DNA of 64,000 bases from Verrucomicrobiales bacterium. GTDB taxonomy: Bacteria > Verrucomicrobiota > Verrucomicrobiia > Verrucomicrobiales > DEV007. The DNA lies in the NCBI GenBank assembly GCA_002698785.1, contig PAAG01000031.1:1-64000 (forward strand), in the 5' to 3' direction. The position numbers and the translations under genes are program-made. Under the pieces are notes generated by a model, which saw only the letters and a program-made list of their open reading frames with translations, searched no databases and was not told where the DNA came from. Below are positions 1-64,000 of this stretch, piece after piece; the stretch's first letter is position 1, and each line of letters begins with the position of its first letter.

Positions 1-382
1 GTTCACCTTCAGTCGTGATCCACCAGAATAGGACACTGCCTGTCATCGCGATGGGGCCGAAGAGATACCAGTCGGAGCCATTGACGACCGCGCCGCATAT
101 TAGAGTGGTGATAAAGCCGGTGACACAGGCGGCGGCGAGGGCTCGTATTCCGCGAAAGGTGGGGAAGCGAAAATAGAGGATCGTGGCAAGGATGACTCCG
201 GGTATCATGAAGAGTCCTGTCGAAAAGGTTGAGAGGAGCGTTTGCCGGAGGAACTGGTCGAGTCCGAATTTGGGTGTAATGGGCATCAATCGGTAATGCA
301 ACCACGTTGCTCCTGCGAACAGGATGCTGCCGCCGAGTGCTCCGCCGAGCCAGCCCCAGAGAAGTGGTGAGATCTTTTTCAT
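1..382 (-). CDS. Partial multi-pass membrane protein (3' end outside window)
   Basis: The reading frame is open from an ATG (complement of 380-382) to the window edge, so the C-terminus is missing. It begins MKKISPLLWGWLGGALGGS and continues with several hydrophobic stretches (around residues 7-25, 45-70, 80-95 and 103-122), as expected for an inner-membrane protein of at least four segments. No family was recognised and no catalytic motif is visible. It lies 22 bp downstream of the SHOCT-domain gene on the same strand, so the two are probably co-transcribed. Confidence 0.6.
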   Translation of the reverse strand, partial: MKKISPLLWGWLGGALGGSILFAGATWLHYRLMPITPKFGLDQFLRQTLLSTFSTGLFMIPGVILATILYFRFPTFRGIRALAAACVTGFITTLICGAVVNGSDWYLFGPIAMTGSVLFWWITTEGE

Positions 383-404
383 GGAGTGGGCCTGCGAATT
401 TACC

Positions 405-770
405 TCAGAGATCCTCTATGATCTCCCGACGTTTTGCCTCGTATTCTTGAGGCTCGAGGAGTCCTTTTTCTTTCAGGGTTGCGAGCTCTGCGAGGCGATC
501 TTCTGCTGTTTTCGCGGGTGGTGACGTTGGGGCGGGCGTCTGGGATGTTGTGAATTCTTCGGTGGGGAGTCCCTCCTCGGAAAACGCATTCACGGCGGCT
601 TGAATTCCGAGACCGATGGCTACCAGTGTCCAGAGTACTCCGAACCATGCGGGGCCATCTGATTCTTTAATTGCCGGCATCACGACGGTGATGCCGATGA
701 TGGTGAAAATAAGCGCCATGATCATCTGAACGATCGAGGCAGGTTTGCTGGGTTTTATTTTTCCGCGCAT
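405..770 (-). CDS. Small membrane protein with C-terminal SHOCT domain
   Basis: 121 residues. Two hydrophobic segments (about residues 14-33 and 41-60) are followed by a Pro/Thr-rich linker and a C-terminal motif of about 30 residues that begins RLAELATLKEKGLLEPQEYE, which matches the SHOCT (short C-terminal) domain pattern of a leucine-rich helix, a KGLI/L-type turn and an EY/EFxxKK helix. SHOCT domains are oligomerisation modules at the ends of many bacterial membrane proteins; no enzymatic role follows from them. It probably forms a unit with the partial membrane gene downstream. Confidence 0.75.
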   Translation of the reverse strand: MRGKIKPSKPASIVQMIMALIFTIIGITVVMPAIKESDGPAWFGVLWTLVAIGLGIQAAVNAFSEEGLPTEEFTTSQTPAPTSPPAKTAEDRLAELATLKEKGLLEPQEYEAKRREIIEDL

Positions 771-930
771 GCTGGGTGGCTCCTCTTTGAATTGGCATGG
801 TGGCAGATTGGTATGGTTCTGTCACGCTCGGGGCTAACGAGATTCTACTATGCATAGTGAGGGCGTGGCACTCACGTGGCGATTATAATGTGGGGGCGGG
901 TTTCGAATGGGGCAGGGGTATGGTCGGCGA

Positions 931-951
931 AAGTGTAGCCACTTCCGCTAC
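931..951 (+). repeat. Interspersed 21-bp repeat, copy 1
   Basis: Copy of the element GTGTAGCCACTTCCGCTAC preceded by AA. It contains two mutually exclusive small stems: AAGTG with CACTT, and GTAGC with GCTAC. The repeat supplies the TAG stop codon of the minus-strand gene that ends at 948. Confidence 0.85.
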
Positions 952-1250
952 TGTGGGGTCGCGATCCTGGGAAGGACTGTGTAGGCCAGAAGATTGATCA
1001 AGTAGGGGGATATCAAGATGAAACTCAGGTAGGATCGAAACAGCCACTTGTTCTCCCGACGCCGAAGTCGGGCGAGGCAGAAAACACCGAAATGAAGAAC
1101 AAGCGCCATGGCGCCCAGCCAGGAGTGGGCGGTGCTGGAAATCGATAGAACGGTGGGCGTCGAGAAAAGCCAGAGTCCTGATGCAATCAGGAGAATGATG
1201 AGAAAAGGGGCCAGCTTCCACGCGGTGGCTGGGGATGGTTGTGTGTGCAT
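948..1250 (-). CDS. Small three-helix membrane protein, unknown
   Basis: 100 residues with three hydrophobic segments (about 11-30, 40-60 and 72-92) separated by short loops; the second loop is Arg-rich (RLRRRENK), fitting an inner-membrane protein with a cytoplasmic basic loop. I do not recognise the family. The stop codon lies inside interspersed repeat copy 1. An overlapping frame (883-1221) has no hydrophobic organisation and was discarded. Confidence 0.55.
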   Translation of the reverse strand: MHTQPSPATAWKLAPFLIILLIASGLWLFSTPTVLSISSTAHSWLGAMALVLHFGVFCLARLRRRENKWLFRSYLSFILISPYLINLLAYTVLPRIATPQ

Positions 1251-1351
1251 TCGGACGAACGGTCGAACGTAGCGTTGGTTTTCTGCGGGCGCTGAGATCT
1301 TCCTTTTTCTGAAGATGAGTGTGCGAACGGGGCGAGGCTTGTGGCCGTCGA

Positions 1352-1372
1352 AAGTGTAGCCACTTCCGCTAC
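1352..1372 (+). repeat. Interspersed 21-bp repeat, copy 2
   Basis: Exact copy of the 21-bp element at 931-951, preceded by CTTGTGGCCGTCGA, which resembles the flank of other copies. It lies in the 343-bp gene-free stretch 1251-1593, in which I see only copies 2-4 and no gene. Confidence 0.85.
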
Positions 1373-1429
1373 AGAATCTGCGGGCGATGGTTTGTGGTAG
1401 GTTCGGAGGTCATTTGTGAGGGAAGGCGA

Positions 1430-1450
1430 AAGTGTAGCCACTTCCGCTAC
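1430..1450 (+). repeat. Interspersed 21-bp repeat, copy 3
   Basis: Exact copy of the 21-bp element, in the same orientation, 57 bp after copy 2. Confidence 0.85.
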
Positions 1451-1549
1451 GGGGATGGTTTGTGATATTCTCTGGCATGCATAAGTGGAGAAGCGCGATG
1501 GAGAGATGATTCTGATTGGCGTGGTCGAGACAGGGGTTCTGGCCGCCGG

Positions 1550-1570
1550 AAGTGTAGCCACTTCCGCTAC
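1550..1570 (+). repeat. Interspersed 21-bp repeat, copy 4
   Basis: Exact copy of the 21-bp element, same orientation, 99 bp after copy 3 and just beyond the 3' end of the minus-strand gene ending at 1594. Confidence 0.85.
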
Positions 1571-1593
1571 GCTTGTGGGATTTGTGTTCTGGT

Positions 1594-2055
1594 TTAGTCT
1601 TCGTAGTCGCGCCAGATCCATTCGGTGGGTTCGTCGGCTTCTGCGAAGTGGTCGAAGAGGTTTGGTGCGGGGCCGAGGTCGAAGACTTTGGGCGGGTCTT
1701 CGAATACTAAGGTTTCTCCCTCTTCCTGATAGATGAAGAATTTGTTCTGCTGGGGCGGTAGGTCTTTTCCGCCGGAGGTGAGGACGATTCCGGTGAGGGG
1801 ATCGCGGTCGGGCATTTCGAGGAGATGCTGAAAGAAGAGGCAGTAGAGGTTCGGGGAGATGGTGTCGTCGATTTCCTTGAGCATGGAGAGGGCTGCGTTG
1901 GCGGCTTCTTCTCCCGGGATTTCTTCGATGAAGAGGGCGTATCCTTTGTCGGTGTAGATGCCGGGATCAATGGGCGGGCCGGGGTCGCGGAGGCTGGAGC
2001 AGGCGGCGGTGATGGCTCGTCTTTCGAGGTTGGCAAGGGTCTGGGAAGGCGTCAT
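1594..2055 (-). CDS. Hypothetical cytosolic acidic protein
   Basis: 153 residues, acidic, without signal peptide or membrane segment. I do not recognise the family. The sequence has an alternating hydrophobic pattern typical of a compact alpha/beta protein (YALFIEEIPGEEAANAALSM; FFIYQEEGETLVFED) and ends EWIWRDYED. Overlapping frames on both strands are shadows. The interspersed repeat copy 4 lies just downstream of its stop. Confidence 0.6.
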   Translation of the reverse strand: MTPSQTLANLERRAITAACSSLRDPGPPIDPGIYTDKGYALFIEEIPGEEAANAALSMLKEIDDTISPNLYCLFFQHLLEMPDRDPLTGIVLTSGGKDLPPQQNKFFIYQEEGETLVFEDPPKVFDLGPAPNLFDHFAEADEPTEWIWRDYED

Positions 2056-2166
2056 GGGATTCTGTCTCTGTGAGTGACAGTGTATTCCACGATGCTGTTT
2101 CTGTCCTGCGATCTCTGGGGGGATGAAGGAAGCACGGCGACGCTCCCCTCGTAGCCGGATGTAGTT

Positions 2167-2715
2167 CTACCGTAGCGGCACTTTTCTTCCGAATCGAGTA
2201 ACTGCCCAACTGGACAGAAAGGCCGTGATCAATGCCGGTATCGATCCAGACAAGACTACGAGTGCTCCCAGAGGTAGGGCGTAGATGCCGAATCCAAATG
2301 CAGCCAGAAACAATTGTCCGGTGAAGATGCCTACCCAAGACAAAAACCACGATTGCGGTGCGAGGATTCCGGACGTTAGACCGGCGATTGCCATCGCAGA
2401 AAGGAATGTAAGTCCGGTGTCGTTCCAGAGCTGGGGGCGTTCACTCGGTGGCGATAGGGTCCAGATCAAGGTCCCCGCGATACCGCACAGGATCATCACA
2501 ATGTAGCTTGGCCATTTGAATTTTCTGACAATGCAATAATGGGCGACACGGAGTAATGCGCCCGAGAGAAGGAGGCCGAAGCCACCAAGATAGAGAAAAA
2601 CACTGAGGTGCAAGTTTATCCCATCGGTCTCCGCAAACGAACGAGGAGTGACCAATAACGCACCAAGAAGGAACGCCATTCCAAGTATCAGAAGCCACTT
2701 CGCAATTCGCTTCAT
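2167..2715 (-). CDS. Multi-pass membrane protein, unknown
   Basis: 182 residues with an N-terminal hydrophobic segment (5-24) and four or five further ones (about 38-60, 72-92, 103-120, 127-146, 148-172), ending with a basic tail (RFGRKVPLR). No family was recognised. Its start overlaps the stop of the upstream membrane gene by 4 bp (ATGA), so the two are translationally coupled and may form a complex. Confidence 0.65.
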   Translation of the reverse strand: MKRIAKWLLILGMAFLLGALLVTPRSFAETDGINLHLSVFLYLGGFGLLLSGALLRVAHYCIVRKFKWPSYIVMILCGIAGTLIWTLSPPSERPQLWNDTGLTFLSAMAIAGLTSGILAPQSWFLSWVGIFTGQLFLAAFGFGIYALPLGALVVLSGSIPALITAFLSSWAVTRFGRKVPLR

Positions 2716-3155
2716 CTGCCTATTGCTTCAAGGACTGCTCCCTTTGTGGTATCCGGCTCTCGATCGAGAAATGCGAAGATGATGGAGATTACCAGCACGG
2801 TGATGCTGTAGCCCAGAAGAAACCTGCCGAATGCAGCGGAGTCGGCGGAGAGGTCACCTGAACTGAAGGCAATGACCCAGATGGCATGTTGAACAGCGGA
2901 GAGAATCCAGAATGTACGTCGCGAAACGGCGTATCTCGAGTCGAGCATGCGCAGCCACCAGCCGATCCAGATGAACCAACCGAAATACAATTGTGCAGAG
3001 AGAAGGAAAAAGGCGACCGATTCTTTGTCCCAGATCACATTGCCTGTGAAGACCGAGCTCAACGCGAACAAAGGAACGATCAGCCCTGAAAGCGATAGCA
3101 TCGCCCATAGGATGCCCTGAAAGGCGAGTATTCCTGAGACTACGCGAATCATCAT
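2712..3155 (-). CDS. Multi-pass membrane protein, unknown
   Basis: About 147 residues from the chosen ATG (MMIRVVSGILAFQG). An upstream ATG at 3215 is possible but would add 20 polar residues before the first hydrophobic helix; no clear ribosome-binding site decides between them. Four hydrophobic segments are visible, including a Trp-rich one (FGWFIWIGWWLRML). It overlaps the next gene by 4 bp. Function unknown; probably co-expressed with the membrane protein at 2167-2715. Confidence 0.6.
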   Translation of the reverse strand: MMIRVVSGILAFQGILWAMLSLSGLIVPLFALSSVFTGNVIWDKESVAFFLLSAQLYFGWFIWIGWWLRMLDSRYAVSRRTFWILSAVQHAIWVIAFSSGDLSADSAAFGRFLLGYSITVLVISIIFAFLDREPDTTKGAVLEAIGR

Positions 3156-3290
3156 GATGAGGAAAGGTAATCCAGAACGAAAGCCCCCGCATCTGAAACT
3201 CGATATTGTGTGCAAATATACTGGAACTGTATGTGCGGAAACGATACAAGTAGCAGGTGATCTTTCCAGGGAACTCCCTTTTGTCTCTAT

Positions 3291-3719
3291 ATGAAATCTC
3301 TACCTGCTTTCCTACAGAAGCCCGAATGGATTGCGATCGCTGTGCTGGCGGTTTGCCTGATTGTGACGAATGTTCAGCTGGTGCAGCTGAAGTCTTCGGT
3401 GGCTTCGGGAATGCCCATTTCTCCTGCGCTGGTAGCGGAGCGTGTGGAGGGGGATTTGATTGGTCTTTCGGAGGGGCGATATGAGATCGAGATCCAGGAC
3501 GTTCGCTACAATGTGCGGGAGGATGCGTATCAGGTTTCGTATGAGTGGGGGAATCCGGAGGAGTCGCAGGGGTGGCAGACGTCTCTCACTCTGACGGGGG
3601 ATGGGTTTGGTGGTTACCTTGGGAGGTTGCAGAATACGCAGTTTTTGAAACCGCTGGGGCGGGATTTGGATGTCCTGATATCGATGCAGTCGGCTTCGTC
3701 CTTTAAAGGGGAGTCGTAG
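3291..3719 (+). CDS. Membrane-anchored hypothetical protein
   Basis: 142 residues: a short basic N-terminus, one hydrophobic anchor (about residues 13-33) and an extracytoplasmic domain of about 105 residues with alternating beta-type strands (YEIEIQDVRYNVREDAYQVS). It fits a periplasmic domain tethered by an uncleaved signal anchor. I do not recognise the family. It stands alone between oppositely oriented genes; a diverged interspersed repeat follows 22 bp after the stop. Confidence 0.6.
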   Translation: MKSLPAFLQKPEWIAIAVLAVCLIVTNVQLVQLKSSVASGMPISPALVAERVEGDLIGLSEGRYEIEIQDVRYNVREDAYQVSYEWGNPEESQGWQTSLTLTGDGFGGYLGRLQNTQFLKPLGRDLDVLISMQSASSFKGES

Positions 3720-3741
3720 GGGCTTGGCTTGTGGCCGGCTG

Positions 3742-3762
3742 AAGTCTGGCGACTTCCGCTAC
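3742..3762 (+). repeat. Interspersed 21-bp repeat, diverged copy 5
   Basis: Reads AAGTCTGGCGACTTCCGCTAC with the same upstream flank (GGCTTGTGGCCG) as copy 2. The substitutions keep a pairing (AAGTC with GACTT), so the first stem is conserved by compensatory change. Confidence 0.65.
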
Positions 3763-3785
3763 GTGGTTGGGGTGGCGCTTTTCGA

Positions 3786-4847
3786 TCAATCGGTAAGACA
3801 CTCCATGGCGTGGGGGTATTTGCCGTTGAGCCATTCGACGATTTCGTTGGCTTGTGGTGTGTTGAAGGTTTGATACCTAGCGATGAGCTGGGCTTTTTCG
3901 GATTCGCTGATCTGGTCGAGTCCTCGGTCGTGGAGGAGTGGTAGGTCTTCTTGAAGGGCTGCCGCCAGTGGCTCGGGGCATAGGGCTGTGACGGCGTTCT
4001 GGAATGCTTTGTCAGGATCGTAGGTCTCTTTTTCCCGGTATCGCTCGGCAAGGGTGGCGAGAGGGATTTGGGACAGGTAGGGCTGGTTCATCGGGTTGAC
4101 GGCGTGACCAGCGGTATGGAGGGCGATCTGGTAGGGGCGACCGACGAAGGGGCGGAGGTGGAGGTGTTTGCACATCTTCGCGCTGTCGTTGACGGGGTAG
4201 TTGTCCCAGAGAAAGGGTTTTCGGCCGAGGCGTTCGGCTACGGACTTGAGGTGGTCGATGGGGTAGGCGAAGGAACAGACTTCGGGACCGGTCCAAAAGA
4301 CGTTCACGGATGAATCGAGGCTCTTTCCGAGACTTTCGAGGTAGTTGGCGGGGCGCTGGCCGAAGATCTGGTCGAGCTTGGGATCGTCGGAGTAGTAGGT
4401 GGGACACATGATGACCTTCCCCGCTGTAGTGGCTGCGGCGGCGCGATGGGTGGCGTCGACCTGGATCTCGGCGATGCGGTCGAGATCGCCTTTCATGTCG
4501 TCGAAGAGGATGGCGAGGATGTCAGGAGAGAGCTCGTTGAGCTGGCGAATCTTGTTTTCGAGAAGCTGGATGGCTTTGTCGTCGTATTGAAAATGGAGTT
4601 CGTAGAGATTGATCCCGATGCCGAAGGCGACTCCGGCTTTCCAGTAGATTTCTCGGATTTTCCGGAGACCTGTAAGGGTGACGTCTGGCAAGGGTTTGTG
4701 CCATTCTTCGCGAAGGAAGCGGTCGCCTTTGGGGGCGTAGATGTAGTAGTTGTAGCCGTGTTGCTTGAGGAAGGCTGCGTAGTCGGCACGGGCGGGCCAG
4801 GACCATTGGCGGCCGAAGAAGCCTTCGATAATGCCGAGATTTTGCAT
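3786..4847 (-). CDS. GH84 beta-N-acetylglucosaminidase-like (NAGidase) domain protein
   Basis: 353 residues, essentially one TIM-barrel catalytic domain of glycoside hydrolase family 84 (NAGidase / O-GlcNAcase type). Family hallmarks appear in order: GIIEGFFGRQWSW at residues 5-17, YAPKGD at 37-42, the catalytic aspartate pair in LFDDMKGD (D116, D117), CPTYYSDD, FWTGPEVCS and LWDNYPVND. GH84 enzymes remove N-acetylglucosamine by substrate-assisted catalysis. The protein lacks an obvious signal peptide, and also the accessory domains of larger secreted GH84 enzymes, so cytoplasmic action on GlcNAc conjugates or muropeptide sugars is possible. The 287-bp region to the divergent gene at 5135 must hold both promoters; I see no clear consensus in it. 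Confidence 0.85.
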   Translation of the reverse strand: MQNLGIIEGFFGRQWSWPARADYAAFLKQHGYNYYIYAPKGDRFLREEWHKPLPDVTLTGLRKIREIYWKAGVAFGIGINLYELHFQYDDKAIQLLENKIRQLNELSPDILAILFDDMKGDLDRIAEIQVDATHRAAAATTAGKVIMCPTYYSDDPKLDQIFGQRPANYLESLGKSLDSSVNVFWTGPEVCSFAYPIDHLKSVAERLGRKPFLWDNYPVNDSAKMCKHLHLRPFVGRPYQIALHTAGHAVNPMNQPYLSQIPLATLAERYREKETYDPDKAFQNAVTALCPEPLAAALQEDLPLLHDRGLDQISESEKAQLIARYQTFNTPQANEIVEWLNGKYPHAMECLTD

Positions 4848-5134
4848 GGAGAGCGGAGTGGTATTTTGGGTTATATAAATTATGAAAATTATGGATCAAG
4901 TGGAAAAGGTGCCGTAATCGATGGGATTTTTTTTCGCTTTCGATTGCGGTATCTCCCTCAAGATGAGCGCAAGCTTGCGCCATTAGTATACGCTGCTGAG
5001 GGATTTCTGGGCTGCGTGGGCGGGGATGAGCTGTTGTGTTTGTTGAGGTTCCGGGAAACAAGGGGGCTTTTCCTATTTCTACTCTTAGCGATTCTATGCT
5101 CTGTTCGGAGTGGTTGTTGCTTAGGATTCATTGA

Positions 5135-7678
5135 ATGCTTTCTCCTCTCCCTGTTTCTCTGCGCGAAGTTCTGGAGGCTGCCGGGTTGCCGGTGCCTGCG
5201 GGGGATCGTGTGCCTTTTGAGCTCGAAGAGGTAGAGGGCTCGATCGGTGGGCGTTTTGCCAAAGTGGCGCGGGCAGTGCCGGATCGTGTCGCGATTTCGT
5301 ATGCGGGGGAGGAGGTCTCGTATGGGGATCTGCGGGAGATGGTAGTGGGGTTTTCGGGGTGTTTGGCAGGGGAAGCGGATGTGCCTGTCGCGCTGTATGG
5401 AAATACGAGCGTGTGTATGGTCGCTGCGATTTTTGCGTGCTTTGAGGTGGGGCGACCGTATGTCTTTTTGCATCCGAGTCTGTCGGCGGAGCGAACCGGG
5501 GAGATCCTCCGGGACACGGGTGCGGATGTGGTGGCGTACGACGCCGGGGGGAGAAAGCCTCCTTTCGAGCTGCCTGCGGGGGTGACTGGGGTAGGGCTGG
5601 ACCGTAGGGAAATTTACAAAGGTGGTGGCGCTGGCAATGATGTCGGCGCGGATAGCCTGGCCTATATCGTCTACACGTCGGGATCGACGGGCCAGCCGCG
5701 CGGGGTGGCGCAATCACATCGGAATGTGCTGGCGGATATTCAGCGCCAATCGAGGGATCTGTTAGTGTCGATGGAGGATCGGTATGGTCTTCTTTTCCCG
5801 CTGGGGAGTAGTGCGGCGATCTGTCATCTGTGTGGGGCTCTGTTGAACGGGGCGACGCTGTGTCCGCTGGATCTCAGTCGGGCGAGTTTTCACGATCTGC
5901 GGCAGTGGCTGGAAAAGGAAGCGGTGACGATCCTGGACATCAATGTGTCGACGTTTCGCGAGTTTGTCAGGGTGTTGGAGAAGGGGGAGAATTTTCCTGC
6001 GCTTCGTGTGTTGTCGCCGGGGAGTGAACCGGTGCATCGGATCGATCTGGAACTGTATGGGGCGTATTTTTCTGATCGCTGTGTGCTGCAGAATGCCTAT
6101 GGCACGAGCGAGACGAGGACGGCGACGCAGTATTACCATCATAAGTCGCTGGACCCGGTGCTGGATGGGGAGCAACTGACGATCGGTTTTCCGGTGGAGG
6201 GGAAGGTGATCTCGATTGTGGATGAAATGGGGGAGCCTGTTCCTGCGGGTGACGTGGGAGAGATGGTGATTCGCAGCGGGTATATTGCGGGTGGCTACTG
6301 GAATCGGCCGAGGGAATCTGAGGAGCGTTTTCAGCGGGAGGCGAGCGAGATTGTCTATCGCACGCGTGATCTGGTGAAGCAGTTGGAAAGCGGGCACCTG
6401 GTGCACGTGGGGCGAAGTGATAGCAGTGCGAAGGTGCGGGGGCACCTGGTGGATCTGTCGTCGGTGGAGCATGTGCTGCGGCGGCATTCGGGAGTGGAGG
6501 ACGCTGCGGTGCTGATGGCAAAAAGTCGTGCCGCGATGGATTGCCTGGCGGCTTTTGTCATTCCGGTGAGCGATGCGGTTCCTTCGCCGGGTGAATTGCG
6601 GGAGCATTTGTTAGGGCATCTGCCGCAGTCGGCGGTTCCCTCGGTGTTTCGTTTTCTGGATCGTTTCCCGTTTTTGCTGAATCAGAAGCTGGATCGAAAG
6701 GCGCTGGAGGAAATGGTGAGGATGCCGCCTGTCGAACTCCATCGCACGGATGCGACTCCGCCCGAGTCGAAGTGGGAAAAGGAAATCGCAGATCATTGGC
6801 GGCGTGTGCTGGATTTGGATTTCGTGGGAGTGCACGAGGATTTTGTATTGCTGGGTGGCGACTCGCTGCGGGCGCTCGCTTTGTTTGCGGCGATAGAATC
6901 GGCCTGTGGCGTTCGGTTTGCGGCGGCCGATGTGTTTTCCGCTTTTACCGTAGCTTCGATGGCGAAGAAGGCGGAAGCGCTGGCGCAAGGGATTTCCGAC
7001 GAGGCTCTTGCTGTGTCGAAGTTTCTGGTTCCGTTAGGAGGTCGAGAAGGAGAGGATAGTTTGCTTTTTGTGCCGGGAGGTTGGGGAGGTGATCCGGAGA
7101 TACTGGTGTTTGCGGGTATCGCTCGTCAGTTGTCTTCTGCGTTTCAGATGTTTGCGGTTCCCTCGCGGGCGATGGATGGGGAATGGGTGAAGGTGCTGGA
7201 GGATTGTGACTACGACATTCAGACTCATGTGAAAGGGATTTTTGAATCGATCGAGGGGCTTTCTCATGTGTCCCTGGTCGGTGAATGCGTCGCGGCGGTG
7301 ACTGCTTTGTTTTTGGCTGATTTGCTGGAGAAAAGCGGACGGAAACCGGGGCGGCTGATCCTGATCGATCCATGGATACCGGATTCGGTTTTTGATTCAG
7401 ATGAGGATGCGAGCAGCGATATGCCGGAGGAGATTCGGAGATACTACCGGATGCTGAAGTCGGCTGAGCTGCCGATGGTGGAGAGTTCGTTCGCTATCAT
7501 CTCGTCGACGGCTTCGGGTTCGAGGGAAGAGGTGGCGAAGTTCTGGGCGACGAGAACGAGGGGGATGGTCGAGCTTTTCGAAGCGGAAGGAGATCACGAG
7601 TCGATCCTGCGATCGGAGGCTGTGAAGACGGCGGGACTGCTGGACGCGATCCTGGCTGCGGGAGTGGAGTGTTGTTGA
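5135..7678 (+). CDS. Stand-alone NRPS-like protein: adenylation, carrier protein, thioesterase
   Basis: 847 residues in three modules. The adenylation domain (about 30-525) has the core motif YTSGSTGQPRG, an AYGTSETR A5 motif, the A7/A8 region ending in HVGRSDSSAKVRG and the A10 lysine in NQKLDRKAL. A carrier domain (about 545-620) has LLGGDSLRAL with the phosphopantetheine serine at S577. A thioesterase-like alpha/beta hydrolase (about 635-847) has VGECVAAV where GxSxG is usual, putting Cys718 at the nucleophile position, and a later GDHESIL with the catalytic histidine. There is no condensation domain. It therefore probably activates one carboxylic or amino acid, holds it on the carrier, and releases or transfers it. 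The substrate cannot be read with confidence. Confidence 0.85.
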   Translation: MLSPLPVSLREVLEAAGLPVPAGDRVPFELEEVEGSIGGRFAKVARAVPDRVAISYAGEEVSYGDLREMVVGFSGCLAGEADVPVALYGNTSVCMVAAIFACFEVGRPYVFLHPSLSAERTGEILRDTGADVVAYDAGGRKPPFELPAGVTGVGLDRREIYKGGGAGNDVGADSLAYIVYTSGSTGQPRGVAQSHRNVLADIQRQSRDLLVSMEDRYGLLFPLGSSAAICHLCGALLNGATLCPLDLSRASFHDLRQWLEKEAVTILDINVSTFREFVRVLEKGENFPALRVLSPGSEPVHRIDLELYGAYFSDRCVLQNAYGTSETRTATQYYHHKSLDPVLDGEQLTIGFPVEGKVISIVDEMGEPVPAGDVGEMVIRSGYIAGGYWNRPRESEERFQREASEIVYRTRDLVKQLESGHLVHVGRSDSSAKVRGHLVDLSSVEHVLRRHSGVEDAAVLMAKSRAAMDCLAAFVIPVSDAVPSPGELREHLLGHLPQSAVPSVFRFLDRFPFLLNQKLDRKALEEMVRMPPVELHRTDATPPESKWEKEIADHWRRVLDLDFVGVHEDFVLLGGDSLRALALFAAIESACGVRFAAADVFSAFTVASMAKKAEALAQGISDEALAVSKFLVPLGGREGEDSLLFVPGGWGGDPEILVFAGIARQLSSAFQMFAVPSRAMDGEWVKVLEDCDYDIQTHVKGIFESIEGLSHVSLVGECVAAVTALFLADLLEKSGRKPGRLILIDPWIPDSVFDSDEDASSDMPEEIRRYYRMLKSAELPMVESSFAIISSTASGSREEVAKFWATRTRGMVELFEAEGDHESILRSEAVKTAGLLDAILAAGVECC

Positions 7679-7694
7679 TTTCAGGCTTGTGGGG

Positions 7695-7715
7695 AGGTGT
7701 AGCGAACTTTCCTAC
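7695..7715 (+). repeat. Possible diverged copy of the 21-bp interspersed repeat
   Basis: AGGTGTAGCGAACTTTCCTAC, preceded by GGCTTGTGG, resembles the 21-bp element and its flank but with several differences. It sits between the NRPS-like gene and the next gene. Confidence 0.4.
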
Positions 7716-7728
7716 TTCTTTTATTACT

Positions 7729-8730
7729 ATGGAAATGAGGTCGATTTTTCTTTTCTTGTTTGGGGTCGCTTCGGTGGTGGTCGGTTCGGAGCCTTCGGTG
7801 GATCGGATCGATTATGCGAATCCCGGTGAGTATCTCGAGATCCCAATATCACTTGGGAACGCCGAAGCGATCAGGGATCTATTGAATGAGTGGAAAGGGG
7901 AGACGGACACCGAGACGATCCAAAATGTCCTCGACTGGAAGTCGGCGAATCTCTCCTACAATGGTGATCGCGCCTATGAGTGGAGAAATTTTGATACGGT
8001 ATTGGAGGAGGGCTGCCTGGCGAGTTGTGCGGACGAGGCGATCTTTTGCGGAGTGGTGCTGAAGTCGGCGGGCATCCCGACGGTGTGGGTAAAGTCGATG
8101 GATGTGGATTGGATCTGGGATTTCAAAACGGGGCCGGAGCCTTCGCGCTGGTCGGGGCATGTCTTCCTTGAGGTGTATGTGGATGGAGCGTGGTGTTTGT
8201 TGGATCCGGGAGCGAGCACGCTGTATCGCGATTACTCTCCCGCGATGAGGATTCTGCCGGGAAACCGATTTGCCTATGACAAAGGGAACGATCCGAAGGA
8301 GATGGTGATGTCGCTGCAGTGGGAAGAGTGGAAGCAGCAGTCGCGGGAGTATTTTTCAGACTTGGATGTGGCGATTCTGCCAGTAGATCCGCGAGGTGGA
8401 ACGAGCCTGGCGCGGAATCAGGCGTTTGTAATCGGGAATTCTCCGTTTTATGAGAAGCTGACGGAAATGGCTCGGGAGAAAGGCTATCGCGATGTGTGGT
8501 CTTTCAACACTCAATATGACCGAATGCTCCCGAAGGCGAAGGGGAACCTGTTGTTAGTCGAGACTCATCACGGGGAACCCGTCGTGTCGCGAGAGGTGCT
8601 GGAGGCGTATTTCCCGGAAGCGTTTGAGGGACTGAAAAGAAAATCCAGGTCGATTGAGGTGGCGGGGACGAGGATCGTATTTTGCGATTTCGATGAGGGG
8701 GCAATCGAAGTGCCGAAGGTGCGTGAGTAG
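7729..8730 (+). CDS. Exported transglutaminase-like protein
   Basis: 333 residues from the chosen ATG, which is followed directly by a signal peptide (RSIFLFLFGVASVVVG). A GTG at 7669 would overlap the upstream gene and place a repeat in the coding region, so it is rejected. A transglutaminase-like core is visible: Cys100 in CLASCADEAIFC, His144 in WSGHVFLEVY and Asp159 in WCLLDPG, in the usual order and spacing of the papain-like Cys-His-Asp triad. Such periplasmic domains act as proteases, amidases or cross-linking enzymes; the substrate is unknown. The remaining 170 residues are not recognised. It may be co-transcribed with the NRPS-like gene, 50 bp upstream. Confidence 0.75.
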   Translation: MEMRSIFLFLFGVASVVVGSEPSVDRIDYANPGEYLEIPISLGNAEAIRDLLNEWKGETDTETIQNVLDWKSANLSYNGDRAYEWRNFDTVLEEGCLASCADEAIFCGVVLKSAGIPTVWVKSMDVDWIWDFKTGPEPSRWSGHVFLEVYVDGAWCLLDPGASTLYRDYSPAMRILPGNRFAYDKGNDPKEMVMSLQWEEWKQQSREYFSDLDVAILPVDPRGGTSLARNQAFVIGNSPFYEKLTEMAREKGYRDVWSFNTQYDRMLPKAKGNLLLVETHHGEPVVSREVLEAYFPEAFEGLKRKSRSIEVAGTRIVFCDFDEGAIEVPKVRE

Positions 8731-8738
8731 GTGGGAGA

Positions 8739-9167
8739 TCAGTTTGTGAATTCTCCACAAGCGCGAGACAATCCGGCCCACGCTTTCACGTGCCAGTCGG
8801 TGTGTTGAAATAGTATTTCCTCGACTGTGTCGTTCCTAGTGATGACGGTGCACCTCCAGAATCGCAGTCCGATCATTTTCTCTCGGTTGTGGATGATCAT
8901 AGGAGCTTTCGAGCCTGATACGAGTTCTACAATGTTCGTGTGCCAGTCCGGTAATTTTTTGTGGCCCCCGGCCAGAAGGTTGATATCCGCGTTGTCGATG
9001 CGCCACTCTTCAGGAAATTGCCCGATGGATTCTTCGTAGGTCATTCCGGGTTCGATGCGAGTGATGACATCAGGTATGAGAAACCATGTCCCTGCGGTCA
9101 GCGTGAGGTAAGCAGCAAAGATCAGGACGGGCGTCGCTATGCCGAACAGGGTGATGGTCCGTTTCAT
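8739..9167 (-). CDS. Membrane-anchored hypothetical protein
   Basis: 142 residues from MKRTITLFGIATPVLIFAAY; longer starts add a polar leader with no signal. One N-terminal membrane anchor (about 4-28) precedes a domain of about 110 residues beginning ITRIEPGMTYEESIGQFPEE, a pattern seen in small SmpA/BamE-like or outer-membrane-assembly-like domains (GMTxEEV), though the match here is weak. It ends 8 bp from the convergent transglutaminase-like gene. Function unknown. Confidence 0.55.
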   Translation of the reverse strand: MKRTITLFGIATPVLIFAAYLTLTAGTWFLIPDVITRIEPGMTYEESIGQFPEEWRIDNADINLLAGGHKKLPDWHTNIVELVSGSKAPMIIHNREKMIGLRFWRCTVITRNDTVEEILFQHTDWHVKAWAGLSRACGEFTN

Positions 9168-9234
9168 GGGCTGGCACTTTTGTGGCAGAGTCGTTTGTGG
9201 ATGGCAAGTCTGGTATCTGGAGTCTGGTGGCAGT

Positions 9235-9486
9235 TCACGCACCGATCAAAAAGAGGAAAATGAGTGAAGGGAACGAGAGTAGAAACGAGAACGCTGCACC
9301 TGTCTCTTTTCGGACAAAGGCCGCTATGGAGAGCGTGATCGAAGTCAGGGCCGCTCCTACAAGGGAATAGAAAACGAAAATGATGAGCTCGTATACGGTC
9401 TCTACGATGCCGAGGCCCAGGATAACACCGGCCAAAATGATAATTACCGGTAGGATCAGTGATCCCTTGGTACATGGTGATTTCAT
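9235..9486 (-). CDS. Small membrane protein, unknown
   Basis: 83 residues with three hydrophobic segments covering nearly the whole chain (about 9-30, 33-55 and 65-83) and a single basic loop (RKETG). No family recognised. Longer minus-strand frames overlapping it are shadows. Confidence 0.5.
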   Translation of the reverse strand: MKSPCTKGSLILPVIIILAGVILGLGIVETVYELIIFVFYSLVGAALTSITLSIAAFVRKETGAAFSFLLSFPSLIFLFLIGA

Positions 9487-9687
9487 AGAGTAAGTTTTCC
9501 AGAGTGCTGCGAGTTGGAGAAATCGATAATTTCGCAGCGAGTATCGACCAGAGCGATGATGGGGCGTTTCGATGAGTGGTCCGCTTGTTGCTATCTTTTT
9601 CGCGTGGGGCTCGTTTGTGTATGAAAATCAATTGCCAAAGCGAAGTTATTCGTAATAGTCAATCATCCGCTTCTCTCTGCCGTTCCC

Positions 9688-10506
9688 ATGAAATTCCGGA
9701 CTGTTATTGCCATTTCTTTCGCTACAGCTTCGGTGTGGGCAGGCGACAGTGGTTGGTCTGGAAAGGCTCCCATCACTGAGAAGGCCCCGATTGAGGAGTG
9801 TTACGACCTGGGTGGAGAGATCTCGGCCGGCTATCGGACGGATTACATTCTCCACGGTTTGCGGGTGGATCGCGATGCTGTCTGGGTGGATGTGAACTAT
9901 ACGTTTACGGATTTTTACTTCCCAATCCGATTTGGCGCGGCTCATACCAGTGGGACGGATGCGGTGTTTCCTTTTGACTTCATCGGTCCGATCGATACGA
10001 CGGATGTGTATCTGGCGGCGGATTTCGAAAATGTGGCCGGGTTCGACGTCACGGTCGGCTACCTGCATCGTTTCCTGAATTTCGGGCTGCCTTTCATTGA
10101 AGGCATCAACTATGGCGAATTGAGTCTCGATATTCGCCGAGACCTCGGTTTTGCGACGTTTTTTGTGGGTTCAACGGTCGGTTTAAATTCGATGGACTCT
10201 TTCTTTGCCGCAGGTGGTGGCGATGGCTGGCTGTATCGGGCAGGCCTGGAAAAAGAGATTCCTTTGTGTGATGCGGCTTCGCTCTATCTCACGGGTGGGG
10301 TGGGGTATCACGACAATTTCTTCTACGATATTCCCGGTTCGAGCGACTGGAGTCACTATTTCCTTACGGCTTCACTGCCGATCCAGTTGAACTGCCGGAC
10401 GACGCTCACTCCCTATATCGGATACAACGGAGTGCAGCAGTGGGATGTCTATTCTCCGCAGGGAGATGCTCTCCACGGTGGGGTGAGCCTGTCAGTATCG
10501 TTCTGA
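9688..10506 (+). CDS. Outer-membrane beta-barrel protein
   Basis: 272 residues. A signal peptide (MKFRTVIAISFATASVWA) is followed by repeated amphipathic strands with alternating hydrophobic and aromatic residues (GEISAGYRTDYILHGLRV; FTDFYFPIRFGAAH; GVSLSVSF at the end). The final residue is phenylalanine, the usual C-terminal signature recognised by the BAM complex. The length suits a 10-14-strand barrel. The ligand or cargo is unknown. A palindromic repeat lies directly after the stop codon. Confidence 0.75.
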   Translation: MKFRTVIAISFATASVWAGDSGWSGKAPITEKAPIEECYDLGGEISAGYRTDYILHGLRVDRDAVWVDVNYTFTDFYFPIRFGAAHTSGTDAVFPFDFIGPIDTTDVYLAADFENVAGFDVTVGYLHRFLNFGLPFIEGINYGELSLDIRRDLGFATFFVGSTVGLNSMDSFFAAGGGDGWLYRAGLEKEIPLCDAASLYLTGGVGYHDNFFYDIPGSSDWSHYFLTASLPIQLNCRTTLTPYIGYNGVQQWDVYSPQGDALHGGVSLSVSF

Positions 10507-10512
10507 TTTCGT

Positions 10513-10534
10513 TACAGGCGGAGTTGCGCCTGTA
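10513..10534 (+). repeat. Palindromic element, 8-bp stem
   Basis: TACAGGCG and CGCCTGTA form a perfect 8-bp stem around a 6-nt loop, 6 bp after the stop of the barrel gene. There is no following T-tract, so it looks like a REP-type palindrome rather than a standard intrinsic terminator; it could still protect the mRNA 3' end. Confidence 0.6.
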
Positions 10535-10598
10535 TATGGAAATCCTGACAGTTGCTTATTACGCGGAAAGGTGGATGTTCCTCGCGCCGACTTCCACG

Positions 10599-12068
10599 AT
10601 GAAAAACGTTCTTCTCTTTTGCTGTAGTTTCTCCCTTCTTTCGCTGTCTACATTCATCCAGGCTGAGCCGAGCAATTTCGCGGCTGGTCGAAGTGTGCTG
10701 GGGCGTGACGATTTCTTGGGAGACGCCACTTTCGGGGTGCCGGTTCCACCCACGGCTACGGAGTTCAATTTTCCAGAGGGTGTCGCAGTAGATCCTACTA
10801 CAGGTAAGGTCTTTGTAGCGGACAGCGAAAATAACCGGATTCTGCGGTTTTCTTCGACCAATGCTTACAGGACGGGTGCTGCTGCTGAGGGTGTTCTCGG
10901 GCAGGATAATTTCATTTCGAACGATCCCAACCAGGGTGGTTCTGCTGCGGCTGATACGTTGAGTTATCCGTTGATGTTGGCTTTCGACTCAGCTGGGCGC
11001 TTGTATGTCACTGACTGGGAGAACTTCCGTGTGTTGCGATATGATGATGCTTCCAATAAGGCCGACGGAGATGCTGCGGACGGTGTGCTGGGGCAGGTGG
11101 ATTTTACTACTACGGTGCAGGGAGGAAACTCGACAGTCATGGCCGACGAACTCAAATTTGCGTCACCCACAGGTATCGCTGTGGATGCCTTGGGTAACCT
11201 CTGGGTCGCAGACAATGCGCAGGAGCGGGTCGTAAGATATGATAACGCCGCGACCAAGAACGGTTTGGCGACTCCGGATTGTGTGGTGGGACAGGTTGAT
11301 TTGATGACTTTTGATATCGATACGGCAGCTCAGGATAAGTTTGTAGATCCGTATGGGATCAGCATTGGACCGGACGGGGAGCTGTGGGTAGCAGATGCAG
11401 CCGCTAATCGAGTTCTACGGTTCGACAATGCTGCAACTCTGATGGACGGAGCTTCGGCGAGTGGTCTCCTCGGTCAGGATGATTTTGCGGATGATGTGCT
11501 AGCACTTGCAGCCGGGCCCAACAATTTTTACAATCCCTACTATGTCACCGCTGCTCCGAATGGAACTGTGTGGGTGAGTGACTACACCAACGTCCGGGTG
11601 CTTGGTTTTCGTAATGCGGCGACGAAGAGCGGTCTTGTAGACGCGGATGTGGTGCTGGGACATCCGAATTTTACCAATTCTGATCATAGGCCTTCTGATC
11701 AGCGCTCTCTCCGGGGACCGGCTCAGATCGCGATCGGGAAAGAAGGGAGCCTCCTCGTAGCGGTATACGACCAGTCTCGGGTGATGCGTTTTTCTGATGA
11801 TGTGACGGTGAGTGCGATCAAGAGAAAGATCGTGACGAAGCGCAAGCGTGCAACGATCCGTGGTCGGTCCAGCGGTGCGAACAGGGTAGAAGTTCAAATC
11901 GTAGGGCAGGGCGGCTACAAGAACGCTCGCGGTATTGTTTCCATCTGGAAGGCAAAGACGAAGAAACTGACCCGCCGCGCGACGAGAGTGAAGATCCGCG
12001 CGATCGCTTTCGATGGTTTCACTGCGACAAGCAGGGCGAAGGTCATTATGAAGAAGAAGCGCCGCTAG
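10599..12068 (+). CDS. Secreted NHL-repeat beta-propeller protein
   Basis: 489 residues from the ATG that precedes a clear signal peptide (NVLLFCCSFSLLSLSTFIQA). Five or six NHL-type repeats follow, with motifs such as FNFPEGVAVDPTTGKVFVAD, GRLYVTDWENFRVLRYDD and GNLWVADNAQERVVRYDNA, each paired with a VLGQ-D-F segment. These build a beta-propeller that usually binds protein or glycan. The last 85 residues are strikingly basic (KRKIVTKRKRATIRGRSS; end MKKKRR) and form a separate module with Ig-like strands, probably for surface attachment. No catalytic site is visible. Confidence 0.8.
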   Translation: MKNVLLFCCSFSLLSLSTFIQAEPSNFAAGRSVLGRDDFLGDATFGVPVPPTATEFNFPEGVAVDPTTGKVFVADSENNRILRFSSTNAYRTGAAAEGVLGQDNFISNDPNQGGSAAADTLSYPLMLAFDSAGRLYVTDWENFRVLRYDDASNKADGDAADGVLGQVDFTTTVQGGNSTVMADELKFASPTGIAVDALGNLWVADNAQERVVRYDNAATKNGLATPDCVVGQVDLMTFDIDTAAQDKFVDPYGISIGPDGELWVADAAANRVLRFDNAATLMDGASASGLLGQDDFADDVLALAAGPNNFYNPYYVTAAPNGTVWVSDYTNVRVLGFRNAATKSGLVDADVVLGHPNFTNSDHRPSDQRSLRGPAQIAIGKEGSLLVAVYDQSRVMRFSDDVTVSAIKRKIVTKRKRATIRGRSSGANRVEVQIVGQGGYKNARGIVSIWKAKTKKLTRRATRVKIRAIAFDGFTATSRAKVIMKKKRR

Positions 12069-12095
12069 TGCGTGCGCTTCCGCGAGCGAGGATTC

Positions 12096-14639
12096 CTACT
12101 TCGTCCGAAATGTCTCGCTCTGAATGAGGGCGAGAAGGAGATCGCGAAAGCCGTTGCCGGTTTCGTGGTTGGCTTTGACGATGGCGGCGATTTCTTTGCG
12201 CTCGGAGTAGTTGGGGACGCGACCAGTGGCGTAAGTCATGAGATGGCCGGCGAGGCATTCGGAGAACTGATCGACGTTCTGGACGAGCCACTTTTTGAAA
12301 TCGACGATGTCTTTTATCTCGGTGCCGTCGGGCAGGGTGGAGGAGGCGTCGATGGGGTTGTCGATGCCGGGCCAATTGTCGCGCCAGGCTCCTACGGGAT
12401 CGAAGTTTTCCAGGACAAAACCGACGGGATCGATCCGCTTGTGGCAACCGGCGCAGTTCTCATCCGAGGTGTGTGCAGTGAGGAGGTTGCGAGGAGTGGT
12501 GGCTCCCCGGGTGTCGGGCGTGAGGGCGGGGACGGATTTTGGCGGCGGCGGAGGAGGCATGCCGAGAATGTTTTCCAGCACCCAGACGCCGCGGAGGACG
12601 GGCTGGGTATCGACTCCGTTGGCGGTAGCCATCATGACGGCAGAGTTGCCTAACACGCCTCCATACCGACCGCCGCGGGGTAGGGGGATACGCTGGATGA
12701 TGTAGCCGCCTCCTTTCCTGTATCCCTCTTTGAGGCCATAGACATGCTGTGCGAGACGGGAAGAGGTGAAAGCAAAATCCGGATCGATGAAATCGGTCAT
12801 GGGACGATTCTCCTTTAGTATCTCGAAGAAGAGATGCTCGACCTCTTCTCGGGCGGAATCGGCATCCTTTGTCTTAAACTTGAACTTCGGATCGGGCATG
12901 ATCTCGGGCAGAATTCGGGTGTCGAGCCATTGGCCGGTGAAGTTCCGGACGAAGGGGGCGGAGGAATTTCCGGGAAGAAGGCGCTTCGACTGGAAGTAGA
13001 GAACCTGGGAGTCGGTGAGTTTTCCCTGCTCGGCTTTCTCAATGAGGCGGTCGGCGGGTGGCGCACCTGTCAGGAAATAAGAAAGGCGAGAGGCGAGATC
13101 GTAGTCGTCGAGCGGTCCGTCGGTGAGGGATCGGTAGAGGAAACGTGGGGAAATGAGAGCGCTCCTGATGATGAGGTGCATGGCCTCGTCGGGAGTGTGT
13201 CCGGCGGTGATGTGGCGATCGTGCATCGCGAGATACGACTGAACAGTTTCGCCGTCGGCGGGACGGCGAAAGGCTGAGGTAAGGAAACGGCGTATCACGG
13301 ATTCGGGGTTTCGATCTTCGCCGAAAAAATTGTTTTGGAGGCGTTTGCGTTCTTTGTCCTCTGGGCTGTCGACAGGGCGCAAGGGGCCCTCAAGCTTGAG
13401 TCCGTGGACTTCGAGGGCAGGGCCATTGTCGTAGACGTCGAAAACGACGGTTTCGGCGTAGAGCACGGGATTACCTGCTGCGGCTTTAAGGAACTTGGCG
13501 CGATCTTTTTCGGAGATCTCTGGAAGCTCGTCGCGCTCCAGTTTTTTCTTTACGCGTTCCCAGCCGACGCCACCTCGGAAGCCCTGACGCCCGCCACTCT
13601 CGTTGACCATTTCGTTCCAGGCAGCGAGGTAGCCGGGGATCTCGGAGTCGCGCTTTTCGAAGTAGGCCAGTAGGTGACTCTCATTTTTCCGGTCGCTGCA
13701 GAATGGGGCGTTTTCCCAATGAATGACCGGAGTCTGTCGTTCGTAGAGTGCCGCCTCGAAGGTGTATGTTTCGGGCGACTCGCTGGTGACTTCGATTTCT
13801 TTTAGAACGCGGAGAGTCTTTTTTGAAATGCCGTCGGGACTGGACAGGTCGCGGGCGAAGATCTTTGCGATCATGGAAGGAGCGTCGGGGGCGGGGCGGA
13901 AGGTTGAGAGCTCAACGGTGATACGGTAGATGCCGGCGGCATGTGTTTCGATCCGGGTGGGCCAGGTGGAGCTACGCCAGATAGGGTTGCAGTTCATGCC
14001 GAGGCGAAGGGCGTCTCCGACGACCTTCCCTGAGGAATAGCTGATGACGAGCTCGTCGACTCCGGCGCTGGAGCTTTGTTTTTCGACGGGAGGGATCGGT
14101 GGAGGGAAAAGCTGATCTGCGACGAGACGAGCTGTTTCGGAGTAGGCTTGGAGCAAAGGTGGAGAAAGGACGAGTCCTTCCCCGACATTGTCGAACCCGT
14201 GGTATTCGCGATCGGCAGGAAACCCGGTGGGAAGCTGAAAGCCTTTGAGATCGAACAGTTTCTGGACGGTGGTCTTGTACTCGGACTGATTCAGGCGGCG
14301 GGCGAGTGTGCCGCCGATCGGGGTGTGCTCGGTGAGTGTCTGGTCGAGCCAGGCGAGGAACTGCTGCTGCTTTCCTGCTTTCGGGCGAGGCTTTTTCTCG
14401 GGTGGCATTTCGCCTTTGTCGACGGCATTGAGAACGCGTTCCCACAGGTGGATGGAGTCTTTCTCGGACCAGTCGACTTCAAAGAAATCGAGATTGATCT
14501 CTCCTTTTTGCGTGGCTTCGTCGTGACATTCGAGACAGTTGTTTTCGATGAATGTCAGGGTTGGGTCCGGCAGGTCTTCGGACAGTGCCGAGGTGATGAA
14601 CCCGCAGGTGACCACTACAGGTAGAAAGCGGTGCCTCAT
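12096..14639 (-). CDS. DUF1592-group protein with planctomycete-type cytochrome domain
   Basis: 847 residues with a signal peptide (cleavage near residue 20). Domains in order: a PSCyt1-like single-haem region with CLECHDEAT near residue 35, DUF1587 (RRLNQSEYKTTVQKLF), a carbohydrate-binding-like middle part, DUF1595, DUF1592 (YDLASRLSYFLTGAPP), DUF1588 (with CAGCHKRIDPVGF) and DUF1585 at the C-terminus (GHLMTYATGRVP). Both CxxCH motifs suggest covalent haem. The biochemical role of this family is not established; it is expanded in Planctomycetota and Verrucomicrobiota. It is 4 bp from the upstream DUF1552 gene, a standard pairing. Confidence 0.9.
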   Translation of the reverse strand: MRHRFLPVVVTCGFITSALSEDLPDPTLTFIENNCLECHDEATQKGEINLDFFEVDWSEKDSIHLWERVLNAVDKGEMPPEKKPRPKAGKQQQFLAWLDQTLTEHTPIGGTLARRLNQSEYKTTVQKLFDLKGFQLPTGFPADREYHGFDNVGEGLVLSPPLLQAYSETARLVADQLFPPPIPPVEKQSSSAGVDELVISYSSGKVVGDALRLGMNCNPIWRSSTWPTRIETHAAGIYRITVELSTFRPAPDAPSMIAKIFARDLSSPDGISKKTLRVLKEIEVTSESPETYTFEAALYERQTPVIHWENAPFCSDRKNESHLLAYFEKRDSEIPGYLAAWNEMVNESGGRQGFRGGVGWERVKKKLERDELPEISEKDRAKFLKAAAGNPVLYAETVVFDVYDNGPALEVHGLKLEGPLRPVDSPEDKERKRLQNNFFGEDRNPESVIRRFLTSAFRRPADGETVQSYLAMHDRHITAGHTPDEAMHLIIRSALISPRFLYRSLTDGPLDDYDLASRLSYFLTGAPPADRLIEKAEQGKLTDSQVLYFQSKRLLPGNSSAPFVRNFTGQWLDTRILPEIMPDPKFKFKTKDADSAREEVEHLFFEILKENRPMTDFIDPDFAFTSSRLAQHVYGLKEGYRKGGGYIIQRIPLPRGGRYGGVLGNSAVMMATANGVDTQPVLRGVWVLENILGMPPPPPPKSVPALTPDTRGATTPRNLLTAHTSDENCAGCHKRIDPVGFVLENFDPVGAWRDNWPGIDNPIDASSTLPDGTEIKDIVDFKKWLVQNVDQFSECLAGHLMTYATGRVPNYSERKEIAAIVKANHETGNGFRDLLLALIQSETFRTK

Positions 14640-14643
14640 TGTG

Positions 14644-15897
14644 CTAGCTGAAGAGGTGATTCAGGTTGCGCTTTGCGTTGGAGAACTCTTCTGCCTCGAT
14701 ACCCATCTGCTGCATGAGACTGATGTAGAGGTCGCCAAGGAGAGGTGAGTCGTCGGCTTCCGGATCGACAGCGATGTGTTTCCCGTGATTGAATCCACCG
14801 CCTGCAACCAGGGTGGGGAGATTGGAATTGGCGTGTCGGCTCGCGTCCCCCATGCCTGTTCCTAACATGACAATCGTGCTATCGAGGAGTGGTTCGCCGT
14901 TGGCGTCGGTCTTTGTTCTCAGTTGCGTGAGAAAGCGATCGAAGCGCTTCATGTGCTCTGTCTCGACGCGGATGAGGTCTGCGATGGCGTCGGGATCGTT
15001 GCCATGGTGGGACAGGGCGTGGTATCCGGCCTGAAGCGTTTGGCCGTCGATGGTGAAAACCTGGCCAAGACCACCTATGAAAAGGCTGAGCACATTGGTC
15101 GACTCGGTCTCGAGAGCAAGAACCATGAGATCGTACATGATGCTCTCGGCTTCCAGCTGTAAGGTGGGTGCGATGGGATCGTATTCCGGCTTTGGGTAAT
15201 CGGTCTCGGGAATGGGATCGTCGACGGATTCGATCTGGCGAGACATGCGCTTTTCCACTTCGCGTAGAGAGTCGAAATACTCATCGAGTTTCGCTTTGTC
15301 CAAAGAGGAGACGTTTCTCTGAAGTCGTTTCGCATCTTCGAGGACGAGGTCCAGTGAACTGTGACCGGAGCGAAGAATGTATTCGCTTCTCGCGCGGTCT
15401 TCGGGGGAAGCGAACAGTTTGCTGTAAAGAACGGTCGGGCGCTCGATCATCGGCAGCGCCACGCCCTGCTTCGTGTGGCTCATGGAACGGCTCGCCTTTC
15501 CGGCGGTGAGCTGGAGGGAGGGAAAACGGGAATCCTGCCCGATGCGGTCGGAGACCTGTTGGTCGAGAGAGTAGGAATCGGGAAGCTGTCCGCAGAGGTA
15601 ATTGTTCCAGGAATTGTGGCCATTGGGGGCTCGGTGATCGAGGCCGGAGAAAACGGTGAACTGATCGCGGTGATCGGAAATCGGTTTGAGAAGCGGCGAC
15701 AGCTCGTAGTCTTTCCCTGCTTGCTTCGGGAAAAAGGATGGCTGGTGAAACCCCAGATAGGTGCCGATGCAGACGAGGCGCTGTGCCTTTGCTTTTCCCG
15801 CGAGGGCAGTAGCGCCAAAGGATTCCAAGGCAGGCAGTGCGAGGGTGACGCCAGCGGCTTTTAGGAAACGGCGTCGAGAAGCGGGTCCGGGTGTCAT
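14644..15897 (-). CDS. DUF1552 protein with Tat-type signal
   Basis: 417 residues. The N-terminus SRRRFLKAAGVTLALPAL is a twin-arginine export signal. The body matches the DUF1552 family (GLDHRAPNGHNSWNNYLCG; MVLALETESTNVLSLF; GTGMGDASRHANSNLPTLVA), which is distantly related to the alkaline-phosphatase-like DUF1501 fold. It is nearly always encoded with a DUF1592-group cytochrome-like partner, as here, 4 bp downstream on the same strand. Exported folded, probably with a bound cofactor or metal; its reaction is unknown. Confidence 0.9.
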   Translation of the reverse strand: MTPGPASRRRFLKAAGVTLALPALESFGATALAGKAKAQRLVCIGTYLGFHQPSFFPKQAGKDYELSPLLKPISDHRDQFTVFSGLDHRAPNGHNSWNNYLCGQLPDSYSLDQQVSDRIGQDSRFPSLQLTAGKASRSMSHTKQGVALPMIERPTVLYSKLFASPEDRARSEYILRSGHSSLDLVLEDAKRLQRNVSSLDKAKLDEYFDSLREVEKRMSRQIESVDDPIPETDYPKPEYDPIAPTLQLEAESIMYDLMVLALETESTNVLSLFIGGLGQVFTIDGQTLQAGYHALSHHGNDPDAIADLIRVETEHMKRFDRFLTQLRTKTDANGEPLLDSTIVMLGTGMGDASRHANSNLPTLVAGGGFNHGKHIAVDPEADDSPLLGDLYISLMQQMGIEAEEFSNAKRNLNHLFS

Positions 15898-16044
15898 GCT
15901 GTAGGCAGTATCGTTGAGTCGGGCGTTTTCATGAGCCGCGTAATCGCGTGGGGCATTCTACAACAGGCCGGTGCAAAATACATCGGAGATCGAAGGATTG
16001 CTCCCCCGATCTCCGGCTTGTTTCTCCTGATGGCTATCTTCGGA

Positions 16045-17655
16045 TTACTGCTCTGCTTTGACCTTGGCAAGGCAGGCGTCGGCCGATCCGCCACGGGATG
16101 AGGTGGTCATGAGGCGGAGCTTGGAAGCGCGCTTGTCTCCGCGCATCTTGACCTTCACCTTGAAGTGGACGCTTTTGCCTGCTCCGAGGTCTGCCATTTT
16201 GAAACCACTCGATTTGACCTTTGCTGTGACGTTGGCTTTTCCTCCGGTAAGGCGGATGATTCTTGGTTTGATTCCGCGGATTTTGCCTGCTTTACGCACG
16301 GTGAGTGTGTCGTGGAGGTTTCCATCGTTCTGCACTGCGAAGAAGTATTTGGCGCGGTTGCTTTTCAAGCGAGTGCGGATTTTCTGTCCGGCTGCGTTCG
16401 TGTTGTAGCGGTTGTTGCCTTTCATCTTGGCCGCGTTGAGCTTTTTCCCGATCATCATGTCAGACTTCATGTCGACCTGGGTGGAATGAAGGAAGAAGGT
16501 GACGTTGCGATCGGTCGGTGTGCCGAGGTCGGTGCCGGGCTGCTCGACGTCGTCGACGTGGGCATCGATGCGAAGGGTGTTGTCGTCGACTACTACGGCG
16601 CGACCGCTGACCAGCTCGTCGATGTTGGCATGGTGATCGATGCCGAGCTGGAGGGTGAAGTCGTTGAGGTTGAGGCCTGCGAAGGCGCCGGGTGACTCGA
16701 TGAAGATTTCGTAGTTGCCGGTTCCTACTCGGCTGGCGGAAATCATTCCCCCAGGAAGCGATGTGGTCGCTCCAAAGATACTCCCGTCGGAGCCATTGAT
16801 GCGGCCCATGGCGGTGAGCTGGTTCGATGTGTAGTAGGAGTTGGCGTGTGTGGTAGGGACACGGTAGATGGTGTAGTAGACCGTCTCGTTAATGGGGTCG
16901 ATGTTGTCGTCGTCTGACTCGTCCTGTGCATCATAGGAGCGGAAGCGAATGGTGACGCTGTCGTCGGTGGCGAAATCGGAGGTATAGACGCGCACCATTT
17001 TATCCTGCGATCCGGTGCTGTAGGGTGTCGCGATCACGACATAGTCAGAACCGTCGTCGTCGGCAAAGGCACCGGGTTTTGTGAAGGTGAGTTCGACGTA
17101 ACCATCGCTGACCCAGTTCGAAGAGACTTCGCAATCGGGAACGGTGACTCCGGAGGAGAGGTTTCCGAAGCTGCCGTAGCGGCCTGTCGCGAAGAGGTAG
17201 GGACTGGTGGCAGGAATGGTGGAGGCCCCACCGGGGATGCGATGAATGGCGAAGTAGAACGGGCAATCCTCGGGCTCGTGGGCGTCGGGCGCTGCGGAGT
17301 CTTCGATGTTCGACATACGCACGTCTACGGAGATCTTGTGATCGGTGAGATCGTTGATCGATGTGATGACGTTTGTCTTTTTGTAGAAGGGCGATGTCAG
17401 GGTGGTATGAACGACGATCTCGTCCACGGTGTATCCGATGAAGGCGTTTTCGCGTTCGACCTCGACGACGCAGCGTCCGTTGGTGAAGCCCATGCCAGAG
17501 ATCGTTGCATCTACGGTGGTGGCGTAGCGGGTAATTCCGCCGGTTTCGTCGACTCTGCCGAAGGCGATGAGCGTGGGTTCCTGGGCAAATGTGAGCTGGG
17601 TCGAGCCCAGCAACATCGCTGCGAGGAGGAGGGTTTTGGTGATAAGAAGTTTCAT
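16045..17655 (-). CDS. Secreted protein of three tandem modules plus C-terminal PDL-type domain
   Basis: 536 residues with a signal peptide (LLLAAMLLGSTQLTFA). Three imperfect modules of about 115-130 residues follow. Each opens with A-x-GR (LIAFGRVDETGG, LFATGRYGSFGN, LTAMGRINGSDG), has a central CEVE/VELTF/YEIFI strand followed by AF, and closes with a YFAIHR / YYTIYR / TFFLHS strand. The last 140 residues (from MMIGKKLNAAKMKGN) match the PDL-type domain of secreted verrucomicrobial and planctomycete proteins: N-x-YNT-x-x-x-GQ, then YFFAVQNDGN and D-TLTV. The same domain type ends the protein at 39281-40507. A structural or surface-display role is likely; no enzyme motif is seen. Confidence 0.75.
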   Translation of the reverse strand: MKLLITKTLLLAAMLLGSTQLTFAQEPTLIAFGRVDETGGITRYATTVDATISGMGFTNGRCVVEVERENAFIGYTVDEIVVHTTLTSPFYKKTNVITSINDLTDHKISVDVRMSNIEDSAAPDAHEPEDCPFYFAIHRIPGGASTIPATSPYLFATGRYGSFGNLSSGVTVPDCEVSSNWVSDGYVELTFTKPGAFADDDGSDYVVIATPYSTGSQDKMVRVYTSDFATDDSVTIRFRSYDAQDESDDDNIDPINETVYYTIYRVPTTHANSYYTSNQLTAMGRINGSDGSIFGATTSLPGGMISASRVGTGNYEIFIESPGAFAGLNLNDFTLQLGIDHHANIDELVSGRAVVVDDNTLRIDAHVDDVEQPGTDLGTPTDRNVTFFLHSTQVDMKSDMMIGKKLNAAKMKGNNRYNTNAAGQKIRTRLKSNRAKYFFAVQNDGNLHDTLTVRKAGKIRGIKPRIIRLTGGKANVTAKVKSSGFKMADLGAGKSVHFKVKVKMRGDKRASKLRLMTTSSRGGSADACLAKVKAEQ

Positions 17656-17875
17656 GTCTTTGGTATTGGTTGGGGTTGTTGTTGTGGGCGGGCGTTATTT
17701 TCGCGGGGTCTGAAGTCGGAAAATGCTTCGCCTGCCACCCTTGTCTTGGGGAAGGGGGACGCGTGGTTACATGGCCGGAGAACTTTTTTTCCGGGCAGGA
17801 GGGAAGAGGAGGGGGGCAGCGGTTCAGCCGATCAGGGTTTCAGGCTGGGCTGGAGGGGGCTGATGGGCTGAGGAC

Positions 17876-17946
17876 GAAGGATTCACATCCTTCGCTACGT
17901 TGGTGGTGCGGAGTCGGAGCTGGTAGCGAATCTCGTGAGAGATTCG
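17876..17946 (+). repeat. Two palindromic elements in a 317-bp gene-free stretch
   Basis: The stretch 17656-17972 holds no gene that I can support. It contains GAAGGAT-TCAC-ATCCTTC (17876-17893, 7-bp stem) and CGAATCTC-GTGA-GAGATTCG (17927-17946, 8-bp stem). Both have 4-nt loops and neighbouring GCTAC or GTAG segments, like the other interspersed palindromes of this genome. Neither is followed by a T-tract. Confidence 0.7.
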
Positions 17947-17972
17947 GGGTTATGCTGGGGGCTTTGCTTTAT

Positions 17973-18362
17973 TCACCAAGGCTCATCATATGGGAGCGTG
18001 TCGGGATCGACGTTGATGTAGTCGGGCGCTGGTGTTTCCAGGAATTGGACTGCGGAGATGGTGCGGTGGCCTTTGATCCAGGCTTTGCAGACGCGGTGCA
18101 TGCCATCCATGATGCGACCGTCTGCGCAAAGGATGATGGGATAAGCGAGGTCGGTTTCTTCTATCAGCTTCGCGTGCAGGGCGATGTCTCGGGCGGTGGC
18201 GTGTGGCTGGTCGGGCTGGAACCAATAGGATTCCTCGTGATCGAGGATGGGGTCGACCTTCACTTTCTTGATGGGAAGAGATCGGGAGAGCTCCACGAGG
18301 CGATGGACATCCCAGAGGTAAAGGCCTTCGGCGGTCTGGCGCTGGTGGTATTGGCGTCTCAT
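17973..18362 (-). CDS. ParB-like nuclease-fold domain protein
   Basis: 129 residues from the ATG giving MRRQYHQRQTAEGLYLWDVH. This start is preferred over a frame opening at 18686 because the upstream part is unrelated sequence that overlaps another gene. The core DLAYPIILCADGRIMDGMHR is the ParB/sulfiredoxin-like box: a beta strand, then GRxxDGxHR, the phosphate-binding signature of this superfamily. Small single-domain members occur widely outside partition loci and may act as nucleotide-dependent switches or nucleases. It overlaps the upstream membrane gene by 4 bp. Confidence 0.7.
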   Translation of the reverse strand: MRRQYHQRQTAEGLYLWDVHRLVELSRSLPIKKVKVDPILDHEESYWFQPDQPHATARDIALHAKLIEETDLAYPIILCADGRIMDGMHRVCKAWIKGHRTISAVQFLETPAPDYINVDPDTLPYDEPW

Positions 18363-18775
18363 TCCGATGCTGGCAGGGTAGCGGAGCTTGGGCGGCGCAT
18401 AAACCTCAAACCGATGAGGAAGATAATCAGGCTGATGGCTGCGAATGCCACGGTTATAAAACTCCATGAGAATTCGTAATCCGAAAGTGCGGCATGACGG
18501 AGATAGTTTCGCGATTCCAATGTTCTCGGCGAAGATGCTGGCAAGCGCGACAATTTGAATCTCGACGAATACGTGGAAGGTAAACGGAGAATTAAAATCG
18601 TATCTGGCAGCAACTCCACAAGGAACGTCTGTTTTCGTATCGGATTGTGAATATAGGCTCGGGTGCACACGCTCGAAGAGCGCCACTTTATCGCTTTGAC
18701 TGTGAGAATCGGTCCTAACAATGCAGTTACCAACAGGACGCGTACGATGAGGGTTCTAATGGGGAGCTTCTGCAC
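18359..18775 (-). CDS. Hypothetical membrane protein (start uncertain)
   Basis: About 138 residues from a GTG at 18775; an ATG at 18862 is in frame but would overlap the gene upstream by 31 bp. Hydrophobic segments occur near both ends (LIVRVLLVTALLGPIL and SFITVAFAAISLIIFLIGL), with a polar domain of about 80 residues between them. That suggests a small two-pass protein with one extracytoplasmic domain. Its stop overlaps the start of the ParB-like gene. Family not recognised. Confidence 0.5.
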   Translation of the reverse strand: MQKLPIRTLIVRVLLVTALLGPILTVKAIKWRSSSVCTRAYIHNPIRKQTFLVELLPDTILILRLPSTYSSRFKLSRLPASSPRTLESRNYLRHAALSDYEFSWSFITVAFAAISLIIFLIGLRFMRRPSSATLPASE

Positions 18776-18831
18776 GACTTTTGTATCTATACACAAAAGG
18801 GCGCAGCGAAGGCCAACAGGAAATGCCCGTA

Positions 18832-19683
18832 TTACGTTTCCTTCGTCAACCACTCCCGCCACTTTGCCTGGAGATTGGGGTAGTCGGTGCCGAGGGTGCT
18901 TTCGACAGCACGGGAGAAGGAACGTTCGGGGCTGAGCCAGATCTTACGAACGGCATCGGGACCGAAGGTTTCGTGGAGAAAGGCGACGACTGCGAAGCCA
19001 TCGCCATAGGGATCGGAAACGCGGATGTCTTTGGCGAACTTCACGCGGTCGGGTTGGCGACGGATGGGAGCGAGGCGTTTTTCCAATCGCTCGGTGAAGC
19101 GTTCTCCATCGGCGCCGCGACTGGCGATGAATTCATCGAATCCCTGTAGGAACCACGGGTCGGCCTGGTGATACTGCCAGCCTCCGCCTTTGCTGAGGAT
19201 GAGGCGCTGCACGAAAACGGAGGAGTATTCGTGCAAGAGGATCCGGTAGTAGGTATCGACTGCGTCGGTGGGGCTGGTGCGACCGACAGCGTATTGGGAA
19301 AAGATGGAGGGAGCGAGGAGATGAATGCGGGCCTGGTAGCCATCCCACCGCATGTTGCTCTCCATGGAGGCGTGGCTGTAGGAGGCGTGGCGGCATCCGT
19401 CCGGGTGCGTCATCACTTCGACGACGGTGGTGTCGAGCAGGCGGGCAGGATCGGGCTCGCCGAAGAGGGTGCTGAGTTCTTTCGTGGCGCGATCCATCAT
19501 GGTATCCACGGCGCGGGCGTCTTCGCCAAACTCGGGCGGGAATTTCACTCGCCAGAACTCGCGTTCGACGGTGACCCATTCGCTCTCGGTTTTTGCGGCG
19601 GTCGCTCCGATGAAAACCAGCACACCCAGCAGCAGCACAAAGAGCGGCCTTGGAATACGGGGGAAGGGTCTGCTGCGCATCAC
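18832..19683 (-). CDS. Exported degenerate gluzincin (peptidase MA-like), probably inactive
   Basis: 283 residues with an N-terminal signal or anchor (RPLFVLLLGVLVFIGATAA). The layout fits the peptidase MA-like gluzincins: an N-terminal alpha/beta part, a helix with the zinc motif, a downstream W-L/F-x-x-G-x-x-E/D segment and helical C-terminal repeats. However, the zinc helix reads LLHEYSSVFVQRL, so the second histidine of HExxH is missing. The following segment reads WFLQGFDEFIAS, which retains an acidic residue. Loss of a zinc ligand suggests a binding or scaffold role, unless the alignment is wrong. Confidence 0.65.
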   Translation of the reverse strand: MMRSRPFPRIPRPLFVLLLGVLVFIGATAAKTESEWVTVEREFWRVKFPPEFGEDARAVDTMMDRATKELSTLFGEPDPARLLDTTVVEVMTHPDGCRHASYSHASMESNMRWDGYQARIHLLAPSIFSQYAVGRTSPTDAVDTYYRILLHEYSSVFVQRLILSKGGGWQYHQADPWFLQGFDEFIASRGADGERFTERLEKRLAPIRRQPDRVKFAKDIRVSDPYGDGFAVVAFLHETFGPDAVRKIWLSPERSFSRAVESTLGTDYPNLQAKWREWLTKET

Positions 19684-19752
19684 CGGGTAATGTAGCCCCG
19701 GAAGGCGGTGGGGGCTATGGGAATTTCAGGGGTTCAGGGGTGACGGCGCGCA

Positions 19753-19770
19753 GTCCCTCGTTCGAGGGAC
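19753..19770 (+). repeat. Palindromic element, 8-bp stem
   Basis: GTCCCTCG-TT-CGAGGGAC is a perfect palindrome in the 177-bp space between the divergent genes at 19683 and 19861. It resembles a REP-type element; an operator function is also possible. Confidence 0.55.
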
Positions 19771-19860
19771 GCACGGTGGTGACGGGTGATATATATTTGG
19801 GACTGCCAGGTATGCATATTTATCTTTCCGATTCGGTGCGGTTTCGATAGTGTTCCCTGC

Positions 19861-20727
19861 ATGAAATGGGCTTTGCTTTCTGTGTCGTGTCTCTTGTGTA
19901 TCGGATTGGTCAATGGGCAGGAGGAGAAGAAGGCGAATTGGAATGTGATCGAGCGAGACGGGAGGAATTATGTTTCGGCGCGAAATATGGCGAGCTTCTA
20001 CCAATTCACGAATGTCTGGGAAAGTGAGGATGCGCCGGGGCTTTCGATGTCGCTGGAGTCGCCACGTATGGAGGTGAGTGTTCTGGCTGGTGATGAATTT
20101 ATCCGAGTGAACAAGGTGAAGTTCGGTCTTTTCCACCCAGTCGTTCGGGATGAGGAGAGCGGGGCGATCTTGATCAGCACGAAAGATCTCGCCCGCGTGA
20201 TCGAGCCGGTGCTGCGGCCGTCGCGGTCTACTCCTCGCGAGGCACCGGATCGCGTTTCCATTTCACCAATTGGCGAGGCTGCGCTGCTGGAGCATTTCGA
20301 TATCGATGTATTGCAGGGGCTGTTGAAGATGGCCGGTTGGGAAGCTGTCGGGCCGGACGAGGAACGAAGCCTGGAGCTGGAACTGCATTTCGTCGAAGGC
20401 GAGCCCGCGCAGGACGGCGTGGAAATCACTACCGAATGGGTGGGCTCGGAAGCGCGAGAAAAGTGGGAGAGGTCGAATCAAGCCATCGCCTTTGCCACTG
20501 CGATACATGCGCAAGTGCTTCGCGGAATGAATGCGAAGGACGGCGGGGTGAATCCGCGGGCGGTGCAAGAGGCAACGGGCTCAACTCCGGTGATCGCGAT
20601 GCATTTGACCGTGCCGCCCGATTTCGTGGGCTACCGTCATCTTTCCCGTTTGGTCGCGAAAGCTCTGGAGCGCGAGGCGTTGGTCAATCAAGGGCGTGAA
20701 GTGCCGGTGGCTTCTGTGGAGGAGTGA
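19861..20727 (+). CDS. Secreted protein resembling a degenerate N-acetylmuramoyl-L-alanine amidase
   Basis: 288 residues from the ATG before a signal peptide (KWALLSVSCLLCIGLVNG). The N-terminal half resembles the stalk domain often fused to cell-wall amidases (two YVSARNMASFY / ILISTKDLARVI type strands). The C-terminal half has an order like Amidase_3: an ELELHF strand at the place of the family's SIHxN, then DGVEI, NQAIAFATAIHAQVLRGMNA-KDGGV and a final HLSRLVAKALER helix. The first zinc ligand region (DPGHGG in true amidases) is not recognisable, so catalysis is doubtful. This assignment is based on pattern order only. Confidence 0.5.
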   Translation: MKWALLSVSCLLCIGLVNGQEEKKANWNVIERDGRNYVSARNMASFYQFTNVWESEDAPGLSMSLESPRMEVSVLAGDEFIRVNKVKFGLFHPVVRDEESGAILISTKDLARVIEPVLRPSRSTPREAPDRVSISPIGEAALLEHFDIDVLQGLLKMAGWEAVGPDEERSLELELHFVEGEPAQDGVEITTEWVGSEAREKWERSNQAIAFATAIHAQVLRGMNAKDGGVNPRAVQEATGSTPVIAMHLTVPPDFVGYRHLSRLVAKALEREALVNQGREVPVASVEE

Positions 20728-20734
20728 GGGGGTA

Positions 20735-21028
20735 TCACTTCCTTCTCATGCCGTAGCTAGGGTGGCGTTTGTTGTGTCGGACAACTAAAACTCGAATGTC
20801 GGTCCCAACTTCACGGAACAGGAAATGGTAGGGGAACCGGTTGAGGTTGACCCTACGGATTGGCTTTCGCAGTTAATGAAACTTTTTCGGATATGAATCC
20901 GCGTTACCAATGAAGAGCATTAATTCCTCGAAGAACTCATCCGCGAGTTCGGGGCCGGACCCAATTGTGTAGTAGGCGAGAATTTCAGAAACGTCTCGCT
21001 GGACCGATCGATTGAAAACAACAGCCAT
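20735..21028 (-). pseudogene. RelE/ParE-type toxin gene interrupted by an in-frame stop
   Basis: The frame opens with MAVVFNRSVQRDVSEILAYY, a typical RelE/ParE N-terminus, and is broken by TAA at 20873-20875 after residue 51. The same frame continues after the stop with family-typical sequence (IRRVNLNRFPYHFLFREVG, then IRVLVVRHNKRHP) to a TGA at 20735-20737. One C-to-T change in a CAA or CAG codon would explain it. The full product would be about 97 residues, normal for the family. It starts 9 bp after the intact antitoxin gene. Confidence 0.85.
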
Positions 21029-21037
21029 TCCCGGCAA

Positions 21038-21247
21038 TTATCGTCCGAGCGAACTCTTGAACTCTTCCATCGTCATGGAAGCAGCAGGATCATTGTCCAT
21101 TTCTTTGTCGCGGCGAAGCGCTTCGGCGAGACCTTCGTCATCATCGGAAAGGACTGGCGACAGAGAGGCAAGAAGTCGTGACGCGAGTCCGGCTCGTTCT
21201 TTCTCGGAGAGGCGCATGGCCTCGGCTTCCAGTTCTTGAATCGACAT
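21038..21247 (-). CDS. Addiction-module antitoxin component
   Basis: 69 residues: MSIQELEAEAMRLSEKERAG followed by LASRLLASL, the pattern of the TIGR02574-type addiction module component found upstream of RelE/ParE toxins. These antitoxins bind and block the toxin and usually repress their own operon. The frame is intact, while the toxin gene directly downstream has a nonsense codon, so this is an orphaned antitoxin or one that acts on related toxins elsewhere. Confidence 0.8.
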   Translation of the reverse strand: MSIQELEAEAMRLSEKERAGLASRLLASLSPVLSDDDEGLAEALRRDKEMDNDPAASMTMEEFKSSLGR

Positions 21248-21313
21248 TATTTGAGATTACACCAGGAGGATGAGGGAATCAATTTCGGAGTGAAGCATTG
21301 AAACTGGAGGGGC

Positions 21314-21829
21314 TCAGTCCGCTGAATCCATTCTCCCCGATTCGGTGATGAGATGGGTGATACCTTCCGCGTGAAGAATTTCGAGGACCTGTGCGAGATT
21401 GGAATTTTTCGCGGTTGGGAAAGCGGTGATTATGTAAGAGGCACGCGAGTCGGTCAGCCTTGCCGCTTCGACGATCTTCGCTATTCGGGTTTTTGCTGTC
21501 TCGAGGGAGATCTCCTCGTCATCGTAATAAAGCCGATCCAGATCCAGGAAGAGGTGCGAGTAACAGACGGTGATGGCGTTCTTGTTGGCTAGCTCACCGG
21601 TGGAGAAAGTGAAGGTGGGAGAGCCTGAATTTGTCATGAAGCGGACAGTGGTCGGGGAGTCTGATGACTCGCAAAGGGAACCAATCGCATCCAATGTCGC
21701 ATCTGCAGATGTATCTAGCAGAGTGGGGTCTCGAAAATCGAAGGTGATATGTGCCTGGGGTTGCTCAGGCTCCGTGCATGCTTGGAGGGCGGCGAACAAG
21801 AGGAGGGTGAATAGAAGGGGGAATTTCAT
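21314..21829 (-). CDS. Lipoprotein with ExbD/TolR-like C-terminal domain
   Basis: 171 residues. A lipobox (LFAALQAC, Cys18) marks it as a lipoprotein. The C-terminal 60 residues (EISLETAKTRIAKIVEAARL, then ASYIITAFPTAK, then LAQVLEILHAEGITHLITES) have the helix-strand-helix-strand order of the periplasmic domain of ExbD/TolR, in which a strand follows a helix pair and the end reads GIxxxxLxT. There is no ExbD transmembrane helix and no ExbB nearby. Function unknown; it may be a free-standing variant of that fold. Confidence 0.6.
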   Translation of the reverse strand: MKFPLLFTLLLFAALQACTEPEQPQAHITFDFRDPTLLDTSADATLDAIGSLCESSDSPTTVRFMTNSGSPTFTFSTGELANKNAITVCYSHLFLDLDRLYYDDEEISLETAKTRIAKIVEAARLTDSRASYIITAFPTAKNSNLAQVLEILHAEGITHLITESGRMDSAD

Positions 21830-21913
21830 TCGAGTATTTGTTAGGGGACTAAAACATTAGGGCTGCGTTCCAATCAGGAGGCAGTGATGAATTCTCGATT
21901 GTCCGTTCCTGAT

Positions 21914-22204
21914 TCAGTCTTTCCTGTGTCGCCGTGCTTGCGATAACACGTCTATAATGATGACGATCAATCCAATTGCTATTCCCGCCATTAGTCCCTG
22001 GGTTACTCCTTGTCCGACCCCCACAGCTATCGGATTGAATTCAGGATTTTGACCTGCTGAGAAAACGCCTTGGTAGTAATCGGGGAGAAACTTGCCAAGC
22101 AGGAAACCGATTGTTCCGCCAAGAAGGGAAAAGATAATTCCGCTCAAAAAAATCGTGAGTATTGACCGTCGATAGTTCATGAGATTTGAATGTCTGTCCG
22201 TCAT
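21914..22204 (-). CDS. Small two-pass membrane protein
   Basis: 96 residues from MTDRHSNLMNYRRSILTIFL; longer starts at 22315 run into the upstream gene. Two hydrophobic segments (about 13-36 and 65-88) flank a short loop, and the C-terminus is basic (RRHRKD). No family recognised. It starts 4 bp after the stop of the upstream membrane gene, so the two are probably co-translated. Confidence 0.55.
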   Translation of the reverse strand: MTDRHSNLMNYRRSILTIFLSGIIFSLLGGTIGFLLGKFLPDYYQGVFSAGQNPEFNPIAVGVGQGVTQGLMAGIAIGLIVIIIDVLSQARRHRKD

Positions 22205-22208
22205 CTTT

Positions 22209-22691
22209 CTATAACGCTTCCGGAGTCCCAAACCGTTTGGGCAATTTCCTTCGAGCCGAAGTGCTTCGAAATGCCTTGTTGTTCGCTTTTTCCGGAGGCA
22301 TGAGGAAGACAGCAAGGACCATCGCTAACAGGATCCCGCAACCGAGTTTCATTTCCGGTTCGTTGAACAAGAAGCTCGTGACACCCGCTCGGTGGAAGGG
22401 CAGAAAAAGCCAGAACCAGCAGTAGGGATTCAGTGCGACGTAGAACCAGAAGAGAGATCTTCGCACTTTCGGCAGGTAGCCTTTTCCAAGATCGAAAAAG
22501 ATTCGGATTCCCCACCAGCAGAGAAAGCCCGGCGCGAGGAAAAGTGGAATCGCCAAAATCTCGTTGATTGAGAATCCATTTGTTACGCCGTAGAAGAACA
22601 CGACAAACCCCACGGGGACTCCGATTAGTGATCCGAGCAGGAGAACGAGCAAGGTCAGGCCCAGGAGCCACTCATGTGCGAGTCGTCTCAT
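22209..22691 (-). CDS. Multi-pass membrane protein, unknown
   Basis: 160 residues from MRRLAHEWLLGLTLLVLLLG; the longer frame to 22826 would run through the left arm of the inverted repeat. Four hydrophobic segments are visible (about 8-35, 42-65, 80-100 and 120-138) and the C-terminus is strongly basic (RSTSARRKLPKRF). Family not recognised. It may form a complex with the small membrane protein downstream. Confidence 0.55.
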   Translation of the reverse strand: MRRLAHEWLLGLTLLVLLLGSLIGVPVGFVVFFYGVTNGFSINEILAIPLFLAPGFLCWWGIRIFFDLGKGYLPKVRRSLFWFYVALNPYCWFWLFLPFHRAGVTSFLFNEPEMKLGCGILLAMVLAVFLMPPEKANNKAFRSTSARRKLPKRFGTPEAL

Positions 22692-22802
22692 TTTATCGAG
22701 GTGTGGGCATGAAGTGCGATAGGTGGAGTCGGCTTGATTATAGGTAATTGGAGGGTGTGGGGCGAGGACCGAATGCGTGAGTGTTGTCGAATTAGTGGTT
22801 GG

Positions 22803-22895
22803 AGGATAAAGCTCCAGCTTTGTCATAGAATGGAGTAGTCGGGTTGGAATTGATGGTTCGCGGGGCTTCCGGGGACAAAGCTGGAGCTTTATCCT
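22803..22895 (+). repeat. Perfect 22-bp inverted repeat with 49-bp spacer
   Basis: The arm at 22803-22824 (AGGATAAAGCTCCAGCTTTG plus TC) is matched exactly by its reverse complement at 22874-22895. Each arm also contains its own palindrome, AAAGCT-CC-AGCTTT. It lies in the 341-bp gene-free stretch 22692-23032, between the membrane-protein gene (minus strand) and hipB (plus strand). The structure suits a paired REP element (BIME-like). I see nothing else firm in this stretch except AT-rich sequence before hipB and a TTGACG at 22973-22978. Confidence 0.9.
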
Positions 22896-23032
22896 ACAGT
22901 TTTGTATTCGTAGGGGGATGGTAGATTTGCATTTGGATATTCAGTTTAATGAAAAGTTTGGTGTAAATAGGGTTGACGGATCTAGAATTGCGACCAAATT
23001 TTCATTAGAGTGAATATTTGTCTGCGGTATCG

Positions 23033-23257
23033 ATGAACTTGGAAGAACTTGGACAGGCCCTCCGGCATCGGAGAAAGGTTGCAAAGATCACGCAGGCGGA
23101 TCTGGCGGATCTCTCCGGGCTGTCGGTGCACACGCTGAGCGATCTTGAGTCGGGAAAGGGTAACCCGACCTTTGAGGTGTTGGCGAAACTCTGTGCGTCA
23201 ATGGGGCTGGATATTCAACTGGTCCCACGTGCGCCCGGGGCCGAGCTGAATGAGTAA
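23033..23257 (+). CDS. hipB: HipB-type antitoxin (XRE family)
   Basis: 74 residues from MNLEELGQALRHRRK; a TTG 15 bp upstream is less likely. It is a single Cro/C1-type helix-turn-helix domain (ITQADLADLSGLSVHTLSDL, then ESGKGNPTFEVLAKLC). In Hip systems this protein binds the operon's operators and sits with the kinase in a complex. It is followed after 9 bp by hipS and then hipT, so it is the DNA-binding part of a three-gene system. I could not identify a clear TATCC-N8-GGATA operator upstream. Confidence 0.85.
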   Translation: MNLEELGQALRHRRKVAKITQADLADLSGLSVHTLSDLESGKGNPTFEVLAKLCASMGLDIQLVPRAPGAELNE

Positions 23258-23266
23258 CTTTACTGA

Positions 23267-23596
23267 ATGAGAAGTGGTATTGTCAGGGTCAGGGGTATTC
23301 GTGCCGGGCGGATCGAGGAGACGCCTGAGGGGTTCCGATTTCGCTACGATGCTGATTACCTTGCCAGAGAGCGTGCTGTTGCGGTGAGCCTGACACTTCC
23401 GCTGCGGAGCGAGCCGTTTGAATCGCCCCATTTGTTCGCCTTTTTTGAAGGGCTTTTGTCCGAGGGCTCTTTGCGAAGCATGCAGTCCCGGCAATACAAG
23501 ATCGATGAGGACGACAGTTTTGGTTTTCTGATACGGACGACCTCGGCGGATGTCATCGGGAATGTCACGGTTGAACCCGAGGAGGAGGGAGCATGA
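23267..23596 (+). CDS. hipS: HipS-type protein (separate HipA N-terminal subdomain)
   Basis: 109 residues matching only the N-terminal subdomain of HipA: a strand-rich start (IRAGRIEETPEGFRFRYD), then AVAVSLTLPLRSEPFES, then LFAFFEGLLSEG, and DSFGFLIRTT. In ordinary HipA this piece is fused to the kinase; here it has its own gene, as in HipBST of enteropathogenic E. coli, where HipS is the protein that neutralises HipT. Its stop overlaps the hipT start (ATGA), so translation is coupled. Confidence 0.85.
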   Translation: MRSGIVRVRGIRAGRIEETPEGFRFRYDADYLARERAVAVSLTLPLRSEPFESPHLFAFFEGLLSEGSLRSMQSRQYKIDEDDSFGFLIRTTSADVIGNVTVEPEEEGA

Positions 23597-24600
23597 GCCA
23601 GTCGCTGTATCCCGAGAACCGGTGCCTCAGTACTTTGCGCGAGACACGCGGGGAGCCCTGGAGTCGGGGTGCGATTACAAATCTCTGGGACGGTAGGAAG
23701 GTCGCGCCTATCCTTGAGTTTGACCTCCCTGCATTTCATCGATTCCGGGGCGATCACTCGGATCGAATCTCGATTTCTGGTGTGCAGGAAAAGGTATCTG
23801 TCAGGATCGAGAGAGGGAGGCTCGTGCTTACGGAATCGGACGGGCAATACATTCTTAAGCCCATTCCGTCCTTGCCTTCTCTTGAGTTACGGGAGGATGT
23901 TCCGGCGAATGAACACGTCTCGATGCAGATTGCGGGTCAGGTGTTTGGTATCGATGTCCCTCCATGTGGGATTGTCTTTTTTCCGGATGGTGCGCCTGCC
24001 TACATCGTGAAGCGCTTCGACAGGGATCCGAAAACGGGAGTGAAACGGAGCCAGGAAGATTTCTGCCAGCTTTCCAACCGGACTCGCGATACTCACGGAA
24101 AGAACTACAAATACGACGGCAGTTACGAGGAGATCGGGCAGATACTGAAGCGATATTGCGGCGCCTATACCATCGAGATTGAGAAGCTGTTTCGCCTAAT
24201 CGTTTTCAACTACGCGATCGGAAACGGGGACGCGCATTTTAAGAATTTCTCGCTCGTTCCCACACCCATGGGCGACTTCGTGTTGAGCCCTGCCTACGAC
24301 CTTCTTTCCACGAATCTGCATCTTCCAACCGAGAGTTCGACCGCCCTCGACTTCTTCGCGGATGATTTCGAAACTGATGCGTATCGAGAGAATGGCTTTT
24401 ACTCGGGCGCGGATTTCCTTGAGTTGGCGAAACGGTTCGGGATGAAGCTGGATCGGGCCGAGAAAATTTTGCGGTCGGTGGAGGAGTTTCCTGAGAAGGC
24501 GGAGGCTCTTGTCAGGGTATCGCTACTGTCGGACGTCGGTCGCGAGAGGTATTTGAAGATCGTGCAGGATCGGGCGCGGGCTGTTTTGTTGGGGGTGTAG
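23593..24600 (+). CDS. hipT: HipT-type serine/threonine kinase toxin
   Basis: 335 residues, the size reported for E. coli HipT rather than for full HipA. The glycine-rich loop reads DRISISGVQEK, with the Ser-Ile-Ser pair (S60, S62) that is autophosphorylated in HipT. Other kinase features are YILKP (K89), IVKRFDR, the catalytic loop NGDAHFKN (D213) and the metal-binding AYDLL (D236), all intact. The known HipT phosphorylates tryptophanyl-tRNA synthetase; whether this one does is inferred only. A strong ribosome-binding site (GAGGAGGG) lies inside the end of hipS. Confidence 0.9.
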   Translation: MSQSLYPENRCLSTLRETRGEPWSRGAITNLWDGRKVAPILEFDLPAFHRFRGDHSDRISISGVQEKVSVRIERGRLVLTESDGQYILKPIPSLPSLELREDVPANEHVSMQIAGQVFGIDVPPCGIVFFPDGAPAYIVKRFDRDPKTGVKRSQEDFCQLSNRTRDTHGKNYKYDGSYEEIGQILKRYCGAYTIEIEKLFRLIVFNYAIGNGDAHFKNFSLVPTPMGDFVLSPAYDLLSTNLHLPTESSTALDFFADDFETDAYRENGFYSGADFLELAKRFGMKLDRAEKILRSVEEFPEKAEALVRVSLLSDVGRERYLKIVQDRARAVLLGV

Positions 24601-24668
24601 GTGAGGGGACGGGGGATGAAATTAGATGTGTGCGGAACCGGATAAGAATCGCTGGAAGATTTTTTATC

Positions 24669-25061
24669 TTAGGAACTACGGAGCAGGGTTCTCATGGATG
24701 GGGAAATGCGGAACATTTCGTCGGGATTATCGGCATCGAGTCGGGCCCAGTAATAGACTGTTGAAATGTGCAGATCGAGATTGGAGGCAATTGTTTCCAG
24801 GAGGGAATGCCAGCGAGGATCTGATTCGCGCGTTTCAAGTTCTTCGAATGACTGAAGAATCGTTTCCATCAGGGTGAATCGTTCGTCGTCGCCCAATTCT
24901 CCGCATAGGTAGGCGGCGACGAATTCGTCAATTCGGTCAGGATCTGCTACCTCGTACTCCCAATCCTGCATGTTCGAGTGGTTTGGCAGATCAAACCGTT
25001 TCGCCAGTGACGCCATTGCTTCGGCTGTTGGGTAGCGAGCGGGTGGCTCTGGAAAATTCAT
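24669..25061 (-). CDS. Hypothetical cytosolic protein
   Basis: 130 residues, acidic, predicted helical, without signal peptide or membrane segment. It contains FVAAYLCGELGDDERFTLME and HISTVYYWARLDADN. I do not recognise the family. It converges on hipT with a gap of 68 bp. Confidence 0.55.
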   Translation of the reverse strand: MNFPEPPARYPTAEAMASLAKRFDLPNHSNMQDWEYEVADPDRIDEFVAAYLCGELGDDERFTLMETILQSFEELETRESDPRWHSLLETIASNLDLHISTVYYWARLDADNPDEMFRISPSMRTLLRSS

Positions 25062-25108
25062 TCTGAGAAATCACTGGCGGTAAAAGAAGGTGGGTTTTAG
25101 AAATCTTC

Positions 25109-25459
25109 TTACTGGCCTGGTTTGGTAAGGGCGTCGCACAGATCGCGTAGTCCCAGTGAAGATAGTCGTTTCAATATCTTTGGATCTGTTCCACAATATC
25201 GGATTGCCTTGACGCAGGAGTCTCTCATGGCTGCGACCATTGAATCGAGTTCCTCTTCTGTTTCAGGCTGTTTGAATACATGACAGTATTTCTCTGAATT
25301 GCACAGGGCATCATTCATGCGAATGCATCTTGGCGAGATTGATGGAGGAAATTCGCAGATGATACACTGGTCTTTTGCCACATAGAAGGGACCGGGCACG
25401 GCCTTCTCTTCACGTTCAAAAAGGGGAGGGACCATTGGGTGGTGAAATTCTTCGGGCAT
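25109..25459 (-). CDS. Ferredoxin-like small cysteine protein
   Basis: 116 residues with seven cysteines (32, 35, 45, 53, 59, 82, 89). The order YVAKDQCIICEFPPSISP, then HVFKQPETEEELDSM, then CVKAIRYCGTDPKIL resembles single-domain ferredoxin-like proteins annotated in several phyla (CxxC-x-P-x-x-APE, KQPxTxEE, IRYGGxDPxVLxRL). The cysteines do not form a classical CxxCxxCxxxCP motif, so cluster type is uncertain. No redox partner is encoded nearby. Confidence 0.55.
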   Translation of the reverse strand: MPEEFHHPMVPPLFEREEKAVPGPFYVAKDQCIICEFPPSISPRCIRMNDALCNSEKYCHVFKQPETEEELDSMVAAMRDSCVKAIRYCGTDPKILKRLSSLGLRDLCDALTKPGQ

Positions 25460-25515
25460 AGTGGTTTATTTCCCGATTCTAACCAAATGCGACTCGGTTT
25501 TTCGCTCTTTCCCGG

Positions 25516-25824
25516 TCAGTCACCTCGCAAAATCGATACTACTGACATGACATCTGGATCGCGGATGGGCTTTCCAGTTATCCCCAAAGGGATAGGAATG
25601 GAACTACATCCGCTTATCACATTTCCCTTCCAAACGAAGAAATGGCCCCCGGAAGTGTATCTGGGGTGGAGTTCCAAGTGGTAGCGAGAGTCGGCGAAAC
25701 TACAAAGTTCAATACAGGTGTTTCGGGCTAAAAGCCAAGAAGCGAAAAGCCCAATCGCAAAGAGTATTACGGTAGCGGGGATCAAGGCAACTGGTCTGAA
25801 GTAAACGTTCATTTCATTCGACAC
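25516..25824 (-). CDS. Small membrane-anchored protein
   Basis: 102 residues from a GTG at 25824 (an ATG at 25812 is also possible). It has one N-terminal membrane segment (VALIPATVILFAIGLFASWL) followed by an extracytoplasmic domain of about 65 residues with three cysteines. Family not recognised. The 207 bp between it and the next gene (25825-26031) hold only short frames on both strands with no supporting features. Confidence 0.45.
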   Translation of the reverse strand: MSNEMNVYFRPVALIPATVILFAIGLFASWLLARNTCIELCSFADSRYHLELHPRYTSGGHFFVWKGNVISGCSSIPIPLGITGKPIRDPDVMSVVSILRGD

Positions 25825-26031
25825 GCTATTATAGGCAATCGGCGGGAGGAAGGCGAGTATTGAATGTGAGAGCGTAGTTGCTAAAAAGATTGTATGAAAG
25901 AGATCCCCCTTATAATGGGGGAGGCGATCGACGACTTGCTGGCCGCCTGGGTATGGGAGACAGAGGTTATTTCCGAACTTGGTGTGGCCGCAGGGAGATT
26001 GCGTTTCTTGAGGGAAAACGAAGCAGGTTTC

Positions 26032-26493
26032 TCATTGCTCCCCAAGGTATTTATCTCTGAATGCTCGCATTCTCTCAATTTCTGCTTCTCGGGAAGCTAG
26101 GAAATCAGTGGGCGGGTTGTGCAAAATCGAAAAATTCTCTATCGCTGTTTCTCCGATTGAGACTGCCTCTCTGAATCGGTTTTGTGTGGCGAGAATTTCA
26201 GCGAGTTGGAATTGTAATGTCGCGAGGCTCTCTTCCGGGTTTCGGCCTGATGCATCGTGCAAATTGATCGCTTGTCTTACGGCGTCTTCTGCGAGTTCGT
26301 TTTGCCCGTTTCGATGGTGGATGTAGCCCAGTCTCGACCATGCTTGAGAGGTTTTTTGCGTTCCATATCGCTGCGATGCCTTGATTATTTCATGCTGGAT
26401 ACTTGTGGCTGCTTCCCAATCACCCTTCTCCTCCAGTTCGGAACGTCGATTGGTTAGGCTGCAAAACTGCCTCCAGGCTTCGTCTTTGTTCAT
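26032..26493 (-). CDS. TPR-like helical protein
   Basis: 153 residues, all helical, with at least two tetratricopeptide-like units (SQAWSRLGYIHHRNGQNELA-EDAVRQAINL and ATLQFQLAEILATQNRFREA-VSIGETAIENF). It has no signal peptide. Probably a protein-interaction scaffold. It lies upstream of, and divergent from, the large TPR-CHAT gene. Confidence 0.6.
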   Translation of the reverse strand: MNKDEAWRQFCSLTNRRSELEEKGDWEAATSIQHEIIKASQRYGTQKTSQAWSRLGYIHHRNGQNELAEDAVRQAINLHDASGRNPEESLATLQFQLAEILATQNRFREAVSIGETAIENFSILHNPPTDFLASREAEIERMRAFRDKYLGEQ

Positions 26494-26744
26494 CCTTCAA
26501 TTTTGATGTGTATTTGTGTCGAATGCTTTGCAATTCTTCCAAGTCTCCTGAATCACAGCCAGTCGGTTCGGCCGGAGGGGTAGGAGTGTCTCAGAAATGT
26601 GAGGCATCCCATATTCGATCACGATAAACATTGCTGGAGTCAGCGTAGTGAGGGAATTCGATCAATGCGATGCAAAGGTTTCCAAAAAAAATCTCACATA
26701 ACCCTCACTTGCAGTTCGTCGGATGTGTTGAAAACCTTCTTTTT

Positions 26745-29729
26745 ATGCGTATCCCTGCCTTTCCGCTTGGAGTTGTCGTGGCTTGTTTTGTTGCCACGGC
26801 GTGGAATTTACATGCCCAGGTCACTCATGCCGATGTGCAGCCTTTGTGGGACGAACTGTCAGCGTTCTGGAGCGAAAACGATCTCGCTGGGGCGGAGGCC
26901 GCGGCGGACAAGCTGGTGAAGGCGCTGGAGCCGGTGGAGACGGACTTCACGATGGGCATCCAGGCGAATTCGGCGCTGCACAATCGAGCGTCTCTTCGCT
27001 ATAACATTGGCGACTACGCTGGCGCGGAGGAGGATCTGAAGCGCAGTGTGGAACAGGCGAAAGCCATTCAGCCACCGGCCGGGATTCCGGCGGCGGCAGC
27101 TCCTCAGATGATGGGGATGGTGGAGGACCGCGTGCGGATCAGCCTGCGGGGTTTGATGAATTTCTACCTCGCGGCCGGTGATCTGGAGCGCGCGACGGAG
27201 GCTTTTGAATCAGCGATCCAACTGGTGCCGCATTGGAAAAATGCTGATCAGAACAACCCGACGATGGCGTATTCAGTGTTGGCGGCGGAGGTGTCGTCGA
27301 TGGAGGGCACGTTCTACCGTGCGACGGGGGACTATGCCAAGGCGGCGGATGCATTTCTCGATCGGATAGAGGATCTGGAATCAGCGTGGAACCTGGTGCT
27401 GAAATCGATGGGCGGTCAGGAAAATGATTTCACGGATCAGATGAAGATGAATTATCTCCGGGGCCGGGCCAATCTGTTGATGGAGCTGGCAGAGGTGACG
27501 TCTTTGTTAGAGAAACACGAGGATGCGGTGGCGTTCGTGAAGCAGGCGCAGGAAGCGGCAGCGGGGATGTTTCCTTTGTACAAAAAGTGGGCGGAAAACG
27601 CGCCGAAGACCAACCCGATGCTGAAGCCGGAGACGATTCAGAAAACGCTGGAGGGTGTGGAGACCAATATGAATTACCTGGCATTCGAACGTTCGGCGCT
27701 AGTGCTGCGCGCGGCGGGTCAGGAAAAGGCGGCGCTCGATCTGATGCTGGAGGGCATCAAGAGGCGCGGAGAAGATTTCGAGCAGCAGCGCATGCTGACT
27801 TTGGAATACAACGTGATCCGGCCCGAGGAGAGTTTCCGCATGATCGGCGATCTGCAGGCGATCCTCGAGCAGTATGATGAGGCGGCGGCTTCCTATGCGA
27901 AGTCGCTTGATTTGATCGCAGCCCAGTATCCCGAGGGGCACCCTGCGATCCTCGATGTGAAGGAGAGCCAGGTGCTTCTTTTGCAGAAAAAGGGCGACGC
28001 TGCTGCTGCGGAAGCTCTCGCGAAGGAGGTGCTCGAGGGGCGCATGAAGAACCTGGAAGACGTGCTCACTTTTGCCGACGAGTCGCAGCGTCTTTCGTAT
28101 CGTTCGTCGATCGATCCGTGGAGTCTGTTCGCGAGTCTGGGGCAATCGGAGTTGCTGTATGAGACGGTTTTGAAAACGAAGGGGATCGTGCTGGAGTCGA
28201 TCCTCGAAGAAAAGGGGATCGCCAAAGACGCATCCGATCCAGCGGTGGCCGAAGCACTGGCGCAGCTCGAAGAGGCGCGGCGGAAGCTGATGGAGCTACT
28301 CCTGAGCGGTGCGGATGACAGCGAGACGGTCGCTTTGAAGGCGGAGATCGAAGGGCTGGAAGAGAAGCTCAAGAGCGCGGACCCGGACATGGGCAAAGCG
28401 CGGGAGTCGCTGGACGCTACGGTCGACGAGGTGGCGAATGCAATCCCTGCCGATGCGGTGCTGATCGAGTTCATCCGGTATCGTGCTTACTCGGCGCCGG
28501 GGCGTTTTGTTCCTCGCTATGGAGCGGTTGTTTTGAAGGCGAAAGGAAAGCCGGTTTTTGTGCCGCTCGCTGAGGCGGTGAAAGTCGAGGCGGGAATGGA
28601 GACGTATGCGAAGGCCGTGCGGTCGAACGCGCCGGATGAAGATATGAAGAAATTTCTCCAGGCGCTCGGTGCAGCGGTCTGGGATCCGTTGGCGAAAGAG
28701 CTGCCAGCCCCGGGCAAGCGAATCATCTTGTCTCCGGACGGGGCGTTGAACTTCCTGTCGTTCGCGACGCTGTTTGCGGATGGGGAAAAGTTTGTCGGCG
28801 AGACTTGGCCGCTTTCCTATGTTTCGTCAGGTCGTGACCTGCTGCGGAAAAACGATTCGACTCGCAAGGACAGCATGCAGATCATCGCGAATCCGGATTT
28901 CCAGACTCCGGCGACAGAAGATGTAGCCGGCGCACGAAATATCGCAGGCGATGCTGCGGTTACGATGAGGGGTATGCTAGGGCGGATTGGCCTTTCGCCT
29001 CTGCCCGGAACGAAGGCAGAGGAAGCGGCGCTTCGCGAGCTGATCTCCAAAGAGTGGAAGTGGGATATCGAAAGTCACCTGGAGAAGGAAGCGACCGAGG
29101 AATCGGTGAATGCGGTGGATTCTCCCGGTGTGCTGCATCTCGCGACGCACGGGTTTTATCTTCCCCGCACGGGACGGAGCGATCCGATGAAGCGTGTGGC
29201 TAGCTACTGGGAAAGCAGTCGTGGCGGGAGTCAGCAGGGACAGCCGCTGGAGGCATTCAGCGATGTTGTGCTCGATAATCCTATGCACCGGTCTGGTATT
29301 GCGCTCGCGGGGGCAGAGGCAACGCTGAAGCAGTGGGGCGCCGGTCGCATTCTTGATACGTCGAAGGACGGTGTGCTGACGGCTGAAGAAATGGCCTTGT
29401 TAGACCTCGACGGCACATGGCTCGTTGTTCTTTCTGCCTGTGAAACCGGGCTGGGTGAAATCCGCGCCGGTGAAGGTGTTCTCGGTATGCGTCGTGGATT
29501 GATTGAAGCGGGGGCACAGAACCTGTTGCTTACCCTCTGGCCGGTGGCAGACAAAGAGACCGCCATGTTCATGGTCGACCTGTATCGCAATCTCGATGGT
29601 GGGAAGAAAGATCCTGTGCAGGTGTCACCCGCGGTGCAGGCTGCATATTTGAAGAAGTTCCGCGAGGAGAAAGGAATCACGCAGGCGGTGAAGCTAGCCG
29701 GGCCGTTTATCCTGAGCTATCAGCCGTGA
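26745..29729 (+). CDS. Exported TPR-CHAT protease
   Basis: 994 residues from the ATG that opens a signal peptide (RIPAFPLGVVVACFVATAWNLHA); a frame start at 26670 adds only a polar leader. The first 520 residues or so are TPR-like helical repeats, followed by a charged helical region and a C-terminal CHAT domain. Catalytic residues of this caspase-like family are present: His802 in VLHLATHGFY and Cys899 in LSACETGLGE, followed by GVLGMRRGLIEAGA and LLTLWPVADKETA. CHAT proteases are cysteine proteases, often with conflict or signalling roles (for example Craspase). Export to the periplasm is unusual for immune versions and argues for envelope proteolysis. Confidence 0.85.
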   Translation: MRIPAFPLGVVVACFVATAWNLHAQVTHADVQPLWDELSAFWSENDLAGAEAAADKLVKALEPVETDFTMGIQANSALHNRASLRYNIGDYAGAEEDLKRSVEQAKAIQPPAGIPAAAAPQMMGMVEDRVRISLRGLMNFYLAAGDLERATEAFESAIQLVPHWKNADQNNPTMAYSVLAAEVSSMEGTFYRATGDYAKAADAFLDRIEDLESAWNLVLKSMGGQENDFTDQMKMNYLRGRANLLMELAEVTSLLEKHEDAVAFVKQAQEAAAGMFPLYKKWAENAPKTNPMLKPETIQKTLEGVETNMNYLAFERSALVLRAAGQEKAALDLMLEGIKRRGEDFEQQRMLTLEYNVIRPEESFRMIGDLQAILEQYDEAAASYAKSLDLIAAQYPEGHPAILDVKESQVLLLQKKGDAAAAEALAKEVLEGRMKNLEDVLTFADESQRLSYRSSIDPWSLFASLGQSELLYETVLKTKGIVLESILEEKGIAKDASDPAVAEALAQLEEARRKLMELLLSGADDSETVALKAEIEGLEEKLKSADPDMGKARESLDATVDEVANAIPADAVLIEFIRYRAYSAPGRFVPRYGAVVLKAKGKPVFVPLAEAVKVEAGMETYAKAVRSNAPDEDMKKFLQALGAAVWDPLAKELPAPGKRIILSPDGALNFLSFATLFADGEKFVGETWPLSYVSSGRDLLRKNDSTRKDSMQIIANPDFQTPATEDVAGARNIAGDAAVTMRGMLGRIGLSPLPGTKAEEAALRELISKEWKWDIESHLEKEATEESVNAVDSPGVLHLATHGFYLPRTGRSDPMKRVASYWESSRGGSQQGQPLEAFSDVVLDNPMHRSGIALAGAEATLKQWGAGRILDTSKDGVLTAEEMALLDLDGTWLVVLSACETGLGEIRAGEGVLGMRRGLIEAGAQNLLLTLWPVADKETAMFMVDLYRNLDGGKKDPVQVSPAVQAAYLKKFREEKGITQAVKLAGPFILSYQP

Positions 29730-29737
29730 GGTAGGAG

Positions 29738-31141
29738 CTATTTCCCGCGGTCGAGGACCACGCGGAATCCAAGGAAGTCTTTGCGGTCGTGGCTTTTGAT
29801 CCAGCGACGACCGGCAGAGAGGATGTGGTTTCCGTTCTGGGTATTCCACGATCCGCCACGGGTGGATTTTTCGTCGATCATGTCGACATTCCAATGGGTC
29901 TCGGACCATTCCCAGACATTCCCTCCGAGGTCTTCGATACCCCAGTGAGTGAGGGGGAATGACCCTGTGGGCGCGGCTTTCAGGTATGCGTCAGGTAGGA
30001 AGGGTGCGTTGATCCTCTCTTCGTCTTCCGGTCCTCGATAGTTTCCGAGAACGGTGGCAGGTGGCCAGTCGACTCCCCAGGGATACACATCACGAAGTGC
30101 GTTGTGTTTGAATTTTGGCGGTAGCCTGGGGGGCTCAAGCGTGCCGATGCCAATAGCGCAACTCCACTCATGATCAGTGGGGAGGCGATAGCGATCGTTG
30201 GGACCAATGAGGCCGGCTTCACGTTCTTTCAGTGTCAGCCATTCGCAGTAGGCCTTTGCCTCGTGCCAGTCGATGAAGGTGACGGGGTGTGCGTCGGTGC
30301 TTTCGTAACCGGGGTTTTTCCAGGTGTCGTCTACATTCAATTCGTCCGCGAATGGACGATAATCCTGAACGCGGGTTTCATTTACGCAGACCAACAGAGA
30401 CGAAACTTGATTGTTGCCCTCAAAGATCGGTACGGAAACAAAGTTCATTTCCAGGCTGTTCGTGAAAACAACCGGAAAGTCTTTGGCGAAAATGTGGTAT
30501 TTCCGAAAGAATTCCAAGGCGGCCTCAGCTGGTGAGCGTTGCTGAGCGGGGGGGAGAAATGTTTCCGCTGCTGGAGGAAGCTGTTCGGTGATGGGTTCTC
30601 TCTCGTTGGTGGGTTTGGAAATCCCAAGCCATGCGGCCACGGCGGCGGCGGCAGCAAGTGCTCCAACTCCGGTAGCGATCAGGGATTTTCGGGCGAGGCC
30701 GCGACCTGCCGGTGGTTTTGCCTTTGTTTCGCTCAGCAATTTTGCTGCCTCGGCGTTGGTCGGGTCAATCTTGAGTGCTTTGCGCGCCAGCTCTCCAGCG
30801 CGTCGATGAGAGGACTTCGAGCGCGTTTTTCTCCAGTGGGCGAGATGGGCATTCCCACAATCAATCAGAACATCTGCCTGGTAGGGAGCGAGAGACACGG
30901 CCTGTTCGAGTTCAGAGATCGCGTCGATGTGATTGTCGAAGCGGTGAAAGTTGCGGCCTTTCTGGAGATGTTCGTTGAATCTTTTGCAAACACGTTTCCA
31001 GTCCTCTTCACTGAGTCCGGCATTCTGGGCGATTCTGGCGAGATCCTCTTCTGAGAGGGAGCTATTGGAATCCGATAGTTGGATTTCGAGGGCTTTTCTT
31101 AGAAACTTTGCCAAGTCCCCGTCTATAGGATCCGAATCCAT
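29738..31141 (-). CDS. Membrane-anchored TPR protein with FGE/SUMF-type domain
   Basis: 467 residues: a cytosolic helical N-terminus with TPR units (HIDAISELEQAVSLAPYQAD; GELARKALKIDPTNAEAAKL), one membrane helix (about residues 150-170, ATGVGALAAAAAVAAWLGIS) and an outer domain of the formylglycine-generating-enzyme fold (VTFIDWHEAKAYCEWLT; YRLPTDHEWSCAIG; LGGNVWEWSE; STRGGSWNTQNG; LGFRVV). The segment after RGGSW lacks the cysteine pair that binds copper in true FGE, so it is probably a binding or non-sulfatase member of the family. It ends 8 bp from the convergent TPR-CHAT gene, and its start faces the TPR/thioredoxin-like gene. Confidence 0.8.
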   Translation of the reverse strand: MDSDPIDGDLAKFLRKALEIQLSDSNSSLSEEDLARIAQNAGLSEEDWKRVCKRFNEHLQKGRNFHRFDNHIDAISELEQAVSLAPYQADVLIDCGNAHLAHWRKTRSKSSHRRAGELARKALKIDPTNAEAAKLLSETKAKPPAGRGLARKSLIATGVGALAAAAAVAAWLGISKPTNEREPITEQLPPAAETFLPPAQQRSPAEAALEFFRKYHIFAKDFPVVFTNSLEMNFVSVPIFEGNNQVSSLLVCVNETRVQDYRPFADELNVDDTWKNPGYESTDAHPVTFIDWHEAKAYCEWLTLKEREAGLIGPNDRYRLPTDHEWSCAIGIGTLEPPRLPPKFKHNALRDVYPWGVDWPPATVLGNYRGPEDEERINAPFLPDAYLKAAPTGSFPLTHWGIEDLGGNVWEWSETHWNVDMIDEKSTRGGSWNTQNGNHILSAGRRWIKSHDRKDFLGFRVVLDRGK

Positions 31142-31241
31142 ATATAGACACTGTGCCGGGATTCGAGGAGAAGAGCAAGCCTATTACCTGATGGAGATCT
31201 GCTGGCGTATCGGGCGGGCTCTGGTATTCTTTCATAGATTT

Positions 31242-32795
31242 ATGCGCGGCTTTTCGACGATTCTGCTTTCCGCTGTTCTTGTGCTTTCTTTTTCTCAAGG
31301 AGAGGAAAAGCCCAAGTATCGCTGCCTCGCTCCGTTCGTCTGGCAGCTGGAGGCGAATCCGACTCCGTCGAATTTGTTCGAGGCTTTTTTGTCAGGCCCC
31401 TTCGAACGGGTGGAGGGAGAATGGACGGCAGATGAGTTGATCGACGAGGGGTGGCTCATTCTGGTAAATGGCGACCTCGAGGATGCCCGTGCCTATTTTC
31501 GCGAAGCGTGGGTGCGGTATGAGTCGGGAAAGGCACTGGTTAGCCTGGCCTTTTCTTACTACGACGATCCGGGGTTTCGCTCTGTGTTTGCCAAAGAGTC
31601 TCTGAAACACATGCCTCCGCAGAGTCCGGGTCCTGCGATTGTGAAAGTGCTGCTGGAGTCGGAGGATGTCGATGCAGACCTGAATGCGTTCGTGGCGCAG
31701 AATCCGGGGCATGAGTTCCTGACGTCCTTTCTCGTGAAGCGGCAGATCGAGGAGGCAGAGTCGATCCCGGGTGCTTTTCGTGAGCCGCTGGAATCCTTTC
31801 TGAAAGAAATACCAGGTCTCGGCTCCTTGCCGATTCAATTGGCGGCAAAAACGGGCGTGTGGAATGGGGATGTTCCTGGGGACGCCCGCTCAGGAACCAT
31901 GCGCACTGCTTTCCTGGAAAGTATCGAAGAGGGGAAATTGACGACAGCTTGCGAGATCGCGACGAGATTGCTGGCAGCATTTCCCGAGGCTGGAAGTGAC
32001 CAAGCTACGGTCGAAGGGATGATTGCCCTTTCCCAGGGGCTGGATCGTTCCCTTTCGGCTGAGAAATGGATGATAGTTTCTGCGGCCGTTTCTCCAGAAA
32101 GTGGTGCCGATAAGGAAGGTGTGACCGGGGGGCTTGCCGACAAAGTGGCGGAAATTGTAGCTCTTTATGAGGAGGGAGAGGTAAAAAATGCACTTTTTCA
32201 AATCGACCGATCTTTGGCCGAAGCGATCAAGGGATCGGATCGAGAAGGGGAATGGCTGGAGGCGATTGGTCCGATTCTGGGCGAGGCCGGAAGAAAGGTT
32301 GAGGACTGGATCGGCGAGGTGGCGCCGGTGTTGATTCCAGAACCTGTGTTCTCCGACCTTGGGTCGGTGTCAGGACTAACCCTTACAGATAGCAATGGCG
32401 AAACGGTGGGGCATGATACTCCGGTGCTGTTCCTGTTTTACACGGGCGTGGGGTGCCCCGCGTGCCAGGTCGAATTGCAGGCATTTCGGGCCTTGGCGGA
32501 CAAATTCGAGAAAGAGGGGATTCAACTGGTGGCCGTGAGTCCGCAGGATGGAGAAGAAACTAACAAGGCTCTCGCGGAATCAGACATGAGCTTTCCGTTT
32601 TCTTTCGTTGGCGATCCTGACCTGAAAGTTTTCGAGACACTCAACATGGTCGATGAGTATGAAAATTATCCACTTCATGGTGCCGTGTTAGTTGGAAAAG
32701 GGGGAGACGTGTTCTGGTCGATTCGGGGATATGCTCCGGTGACGGATGCTGAAAAGGTGCTCCAGGCGGTAAAATCGGTGCTGAGAATTCGGTAG
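31242..32795 (+). CDS. Secreted helical-repeat protein with thioredoxin-like (AhpC/TSA) domain
   Basis: 517 residues from the ATG preceding a signal peptide (RGFSTILLSAVLVLSFSQG). About 370 residues of TPR-like helices (WLILVNGDLEDARAYFREAW) are followed by a thioredoxin-fold domain with VLFLFYTGVGCPACQVELQA, then VAVSPQDGEE and GAVLVGKGGDVFW. The CPAC pair fits a periplasmic TlpA/peroxiredoxin-like oxidoreductase. The longer frame from 30951 overlaps the divergent FGE-like gene and was rejected. Role unknown; it may be functionally tied to the neighbouring TPR proteins. Confidence 0.75.
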   Translation: MRGFSTILLSAVLVLSFSQGEEKPKYRCLAPFVWQLEANPTPSNLFEAFLSGPFERVEGEWTADELIDEGWLILVNGDLEDARAYFREAWVRYESGKALVSLAFSYYDDPGFRSVFAKESLKHMPPQSPGPAIVKVLLESEDVDADLNAFVAQNPGHEFLTSFLVKRQIEEAESIPGAFREPLESFLKEIPGLGSLPIQLAAKTGVWNGDVPGDARSGTMRTAFLESIEEGKLTTACEIATRLLAAFPEAGSDQATVEGMIALSQGLDRSLSAEKWMIVSAAVSPESGADKEGVTGGLADKVAEIVALYEEGEVKNALFQIDRSLAEAIKGSDREGEWLEAIGPILGEAGRKVEDWIGEVAPVLIPEPVFSDLGSVSGLTLTDSNGETVGHDTPVLFLFYTGVGCPACQVELQAFRALADKFEKEGIQLVAVSPQDGEETNKALAESDMSFPFSFVGDPDLKVFETLNMVDEYENYPLHGAVLVGKGGDVFWSIRGYAPVTDAEKVLQAVKSVLRIR

Positions 32796-32803
32796 GAAAA
32801 GGA

Positions 32804-32833
32804 TTGACGTTCTTTTGCTATTTCCGCTAAATC
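32804..32833 (+). promoter_or_regulatory. Putative sigma-70-type promoter of the DUF1800 operon
   Basis: TTGACG (32804-32809) and TAAATC (32828-32833) are separated by 18 bp, starting 8 bp after the stop of the upstream gene. The position supports the start of the DUF1800 gene at 32896 rather than 32815. Confidence 0.4.
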
Positions 32834-32895
32834 AGCGTGTTATCCCCGAATTGGGTGGGATGGCCTTGCCGTATTTTCATTTTTCTCCCCGTAAA

Positions 32896-35800
32896 ATGTC
32901 ACCCCGCATCCAGACCAATTGCGCTCGATTTGTAGCGATCGGCATTTGTTTGGCATGGTCATTACAATCGATGGGCGATGTGGATTCGAATTCTAACGGC
33001 ATCGATGATGTATGGGAATTACTCTACAACGCGCGGGATGTGGTCGCGAGTGGGGACGAAGATAAGGATCTCGTAAAGAACGGTGACGAGGCTCGTGCGG
33101 GAACGGATCCCCACGATCCCAATGATTTCCTCGAGTTTTCTACCTTTGAGCGTTCGGGAACGACGGTCACGGTGACATTCCAGTCCCAGAAAGGGAAAGT
33201 CTACAAGATCTACCAGACCAGTAGCACGATCAATCCGTCCTGGGCGCAGGTGGATACGGATATCGTGGGCGATGGGACGGTGATGTCGAAGGAAATGACC
33301 GGCATCACTGAAACGGAGGCGTATTTCAGAATCGGAGTAGACGATGCCGATGCCGACGGCGACAACCTAACTGACTGGGCTGAGGAGGCGCTGGATGGCT
33401 TCGATCCGGGAAGCAATTTCTCCTTTGATCCGAATACTGCGGATGATGAGACTTTCACTTTTCTGTTCCAGAATTCATCAGGTCCGCTGGAAGTGGAAAT
33501 CGCCGCGCTGGAAAGCGAAGCGTACGAGAAGTTCGGTGGATCTGGAAGTCAGGCAGGAAAGATTCGCGTTCGGAGGACCGGGGGAGATCTCGCAGAGACG
33601 ACTGTATTTTTCACCGTAGGTGGGGATGCCGAGGCGGGTGATTATTCTATCGTCGACGAGAATGACCAAGCTGTAGCCGGTGGCTTTATCACCATCGGCG
33701 CGGGTCAGCCTCAGCGAGTTTTGAGTATTGTTCCCACCGACGACGGTGTGGCGGAGTTTCCGGAGACGGTGGATATCACTCTCGATTCGCACCCGGATTA
33801 TGGCACAGGTGCTTCGACCCAGGGATCGGTGCAGATTTTCGATCTCGAAGACAATCCCGGAAACTGGCAGCTTTTCTACGGCCAACTCACTCCCGAGCGT
33901 GGAGCCATCACCTCTGCCAGTGGTTATGCGACCCTGCGATTGAATGGTAAGCGCACGGTCGCGCTGGTGGATCTGAATTTCAGCGGCCTCAGCTCTCCGC
34001 AGACCGCTGCGCATGTCCACCAATCGACGTCGAATGGGTCTGGTGGAGTGACCAATGGTCCTGTCATGGAGAGCCTTGAGCTGGGTATCGTTGACGACCA
34101 CGTCTGGAACATCGGTCCCGCAGGAGCAAATTCCGCGCAGGACTTGATCGACGCTCTGTTCGGCCAGAATGGAAAACTGCCGCTGTATGCCAATGCTCAC
34201 ACTACGAACAATGGCGGTGGTGAAGTGTGGGCCTTTTTCACTCCGTATTCATCGGGCGATTTCAATCCTCCACCCGATCCACCTGCTATCGATGATTTGC
34301 AGGATCAGGCATTGAAGCGGGACATTTCTCGATTCCTGATGCAGGCGACTTTCGGGCCGAGCGAAGAGACGATCGATGCACTCTACAATTCGGTAGTGAA
34401 CGACCACGCAGGTGATCGCATCGCGGCATACAGCGCATGGATCGACAATCAGTATGCCCAGACAGATACGAAGTTCTTCGATCTGATCTACGCGCTCGAC
34501 AGCCAGGAGTATGACCTGAATGGAAATGACCGCTTTGGCGGGAATCCTCAGCCTTTCAACAAACACCATCGTATTTCCTGGTGGACGATCGCGCGGGGAG
34601 GGAAGGACCAGTTGCGAAAGCGTGTTGCCTTTGCCCTGAGCCAGATCCTCGTGATCTCCGAGCAGGACGCGACGGTTCGGAACAGGTGCTACGGAGCCAC
34701 GAGCTACTTCGATATGTTGTCGGAAAATGCGGACGACAGCTACAGAGAGGCACTTTACGACGTTAGTCGGCATCCGCTGATGGGGCGTTACCTGAGTCAC
34801 TTACAAAACAACAAGGCCACTTACGACGGACAGGGAAATATACTCATCAGCCCGGATGAGAACTATGCCCGCGAGATCATGCAGTTGTTTTCGATCGGAC
34901 TGGTCATGCTGAACCCGGATGGGAGCCTGCTTCTCGATGAAAATGGAGAGCCGGTCCCCACCTACACCAACGACGACATTACCGAGCTGGCTCGCGCTTT
35001 TACTGGATGGTCCTTTGCGAAGCGTGTGGGATCACGTGGTTCCGGTTACCCTACCCAGGACAACACCGCCTATTACTACAACGGAGGCCCCAAGTATTTC
35101 GAAGTGGCGTGGATGACTCCGATGAAAAACTTCGGAAGCAATTACCACGACAGGGGCGAGAAAACGGTTCTGGGCACGACATTTCCGGCCGGTCAGAACG
35201 GATACCAGGATTTGAACTCTGTCGTCGATCTGCTCTTCAATCACCAGAATACCGGCCCATTTATTGCGCGTCGCCTCATTCAGCGGCTCGTCACGAGTAA
35301 CCCGAGTAATGGCTACATCTATCGCGTGGCCCAGGCCTTCGAGAATTCGAATGGCAACGTAAAGGAAATGGTTCGCGCCATCCTCCTCGACTACGAAGCG
35401 AGGACACTTTCCCTCGCAGACGATATCGGATACGGGAAGCAGAAAGAGCCCGTCATTCGCCAGGTCCAGGTGATGCGGTCAATGGATAGTGTGTCAGAGC
35501 TCCTCGTCTCGGATTTGGCTACCTACGGTCTTTCCGCCGGTCAGATTGCGGGATTCGAACCGGGCGCTACCCAGCACCGGATGTATAGCATGACAGGGCG
35601 ACTCGGTCAGAGCCCGCACGATGCTCCCAGTGTCTTCAACTGGTTCCTGCCCGATTACATACTTGGTGGAGAGCTGGCTGAAAACGGATTATTTGCTCCT
35701 GGCTTTACCATTACATCGGAATCGCAAGTGGTGGAAACAGCCAACCTCATGTGGTCAGCAATCGTGACTACGACAGGACTTTACGGTCAGCCAATCTATG

Positions 35801-36147
35801 GAGGATCTGGTGGTGATACCACTCACCGCATGCTGCATGACCTCGCGGCAGTGCAGGCTGAATTGACGGCGGCTGTAGCTGTGGCTCCCGGTGCCAACAA
35901 TGTAGAGAAAGAGCGGAATGCCATCGCTGCGGTCCTCGACAAGTGGGATCTCATCCTTTGCGCTGGCGCGTTGAAAGCACGCTACGACGGCGATACCGGA
36001 GCAAATCCCCGCGAGGCGATTATCAACGCCTGCGAGCGAGTCTGGAACCACACCGACGACACCCCGACTTCTACCGATCTTCGTGAGGCGGCTCGCGATC
36101 TTCTTTACCTGATTTGCACAAGCCCTGACTTTTTGATTCAGCGCTGA
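32896..36147 (+). CDS. Secreted DUF1800 protein with TSP3, Calx-beta-like and CHRD regions
   Basis: 1083 residues from the ATG before a signal peptide (RFVAIGICLAWSLQSMG). After it come calcium-binding TSP3/dockerin-like repeats (DSNSNGIDDVWE; DEDKDLVKNGDE), a Calx-beta-like domain (RVRRTGGDLAETTVFFTVGG; DGVAEFPETVDITL), a CHRD domain (GYATLRLNGKRTVALVDLNF; AAHVHQ; ANAHTTNNGGGEV) and a DUF1800 domain over the last 600 residues (FLMQATFGPSEETIDAL; QLRKRVAFALSQILVIS; DENYAREIMQLFSIGL). DUF1800 proteins are nearly always encoded with a DUF1501 partner, found 18 bp downstream. Their function is unproven; the accessory domains suggest a surface protein. Confidence 0.9.
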   Translation: MSPRIQTNCARFVAIGICLAWSLQSMGDVDSNSNGIDDVWELLYNARDVVASGDEDKDLVKNGDEARAGTDPHDPNDFLEFSTFERSGTTVTVTFQSQKGKVYKIYQTSSTINPSWAQVDTDIVGDGTVMSKEMTGITETEAYFRIGVDDADADGDNLTDWAEEALDGFDPGSNFSFDPNTADDETFTFLFQNSSGPLEVEIAALESEAYEKFGGSGSQAGKIRVRRTGGDLAETTVFFTVGGDAEAGDYSIVDENDQAVAGGFITIGAGQPQRVLSIVPTDDGVAEFPETVDITLDSHPDYGTGASTQGSVQIFDLEDNPGNWQLFYGQLTPERGAITSASGYATLRLNGKRTVALVDLNFSGLSSPQTAAHVHQSTSNGSGGVTNGPVMESLELGIVDDHVWNIGPAGANSAQDLIDALFGQNGKLPLYANAHTTNNGGGEVWAFFTPYSSGDFNPPPDPPAIDDLQDQALKRDISRFLMQATFGPSEETIDALYNSVVNDHAGDRIAAYSAWIDNQYAQTDTKFFDLIYALDSQEYDLNGNDRFGGNPQPFNKHHRISWWTIARGGKDQLRKRVAFALSQILVISEQDATVRNRCYGATSYFDMLSENADDSYREALYDVSRHPLMGRYLSHLQNNKATYDGQGNILISPDENYAREIMQLFSIGLVMLNPDGSLLLDENGEPVPTYTNDDITELARAFTGWSFAKRVGSRGSGYPTQDNTAYYYNGGPKYFEVAWMTPMKNFGSNYHDRGEKTVLGTTFPAGQNGYQDLNSVVDLLFNHQNTGPFIARRLIQRLVTSNPSNGYIYRVAQAFENSNGNVKEMVRAILLDYEARTLSLADDIGYGKQKEPVIRQVQVMRSMDSVSELLVSDLATYGLSAGQIAGFEPGATQHRMYSMTGRLGQSPHDAPSVFNWFLPDYILGGELAENGLFAPGFTITSESQVVETANLMWSAIVTTTGLYGQPIYGGSGGDTTHRMLHDLAAVQAELTAAVAVAPGANNVEKERNAIAAVLDKWDLILCAGALKARYDGDTGANPREAIINACERVWNHTDDTPTSTDLREAARDLLYLICTSPDFLIQR

Positions 36148-36165
36148 CGATTTGACGAACGACTA

Positions 36166-37677
36166 ATGAGGCAACGAGACAAAGACATTCTGGACCGGCG
36201 GGATTTTATCCGTCAGTCGGCTTGTGCCAGCCTCGGTTTGGCGGGGCTCACGCACAGCATTGCCAACTTGCGTCTGATGACTGCGGCAATGGCCCAGAGT
36301 GCAGACCCCGATGATTACAAAGCGATCGTAAACGTCTTCCTTTTTGGTGGTAACGACAGCAACAACCTTCTCATTCCCACGGATGGTGAGTTGCGGACGG
36401 ACTACGTCAATGCCCGTGGTGTTCTCGCTCTTCCTCGTCCTGCAGGTAGTCCATATGATATTCCTCTTCAGCCGATCAACCCGTCGAACGACAGCCGGGG
36501 TTTTGCGCTGCACTACAACTGCCCGGAACTGGCTGGTCTCTTCAATAGTGGAAAGCTAGGCTTTGTTGCGAATGTCGGGACCCTGTCTTATCCGCTGGAA
36601 AATCGCAACGATTACCTGAGTGGGAACATCCCGCTGCCGCCACAGCTTTTCTCTCACTCCGATCAGCAGGTGCAATGGCAGAGCTCTGTGCCTGACAAAG
36701 CCTTCACAAGCGGTTGGGGTGGTCGTGTCGCAGACTTGCTTAACGCTTCTTACAATGGAGACGGAAAGGTTTCCATGTCGATTACCGCAGCGGGTATCAA
36801 CAGCTTTCAAACCGGCACATCGGGAGATGTGATTCAGTATGCCGTGACTACGACAGGGGCGAAGAGCCTCTCCAGTTACGGATCGAATTATTCCAACGCC
36901 CTGAACGAAGACGGCAGTTACAAAACGACCTGGAACGGACGACGGCTGCAGGCTTTCGATACGATCATGAACTACGCGCACGCCAACCTGATGGAGCGTG
37001 CTTACAACGAAGTGATGATCCGTTCTCGCGATGCGGAATCAACGATCGGTGCTGCCCTGGAGGCGGCCGATAACTCGGGAGTCGATTTCGACGCCATCTT
37101 CGCCGGTGCACAGAACACCCTCGGCGATCGATTGAAAATGATCGCAAAGCTCGTGGCAGGTCGCGTTCCATTGGGGAACCTTCGCCAGGTCTTCTTCGCA
37201 TCGACGGGCGGGTATGATACTCACCAGACGCAGTTGGCGTCTCACGAAGATCTCATGTCTGAATTGAGCTCGGCAATGGGTGCATTCCAGAACGCGCTCG
37301 ACGCGCTGGGAATGGCTGACAACGTCCTGACATTTACCTCATCCGATTTTACCCGCACCTTCACGCCGAACGGAAACAACGAGGCATCTGCCGGATCGGA
37401 TCACGGCTGGGGCGGACATACCATGGTGATGGGTGGCCCGGTCAATGGTGGAAAAATTTACGGAACTTTCCCGCAGTTGAAAGTGGGAGCAGGCGACGAC
37501 ACGGACCGGAACCGTGGTCGCTGGATTCCTTCGACGGCAGTGGACCAGTATTTCGCAGTGATCGCGAAGTGGTTCGGTGTCGATGCCAACTCCATGGAAG
37601 CGATCTTCCCGAATCTCGGACGATTCGACGATCCTTTCGGCGGCACGGCCAATCTCGATTTTGTAACTACGACATAA
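36166..37677 (+). CDS. DUF1501 protein
   Basis: 503 residues. The N-terminus (RRDFIRQSACASLGLAGL) is a Tat-like signal. Family motifs include VFLFGGNDSNNLLIP, FSHSDQQVQWQS, ASTGGYDTHQTQLASHED, TSSDFTRTF and SDHGWGGHTMVMGG. DUF1501 belongs to the alkaline-phosphatase/sulfatase-like superfamily, with Asp and His residues placed like metal ligands, but no substrate is known. It is the standard partner of the DUF1800 protein upstream, and the following genes continue the operon. Confidence 0.9.
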   Translation: MRQRDKDILDRRDFIRQSACASLGLAGLTHSIANLRLMTAAMAQSADPDDYKAIVNVFLFGGNDSNNLLIPTDGELRTDYVNARGVLALPRPAGSPYDIPLQPINPSNDSRGFALHYNCPELAGLFNSGKLGFVANVGTLSYPLENRNDYLSGNIPLPPQLFSHSDQQVQWQSSVPDKAFTSGWGGRVADLLNASYNGDGKVSMSITAAGINSFQTGTSGDVIQYAVTTTGAKSLSSYGSNYSNALNEDGSYKTTWNGRRLQAFDTIMNYAHANLMERAYNEVMIRSRDAESTIGAALEAADNSGVDFDAIFAGAQNTLGDRLKMIAKLVAGRVPLGNLRQVFFASTGGYDTHQTQLASHEDLMSELSSAMGAFQNALDALGMADNVLTFTSSDFTRTFTPNGNNEASAGSDHGWGGHTMVMGGPVNGGKIYGTFPQLKVGAGDDTDRNRGRWIPSTAVDQYFAVIAKWFGVDANSMEAIFPNLGRFDDPFGGTANLDFVTTT

Positions 37678-37683
37678 CATTTC

Positions 37684-38202
37684 GTGAACTGGAAACTCGA
37701 CAAGCTCATCCCTGCTATCCTGATCGTTGCTGCGATCGGGGTCGGACTGGTGTGGCGTTTTCCTGGAGATTCGGAAAAAGCTTCCTCGGCATCGACCGAG
37801 GCAGAGGCGGCGAAGGTGCGCATCGATCCCAGTGTGCCGGAGGAGATTGTGTTAGCTGTAGGAGTGGAGGAAATCGCGACGCATCTACACTCGAAGGACA
37901 CGGAACCAGCGGAAGACCTCCAGATTCTGGAGCAGGTGATTTACTCGTATCGACAGGCGACGGGATCGAACCCCGAAGGAGGAGAAAACGGTGCGATCGC
38001 CGATCGACTCTTTGGGAAAAATGAAAAGGGAGTGCGTTTCCTCCCGAATCGCGAAGAATGGGTCAACCGCGACGGTGAGCTGGTCGACCGATGGGGAACG
38101 CCCTATTTCTTTCACTCTGTCTCAGCCGAGAAAATGGAGATCGTATCCGCAGGTCCTGACAAAGAACTATGGACTGATGATGATGTGGTGAGTTTACAAT
38201 GA
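37684..38202 (+). CDS. Membrane-anchored protein with GspG-like C-terminal segment
   Basis: 172 residues from a GTG, 6 bp after the DUF1501 stop. One N-terminal membrane segment (LIPAILIVAAIGVGLVWRF) is followed by a polar linker. The last 35 residues (DRWGTPYFFHSVSAEKMEIV, then SAGPDKELWTDDDVV) resemble the end of type II secretion major pseudopilins, where DPWGxPY and a calcium-binding GADGxxGGxxxxADI loop occur. There is no prepilin leader, so it is probably a GspG-derived domain on a fixed anchor. Its stop overlaps the next start by 4 bp. Confidence 0.6.
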   Translation: MNWKLDKLIPAILIVAAIGVGLVWRFPGDSEKASSASTEAEAAKVRIDPSVPEEIVLAVGVEEIATHLHSKDTEPAEDLQILEQVIYSYRQATGSNPEGGENGAIADRLFGKNEKGVRFLPNREEWVNRDGELVDRWGTPYFFHSVSAEKMEIVSAGPDKELWTDDDVVSLQ

Positions 38203-39266
38203 AAAGACTTCTTCCAGCCCTGCTTACAGTGATGAGCTTGGTGAGCGGACCGGCAACGGTCCTGCTCGCGGACGAGGTGTACTCGGGTATTGCAGGATAT
38301 TCTGAAAAGGTCCTGCCCTCCGCCCGAGACACTTACGTCTCCGTGCCAGTGCGGGCGGGAGAGGCGGCACTTGGTGAGTTGACTCTGGAGGGTAGCCCCG
38401 ACCCGGATGGAAACCAAGACATCAGTATTTCCGGGCTTGGTGGCTGGTCCGCCGATGAGTTGGCAGATCGACACGCTGTGAGGTTGTTCGAGGGTGTTGG
38501 AGAAGGTCTACGCTTTCCGGTCTCGGCAAACAATGGAAGCACCGCGACGGTCAATTTTGAAACTGCCGCGCCGTCACCTGGTGCCATAGTTGCTCTCGAA
38601 GAAGAGTGGACGCTCGATACGCTTTTCCCACCGGCAACACAGGCGGTCTTTCATGAGTCGACGAGCAAGTTTGCCAGTGGTCGACGTTCCGAACTGATCG
38701 TTCTTTCTCCGCAATCAAACTCCGGTCTGGTATCGGGTGCTCGGATTTACTTTCTGGAAAGCGGAGCCTGGTTCGAGTCGGGCGGATCGTTTCGCGCTGC
38801 GGGCACGGATCGTATTCCGGTGGATGCGGTGCTTGTGATTCGTCATCCTTCTGGACTGGGAGGTACGAGTTGGGACATGCAGGGAATCGGTTTTCACGGT
38901 CCCGTAGCTTCTCGTATTGTCAGGGAGTCACAGGTGGCTCGCAGCTATTCCTATGGGCTTCTCAAATTGGGAGGAACGACTCTCGCCGACCTGAATTTAT
39001 CCGCTCCCGCTTTTCGTGAGAGCAGCGGTGTAGCGGTGGCAGAAAGGGTCGACATACTGCAGCGTTTTGAAACGACTCTCCCGTCATCGCCGACACCCGC
39101 TGCGACATTTTTCACGACCAGCACAGGATGGAAGAATGCTCGCGCCGGAACGCCCGTTGCCGACGCTGAAGTGTTGCCGAACGGAAGTGCACTCGTGATC
39201 GAGAATCTCACCGCGCCTGCCGCGCATCAGTCAAACTGGATTCAAACCGGCGCGACTGCACCCTGA
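38199..39266 (+). CDS. TIGR02597-type secreted protein
   Basis: 355 residues with a signal peptide ending near ATVLLA. The pattern fits the TIGR02597 family of Verrucomicrobia: an opening YSGIAGYSEKVLPSARDTYVSVPV, a central ARIYFLESGAWFESG with DAVLVIRHPSG, and later GTTLADLNL with a closing GSALVIENL. Each half has similar beta-strand repeats. The function is unknown; genes of this family usually sit beside DUF1800/DUF1501 pairs and other secreted proteins, as here. Confidence 0.7.
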   Translation: MKRLLPALLTVMSLVSGPATVLLADEVYSGIAGYSEKVLPSARDTYVSVPVRAGEAALGELTLEGSPDPDGNQDISISGLGGWSADELADRHAVRLFEGVGEGLRFPVSANNGSTATVNFETAAPSPGAIVALEEEWTLDTLFPPATQAVFHESTSKFASGRRSELIVLSPQSNSGLVSGARIYFLESGAWFESGGSFRAAGTDRIPVDAVLVIRHPSGLGGTSWDMQGIGFHGPVASRIVRESQVARSYSYGLLKLGGTTLADLNLSAPAFRESSGVAVAERVDILQRFETTLPSSPTPAATFFTTSTGWKNARAGTPVADAEVLPNGSALVIENLTAPAAHQSNWIQTGATAP

Positions 39267-39280
39267 CTACGATACCACTC

Positions 39281-40507
39281 ATGAAAACCCGCATTTTGAC
39301 AGGAACATTGGCCATGGCGGCACTCGTGTCGTCATTGCGCGCCGACGTGACTATCGATCTGCAAGTAGGGCCTTTGTCGGGTGTGACGGCAGCAACGGGC
39401 ATTCTTGTGGCAGACACAAATGACGATGGGTTCGCCAATCCCGGCCCATGGATCGCCGGACAGACGATCGAGGCCGGATCGTTTCTTGGCTCGACCGATG
39501 AGTTGATTGTCGCAGTGTTTGAGAACAACGATGCCGCGCCATGGCCATCGGATACCGGCTTTGCCGAAATCATCACCGGTATCGACATGGATGCCCTTGG
39601 TCTTACCGAAGGGACAGACCTGATGATCATCTGGCTCACTGCGGCAGGGCAGGGAGGAAATCCGCTCGCAGCGCAGACCAAAGTGTATTGCCTGCAGGAC
39701 CCATCTTTCGTTTTTCCTGCCGACGGAGCGACAATCAGCATCGCCTCATTGACTCCAGCAATCGGCGGCAGCCTTTCGGAGAACGATGTCGAAGAGGGAG
39801 ACACCGGCGATGCACCGTTGGCGATCCGGATCAACAGCGGGGAGTCAGAATCGATCGGCTCCGGTGAGTCATCGTTCTTTACCTTTCAAACTGGAGGAGG
39901 TGGAGATGGCGTCATGGTGATGCTGGAATCGGACGGAGAGGTGGAAAGCGAAGTTTTCGATTCCTCCGGTCACAGCATGGGAACGATCGACGAATTCAAC
40001 GGAGTTGTTCCCGCTGGCCGCTATTTTGTGAAGGTAACGGAAAGCAGCGGAGTCGGACCGGCAAACGTAACGGTGCGGGTCGTATCGAGTGGCTACCGGC
40101 CGGATCTCTGGACTCAAAGCCGACGCAACCGGGGGGACAATATGTTCGATGTTCGCCCGACTCGCAGGCAGAGCTACAAATTCGTTTCCAAGGGCAAAAG
40201 ACCGATTCGTTACAAGCTCTGCGCAGAAAACGACGCCTTCCTCGTGGATTCATTGCGACTCACCGCCACGAAGCCGAAGCGGGGATTCCGCCAGAGAATC
40301 ATCAACACCACTGCCGGTGTAAACGTGACCTCGGCGATGTTCACGGGTTCTTACACCCTGAAAGATTTGAATGCCCGTTCGCGTGTGGTGCACAAAGTAA
40401 TCGTGAAGACTCCCAAGAAACGCGGCGCTATGGCGCAGACGATTTACATCCGTTCTCTCACGGATCCGAGCGAAGCCGATGTAAACCGGGTTTTCCTGAA
40501 GAAGTGA
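39281..40507 (+). CDS. Secreted protein with C-terminal PDL-type domain
   Basis: 408 residues with a signal peptide (LTGTLAMAALVSSLRA). The N-terminal 190 residues form a beta-rich domain of unknown type (GILVADTNDDGFANPGPWIA). A central stretch (GESSFFTFQTGGGGDGVMVM, then AGRYFVKVTESSG) resembles a bacterial pre-peptidase C-terminal-like sandwich. From YRPDLWTQSRRNRGDN to the end is a PDL-type domain related to the one at the end of the 16045-17655 protein (AENDAFLVDSLRL; GSYTLKDLNARSRVVHKVIV). Last gene of the DUF1800 operon. Confidence 0.65.
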   Translation: MKTRILTGTLAMAALVSSLRADVTIDLQVGPLSGVTAATGILVADTNDDGFANPGPWIAGQTIEAGSFLGSTDELIVAVFENNDAAPWPSDTGFAEIITGIDMDALGLTEGTDLMIIWLTAAGQGGNPLAAQTKVYCLQDPSFVFPADGATISIASLTPAIGGSLSENDVEEGDTGDAPLAIRINSGESESIGSGESSFFTFQTGGGGDGVMVMLESDGEVESEVFDSSGHSMGTIDEFNGVVPAGRYFVKVTESSGVGPANVTVRVVSSGYRPDLWTQSRRNRGDNMFDVRPTRRQSYKFVSKGKRPIRYKLCAENDAFLVDSLRLTATKPKRGFRQRIINTTAGVNVTSAMFTGSYTLKDLNARSRVVHKVIVKTPKKRGAMAQTIYIRSLTDPSEADVNRVFLKK

Positions 40508-40514
40508 TCGGGGA

Positions 40515-41387
40515 TCACTCGCTGCTGACGTGTTCCTCGGTCAGCAGCTTTTCCAGGCCCGCGATGTTTTCGCTGAGCACTTCTTCCACGTCGCGGGAAT
40601 TGACGTGTCCCAGGATGCCGATCGGCCCGTCGTAGCCGGAATCGACGAGGGCCTTGATCATTTTTTTCTCAAGGTAACCTTTCCCAATCGGACGAATCTT
40701 GTTCTCCAGTTTACCCACGTCGTGCTTCACCGGGTCGACCATTCCATTGAGATTCACGCAGAGGAGATAGGGAAGCATCTCGTTCAAATCACTACGAAAC
40801 CGATGAACACGCGGATGGGAATGATGAAAGTTGTAAACGATACCCACGTGCGTGTGGCCCATTTCGTGAAATGCTTTGCAGACACGGACCATGCTGTTGG
40901 GAAGACCGCCCCAGCCGCCATGATTGTAGAGACCGAACTCGAGACCCATCTCTTTCGCCTTTTCGACCTTCGGAAGAAGCTCGTCGACTGTGGACTGAAC
41001 CTTCTCATCAATCGTCAGTCCGCCACCAGTCGGGATAGTCTGCCAGATCTGCGGAGTGATACCATGTTCTTTGAAAAGGGGAAAAGCCTCGGGATGGCCT
41101 TTCCAGAAGGCGAATAGCTCGATGTCTTCCGATTCGTAGGCTTCGAGCTCCGATTCGAATTCCGGGACATGCCTTTCGCGCCAGTCATAGGCCACATGTT
41201 TCAAGCCGAGCCGCGACAACATGGCCGCTCGCTCGGTTGGAGTTCGATGTTTTGCATCGAAAGGAACGATGCACCAGGCGACAAGATTTTCGCGCTGGAA
41301 GTTTTCCGGTATGCCTGCGCTTTGGCCCGTAAGTGGGCTGAACGCGGTGGTCAGGAGAAGGAAAAGAGCAGGTGTTGTGTTTCGCAT
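40515..41387 (-). CDS. Secreted sugar-isomerase-like TIM-barrel protein
   Basis: 290 residues with a signal peptide. The body has the xylose-isomerase/AP-endonuclease-2 TIM-barrel pattern: LGLKHVAYDWRERHVPEFES at strand 1-2, AKEMGLEFGLYNHGGWGG, GIVYNFHHSHPRVHRF and a final GPIGILGHVNSRDVEEVL. Proteins of this group in Verrucomicrobiota and Planctomycetota are annotated as sugar phosphate isomerases or epimerases; the signal peptide suggests it works on free sugars outside the cytoplasm. Last gene of a five-gene minus-strand operon. Confidence 0.75.
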   Translation of the reverse strand: MRNTTPALFLLLTTAFSPLTGQSAGIPENFQRENLVAWCIVPFDAKHRTPTERAAMLSRLGLKHVAYDWRERHVPEFESELEAYESEDIELFAFWKGHPEAFPLFKEHGITPQIWQTIPTGGGLTIDEKVQSTVDELLPKVEKAKEMGLEFGLYNHGGWGGLPNSMVRVCKAFHEMGHTHVGIVYNFHHSHPRVHRFRSDLNEMLPYLLCVNLNGMVDPVKHDVGKLENKIRPIGKGYLEKKMIKALVDSGYDGPIGILGHVNSRDVEEVLSENIAGLEKLLTEEHVSSE

Positions 41388-41402
41388 GATTAGGCTGGAG
41401 AG

Positions 41403-43931
41403 TCACTCTTTCGCGCGACTATACCAATCCAGCATGCGGGATGCCAGCAAAAGAGCCATTGCTCCTCCGCGGCTATCTTTTCCGAGAATTGCCTCCCGGT
41501 CGTAGTAATCTTCGAGGGTTTTCTGCTTCCCTGTTCCCGTGCAGACATCGTGCAGGGTGAGGCCGTCCATACCGATACGGCTCTTGATGCCGCTCCAGCC
41601 CGTCGTCATACGGCTTGCCCATGGTTGAGTGGGCAAATATCCTTTCTCGATCGCATTCGAGATGGCGTAGGTGATCATGCACGTACTGGTAAATTCGGCG
41701 TAGCTGTCCGGGTGATCGATGACCTGGTGCCACATACCGTGCCGATCCTGATGGTTGGAAAGGGCCTCCAAATGAGCCGTGAGGGATTCAACGAGGTAGT
41801 CGTGCCCCGGTTCTTCTTCGGGAAACCAGCCGAGAGTCAGCGTCAGTCCGAAAGCAGGGAATCCATTCCCGCGTCCCCACGCGGCTTCGTCGAGCGGTGA
41901 GTGACGATACAGGCCGTCCTCGCGGAGGCACATGTTCTGCATGAACTTGAGATGGCGAATGCACTGCTCGTAATATTTTTTCTCACCGGAGATTTTTCCG
42001 GCGTAGGCGAGAATCGGGCAAACCATGAAGACCGAATCGCTCATTTCCTGGTGGATCGGCATGCACTCCAGCGGATCCCCATTCTCATCGAAAGCCATGT
42101 CTGCTACGGCAAGAATGCGATCTTTGGCCCAGTCCTCGTCGAAGCGAGTGTATAGAAGGGTGCCTGCGATAGCGCCGGGATTATTGGGTAGGGATGGTGA
42201 ATCTGTCAGGAACTTTTCTGCGAGTTCCTTGCCGTTGTTGGCGACCTGCTGATCGATCTTCACCATCAGGGCGAGCGCTTCGATGTAGCTCCCGGAGAAG
42301 TGGTTGCCGTAGTTCGCTGCGAGAGCCTCGAGGAGTTCTTCGGGGGAGCGCTCGATGCGGTTGAGCATTTCCGTGCGGGCAGATTCGACATCCTCACGCT
42401 TGTGGGAAAGAGGGGTGGAGTTGAGGCCGCCAGCTTCGTTTTCTTTTACCGTAAAGACATCCACCATCCCGACTTCCGCAGGTGGATTCTCCTGCAGTGC
42501 CTGGGACAGTGCGAGCCCCTCGGGAGTTTCTGGAACGAAAACCGCATCGGGTGCCATGATGCCAAGCCAGCGCCAGATGGCGTGCGCTGCTGAGTTCTCA
42601 CTGTAGGCTTTTCCCTCGGGCGGATACGTCGCTGAAGGGAGTGGCGTTGTCAGGCCCATCCAGTCATTTTCCGGATTGAGTTTTTCGGAAACTTCTTCGG
42701 GATTGAATTTGCCGAAGTGAACGATCCGATAGGAGTCGCCGCGTCCTGACATGGTTGCTCCGCCTGTCCATGCTACAATCGGTTTGTTATCAGCATCTCG
42801 GCCGATCGGGTAGGTATAAAACAGATCCGCAGACAAAGTGGCCGAGTCGTGCACGTCGTAGCCGACTTCTTCCAGTCTTTCGTTGGTTTTCCTGTCGATG
42901 AAAATGGAACTACCCTCTCCAAATCTCACCTTGTTAGGCTTTCCTCCCGGCGTAGCGAACCCGACGTTTCGCATTACGAGATGAGCGGGAGCGACTGTGC
43001 GTGTCTCGCCAGTGGAGATACCCTCACGGATACTCAACGGGATAGAATCCGATGAACAAAGAATCGTAGAGGAATCGATGCTGTGACGACCGCCGAGGAA
43101 AAGAACCTCGTAGACAATGTTTTCATGGAAGTAGCATTTGTCGTAGTAGGTCTCGGCCAGATTCACATCGGCAATTCCATTCTGATTCCCGTAGAACGTC
43201 CCCTCGGTAATCCAGCATTCGCAGGTATCATGGGCGCTGAAGCCTTCATCGAAGTTCTCGTATCCGGTGATGTTGAAGAACTGCAGACCGCGTGCATCGC
43301 CATGAATGTTGAAACCGTCGTTGAGGAAGTGACGGGCGTTGAGATTGAAAATCTTCACATTCCTGATTTCGCCGGATGTCTGCAGACCATTCACCCGGGT
43401 GACCCATTGGAGATTGGACGTATCGCCTTTCACCGTTAGCCATCCTTCTTTCTGGTCGATCAACTCCCAGCGAAACTCACCCGGTTCGAGGTCCTGGGCG
43501 TTTGGGAATTCCTTGTCAGGGTCTGCCTGGCGTCCCATTCCCTCGGCCGAACCATTTACAATCAGGAGATGCCGGTCGAGAGCCGTGCGCGGCAAACGAA
43601 TCCGGTGCAGATCGTTCTCCAGTTTTTCCCAGGCAAACTGATCGAGGGGTTCTGCTCCTGATAGGGTGACACCGTTTCCTTCAATAATGACTCCCGTAGG
43701 GCACCCGCGCAGGTCGAGAGTCTGGTAGTAAACTGCCTTCTTGGGCAGCAGCACAATGCGGTCGCCAGATTCAGCTGCCTTTACGGCACGGGTGCCGGTG
43801 GCGAACGGTTTTTCGATAGAACCGTCGTTGGCATCGTCGCCTGTCTCGATATTTACGAACAGGTCTTTTGCGGGCGACAGTGTCGCTACTGTCAGGAGAA
43901 GTGTGAAGAGAAGGAAACGGGGGATCATCAT
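41403..43931 (-). CDS. Fusion of parallel beta-helix domain and GH105-like glycoside hydrolase
   Basis: 842 residues with a signal peptide. The first 330 residues form a right-handed parallel beta-helix (YVN-type opening LFVNIETGDDANDGSIEKPF; VIIEGNGVTLSGAEPL; NLNARHFLNDGFNIHGDARG). A middle part of about 130 residues is not firmly recognised. The last 330 residues have an (alpha/alpha)6-barrel like GH105/GH88 unsaturated uronyl hydrolases (YRHSPLDEAAWGRGNGFPAF; DRHGMWHQVIDHPDSYAEFT). The combination suggests a two-step pectin- or uronan-degrading protein. It overlaps the phosphatase gene upstream by 4 bp. A beta-helix paralog begins at 63671. Confidence 0.75.
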   Translation of the reverse strand: MMIPRFLLFTLLLTVATLSPAKDLFVNIETGDDANDGSIEKPFATGTRAVKAAESGDRIVLLPKKAVYYQTLDLRGCPTGVIIEGNGVTLSGAEPLDQFAWEKLENDLHRIRLPRTALDRHLLIVNGSAEGMGRQADPDKEFPNAQDLEPGEFRWELIDQKEGWLTVKGDTSNLQWVTRVNGLQTSGEIRNVKIFNLNARHFLNDGFNIHGDARGLQFFNITGYENFDEGFSAHDTCECWITEGTFYGNQNGIADVNLAETYYDKCYFHENIVYEVLFLGGRHSIDSSTILCSSDSIPLSIREGISTGETRTVAPAHLVMRNVGFATPGGKPNKVRFGEGSSIFIDRKTNERLEEVGYDVHDSATLSADLFYTYPIGRDADNKPIVAWTGGATMSGRGDSYRIVHFGKFNPEEVSEKLNPENDWMGLTTPLPSATYPPEGKAYSENSAAHAIWRWLGIMAPDAVFVPETPEGLALSQALQENPPAEVGMVDVFTVKENEAGGLNSTPLSHKREDVESARTEMLNRIERSPEELLEALAANYGNHFSGSYIEALALMVKIDQQVANNGKELAEKFLTDSPSLPNNPGAIAGTLLYTRFDEDWAKDRILAVADMAFDENGDPLECMPIHQEMSDSVFMVCPILAYAGKISGEKKYYEQCIRHLKFMQNMCLREDGLYRHSPLDEAAWGRGNGFPAFGLTLTLGWFPEEEPGHDYLVESLTAHLEALSNHQDRHGMWHQVIDHPDSYAEFTSTCMITYAISNAIEKGYLPTQPWASRMTTGWSGIKSRIGMDGLTLHDVCTGTGKQKTLEDYYDREAILGKDSRGGAMALLLASRMLDWYSRAKE

Positions 43932-44701
43932 GTATCATTGAGGATGCGGACGACTTCGTCCTTCAGATGTCGGTTCGTCGCGAGCGCTTCGCCTCCTTCG
44001 ATGTTACCGTCATTTCCTTTCCAGTCACCAAAGTATCCACCGGCTTCGCGGAAGATGGGAGGAAAAGGACCGCAGTCCCAGACAGCCATCACCGGGTCGA
44101 GCATGACCTCGGCGCGGCCCGTCGCGACGAGCAGGTAACCGTAAGCATCGCACCAACCCGCGTTGTAGTAGACGGCCTGTTGCAGGCGCTGCCACGCTTC
44201 GCCTTTTCCATTCTTGGCAAAGTAAGCGGTGTCAATGTGAGCACAGACGGCTCGGTCGAGAGATGTCTCGTCGGAAACTGAACACGGCTTTCCATTCCAG
44301 TGAGCACCCAGTCCGGTGGCACCGGAAACAATCTCATCCAGGGCGGGGAAGTAGGCACAGCCGACTTCGACTTTACCGTCGATTTCGAGGGCGAGAAGAA
44401 CGGCATACAAAGGCACACCGTGAACGAAAGACTTCGTCCCGTCGATTGGATCGATGATCCAACGATACTTCGATTCGGATTCGTCGCTTTCTCCGAATTC
44501 CTCTCCTACAATCTGATGATCGGGGTAGGCGGCCGTGATTCGTTCGCGGATGAGTTTCTCCGCATTTCGATCGGCGATCGTTACGGGAGTGTCGTCACCT
44601 TTGAACTCGGGCTGTGCCGCGTCGGTCAGGAAATATTCGAGTGTCAGGGCGCCAGCCTCGCGGGCGGTCGCCTCGGCGAATGAGAGGAATTCGGAAAGCA
44701 T
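43928..44701 (-). CDS. Inositol-monophosphatase-family phosphatase (histidinol-phosphatase-like)
   Basis: 257 residues, cytosolic. Metal-binding motifs of the IMPase superfamily are complete: GEEFGE (E67, E68), WIIDPIDGTKSFVHGVP (D84, D87) and a late VWDCGPFPPIFREAGG. The GTKSFVHG and WDCGPFPPI variants resemble HisN-type histidinol-phosphatases more than classical inositol monophosphatases. No his genes are nearby, and the operon context (ThuA-like, beta-helix/GH105, isomerase) suggests a sugar- or cyclitol-phosphate substrate instead. Substrate unresolved. Confidence 0.85.
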   Translation of the reverse strand: MLSEFLSFAEATAREAGALTLEYFLTDAAQPEFKGDDTPVTIADRNAEKLIRERITAAYPDHQIVGEEFGESDESESKYRWIIDPIDGTKSFVHGVPLYAVLLALEIDGKVEVGCAYFPALDEIVSGATGLGAHWNGKPCSVSDETSLDRAVCAHIDTAYFAKNGKGEAWQRLQQAVYYNAGWCDAYGYLLVATGRAEVMLDPVMAVWDCGPFPPIFREAGGYFGDWKGNDGNIEGGEALATNRHLKDEVVRILNDT

Positions 44702-44707
44702 AATGAA

Positions 44708-45703
44708 TTAGTTCGACGCAGTTTCAGGTGGGGCGTCGGGTGCAGGAACGATCTTCACTTCCACTTCGGAAGAAGGCGTGGTGTCAGCTTCGAGATCGCC
44801 CAGGGAAAACTGGATTCCATCGAGCATGTGCTGCAGCACCTTCTCGTTGGCGAAGGTCATGTCATTGTGACCGAGGTTGGTGAAAAAGAGGCGGCCCTCG
44901 CCCACTTTCTTACACCAGGAAACGGGAACATCGACCTTGGCGGGATCTTCGACTTTGTCTTTCCAGCGCTCGTTATTGAGAGGCTCTATGTTCTTTGGCT
45001 TCGACATGTCGAGGCTCATCAAAACGCGGAGGCGTTCGCGACCTTCAAAGCTTTCTGCTTCGTACCAATAGATTTCGTCCTTATGCCACTGGCCGTTTCC
45101 GCCGAAGGCAGCGTTGAGTGTGTGGTCAGGATCTTCGAGATTGAATGCCCAGGTGCCGCCTGCCGTCCAGGGGTGACCTGCGAAGATGCCACCGATGAGG
45201 GCGATGCCTTCTGGCCACTCGGCAAAGTTGTCGGCGGCAGCATGGATTCCCATGATTCCCTTTCCACCTTTGATGAAATCAAGGATGGCGTCCTGATGGT
45301 CTTTGTTCGGGACGAGGCGAGTCGTATTGTTGAAAATGATGCCGTCGTACTGGGCCAGGTTTTCTTTGGTGAAAACACTATAGTCGTCTGCAAGGTCGAC
45401 AGTGAAAGCACCCGTCTTATCAGCAATCTGCTGCAGGGCGTAGTTGCCAAAAGGGATCGAGGTGTGGATAAAACCTTCGCATCTATAGAAGACGAGAACT
45501 TTGCGGGGAGACATCGGCACGGCTGTTGCCGAAGGGATGGCCTCATCGATCGCCTTTTTGTGCTCATCGGTGGGAGTATCGCCGAAGCGGGCCGCGGCTT
45601 TTTCTTCCCAGGTTTTGGGTTCTTCTTTTTTCTTGTCCTGCGCAACGAGCACACAGACCGAGGTCAGCAGCGCGCAGGTGATTGTTAGAGGGAGTTTTCT
45701 CAT
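44708..45703 (-). CDS. Secreted ThuA-like (trehalose utilisation) domain protein
   Basis: 331 residues from the ATG with AAGGAT upstream and a signal peptide (KLPLTITCALLTSVCVLVA); the longer frame to 45937 overlaps the VWA gene. The ThuA-like glutamine-amidotransferase-like domain is clear: VLVFYRCEGFIHTSIPFG, YDGIIFNNTTR, GKGIMGIHAAADNF, GGIFAGHPW, then VPVSWCKKVGEGRLFFTNLG with GHND. Bacterial ThuA-like proteins are linked to 3-keto-glycoside or disaccharide metabolism, but the reaction is not settled. A Pro/acidic tail follows. Confidence 0.85.
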   Translation of the reverse strand: MRKLPLTITCALLTSVCVLVAQDKKKEEPKTWEEKAAARFGDTPTDEHKKAIDEAIPSATAVPMSPRKVLVFYRCEGFIHTSIPFGNYALQQIADKTGAFTVDLADDYSVFTKENLAQYDGIIFNNTTRLVPNKDHQDAILDFIKGGKGIMGIHAAADNFAEWPEGIALIGGIFAGHPWTAGGTWAFNLEDPDHTLNAAFGGNGQWHKDEIYWYEAESFEGRERLRVLMSLDMSKPKNIEPLNNERWKDKVEDPAKVDVPVSWCKKVGEGRLFFTNLGHNDMTFANEKVLQHMLDGIQFSLGDLEADTTPSSEVEVKIVPAPDAPPETASN

Positions 45704-45764
45704 GGTATCCTTTTTCCTGATGGAAGCGTGCATACTAGCTGGTTTGGCGAATTCGCAAAAGCAG

Positions 45765-48458
45765 TTATCGGCGTTTTTTTGCGCGAGCGAAGCGGGACTT
45801 TCGCGAAGGTTTCTCGGCGGGCGAGGGCTCGGGATCTGCCTTTTTCGTCGGTTCCGGGGCGGGCTCGTCTGGCTTTGGTTCTTTCTTCGCTTTTTCTTTT
45901 GCCGGCTTCTCCTTTGCTCTCCTCTCGGTGATCGCACTTGGCAGGGGCATACGCCAACCAGCTCGGGTGACGAATGCCTCCAGTAAAAAGAGTATCAGGG
46001 CCGCGGATGCCAGCCAGGCGCGGATGGATTCGAACTCGGGACTGGGCGGTTTTCTCCATGCGGTGGTGAGATCGACGATTTCTTCGCCACCACTGGTGGT
46101 CGCTGTCTCCCGCAATTCGGAAATGCGGACGGGGTCGAATTGCCATTCCACGTCCGATCCGATTGAGACGGGACCAAATGGCAGCGCCGCCCCTCCTATC
46201 TGCACGGCTCCCCGCACGGGTTCCGTCGCTTTCAGCGAGGTAAAAGTGGAGTAGTGCCCGGGGGCGAGCCTTTCCCAGACCAGTTCCTCGGTGGCTCCCG
46301 TCTGGTAGCCGCGCTGGAGGAGGATTCTCGGAGGTTCGCGGGAAAATTTCTCTGCCCATTCGTCAGAGTCGTAAATCAGATTAATGGAAAGGCGACTTCC
46401 TTCAGTGCGGTGACGGATGCCGACTCCGGGCGGGACTGCGTCACCCATCAGCCATCGTGTGAGGGTCTGGACAAAGTCACCGACTTTCTCCCAGTTTCGG
46501 GTTTGCTCGGAAAAGTCTCCACCGAGCGGGAACGAAACAGCAGCAGTTTTCCCAATGCCACGACGTCCGAAGGCCACGAGCGGTGCGGCGTATGTATCAG
46601 AACTCACGAGTGCAGTCTCATCTCCTTCACGCAGGTAGCTGAGGTTGTAGCCGCCGACAGCTTCCAGCCAGCCGAGGTCTCTGCGTGCGATTTCATACCA
46701 GCGACCGGTGGGCTGGGTGCCGGTGGCATCGTCAATAAAAGAGGAGCGAGCAACGGTCACGGTTTCCTGCGCAAAGATGTTAGGGAGCTCGCCTGCTTGC
46801 TGGGTAAAGAACATCCGGCCTTCACCGCGCTTCGCGATGTCTTCCAGGAATGCGGCATCGGTGTCTGCATTCGTTCCGAGGCCGATCACGCTGATGGTAG
46901 CCTCCGCCGCGCGCATTTCTTTGATGAGAGCCTGGTATTCTCCTGGTTCTTCGGAGTCGTTCGCGTCGGTGAAAAGAATGATGTGGCGCTGACCGAGGTT
47001 CGACTTTTTCAGCTCCTCCCACGCGGCTTTCAAACCGGTGTAGACGAAAATCCCGCCGCCCATCGATTCGACGCGTCGGACTCTCTCGATGACCTGGCCC
47101 CGGCTTTTCCCGACGTTGGTGAGGCCGGTAATTTTGTGGGCCTGACTGTCCACCGCAAAAATCGTCACGGCATCGGGGTCGCCGAGCAGCTCTACCGCAC
47201 GAGCGGCGCCTTCATTCGCGAGCTGCATTTTGGAGTGGCCGCTTGCCGTGGTCATGGCCATCGAACCGGATCGGTCCATCACGATCGCCATGGCGACAGC
47301 GAGCTTTCGGTGTTCCGTTTTCAACTCCATCGATACTGGCAGTAGGGGATCTACCGCCGATTCGTAGTAGCCGCCAGAGCCGAAGCTGCGCTGGCCACCA
47401 GCCATCAGCATGCCGCCGCCCTGTGCCGTAACGAAAAACTCGAGGCTTTCCAGGAAGTTGTTCGGAATTTCGTAGGCGGGAACATTATTGAGAATGACGG
47501 CCTTCGCACCCGTGAGGCGACCGGGATTGAGGTTCACCGTATCTGTGACCACGTCGACCTGGAATCCTTGTGCTTGTAGAATGGGAACAAGTGGGTCGTC
47601 TGTGTAGGCCGTTAGTAGAAGGACTCGAGGACCGGAGACCACTTCGATCCAGCGATCGAAATCATTATTTCCCGGAAAGGCATCAGTCTCGGGATTGATG
47701 CGCGCGGTATATTGATAGGCCGCCGGGCTGACGACACGATCGGTAAAACGGAACCGGCCTTGACCTCCTGTGACTTTCACGGTGCGAGTCAGTAGCTCCT
47801 GGCCATTACGAATCACCGTTAGGGGAACATCACCATCAGGTTTTCCGGTGATGGAGATATCCACTACGTAGGGTTCACCGGATTGCACTCGCTCCGGCAG
47901 GCTCAATCGAGATACTTGGTAATCGTTGGCTTCTTCCGCACGGAGAAGGCGGTAGTCGAGAGGAACGCCCTGTTGCAGGAGTTTCTCGGGGAGTCCAGAG
48001 AGAGGTTCGGTGCTGTATCCATCAGAGAACAGGAGAATGCGGTGATGCCGATCTGGCTCCATCCGGGCGAGGGTATTGCGAATGGCGAGGTTGGTGCGTG
48101 TTTCCTCCCGATTGCCGGGATAGATCGCGGTTTCGCTGTTGGCCGTGGGCACGACTTCAGCCGCATAGTCGACGAAATGAAGGCGGTCCTTCTGACCGGG
48201 CTTCGATTTCTCCAGTAGGTTCCGCCATTCGCCTACATTCGGGGCGACGAGATCTTCCGCAGAGGAAGACCGGTCAACAAGCACCCAGAGGTCGATGCCG
48301 CCTTTTTTCAGTTGGATCAACGGATCGCAGAGCAAGAGAACAATCAAGAGGAGCCAGAGAACCCGAAGGGGTTTCCACAAGGCGAGGCGTCGGGCAAACC
48401 ATCCCACGATCAACAAGAGGGGAATCAGCAGAAGGAATTGCGGGGAACCGAGAATCAT
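45765..48458 (-). CDS. Large membrane protein with von Willebrand A domain
   Basis: 897 residues. Two N-terminal membrane helices (about 7-22 and 33-47) precede a first VWA-like region (DLWVLVDRSSSAEDL), an Ig-like part, a class-I-amidotransferase-like region (VLLLTAYTDDPLVPILQAQG) and a second VWA domain with an intact MIDAS start (AIVMDRSGSMAMTT) and ILFTDANDS. One more membrane helix follows near residue 820, and the tail is Lys/Pro/Glu-rich. The plan matches the GATase1/VWA proteins encoded near BatA-like genes in this phylum. It could be a metal-dependent adhesion or assembly factor. First gene of the minus-strand operon. Confidence 0.8.
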   Translation of the reverse strand: MILGSPQFLLLIPLLLIVGWFARRLALWKPLRVLWLLLIVLLLCDPLIQLKKGGIDLWVLVDRSSSAEDLVAPNVGEWRNLLEKSKPGQKDRLHFVDYAAEVVPTANSETAIYPGNREETRTNLAIRNTLARMEPDRHHRILLFSDGYSTEPLSGLPEKLLQQGVPLDYRLLRAEEANDYQVSRLSLPERVQSGEPYVVDISITGKPDGDVPLTVIRNGQELLTRTVKVTGGQGRFRFTDRVVSPAAYQYTARINPETDAFPGNNDFDRWIEVVSGPRVLLLTAYTDDPLVPILQAQGFQVDVVTDTVNLNPGRLTGAKAVILNNVPAYEIPNNFLESLEFFVTAQGGGMLMAGGQRSFGSGGYYESAVDPLLPVSMELKTEHRKLAVAMAIVMDRSGSMAMTTASGHSKMQLANEGAARAVELLGDPDAVTIFAVDSQAHKITGLTNVGKSRGQVIERVRRVESMGGGIFVYTGLKAAWEELKKSNLGQRHIILFTDANDSEEPGEYQALIKEMRAAEATISVIGLGTNADTDAAFLEDIAKRGEGRMFFTQQAGELPNIFAQETVTVARSSFIDDATGTQPTGRWYEIARRDLGWLEAVGGYNLSYLREGDETALVSSDTYAAPLVAFGRRGIGKTAAVSFPLGGDFSEQTRNWEKVGDFVQTLTRWLMGDAVPPGVGIRHRTEGSRLSINLIYDSDEWAEKFSREPPRILLQRGYQTGATEELVWERLAPGHYSTFTSLKATEPVRGAVQIGGAALPFGPVSIGSDVEWQFDPVRISELRETATTSGGEEIVDLTTAWRKPPSPEFESIRAWLASAALILFLLEAFVTRAGWRMPLPSAITERRAKEKPAKEKAKKEPKPDEPAPEPTKKADPEPSPAEKPSRKSRFARAKKRR

Positions 48459-48573
48459 GCGCGGATGCTGGGGTAGTGTAGGAGAAACGGGTCAGGAAGA
48501 AAGCCATTTCATTTTGCAAAAAAGCGGTTGTAACAATGAGAAATATAGTAAAAACTAGACTCAGGAGGGGAAC

Positions 48574-48969
48574 ATGACTAGATTTCGCAATTTGTTTGTT
48601 ATAACAATTGGGAGTGCGTTGCTGCATTCAGCAGAAGCGCAGATTACTGATTCTGAGGACTCGGCCACTATGTTGGCCTATCAATGCTCGATCAGCTCTG
48701 GTTACTCTGTAGATGGCTACATGCCTTACGCAAGGGGACTCGCGAGAACGATTGCTCAGGTTTCGCCTGCCGGTCAGGAAGATGTGTTTGGATTCCTGCC
48801 TTCATTGGGTGGAGTTTCTGGATCCGCATCCGATTCCGTTGGTTCGACAGCGACGCCGGAGACATCTGCAGCAATCGGGGAAAGCAGTGATCCGACCGCT
48901 GCATCGGGCAGCAGCTCGGGAAGTGGTTGGCTGGCAGCGTTCTTCGACTGGGTCGCTTCGTTGCTCTAA
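48574..48969 (+). CDS. Small secreted protein, paralog A of an unrecognised family
   Basis: 131 residues with a strong ribosome-binding site (AGGAGGGG, 48563-48570) and a signal peptide ending near LHSAEAQ. The conserved part is AYQCSISSGYSVDGYMPYAR with GLARTIAQVSP; it is followed by a Ser/Gly/Thr-rich linker and a hydrophobic aromatic tail (SGWLAAFFDWVASLL). The neighbouring gene encodes a clear paralog. I do not recognise the family. A single cysteine remains in the mature part. Upstream sequence is AT-rich. Confidence 0.7.
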   Translation: MTRFRNLFVITIGSALLHSAEAQITDSEDSATMLAYQCSISSGYSVDGYMPYARGLARTIAQVSPAGQEDVFGFLPSLGGVSGSASDSVGSTATPETSAAIGESSDPTAASGSSSGSGWLAAFFDWVASLL

Positions 48970-49049
48970 GAAGGTGCCGAGGCGCGTTTTCCCCGACTCC
49001 GAGGGATAAATCGGGGGTATTGGGGGCATCCAGGGAGTTGCAAAATAGT

Positions 49050-49077
49050 TTGACAATTACGATAAAAATATTATTTA
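49050..49077 (+). promoter_or_regulatory. Putative promoter before paralog B
   Basis: TTGACA at 49050-49055 is followed 16 bp later by TATTTA (49072-49077) in a very AT-rich stretch, 25 bp before the start codon of the next gene. The -10 match is weak. Confidence 0.35.
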
Positions 49078-49102
49078 TTGTAATTGAAACACGAAAACAG
49101 AT

Positions 49103-49462
49103 ATGGTCTCCATTGGTAAAATCCACTTGGCGTCCCTCTTGACCGCACTTTTCCTCTTTACCGGAATTGCTCGCGGACAGGAAGTTACTAGCGCCGCCTC
49201 TTTTATTGCCATGCAATGCTCGGTGAGTTCGGGATATCCCGCAGACGGTTATCTGAGCTATGCCGAAGGTCTCGTGCAGACAATTACCGCTCTGTCGCCT
49301 GAAGCTCAGGCTCGTGTTCTCGGCTACGACCTTTCCACCCATGATGCCGTCAACAAAAACGGCAAGACGAACTCCAGCGGTGGAAACGGCAGTAACACAA
49401 CTATCGACCCTGAAGACGAGCCGACTCTTCTCGACAGGCTCATGGATATTGTAGGGCTCTAA
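49103..49462 (+). CDS. Small secreted protein, paralog B of an unrecognised family
   Basis: 119 residues with a signal peptide (LASLLTALFLFTGIARG). It aligns with the product of 48574-48969 through AMQCSVSSGYPADGYLSYAE with GLVQTITALSP, giving the shared pattern QCSxSSGYxxDGYxxYAxGL and TIxxxSPxxQxxVxG. Then comes an Asn/Gly/Ser-rich linker and a short hydrophobic tail (LLDRLMDIVGL). Not recognised. No strong ribosome-binding site is seen. A hairpin (ACGGGA-AACAAA-TCCCGT, 49492-49509) lies 30 bp after the stop. Confidence 0.7.
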   Translation: MVSIGKIHLASLLTALFLFTGIARGQEVTSAASFIAMQCSVSSGYPADGYLSYAEGLVQTITALSPEAQARVLGYDLSTHDAVNKNGKTNSSGGNGSNTTIDPEDEPTLLDRLMDIVGL

Positions 49463-49543
49463 GTCCGACAGGCTGAAGCAATAGGCCGAATACGGGAAAC
49501 AAATCCCGTTGCCAGAGTGCGCATACCGTTTCATCATGGGCGC

Positions 49544-50320
49544 ATGTCTACATTGACCGATAAGACCGCCATCGTCACCGGAGGAGGATCCGGGATTGGA
49601 AGAGCCATTTCTGAAACATTTGCCGCAGCGGGAGCAAATGTCGCTATTTTCGATCTCGACGAAGCCGCCGCAGGAGACACCATTGCCGCGATCGCCGAAG
49701 CGGGTGGAAATGCCATTTTCTGCAGCTGCGATGTATCTGATTCCTCTTCGATTCAAACTGCGGTAGACAAAACGGTGCAGGCCTTTTCGAAGGTAGATAT
49801 TCTCGTAAACAACGCCGGTATTGCGAATATCGGAACGGCGACGACGACTTCGGAAGAAGACTTCGACCGGGTCATGAAAGTGAACGTGAAAGGTGTCTAT
49901 CAGTGCCTCAATACGATTCTCCCGAAAATGGTGGAAGCAGGTGGAGGGGTTGTTCTCAACATGTCGAGCATCGCAGCGATCTCTGCGCTGAAAGATCGCT
50001 TTGCCTACTCGGCAAGCAAAGGCGCGGTCCACACGATGACTCTCTCCGTGGCGGCCGACTATCTCGATGACAACATTCGTTGTAATGCGATTTGTCCTGC
50101 CCGTGTGCATACCCCGTTCGTTGATGGATACCTCGCGAAGAACTATCCCGACAACAAAGAGGAGATGTTTGAAAAGCTTTCCAAAGTCCAGCCTATCGGC
50201 CGTATGTGTAAGCCCGAAGAGGTCGCGAAGCTCGCCCTGTATCTGTGTAGCGATGATTCTTCCTACATCACCGGCCAGGCCTTCAATATCGATGGTGGGT
50301 ATATGAACCTGCGAGTGTAG
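49544..50320 (+). CDS. Short-chain dehydrogenase/reductase
   Basis: 258 residues from MSTLTDKTAIVTGGGSGIGR; an ATG 27 bp upstream adds nothing conserved. Classical SDR features are complete: TGGGSGIG for the cofactor, VDILVNNAGIA, the catalytic serine in NMSSIAA and YSASKG (Tyr and Lys), then the ICPARVHTPF region and a C-terminal ITGQAFNIDGGY. An acidic residue after the second strand (FDLDEA) suggests NAD(H). The substrate is not evident; sugars, hydroxy acids and steroids are all possible. Confidence 0.9.
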   Translation: MSTLTDKTAIVTGGGSGIGRAISETFAAAGANVAIFDLDEAAAGDTIAAIAEAGGNAIFCSCDVSDSSSIQTAVDKTVQAFSKVDILVNNAGIANIGTATTTSEEDFDRVMKVNVKGVYQCLNTILPKMVEAGGGVVLNMSSIAAISALKDRFAYSASKGAVHTMTLSVAADYLDDNIRCNAICPARVHTPFVDGYLAKNYPDNKEEMFEKLSKVQPIGRMCKPEEVAKLALYLCSDDSSYITGQAFNIDGGYMNLRV

Positions 50321-50392
50321 ACCTAACTCGCTTCCGGCCTCGGTAAACCATCCTGACAAATTACTTATCTGCGGAACAATCCCTATGTTGGA

Positions 50393-51955
50393 GTGGAAGG
50401 TTTCGCGGAACCGGATGCGCTTCGAAGTTTGCTCATCGGATACGATGACTTCGAGGCGAAGCGGTTCGACGGCTACGATCTGCATCTCAAGCTGAGAGGG
50501 CACGGGGTCGATGCGAAGCATCTGGTCTGGAAAAAGACCACGGACAACGTTCACGCCCATCAACTGGCGGATGAGAGAATCGGAGAGGAATACCGGGAAT
50601 ATCTCAGGCAGCTGGCGGAGCAGATCAACTACGGGTCGTATACCAACAATCTGTTTTCGCCCCTGAGCTACCAGATTCTTTTCGAGCCTACTTATCTCTT
50701 CGCGGATGTGGTGCATCTCCAACTGATCCACAAGAATGGTTTCTTTAACCTGCACCATCTGCCGATCCTGAGTCGGTTGAAGCCGATGGTGTGGACGCTT
50801 CATGATACTTGGGCGTTTACCGGGCATTGCATCAATCCTTTCGACTGCGACCGGTGGAAAAGTGGTTGTGGTGAGTGTCCCGATCTCGACGCGTTGTTTC
50901 CCATTGCTGAAGATTCCTCGGCGCTGAACTGGGAGATGAAAAAGACCCTGTTCCAGCAATGCGATCTTGATTTGGTCGTGGGAAGCCGCTGGATGGAACA
51001 GCGGGTGAAGGAGTCGCCTTTGTTCCAACATTTGAAAGTGCACCGGCTGCCGCATTCGCTGGATGTGGATATGTTTTGCCCAGGCGATTCGCTGGAAAGT
51101 CGCGAAAGGCTCGGGATTGATCCGGACCATTGGGTGATCGCGTTTCGAGCGAGCAGTGCTCCCTTCAAAGGAACGGACCTGGTGATTGAGGCGCTGAAGA
51201 CGATGGAGGTCGATCGTCCGGTGACTCTGCTGACTGTCGACATGACGTGGCTTTGTGAGGATTTGAAAGAAAAATTTCGAGTCATCAATTTCGGATGGAT
51301 CGACGAGAAGGAAACGTTGGTAGACCTCTATCGGGCTTGCGATGTGTTTCTCATGCCATCCCGCGGGGAGTCGTTTGGTTATATGGCGGCTGAGGCGATG
51401 GCGTGTGGAAAACCGGTGTTGGTGACTCGATCGCCATCGTCCGCTTTGCAGGATACAGTGTTCGTGGATCAGGGAGGCGGGGTTTCCTGTTCTCATAATT
51501 CGGAGGCTCTGGCGAGCGAACTTTCGGCGTTGCTGCAAGACGAGGGCCGTCGACATGAAGTCGGGCAACGGGCGAGGGAGCTGGCGGTGGAAAACTATCG
51601 CGACGACCTCTATGTGTCGCGCCTGACAGAGATCTATCGCGATGTGATCGAAAGGCGGAAAGGGGACACTCGAGCCAAACATATCGTGGATGAGTTGAAA
51701 AGGATTTCTCCACCAAAGCTGGAGCCCGCTTTGCCTGTGGAACCGCCTCCGACGCCACCAGCCGAACCACTGGTGGCCGAACCGACTCCACCTGTGCCGC
51801 TCGACCCGTCGCGAACGATCTGCACTCTGGGACCGGTGGAAGTGAAGTTGATAAAGGTCCTTCGTGCGATGGCAAAACAGCCGATCGGTTTATGGGTGTA
51901 TGGGAAGCTTGTCAGGCCGGTGGTGAAGGCATTGTTTCTGAAGGGAAAAGGATAA
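50393..51955 (+). CDS. GT4-family glycosyltransferase
   Basis: 520 residues from a GTG; the exact start is uncertain because homologous sequence begins near LRSLLIGYDDFEAKRFDGYD. It has a GT-B fold: an acceptor-side half with WTLHDTWAFTGHC and a Cys-rich loop (CDRWKSGCGECPDLD), then the donor-side half with IAFRASSAPFKGTDLVIEAL, DVFLMPSRGESFGYMAAEAM and ACGKPVLVTR, including the E-x7-E pair typical of GT4. A Pro-rich linker and a short basic C-terminal helix suggest membrane association. The context (RmlD-like reductase 4 bp downstream) points to polysaccharide synthesis. Confidence 0.85.
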   Translation: MEGFAEPDALRSLLIGYDDFEAKRFDGYDLHLKLRGHGVDAKHLVWKKTTDNVHAHQLADERIGEEYREYLRQLAEQINYGSYTNNLFSPLSYQILFEPTYLFADVVHLQLIHKNGFFNLHHLPILSRLKPMVWTLHDTWAFTGHCINPFDCDRWKSGCGECPDLDALFPIAEDSSALNWEMKKTLFQQCDLDLVVGSRWMEQRVKESPLFQHLKVHRLPHSLDVDMFCPGDSLESRERLGIDPDHWVIAFRASSAPFKGTDLVIEALKTMEVDRPVTLLTVDMTWLCEDLKEKFRVINFGWIDEKETLVDLYRACDVFLMPSRGESFGYMAAEAMACGKPVLVTRSPSSALQDTVFVDQGGGVSCSHNSEALASELSALLQDEGRRHEVGQRARELAVENYRDDLYVSRLTEIYRDVIERRKGDTRAKHIVDELKRISPPKLEPALPVEPPPTPPAEPLVAEPTPPVPLDPSRTICTLGPVEVKLIKVLRAMAKQPIGLWVYGKLVRPVVKALFLKGKG

Positions 51956-51959
51956 GTTT

Positions 51960-52847
51960 ATGGGGAGAAAGCGGATTTTGATTCTTGGGAGTACGGGCAT
52001 GCTGGGGCATGTGCTGTTCAGTGAACTGGCAAAGCGGGAGGACCTGGATGTGTGGGGAACTGTTCGTAATGGAGAGAGGGCTGCGGCATTTTTTTCCAAG
52101 GACTCCTGCGAGAGGCTTATCCCTGGCGTTGAGGTTGAGGATCTTGATTCAATCAGGTCTGCGATTTCGAAAGTGGAGCCGGATGTGATCATCAATGCCA
52201 TTGGTTTGATCAAGCAGCATCCGGGAGCTCAGGATTCGAAATTGCTGCATGCGTTGAATGTAGAGTTTTCTTACCGTATGGCGGATCTGGTTCGAGGAAC
52301 ATCGATTCGGCTGATTCAGATCGGCACCGATTGTGTGTTTGATGGGAAAGAGGGGATGTATACTGAAACTTCTACTCCCAGTCCGATCGATGAATATGGG
52401 GCGACGAAGCTGGAGGGAGAGTTGATCGAAGATGGCAACCTGACCTTGCGGACTTCGTTCATCGGGCATGAGCTTGGGACTCGTTATGGACTGGTGGAGT
52501 GGTTTCTGAGCCAGCAGCAACCGATTGAGGGATACACGAATGCGATCTATTCAGGGCTGCCGACGGTGGAGTTTGCCAACATCCTTGCGAACCATGTGCT
52601 GCCTGACACAACCCTCAGAGGCCTCTATCATGTCTCCAGCGACCCCATTCCGAAATACGATCTGCTCAGCCTGGTTGCGGAGGTGTATGGAAAAGACATC
52701 GAAATCCGTGAAAGAGACGACGTTCGCATTGATCGTTCCCTGGATTCGAGTGCGTTCCGTGACGCGACGGGATATCACCCGCCGGGATGGAAGGCATTGG
52801 TGAGAAGAATGCATGCGCATTATGCGAATGAGGTGCGATATTCGTGA
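51960..52847 (+). CDS. RmlD-like dTDP-4-dehydrorhamnose-reductase-family protein
   Basis: 295 residues with an extended-SDR fold: ILILGSTGMLGHVLFSEL at the N-terminus, PDVIINAIGLIKQHPGA, IQIGTDCVFDGKEGMY, the catalytic Tyr-Lys in DEYGATKLEGE, and GLYHVSSDPIPKYDLL near the end. The family reduces 4-keto sugars, mainly for dTDP-rhamnose, though close relatives act in other deoxysugar pathways. No rmlABC genes are in the window, so the exact substrate is open. It starts 4 bp after the glycosyltransferase gene, which supports a shared role in glycan assembly. Confidence 0.85.
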   Translation: MGRKRILILGSTGMLGHVLFSELAKREDLDVWGTVRNGERAAAFFSKDSCERLIPGVEVEDLDSIRSAISKVEPDVIINAIGLIKQHPGAQDSKLLHALNVEFSYRMADLVRGTSIRLIQIGTDCVFDGKEGMYTETSTPSPIDEYGATKLEGELIEDGNLTLRTSFIGHELGTRYGLVEWFLSQQQPIEGYTNAIYSGLPTVEFANILANHVLPDTTLRGLYHVSSDPIPKYDLLSLVAEVYGKDIEIRERDDVRIDRSLDSSAFRDATGYHPPGWKALVRRMHAHYANEVRYS

Positions 52848-52861
52848 TAGGGTGAGATGAA

Positions 52862-53476
52862 ATGACGGTGGTAACGGGTTTCTCCAGTTTTCCCGGTGTT
52901 GAGCTGAATCCGACTGGTATCCTGGTCGAGAAGTGGAGCCGGGTTGCCCCGGAATGGGCGTCGGGCGATACACATTTCGAGCTGCTCCCGGTTGTTTACG
53001 CCAGTGCGGGGGCTCGTATTGCCGAGCTTGCGGCTGATGGGAGAATTGAGAATCTCATTATGCTGGGAGTCAGCGCTGGCAGTGAAGCCATCCGCCTGGA
53101 GCGTTTTGCCTTTAACTATGATGATACCGCTACACCCGATTCGGCGGGTGAGGTTCGGCAGGGAAAAGTGATCGATGAGACGGGACCGCATGTGATGGAG
53201 GCCGGTTACGATATGGAGGCGGCGCGCAAGAGTTTCCTGGCGACCAGTATTGAGACACACGTTTCAGACAGTGCAGGGCGCTACCTGTGTAATCATTGCT
53301 ATTACGTGGCACTTCGTTCTGCAGAGCGGAAGGCATCTGCTTTCCGGCCTGTGTTCCTGCATGTTCCCCAAGTGATAGAGGCTCACCATCATGCCCCAGA
53401 CCCACTCACTGACGTTGGGCTCACAAAGCTTGAAGAGGAACTCGGAATACTGATCCCCTGGTTTCGGGAAAACTGA
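52862..53476 (+). CDS. Pyroglutamyl-peptidase I-like protein (peptidase C15)
   Basis: 204 residues. The C15 pattern is clear: VVTGFSSFPGVELNPTG at the start, then Glu80 (AIRLERFAFN), Cys143 (SDSAGRYLCNHCYY) and His167 (PVFLHVPQ), which form the catalytic triad. The enzyme removes N-terminal pyroglutamate from peptides. It is cytosolic (no signal peptide). It follows the RmlD-like gene by 14 bp, probably on the same transcript, without an evident functional link. Confidence 0.9.
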   Translation: MTVVTGFSSFPGVELNPTGILVEKWSRVAPEWASGDTHFELLPVVYASAGARIAELAADGRIENLIMLGVSAGSEAIRLERFAFNYDDTATPDSAGEVRQGKVIDETGPHVMEAGYDMEAARKSFLATSIETHVSDSAGRYLCNHCYYVALRSAERKASAFRPVFLHVPQVIEAHHHAPDPLTDVGLTKLEEELGILIPWFREN

Positions 53477-53485
53477 AGCCGCGGC

Positions 53486-53677
53486 TCACCAGAATACGGT
53501 GAACATTTTCGGATCGTGGAAAATGCCGCGTCCGTAGCATAGCCTGCACCGGGTTTTGTCCACGCCTGAGGTGGTGCCAAATCCACCGCACCCGGTGCAT
53601 CTGCGTTCTGTCGTTCCCATTTGAATCTCGAACCTTTTGCCCGACTTCAAAAACATCAGGAATTCGTCCTTCGTCAT
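53486..53677 (-). CDS. Small DnaJ-like zinc-finger protein
   Basis: 63 residues (a longer start is possible). Two CxxC-type knuckles, CTGCGGFG and CRLCYGRG, separated by about 14 residues, match half of a DnaJ-type zinc-finger cluster. The N-terminus MTKDEFLMFLKSGKRFEI is helical. Such mini-proteins may bind zinc and unfolded chains; no DnaJ domain or hsp genes are present. It lies 9 bp from the convergent pyroglutamyl-peptidase gene. Confidence 0.6.
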   Translation of the reverse strand: MTKDEFLMFLKSGKRFEIQMGTTERRCTGCGGFGTTSGVDKTRCRLCYGRGIFHDPKMFTVFW

Positions 53678-53743
53678 TCGCTTGGGAAGGGGAGGGACCT
53701 TTGCGACTTTGATTGTCGAGAGGGCCCCGAGAACGGTGGTGTA

Positions 53744-54076
53744 TTAATAGACCTCATCGGTTTCAACGGCGGGTAATTGGATCACTTCATCGTCTGCCAA
53801 CGGACGGTCAAGGGGGATCTCCATGGCGTAGGTCGTCTCCCCGACACGCACCCGGTAGTAGCCCGGGGAAATCGTTTGAAGGATGGTGATTTCGTAGGTC
53901 TTTAGCGCAGCTTTCTCGGCCTCGTAATGCTGGTCGGCAACGGTATTGTAGATCAGGTCGAATTTCTCGGAAGAGGTATCGATGCTACCCACCGGATAGG
54001 GTGTGGACTCTTCTCCTGAAGCCGGAAAAGAAAGAGAGAACAATAGTCCCAGTACGAGAAACAGAGAACGCTTCAT
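53744..54076 (-). CDS. Small secreted hypothetical protein
   Basis: 110 residues from the ATG before a signal peptide (KRSLFLVLGLLFSLSFPASG); the frame start at 54118 is not preferred. The mature part is acidic and beta-rich (YYRVRVGETTYAMEIPLDRP). Family not recognised. It may share a transcript with the zinc-finger gene 66 bp downstream. Confidence 0.55.
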   Translation of the reverse strand: MKRSLFLVLGLLFSLSFPASGEESTPYPVGSIDTSSEKFDLIYNTVADQHYEAEKAALKTYEITILQTISPGYYRVRVGETTYAMEIPLDRPLADDEVIQLPAVETDEVY

Positions 54077-54197
54077 GGTGTGTTGTTTACTCCAAGAGAC
54101 AGCGGGAATCAAATACATGAATTGGGGTATATCTGTTCTGGTGACGGTTAGAGCTCTGATTTTTGTGCGATGGGTGCCATTACAGAGATGTCCCGAT

Positions 54198-54484
54198 CCA
54201 TCAAAATGATGGGAAAAGAATGGGTTTTCGTTTTTAGTAGGGGATACTAGGGGAGTATCTTTGTAAGCGACTGTAAGTAAGTGGGATGTGTGGATTTTGA
54301 AAATGCTGGGGAGTTGTCATGACCTATCATTTTGATGCATTTCGGTGCTGAAAGATGCATTTGGGCGAGATTTTACGCTCTCAGGCATGGGTGCATTTCG
54401 AGAGTGGGGCGGACGTTTGGAACAGTTTTTATGGACGAGGTTTTAAAGTCTAACAATGGCACAAAAGTATGCCTTCGTCCAGAT
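54198..54484 (+). repeat. Duplicated noncoding element, copy A
   Basis: In the 527-bp gene-free stretch 54077-54603 I see no convincing gene, but there is an element related to the one at 55320-55579. Shared anchors, in the same order, are GGGTTTTCGTTTTTA, TGTAAGTA, a TTTTG-AAATG-TGGG block, CCTATCATTTTGATGC, GTGGGGCG and CTAACAAT-GCA with GTCCAGAT at the end. The first part is bounded by an inverted repeat: 54198-54213 against 54323-54338, 14 of 16 positions pairing. Confidence 0.7.
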
Positions 54485-54603
54485 GCGATGCTTGTGGGAG
54501 AAGGAAGACTAGCGGCTGAAGCCAATTTGATTTTTGATGAGGGATCGAAGCCCTGGTTCTAGATAGGGAATGGTGTTTTTTTCTTTGTTCCGCTAGTAGG
54601 AAT

Positions 54604-55170
54604 ATGCTAATCAGAAGCATGAAGTTTCTTCTAGCTCTCTTTGTCCCCTATACACTCGTGGCAGTAGCGGGGGCTCAGGAGGCGCTGGAAGAATCGGACC
54701 CATATGTAGGGTCGTATGAGGTGACGGTTCCGGAGAAATACCAGAAGATCTGGCCGAAGGTTGAGTGGTTTTATCGTGATATCGTGTGGGGCAGTGGGGA
54801 CGTGGAATACAGCGAGATAAAGAGGGCGATTCCGGATAGTATCAAGCATCCGCTTATCAGTCCGATATTTTTCATTGTCGGGATGATAGGGTTGCCTGTT
54901 GCGGCGATCTGGTTTCTGGTGGTCGAGTTCAAAGTTCACCTGGGCTGGGGATTCGGGCAGCTTGGTGCGAACTTGTTGAGTTGCATCCTCTTCGTACCGG
55001 GGATGATTGTGGCGATCGTCTTCGCCTGCATGAACTGGAGAGTCGCTCGAAAGCCTTTCACTCTTTACATATTCTGCTTTCTCCTCTTAATGGTCGGGTT
55101 CTTTATGGTTCCCAGTTGGACCGAGCCTGAGTTTGTTCCCGGGCCTGGTGGGGCGGAAGAATCGTTTTGA
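54604..55170 (+). CDS. Membrane protein flanked by two copies of a noncoding element
   Basis: 188 residues (a start at 54619, MKFLLALFVPYTLVAVAGAQ, is an alternative). A signal-like N-terminus is followed by an outer domain of about 65 residues and three membrane segments (ISPIFFIVGMIGLPVAAIWF; LLSCILFVPGMIVAIVFACM; LYIFCFLLLMVGFFMVPSW). No family recognised. Direct copies of a noncoding element lie on both sides, which suggests that the whole unit could have moved or been duplicated. A decayed relative of its C-terminal part lies near 63150. Confidence 0.6.
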   Translation: MLIRSMKFLLALFVPYTLVAVAGAQEALEESDPYVGSYEVTVPEKYQKIWPKVEWFYRDIVWGSGDVEYSEIKRAIPDSIKHPLISPIFFIVGMIGLPVAAIWFLVVEFKVHLGWGFGQLGANLLSCILFVPGMIVAIVFACMNWRVARKPFTLYIFCFLLLMVGFFMVPSWTEPEFVPGPGGAEESF

Positions 55171-55319
55171 ATGGGTGGGGAGGATTGAATGCTGGGAGGT
55201 TGGTTGAGCGAGGACGAGGTGAAGTTTGAGATGTTACTGCTGACACCTTCCGACCTTCCACGCTTGCGGGGGATCGTAGTCGTTTCGCCGTGAGGTGCTG
55301 TGTTCCGTCGAAATGTTAA

Positions 55320-55579
55320 GAAATGACAGGGTTTTCGTTTTTATCGGGAAAATGGGGTCCGTTCTTGTGTAAGTAGTTATTGGTTAGTGGTTAGTGCTGG
55401 TTTTGGAAATGATGGGTGGCTGTTTTTTCCTGTCATTTCGATGCCGAATGATGCTTTTTTGGGGAGATTTGGCGGCTTCCAGCGGGTTGGGGTTTTGAGG
55501 AAGGGTGGGGCGATTTTGCTGGTTTTTTGGGCGCGAAATTAATACTAACAATAGCATAATAATTTACTTTTGTCCAGAT
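55320..55579 (+). repeat. Duplicated noncoding element, copy B
   Basis: Second copy of the element at 54198-54484, same orientation, in the 486-bp gene-free stretch 55171-55656. Its inverted arms are GAAATGACAGG (55320-55330) and CCTGTCATTTC (55429-55439), a perfect 11-bp match. Although both arm sequences differ from those in copy A, pairing is kept, which suggests selection for the hairpin or a transposase-bound end. Confidence 0.7.
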
Positions 55580-55656
55580 TGTGGCCTTCGGCAAGGGGGC
55601 GAAGAATGAAAAATCGATGCCTGAATCCTTCTTACGGTCTTCTCGGTTGGTCGGTT

Positions 55657-56176
55657 TTAATTTTCCGTGATGACTTCGAGATATCGAGTCCCGGCCCCCT
55701 TCAGCTTTGTTTGGGATTTTAGCGTCTCCAGATCGTCGAATGTGAAATCGAGTACTTTTTGTCCGGGAGGGTGATGGAGACGGTTTTTGGGTCGGTGAGC
55801 TTCCAGGAGGCGACGTAGTTCCGGTGACCGGAGAACTGGGCGGTTCCATTTTCGTTGAAGACGACCTTTGTCGGTTTTCCGTCGATGGGATAGTTCCAGA
55901 CGTGTCGTTTCAGTTGGTCGCTGAGGGTGATTCCACTGCTCCGAGCCGCGTTAGCTCTGCGTCGGCCTGATTCGCGATTTCGAGGTTCCCTGCTTCGAGC
56001 ATCTGGGCCTTCATCGTCTTCAATTCCTGGACATACTTCGAAGTGATCTGATGGGTCGCGCGCTCGATGGCATTGTCGTAGTTCTGCTTCAAGAGTTCGA
56101 ATTGATTTGGCAGTTCGTCCTGCGCATTCGATGCGATTGTGATCAGGGCGAGAATGTAGACGAGTGGTGTTTTCAT
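55657..56176 (-). pseudogene. Small secreted-protein gene with two apparent frameshifts
   Basis: The first frame encodes a signal peptide (KTPLVYILALITIASNAQ) and a helical region ending at LTRLGA (56176 down to about 55940). Recognisable coding then continues in a second frame (ITLSDQLKRHVWNYPIDG, then TKVVFNENGTAQFSG) and, after an A5 run at 55756-55760, in a third frame (VLDFTFDDLETLKSQ to a TAA at 55657-55659). Each shift is explained by one missing base. The intact product would be about 172 residues with a C-terminal lipocalin-like or WNF-type domain. Sequencing error is an alternative explanation. Confidence 0.7.
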
Positions 56177-56478
56177 GATTCTTTTGGCCGAATCGTAGTG
56201 TTTTGGGAACTGAATACCGATCTTTATTTTTTGGATTCGGCAGTTCGATCACTCGATTGGAGAGCCGTCAAACGACGATCGAAACAACACCAGTTTATCA
56301 CCGCGACACGAGCAAACTTCCGCGAATTATACCACCGGGGGAGAAAGCGAATGGTCGCTCAATGCAGCGCCATTCACAACTGACTTCTCCCCCCCCCCAT
56401 GGAGAAACGAATTGGTGGAGGCGAAAGTTTGTAATTATTTTTTTGACAAAGAATGTGTGTACATATTAAAAGACATAT
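56177..56478 (+). other. Gene-free stretch with C10 tract upstream of the cysteine-protein operon
   Basis: About 300 bp without a gene that I can support. It contains a run of ten C residues (56389-56398) and then strongly AT-rich sequence leading into a putative promoter. The C-run lies 44 bp before the -35 element, so length variation could alter expression. Confidence 0.5.
56443..56469 (+). promoter_or_regulatory. Putative promoter of the seven-gene operon
   Basis: A consensus -35 (TTGACA, 56443-56448) is followed after 15 bp by TATTAA (56464-56469), 9 bp before the first ATG. The spacer is short and the -10 imperfect; other -10 registers in the same AT-rich sequence are possible. Confidence 0.4.
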
Positions 56479-56625
56479 ATGAACATGATCGTAAAAGCAT
56501 TTATAGTTGTTGCTCTGTTTTTCATCATCGAAGCATCTTCCTCCCTGATCGGGGACATACAGTCAGGAAATCCCAAAGCTGCCTGCAACTCTAATGATGA
56601 AGATACTGGCACAACCGAAAGCTAG
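56479..56625 (+). CDS. 48-residue secreted peptide, first gene of operon
   Basis: Short frame (48 codons plus TAG). The N-terminus is a hydrophobic signal-like helix (IVKAFIVVALFFIIEASSS), followed by LIGDIQSGNPKAACNSND and an acidic Thr/Ser tail. The piece from the hydrophobic helix through the single cysteine resembles the N-terminal part of the two 13-cysteine proteins downstream (hydrophobic helix, then SxxxxxGG-x-C). It is 35 bp before the next gene in the same direction. A truncated substrate-like peptide is the most attractive reading. Coding status rests on position, composition and promoter only. Confidence 0.5.
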   Translation: MNMIVKAFIVVALFFIIEASSSLIGDIQSGNPKAACNSNDEDTGTTES

Positions 56626-56660
56626 GCGGTGGCCGTAAGGGAAGATCGAAAAGTTGCCGC

Positions 56661-57848
56661 ATGAAGATTCGGGACTCTGCCCTGTTGCTACTGGCGCTCT
56701 TGCCGGTTCATGCGGATTACGCTTCCTGTGATGAGGAGGTATTTCCTGGCGTGGTTTGTAATAATGCAGTCGGAGACGCCTCCCGGTCTGGTGCTTTCTG
56801 GCTCTGGCGAAGTCTTGAGTTGCCGTTTGATCTGGGTGACGGGAAAGGCTTCGATTTGGTGTGGCATTTTGGAACTGATGGGTACTTCGGTTCCGAATCG
56901 TGCTTGGGATACAATTCCTTCTTCCCTCTGTTTGACAGTAATGTAGTGCTTTTGGATGAGGCACGTGCCCGCGTCCATCTTCCAGACGGGAGTGTGATTT
57001 ATATTTATCCGGAGGATATAGACGCAGGCGTCTGGAAATCGCGGAATTTTGCATGGAAAGCAAATGTTGACGGGGATTCTATCGTTCTCTGCCGGGATAA
57101 CGTTTGTCTTCACTACACACAGGGGCGGCTAAGGAAAATTGAGAGTGGTGATGAAGCCATCAACTGGGAGTTTACCAGAGATGGTGTCGAGCTTGTATCG
57201 AGCGTGCGTGGATGTCTGTTGAAGGCTAAATTTGCCGATTCGGATGGTGCCGCGCTGATGAGGGAGTTAGAAGTGTCCTCGGGTCCATGGGCTGGTGAGG
57301 TTGTGGAATTCTCATATTCTGACCGGCCGGTGTTCGCCGAGGTTAACGGGCATCCGATTATATCAGAACTTGTCAGCAGCCTTTCTTTGATTGGTGACAG
57401 TTCAGGAAATATCGTGCAGCTTGAAATCAGCCAGAGTGAGGATGGAACTGAGCAGCTTCGCTGCATCAACGAGTGGGCTCATGGAAATAATTCTGAGCAA
57501 GTTTGGCATTGGGACCTGGCATCCGGCAAGCTTTTGAAGGACGGCCTTAGTGTCTATAAGGACGCTCACCTTACCGCAGATCCGGATTCTGAGGGAATTG
57601 AGAGGATTTTTGCCGACGGGAGCATGCAGGCCTATTACTGGAATCGGGATACCTGTCTGCTCACTGAGGCGCATCGGGATGGGACGCTGACGCAAAAGGT
57701 TTTTGTTGGCACGGTTGGAAAATCCTATATGAAGATGCGCAGTTTCGAAGAAACGATGTTAGTAGGTGAAAGAAGTGAGATGCGCAGAAAGATTCGGTAT
57801 TATTACGACACGGAGGGGAATGTTTTGAGGAAAGTTCAACAAGATTAG
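56661..57848 (+). CDS. Secreted protein with RHS/YD-like strand repeats
   Basis: 395 residues with a signal peptide (SALLLLALLPVHA). The body is beta-rich, resembling degenerate RHS/YD-type sheets: WLWRSLELPFDLGDGKGFDL near the start, VHLPDGSVIYIYPEDI, a series of INWEFTRDGVEL-type strands, and a C-terminal RYYYDTEGNVLRKV. The opening is like the conserved N-terminal fragment that precedes RHS barrels (normal construction, G-x-Y-W-Wx-S-x-x-x-PF). No toxin tip domain follows. It could be a carrier or shell for the small proteins encoded next to it. Role inferred. Confidence 0.6.
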   Translation: MKIRDSALLLLALLPVHADYASCDEEVFPGVVCNNAVGDASRSGAFWLWRSLELPFDLGDGKGFDLVWHFGTDGYFGSESCLGYNSFFPLFDSNVVLLDEARARVHLPDGSVIYIYPEDIDAGVWKSRNFAWKANVDGDSIVLCRDNVCLHYTQGRLRKIESGDEAINWEFTRDGVELVSSVRGCLLKAKFADSDGAALMRELEVSSGPWAGEVVEFSYSDRPVFAEVNGHPIISELVSSLSLIGDSSGNIVQLEISQSEDGTEQLRCINEWAHGNNSEQVWHWDLASGKLLKDGLSVYKDAHLTADPDSEGIERIFADGSMQAYYWNRDTCLLTEAHRDGTLTQKVFVGTVGKSYMKMRSFEETMLVGERSEMRRKIRYYYDTEGNVLRKVQQD

Positions 57849-57859
57849 GTATTGTGTTT

Positions 57860-58279
57860 ATGAAAGGAAATATTGGATTCAAAAGAACGCTCATCATCTT
57901 CGCGCGTCTCATTTCTTGCGCCATGTTTTGTGGAGCTTTATTGTTGTTGTCTGCCATGGGTGAGCAGAAGAAATCGCTCGGTTCGTTGACCGGGGGGGCA
58001 TGTTCGGCAAATGCAAGCGAGGCAGCGTGTGGAGATAACTCGGGGACTTCAGGACAAGCCTGTAATTTGACCAATCCGTGCGTTGATAAATGTTACGCGG
58101 AGAAGAACTGCTATTGCACTGGACCCGCCGATGCAAATTGTAAAAATGATCGGACGAGGGATTGTGAGGTTGATATTCTTACCTGTGACGAAGATGGTGA
58201 AGATCCTACCTTCACTTGTGTTTTTTTTGCTTCTGGTTGGAGTGATTTTTGTGGGAGTGGGTATAAAATTTGTTACTGA
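57860..58279 (+). CDS. Secreted 13-cysteine protein, paralog 1
   Basis: 139 residues. An N-terminal hydrophobic helix (about 10-33, with two cysteines inside it) is followed by a short basic hinge and the conserved SLTGGACSANASEAACG start. The rest has TNPCVDKCYAEKNCYCTGPA, TRDCEVDILTC and WSDFCGSGYKIC. Thirteen cysteines after the helix align one-to-one with those of paralog 2. Either disulfides or metal binding would suit an extracytoplasmic location. Family not recognised. It starts 11 bp after the upstream stop. Confidence 0.75.
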   Translation: MKGNIGFKRTLIIFARLISCAMFCGALLLLSAMGEQKKSLGSLTGGACSANASEAACGDNSGTSGQACNLTNPCVDKCYAEKNCYCTGPADANCKNDRTRDCEVDILTCDEDGEDPTFTCVFFASGWSDFCGSGYKICY

Positions 58280-58307
58280 AACTTTAGATGCTAGAAAATT
58301 CGAAAAA

Positions 58308-58712
58308 ATGAAAATAGCTAAGATGATTTCAAGCGTACTGGTGCTTTTTGCGGTGGCTCACCTGGTGCAGATTCAATTGATCGATCACTCTATTGCTTCA
58401 AATTCAGGTGGGACGTGCGCTCCAAAAAACGGTCAGCCCAAATGCGGAAATCAGCCGGGAACGAAAGGGCAATCGTGTTCTGCCACCAATCCTTGTGCTG
58501 ATAAATGCTTCAACGAGAAAGATTGTAGTTGCACCGGGCCTTCCAATGCTTTGTGCAGCGATAACGGTCAGACTAGAAATTGTGCCGTTGAGACCTACTA
58601 TTGCAATCTCCATGACCCGGATATTAATCCCGACGGAGATAATAAGTGTGCCGTCTTCAGTAGTGGGTTTGGAGGCATCTGTGGGAACGGTTCGTGGCAG
58701 CCTTGCCATTAG
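58308..58712 (+). CDS. Secreted 13-cysteine protein, paralog 2
   Basis: 134 residues from MKIAKMISSVLVLFAVAHLV; a longer frame from 58083 overlaps paralog 1 in another frame and was rejected. After the hydrophobic helix the sequence aligns with paralog 1: SNSGGTCAPKNGQPKCGNQP, ATNPCADKCFNEKDCSCTGP, TRNCAVETYYC, and FGGICGNGSWQPC. All 13 cysteines are conserved while many other residues differ, which indicates that the cysteine framework is under selection. It ends 8 bp before the next gene. Confidence 0.75.
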   Translation: MKIAKMISSVLVLFAVAHLVQIQLIDHSIASNSGGTCAPKNGQPKCGNQPGTKGQSCSATNPCADKCFNEKDCSCTGPSNALCSDNGQTRNCAVETYYCNLHDPDINPDGDNKCAVFSSGFGGICGNGSWQPCH

Positions 58713-58720
58713 GAGGTCAG

Positions 58721-59788
58721 ATGGTGGATGCGATGAGAGTTTTCCGAATTTGTTCGGCCGGTCTGGTCTTTCTGCTTGCTGTTTACGAAACTACAGGGGT
58801 GGCGAAGGATCTTCCCGGTGGAGGGAAAGCGGACTTGCCCAGTGTGAGTGATTTTTCAAAATTTTTGGAATCCTCGCCGCTGCGCAGTAGTTACATGCGT
58901 CTTGTTTTCGATGTGGTTCAGAAAACTGACGTTGTCGGAGGCACAGAAGGAGGCGCCGCTATGCAGCCGGGTACTTTGAAGACCCACCAGGTCCTCTGGG
59001 TGGACCCGGAGGGCCGCGGATTACGGTTCGACACGATTGATTTCGGAAAGTCGGGAAGGGCTCCCTTCATTTCTTCCACATTCACTAATGGTGTGAAGAA
59101 GGGCAGGTGGGATTCGGCGCTCGATATCGAGGGAGTTCAACCTCACCTTGAAGGATCGGAAGAGGCTATTAGCCATCGCCGGGGAGGTTTTTGCTACATT
59201 GGCGATGATGTGATGAGAGATCCCGATCTCCTTTACCGTATCCTTGGGATGACAATTTCAGGGAGGAGGGTCGTTGACTATTTCGGTGCCGCAAAGCCTG
59301 GTAAGTTCAATATTTCCATTTTAGATGGTGGCGATGCCGGGTTTGAGGTTTCTAGCATTTCAAAATCATTTCGATTCGGAACTGACGGGGGGTTGCAGAG
59401 CTACAAGTGGACTGGTCCATCGCTAGATTCTTCCGGTGTGCGCAAACTTCTCGAAAGTATTGTTGTGGAGGAATACTGTAATGTAGGGGGAATTGCTCTT
59501 CCCAAGATAGTAAAGAGAGAAGCGGAAGCCCGGGGTATAAAAGTCGAGGCAATCTACACTTTGCGCGAAGATTTGAGCAAACTTTTGTCCAAGGAAGAGT
59601 TTCAGGGTGGATCCGACCCTCTATTGAGTCCCGGTGTGATCGTTGTCGATCAGAAAACTAACGTCGAGATGACAGTTGAGTCGGCCGAACGGGCCTTCAA
59701 TGTTGTGCCACACTCGGGAGTCCAGCGAAGCTCCGAAGAGCGATTGGAAGAAATTCTGCAGGAGCGTGAGAAACTGCGATCTCAATAA
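58721..59788 (+). CDS. Secreted hypothetical protein of the cysteine-protein operon
   Basis: 355 residues from an ATG preceded by AGGAGG (58711-58716); a start at 58733 is possible. A signal peptide (FRICSAGLVFLLAVYETTGV) leads into a beta-rich protein (YMRLVFDVVQKTDVVGGTEG; HQVLWVDPEGRGLRFDTIDF), loosely similar to the opening of LolA-like lipoprotein-carrier sheets, and a helical Glu/Arg-rich end (SSEERLEEILQEREKL). That similarity is weak and I do not assign the family. It is 1 bp from the C39/DUF1573 gene, so translation is coupled. Confidence 0.6.
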   Translation: MVDAMRVFRICSAGLVFLLAVYETTGVAKDLPGGGKADLPSVSDFSKFLESSPLRSSYMRLVFDVVQKTDVVGGTEGGAAMQPGTLKTHQVLWVDPEGRGLRFDTIDFGKSGRAPFISSTFTNGVKKGRWDSALDIEGVQPHLEGSEEAISHRRGGFCYIGDDVMRDPDLLYRILGMTISGRRVVDYFGAAKPGKFNISILDGGDAGFEVSSISKSFRFGTDGGLQSYKWTGPSLDSSGVRKLLESIVVEEYCNVGGIALPKIVKREAEARGIKVEAIYTLREDLSKLLSKEEFQGGSDPLLSPGVIVVDQKTNVEMTVESAERAFNVVPHSGVQRSSEERLEEILQEREKLRSQ

Positions 59789-59789
59789 A

Positions 59790-61460
59790 ATGAGATCTGC
59801 AATTTTTTTGGGTATCTGTTCGTTCGTTTTGGCTCTTGTATCTGCGTCAGCGGGCCAGTCCACTGCCGAATCTCCCGATTCTTATCGAGTGCTACATACT
59901 GACTCACTGTGCGGTATCAGGTGCATTTATGTTGCTCTGAGAATACTGGATCGCGAAGTCAATTTCTCCGCTCTTGTTGCTGATTATCCAGAGGCGGTAA
60001 AAAGTGGAGTTTCTTTCAGAGATCTCTCTCAAATTGCTGAACGGAGTAATCTGAATACCTCTCTCGGGTTTTTTTCCGCATCGGAACTCATGCTGAGTCG
60101 AGGCGTGGCAATCGTGTATTTAGATCGCTCCACCGATAGTCGTGGTACGAGGGAGCTCGGCCACTTTATTCTGGTCGAGCCCGATAAAGATAATCAGCGG
60201 TTCCTTATAATTAATCCGCCATATTCGCCTGCATTTATTAGAGTAGACGAATTTGGCAATGAGAAACTGAAAGCATTACTTATTTCAAAGGAAGGATTAC
60301 TTCTTTTGAAATTGCGGAAGTATTCTCTTGTAATTCTCCTCTTAGGCGGGGCTTTATTGGTTTACTTTATCCCAAGAGCAGTTGTTGCGATTAGGTCACG
60401 CTCGGGAAAATTGGCTATTTCAACGGGGCTCTTGACGATTGCGGCGTTGGGCATGCAAAGTTGCAGTGACGAACAGCAAGGGGGGGCGAAAATTCGCGTC
60501 GATGCAAGGAATTTTGACGTTGGTAATGTGTGGTCGACTGATTCAAGTGAAGTCATCCAGGTCAGTTACTCAGTTACGAACGTAGGAAATGATGTGCTTC
60601 GCCCACTCAGAATCGAGACTTCATGTCTGTGCGCCGGGGTGGAGCCATTCAAGGAACTCAGTCCAGGTGAGAGTGGGGAATTGGTTCTGAAAATTGTTCC
60701 AAATCCGCGACCGATAGGTGAATACAAGGTGACTGCGGTTGTTGAATCAAACGCACAGAACGAGAAGAAATTGATGCTTTCTGCAGACTTTTCTATTTTC
60801 CCAACTATTTACCCGGTGCCAAGCGCGCTAGGGGTCGAAACTGATTCGGAGATAAGGATTGGTCATGAAGATGTCGAAATCCATTTCCAATCGCCTTCGC
60901 ATTTGAATCTGGAATCAGCTTTTCGGAACGCAACTCTTGAGCGATTCCCTGCAGCATTTGAGCTTTCCGATACGGAGGTTTTGAATGCGGTCGAGGAGCT
61001 TGGTGATTATTCTGTTGCGAAATTAAGGTTTCATTTTGAAGTCACGCCCGAGGCAGAGGCGGGTCGATATTTTGGAGATGTCGTGATACGCGATGGTAGG
61101 ATACCTAGAGAGGATAATCAACTGGTCATCCCGGTGACTTGGGACCACTCAAAGCCCTATAGATTTACCAAGGCGCTACTTCATTTGGGGTATTTGACTC
61201 CAGAAAAGACTAGTGTTTCCGGACGAGCACAGTTTTTGTGGAACGATCGGTCTATCGGTGCAGACGAGTTTGAGTTAATACTCGACGAAGATGGAGATTT
61301 CAGCCTCGAACTCCTAGACACCTCCGAAGGTGAAATCAGTTTTGAAGTTCAGTACAGGCACACGTCTGCAAAAAGGCCCCCGGAGGGATCGCGCGTGATT
61401 GCAGTCGTCGGTGGGGAGGAAATCGCACGACTTCCGATAAAAGTAGGCGTGGTATACTAA
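59790..61460 (+). CDS. C39-like peptidase domain fused to DUF1573 across a membrane segment
   Basis: 556 residues with a signal peptide. Residues 30-150 resemble a C39 (double-glycine leader) peptidase: Cys41 in SLCGIRCIYVALRIL, His125 in LGHFILVEPD and Asn142 in IINPPY where Asp-Pro is usual. The glutamine six residues before the cysteine is replaced (Leu35, with His36 next to it). After membrane segments (SLVILLLGGALLVYFIP; ISTGLLTIAALGMQSC) comes a DUF1573-type Ig-like domain (FDVGNVWSTDSSEVIQVSYS; RIETSCLCAGVEPF) and further beta domains. There is no ABC transporter, so the peptidase probably acts outside the cytoplasm on already exported chains. Confidence 0.75.
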   Translation: MRSAIFLGICSFVLALVSASAGQSTAESPDSYRVLHTDSLCGIRCIYVALRILDREVNFSALVADYPEAVKSGVSFRDLSQIAERSNLNTSLGFFSASELMLSRGVAIVYLDRSTDSRGTRELGHFILVEPDKDNQRFLIINPPYSPAFIRVDEFGNEKLKALLISKEGLLLLKLRKYSLVILLLGGALLVYFIPRAVVAIRSRSGKLAISTGLLTIAALGMQSCSDEQQGGAKIRVDARNFDVGNVWSTDSSEVIQVSYSVTNVGNDVLRPLRIETSCLCAGVEPFKELSPGESGELVLKIVPNPRPIGEYKVTAVVESNAQNEKKLMLSADFSIFPTIYPVPSALGVETDSEIRIGHEDVEIHFQSPSHLNLESAFRNATLERFPAAFELSDTEVLNAVEELGDYSVAKLRFHFEVTPEAEAGRYFGDVVIRDGRIPREDNQLVIPVTWDHSKPYRFTKALLHLGYLTPEKTSVSGRAQFLWNDRSIGADEFELILDEDGDFSLELLDTSEGEISFEVQYRHTSAKRPPEGSRVIAVVGGEEIARLPIKVGVVY

Positions 61461-61478
61461 AACACTCAAAGGAAATCT

Positions 61479-62969
61479 TTGAATAAGCGAATTCAAGGAC
61501 CAGTTCGAAAAGAGAAGCCCGCGCTTCTTCGTTTGGAAGAGGCGTTTCTAATTGACTGGAGGGCAATCGCTACTTTTCGCTTTCTCCTGGGCATTCTCCT
61601 GCTGTTCGACTCGGTTACTCGTATGAGTGATGCCTACGCGCTGTATGGGAACGCTGGAGTTGTCCAAGATGAATTTTCTCAGTCTAAAGATAGTTTCTCA
61701 ATCACGTATTTACTGGCGCATTATGGCTTTCATTGGAGTCTTGCCGTGCTTATCGCGATGTTGTTTTCCGGAATTTCTTTTATCACGGGATACCAATACA
61801 AGTATTTTAAAGTCATTGGTTGGATCGCTGTCGCTGCGATTCAGGCGAGGAACCCCTGGGTAAACACAGGAGGAGATAGCATTTTTCGCATTATTCTCTT
61901 CTGGAATATGTTCCTTTCAGTCGAAAAAACGAGAGGGCTAGTTGAGTGTTCGAACCAATTGAAATCGGCGACGTTGGTAAAGATATCGCACATTTGTATC
62001 ATTTTTCAGATCATGATGATTTATCTTTTCAGTTCGCTTCATAAAAACCATGCGATGTGGAGGGTCGAGTTCACTGCTGTGGAAGCTGCTCTTTCTCTAG
62101 TGACATTTAAGGGCCCGGCCGCTGATTTTTTACTGGAATTTCCCGGTCTGCTTCGCGTATTAACACGGAGCGCTGTCATTTTGCAGGAACTTGGGCCTAT
62201 TTCGTGGCTTATTTTTTACAAGAATCCTCATATTAGAATAGGGATCGTCGGTCTCTTTCTACTGTTTCACCTGACTACCGGGTTAATGCTCAATATCGGA
62301 TGGTTCCCAATCGTGTGTATGGTCGCGTGGGTTCTTTTCATTCCGACGCCAGTTTGGGATCGGCTTTTTAAGATTTGTCGGGCTAAGGTGATTTTCAGCA
62401 AGGTCGCCGAAGGAGGTGCACCTGATTCTCCTTTTTCTTGCCTGCTGTATCAACTGCGAGGCTTACCGATACTGATTTTGGTATTGGTATTTTTTTGGAA
62501 TCTTTCAAACGTAAGTATTCCGGGTTTTGTTGGATTTGGTGATACTTTCGCTGGACAAGTGGTTCGTTTTGTCGAGCTTCAACAAAGATGGCCTTTATTC
62601 GCACCGAGGCCTCCTACTTTCGACGGGATTATTTTTGCTAACACAGAGGTTGAAAGCAAGATAAGGAGTTATTACCCGACGGGGCGCGAATTTGCTACCG
62701 CTCCACCTGATAAGCCGGCGAGGCATTATTTTAGTTCGCGATGGCACAAATATTTTCACAATTTGTACTCGGCAAGGGAGCCGGAGCTATTAAGAAGCTA
62801 TGTCTCGTTCTTTGCGAGGGAGCATAATGTGAAAAGTGCAGAAATACAGTTGTTTGTGAGGGTGTTCCCAGTTGAAAAAAAGAGCTTTCCTGAAGATATT
62901 TTAATTTTCCCGTTTCAGTCCATCAACAGTGAAGGTAAGGCTGTATACTCAAGCGAGTTTCCTCCGTAG
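61479..62969 (+). CDS. HTTM-domain (vitamin-K-dependent carboxylase-like) membrane protein
   Basis: 496 residues from a TTG with AAAGGA upstream (61468-61473). The N-terminal region has the HTTM pattern: IDWRAIATFRFLLGILLLFD, then NPWVNTGGDSIFRIILFWNM, then ICIIFQIMMIYLFSSLHKN with HAMW, and several more membrane helices. The C-terminal part is a soluble domain (RWPLFAPRPPTFDGIIFANT; FSSRWHKYFHNLYS) as in other bacterial members. HTTM is related to vitamin-K-dependent gamma-glutamyl carboxylase; the Bacillus member SdpB is needed to mature the secreted SDP toxin. Last gene of the operon, 18 bp after the C39-like gene. Confidence 0.8.
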   Translation: MNKRIQGPVRKEKPALLRLEEAFLIDWRAIATFRFLLGILLLFDSVTRMSDAYALYGNAGVVQDEFSQSKDSFSITYLLAHYGFHWSLAVLIAMLFSGISFITGYQYKYFKVIGWIAVAAIQARNPWVNTGGDSIFRIILFWNMFLSVEKTRGLVECSNQLKSATLVKISHICIIFQIMMIYLFSSLHKNHAMWRVEFTAVEAALSLVTFKGPAADFLLEFPGLLRVLTRSAVILQELGPISWLIFYKNPHIRIGIVGLFLLFHLTTGLMLNIGWFPIVCMVAWVLFIPTPVWDRLFKICRAKVIFSKVAEGGAPDSPFSCLLYQLRGLPILILVLVFFWNLSNVSIPGFVGFGDTFAGQVVRFVELQQRWPLFAPRPPTFDGIIFANTEVESKIRSYYPTGREFATAPPDKPARHYFSSRWHKYFHNLYSAREPELLRSYVSFFAREHNVKSAEIQLFVRVFPVEKKSFPEDILIFPFQSINSEGKAVYSSEFPP

Positions 62970-62999
62970 GTTCCCCTTTGGACTACTGATCCGGATAAA

Positions 63000-63101
63000 A
63001 TGGATCCAGCAAGAGTGAAGTCATACTACGAGATAGAGAGCAGAGTTATTAAAGAGAAGATTCTCAGGGTCCTACGGGAAGAAGATGGCGGGAATTCTTG
63101 A
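63000..63101 (+). CDS. Short helical frame, possible gene remnant
   Basis: 33 codons beginning MDPARVKSYYEIESRVIKEK, ending REEDGGNS. Codons before the ATG (TDPDK) are open too, so this may be the C-terminal end of a lost gene rather than a free small protein. The whole stretch 62970-63670 otherwise holds only relics. Confidence 0.3.
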   Translation: MDPARVKSYYEIESRVIKEKILRVLREEDGGNS

Positions 63102-63150
63102 AAACTGTGTGTGCGAAGGACAGGATAAGCGCCACGACTTTTACAACTGG

Positions 63151-63295
63151 AAGAACCAAAGTTGGTGCCGGGAATGATCGTGGCTATCGTATTTGCCTGA
63201 ATGCACCGGAGGAGGCGAGCATGCCGCTCCTGTGCTGTTTCGCATTTTTCTTGATGGCGATGGGTGCGTTTCGGATGATGCCGGAAGAACTGTGA
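63151..63295 (+). pseudogene. Decayed relative of the membrane-protein gene at 54604-55170
   Basis: One frame reads LVPGMIVAIVFA then TGA, against FVPGMIVAIVFAC in the intact protein. After a frame change it reads MPLLCCFAFFLMAMGAFRMM, against PFTLYIFCFLLLMVGFFMVP. A nonsense codon and a frameshift thus interrupt an otherwise similar C-terminal part, and nothing of the N-terminal part is visible. Confidence 0.55.
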
Positions 63296-63356
63296 CAGCG
63301 TTCGATAGAAATTGAGCGGCGAGTAAGTGGAGAATTCGCGAAGGCTTTTCCTCGGA

Positions 63357-63575
63357 TCACGCAAACAACCGCTCGACGATCTCGGCTTTTACCAGTTCTC
63401 TGCGCTGGTTGAGGTGGTTGTAGGCGATTGTCTGGGGATCGATGGCCATGGCGTGGTAGATGGTGGCCAGGACTTCGGTGGGGTGGACGCGACCGTCGGC
63501 GCTGTTGGAGTTGCCGCTGGTGGAGACTCCGGTTCCGGGGCGAGGGCGGCTTTCGCAGGGGAAGTTTTCAAAGAA
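63357..63575 (-). pseudogene. C-terminal fragment of a DUF1501 gene
   Basis: The frame from about 63575 down to the stop at 63357-63359 reads [20 protein letters not shown], then [20 protein letters not shown], then VERLFA, which matches the end of DUF1501 proteins (a strand, then DVLATIYHxLGIDP and a final LFA). No start or upstream part remains. Confidence 0.7.
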
Positions 63576-63670
63576 TGACGGTCGACGTCTTCTCTGAAAG
63601 ATACCTGAGTGGGGCTGGTTACTCTCATCGCGCCGGTTGAAGGGGATGGCAGGATATCGAAGTGTGAGGA

Positions 63671-64000
63671 ATGCCCGGTCGACTTTTCGATTTTTACTTT
63701 GTTCCGCTGCTGCTATTTATCCTCTTGGTTGGAAACTCGTTCGCGAGAGACTTGCACGTCGATCCTGAATCTGGTGACGATTCCAATGACGGCGTGGCGT
63801 TGCCCGTCCGATCGATCTCCAGGGGAATCGCTCTCGCGGGGCCGGATGATACGGTCCATCTGAAGCCGACGGTTTACTATGACTACGCCGGTTTTTACAG
63901 GAAGCAGGGTGAAGCCGGGCGCCCTGTGATTCTTGACGGGCACGGTGCAACTTTGGAAGGGAGCGACACCATCGATCCGGATGACTGGAAGGAAGTCGAG
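63671..64000 (+). CDS. Partial beta-helix protein, paralog of the beta-helix/GH105 N-terminus
   Basis: 110 codons to the window edge. A signal peptide ([18 protein letters not shown]) is followed by [20 protein letters not shown], then [20 protein letters not shown] and [19 protein letters not shown]. This is the same opening as the 41403-43931 protein (DLFVNIETGDDANDG; VIIEGNGVTLSGAEPL), so the two are paralogs over the beta-helix start. Polysaccharide-lyase-like function is likely but the catalytic part lies outside the window. A GAGGA lies directly before the ATG. Confidence 0.7.

Follow-up and report, generated by a model that had tools for sequence, protein, structure and literature searches.

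Exported 13-cysteine paralogs in a verrucomicrobial operon as possible cargo of a Sec-exported C39 peptidase

The window examined here, a 64,000-nucleotide stretch from a Verrucomicrobiota genome of 7.0 Mb in 60 contigs, contains a tight operon of seven same-strand genes, two of which encode exported 13-cysteine proteins (P0001 and P0002), a genuine and conserved pair that falls into no known class. We propose that this pair forms the cargo of an export-and-maturation cassette, in which the C39 peptidase domain of the neighbouring protein P0006 would remove a leader at a Gly-Gly motif; we regard this proposal as roughly an even call. The operon context accounts for the two proteins better than their own sequences do. 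The genes, in the order P0003, P0004, P0001, P0002, P0005, P0006 and P0007, are separated by 35, 11, 28, 8, 1 and 18 bases, respectively, and they and their relevant parts are as follows:

56479–56625, + strand: P0003, an exported peptide of 48 amino acids with a hydrophobic helix, one cysteine (KAAC) and a tail rich in S, T, D and E
56661–57848, + strand: P0004, a secreted Rhs/YD-repeat-like protein of 395 amino acids (E 1e-13 to its homolog in locus L118; family profile matches Rhs cores)
57860–58279, + strand: P0001, the first 13-cysteine exported paralog, 139 amino acids
57992–57997, + strand: Gly45-Gly46 of P0001, where the C39 domain is proposed to cut (SLGSLTGG/AC; the Gly-Gly is read from the sequence, the cleavage is putative)
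58308–58712, + strand: P0002, the second 13-cysteine exported paralog, 134 amino acids
58407–58412, + strand: Gly34-Gly35 of P0002, the corresponding proposed cut (SIASNSGG/TC; the Gly-Gly likewise read directly, the cleavage putative)
58721–59788, + strand: P0005, an exported protein of 355 amino acids with no fold assigned and no Pfam match
59790–61460, + strand: P0006, a signal sequence followed by a C39 domain, two hydrophobic segments and a DUF1573 domain, 556 amino acids (PF03412, PF07610)
59910–60260, + strand: peptidase C39 domain of P0006, residues 41–157, its triad positions occupied by Cys41, His125 and Asn142
61479–62969, + strand: P0007, an HTTM-domain membrane protein (vitamin-K-carboxylase-like), 496 amino acids (PF05090, 31.7 bits, over the cut-off)

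The G+C content is 0.46–0.50 at 54–64 kb, versus 0.50–0.59 elsewhere in the window. A 40-nucleotide direct repeat (80% identical; 54197–54236 and 55304–55343) is situated in this region of lower G+C, ahead of the operon.

An earlier note on this DNA had described P0001 and P0002 as secreted tandem paralogs that share all 13 cysteines, and this description holds: both reading frames are present as listed above, and the two proteins are 38% identical over 132 residues (BLASTP, E 1e-27), with each of the 13 cysteines that lie C-terminal of the Gly-Gly matched in the alignment. The similarity of the ectodomains far exceeds that of shuffled sequences (Z = 22.8), and by our own arithmetic the chance of retaining 13 of 13 cysteines at ∼38% identity is approximately 0.38^13, or ∼3e-6. 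The spacings between successive ectodomain cysteines are 8, 10, 5, 3, 5, 1, 7, 7, 6, 10, 10 and 6 residues in P0001 and 8, 10, 5, 3, 5, 1, 7, 8, 6, 14, 10 and 7 in P0002; P0001 has two additional cysteines within its hydrophobic segment (C20 and C24), for a total of 15. Both proteins are laid out in the same way, with a short basic start, a hydrophobic segment, the Gly-Gly and then the cysteine-rich domain.

Profile searches of the pair against Pfam, NCBIfam, PHROGs, PADLOC and the sequences of the PDB returned no match, which bears out the statement in the same note that no known family could be recognised. Relatives of the 13-cysteine proteins were likewise not found in 75 genomes of the same family, in viral contigs or in plasmids, and a profile search of 388 genomes of the phylum gave only weak matches to chance reading frames. 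A scan of 84,980 species for the motif PC-x-DKC-x5-C-x-C found chance occurrences or unrelated cysteine-rich proteins, such as a 1477-residue frame in Candidatus Caenarcaniphilales (L076) that contains 140 cysteines in a repeated C-x3-C-x5-C-x-C pattern. Structure prediction, which had been suggested as a check on the pair, was uninformative, the model of P0002 (pLDDT 42) being too poor for use. Two other assignments were considered and set aside. The GGAC, GGTC and KAAC motifs of P0001, P0002 and P0003 do not fit the lipobox [LVI][ASTVI][GAS]C of lipoproteins; and a likeness of the layout to the NVEALA proteins of Bacteroidota, which was borne out neither by a Pfam match nor by any mention in the literature searched, is not claimed.

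The earlier note did not mention that the Gly-Gly might mark a cleavage site, nor did it cover the C39 peptidase or the other genes of the operon. In P0006 the C39 domain scores 22.0 bits against PF03412 (cut-off 22) and the DUF1573 domain 30.6 bits against PF07610. Alignment indicates that Cys41 and His125 are conserved, that Asn replaces the Asp of the triad and that the usual oxyanion Gln is not in place. When the entire protein was used as a query, it matched only lone DUF1573 proteins, from Verrucomicrobiota and Planctomycetota. P0006 looks like a fusion, since its C39 and DUF1573 parts correspond to separate genes in a related locus described below (L118), and its internal hydrophobic stretch would then be the counterpart of the signal sequence of the free-standing DUF1573 protein.

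In both P0001 and P0002 the Gly-Gly is positioned immediately N-terminal of the first ectodomain cysteine. The consensus of double-glycine leaders consists of Leu at −12, Glu at −8, Leu at −7, a hydrophobic residue at −4 and small residues (Gly-Gly/Ala/Ser) where cleavage occurs (PMC6363468). The two putative leaders in the window fit it only in part: in P0001, Leu occupies −7 and −4 but position −12 is Glu, and that of P0002 has Leu at −12 and Ile at −7 but Asn at −4.

Using the YD protein as a query, we uncovered approximately 20 related loci in Verrucomicrobiota. When 289 genomes from the order were searched with a profile of YD proteins, 24 gave matches (including two further ones in the genome of the window itself, at L131 and L175), and a profile built from 19 members gave additional matches in other orders of the phylum; 159 Planctomycetota genomes contained none. 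The two additional cassettes in the window's genome are located on other contigs (L131 at G000:C6 and L175 at G000:C3), and the copy on C6 is flanked by transposase genes, which suggests mobility. An exported cysteine-rich reading frame adjoined the YD gene (on the same strand and within 2.6 kb) in 11 of 22 cases, whereas control genes had such a neighbour in 3 of 91 (p = 3e-7); the first of these counts is low because the filter missed P0001, L171 and L197, for reasons of overlap or signal sequence.

Two of the related loci share more of the gene order. In L118, from a genome of the same genus that was reached through a C39 search of the same-family genomes, the YD gene is followed by genes for a secreted cysteine-rich protein, a counterpart of P0005, an exported C39 protein (45.3 bits) and, as a separate gene, a DUF1573 protein. 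This shared order (YD, cysteine-rich, P0005-like, C39, DUF1573) supports the pairing of the cysteine-rich cargo with the peptidase. In L197, from a different family and order of the same class, the YD, cysteine-rich and P0005-like genes are accompanied by a small, exported C39-like protein that has Cys, His and Asp in place and scores 20.1 bits, just below the cut-off. The cysteine-rich protein of L197 has 13 cysteines and consists of a signal sequence, the canonical leader LTDSELNSVEGG and then LC, whereas that of L118 bears LSADEMVLVTGR, which is near-canonical, departing from the consensus at position −1 (Arg); the probability of such a motif arising in the region by shuffling is 6e-4 for L197 and 2e-4 for L118. 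At a fourth locus, L170, the cysteine-rich protein keeps a Gly-Gly (SPTSGGEC) although His is missing from the C39-like domain.

A Gly-Gly or leader is borne by a cysteine-rich protein at all four loci that have a C39 domain (the window, L118, L170 and L197) and at none of the six that do not (L131, L163, L164, L172, L175 and L198). The one-sided exact probability of this co-occurrence is 1/210 by our own arithmetic (4/120 if L118 is not scored as a match), for a sample of ten loci that were chosen after the pattern had been noticed. Counting against the pattern, L197 also encodes a cysteine-rich protein that lacks a Gly-Gly. A second secreted type, of approximately 300 amino acids, beginning with NADDDCC and having no Gly-Gly, is found in one genome (G113) at L197:5810-6733 and L198:3738-4643.

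The same observations can be read in another manner, which we consider unlikely: P0001 and P0002 might be ordinary secreted proteins of the surface or matrix, rich in disulfides and processed by signal peptidase I, with the C39-like domain serving as a non-proteolytic binder or acting on some other partner and the Gly-Gly being incidental. Plausible signal peptidase sites are present in both paralogs (in P0002, the Ser-Ile-Ala ahead of SNSGG), a Gly-Gly before the first cysteine is expected by chance in 2–4% of cases per protein, and the C39 domain of P0006 sits at the Pfam cut-off without its usual Gln. The six loci in which cysteine-rich partners occur with neither C39 nor Gly-Gly also fit this reading. 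It is more difficult to reconcile with the presence of the Gly-Gly in both paralogs, with the pairing of an exported C39 with a canonical leader in L197 and a near-canonical one in L118, and with the conserved order of the C39 and cysteine-rich genes in three genomes.

As far as sequence can tell, what is kept among these loci is the place in the cassette and not the cargo: apart from P0001 and P0002 themselves, the cysteine-rich partners of different loci display no homology when aligned and compared to shuffles. Their cysteine counts at the equivalent position are 6, 6, 7 or 8, 10, 10 or 11, 11, 12 and 13 (the last in L197, in another order). The suggestion in the earlier note that an odd number of cysteines points to a modification, a dimer or a metal site is weakened accordingly, because neither the parity nor the number is kept across loci. 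A metal-binding or redox role, similar to that of a metallothionein and with the odd cysteine as a ligand or electron-transfer site, is in our estimation very improbable. While the high cysteine content, the odd count and the MauE and rhodanese genes near two of the related loci (L164 and L197) would suit such a protein, the sequences contain a single C-x-C rather than a dense CxC/CxxC pattern, the spacings of 5–14 residues are suited to disulfides, export favours oxidised cysteines, the number of cysteines varies between loci and no known metal-site profile is matched.

The 48-residue peptide encoded upstream, P0003, had been described as though it were a minimal member of the 13-cysteine group. 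The peptide is real, has the same layout (helix, small residues, cysteine) and belongs with the pair; but it has a single cysteine and no detectable similarity to P0001 or P0002, and is better described as a separate element that recurs with the cassette than as a demonstrated minimal member. Comparable peptides of 48–66 amino acids, in which a hydrophobic helix is joined to a tail rich in S, T, P and D and most have a single cysteine near this tail, are encoded upstream of YD genes, at a distance of 7–39 bases in the window, L163, L164, L165 and L170 and of 182 bases in L169. These exported peptides may possibly be signalling or modified peptides themselves.

Several additional genes recur with the cassette. 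HTTM proteins are often encoded divergently from it, and in eight aligned sequences Lys189 and His264 (P0007 numbering) are invariant; Lys189 would fall at the position of the residue that acts as catalytic base in human vitamin-K carboxylase. P0005 and its counterparts in other loci weakly share a C-terminal ‘VxDxxTN’ tail. Its predicted structure (pLDDT 44) was uninformative, and a suspected LolA-like fold was not supported. Secreted alpha/beta-hydrolase-like proteins (LVLxPGxNGxG) adjoin the YD gene in L118, L163, L171, L196, L197, L198 and L201, and the one that was tested had no Pfam match. MauE/DoxX and rhodanese genes and O-antigen-ligase-like (Wzy_C) genes are also found repeatedly near cassettes (L164:790-2161, L197:13115-13998, L165:11154-12503 and L197:11460-13004), and a link to thiol redox chemistry or to glycosylation is possible.

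Comparison of the 19-relative YD profile to the PDB identified Tse5 (E 1.1e-4) and the Rhs cores of type VI secretion systems, with E values ranging from 1e-4 to 1e-2. The P0004 family therefore resembles the YD cores of Rhs toxins at the level of its profile, but differs from them in its size (∼400–500 amino acids, versus a core of ∼1000 residues), in having no C-terminal toxin domain and in that its partner is a separate cysteine-rich protein.

A relationship to toxin shells raises the prospect that P0001 and P0002 are ribosomally made, bacteriocin-like antagonistic peptides, each with a leader, a cross-linked cysteine-rich core and dedicated maturation enzymes, which the YD protein would shield or deliver. 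Double-glycine leaders, together with C39 peptidases, are a typical trait of bacteriocins (PMC6363468), and cargo that varies between loci while its partners are kept would be in line with such a function. So would two loci from Akkermansia-like genomes, of which the order of the window genome includes a large group (2.2–3.3 Mb; the genus name is our own presumption). In one such genome (G104), L171:8252-12095 contains a YD gene followed by genes for a radical SAM/SPASM enzyme closest to PapB (E 7e-77, below the family cut-off) and QhpD and for a 355-residue, 32-cysteine protein with DxC-type repeats, and is apparently an undescribed radical SAM peptide locus; at L174:6209-8280 a 344-residue, 34-cysteine protein with SGC-type repeats (NCBIfam CefA, 40.5 bits) is encoded just upstream of the YD gene. 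Because these loci pair YD proteins with a PapB/QhpD-like maturase, a modification system for YD-linked cassettes as a whole is possible. The likeness to known radical SAM-modified, cysteine-rich peptides (PapB ranthipeptides, QhpD, CefA/CefB) is confined to the maturase or CefA-family peptide of the Akkermansia-type loci: P0001 and P0002 have no similarity to such peptides, and the operon in the window contains no radical SAM enzyme or other modification enzyme of a known type, no ABC transporter gene and no immunity gene. Cargo of 93–99 residues would also be large for a bacteriocin, and PADLOC gave no match. On balance we consider a bacteriocin-like identity to be improbable for this pair.

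We therefore return to the proposal of cargo cut by an exported C39 peptidase. The operon, the paralogy, the conserved cysteines, the Gly-Gly, an exported C39 domain with its Cys and His, and the synteny can all be read from the sequence. In the proposed mechanism, the N-terminal hydrophobic segment would carry P0001 and P0002 across the inner membrane via Sec, and the membrane-held C39 domain of P0006 would then cut in the periplasm after the Gly-Gly that precedes the first cysteine (a cognate pairing for which synteny and the relatives argue). The products would be proteins of ∼93–99 residues starting with Ala-Cys or Thr-Cys, which, if nothing else happens, might close six disulfide bonds and leave one cysteine over. 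Given their recurrent linkage, the DUF1573 domain, P0005 and the HTTM and YD proteins may assist the cargo in the periplasm or at the surface, by folding, modifying, holding or delivering it. The end role is most likely extracellular, in antagonism or surface attachment.

Such an arrangement shares with double-glycine/C39 export systems (AMS/PCAT; class II bacteriocins and RiPPs) the joint encoding of a C39 with Gly-Gly leaders (canonical in L197) and the diversity of the cargo (PMC6363468), but its C39 is exported rather than fused to an ABC transporter, a Sec-type signal precedes the leader and the cargo is larger. The nearest precedent known to work is the functional-amyloid (Fap) system of Pseudomonas, in which the C39 protease FapD is exported to the periplasm via Sec and secretion requires its active-site Cys (PMC5557850). 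There too, an operon encodes Sec-exported substrates and a C39 that bears its own signal sequence (as, judged by sequence, do P0006 and the proteins of L118 and L197), and non-canonical Gly-Gly motifs occur among the substrates. No C39 site of canonical form was found among the Fap proteins, the target of FapD remains unclear and the periplasmic C39 class has yet to be characterised (PMC5557850). In the window, unlike in the Fap system, the substrates are cysteine-rich, the partners are YD, DUF1573 and HTTM proteins, the C39 is fused to DUF1573, and Pfam recognised no FapF-like outer-membrane pore or amyloid repeats.

A broader idea, which we advance tentatively and as possible rather than probable, is that these loci represent a new system of the Verrucomicrobiota. 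In it, an Rhs/YD half-shell that stands alone, a short cysteine-containing peptide and an HTTM (vitamin-K-carboxylase-like) membrane enzyme would build and display or deliver interchangeable cysteine-rich proteins, with an exported C39 cutting at the Gly-Gly after Sec, so that double-glycine processing would take place beyond the inner membrane and not at an ABC transporter. The cassette links Rhs-type shells, HTTM enzymes and cysteine-rich exports, and does so in a phylum in which secreted peptides have received little study. Since a periplasmic C39 protease here adjoins exported proteins that bear a double glycine, one of them canonical (L197), the question of what such proteases cut could be addressed with two purified proteins; if the proposal is true, this little-understood protease class would gain a target that can be tested.
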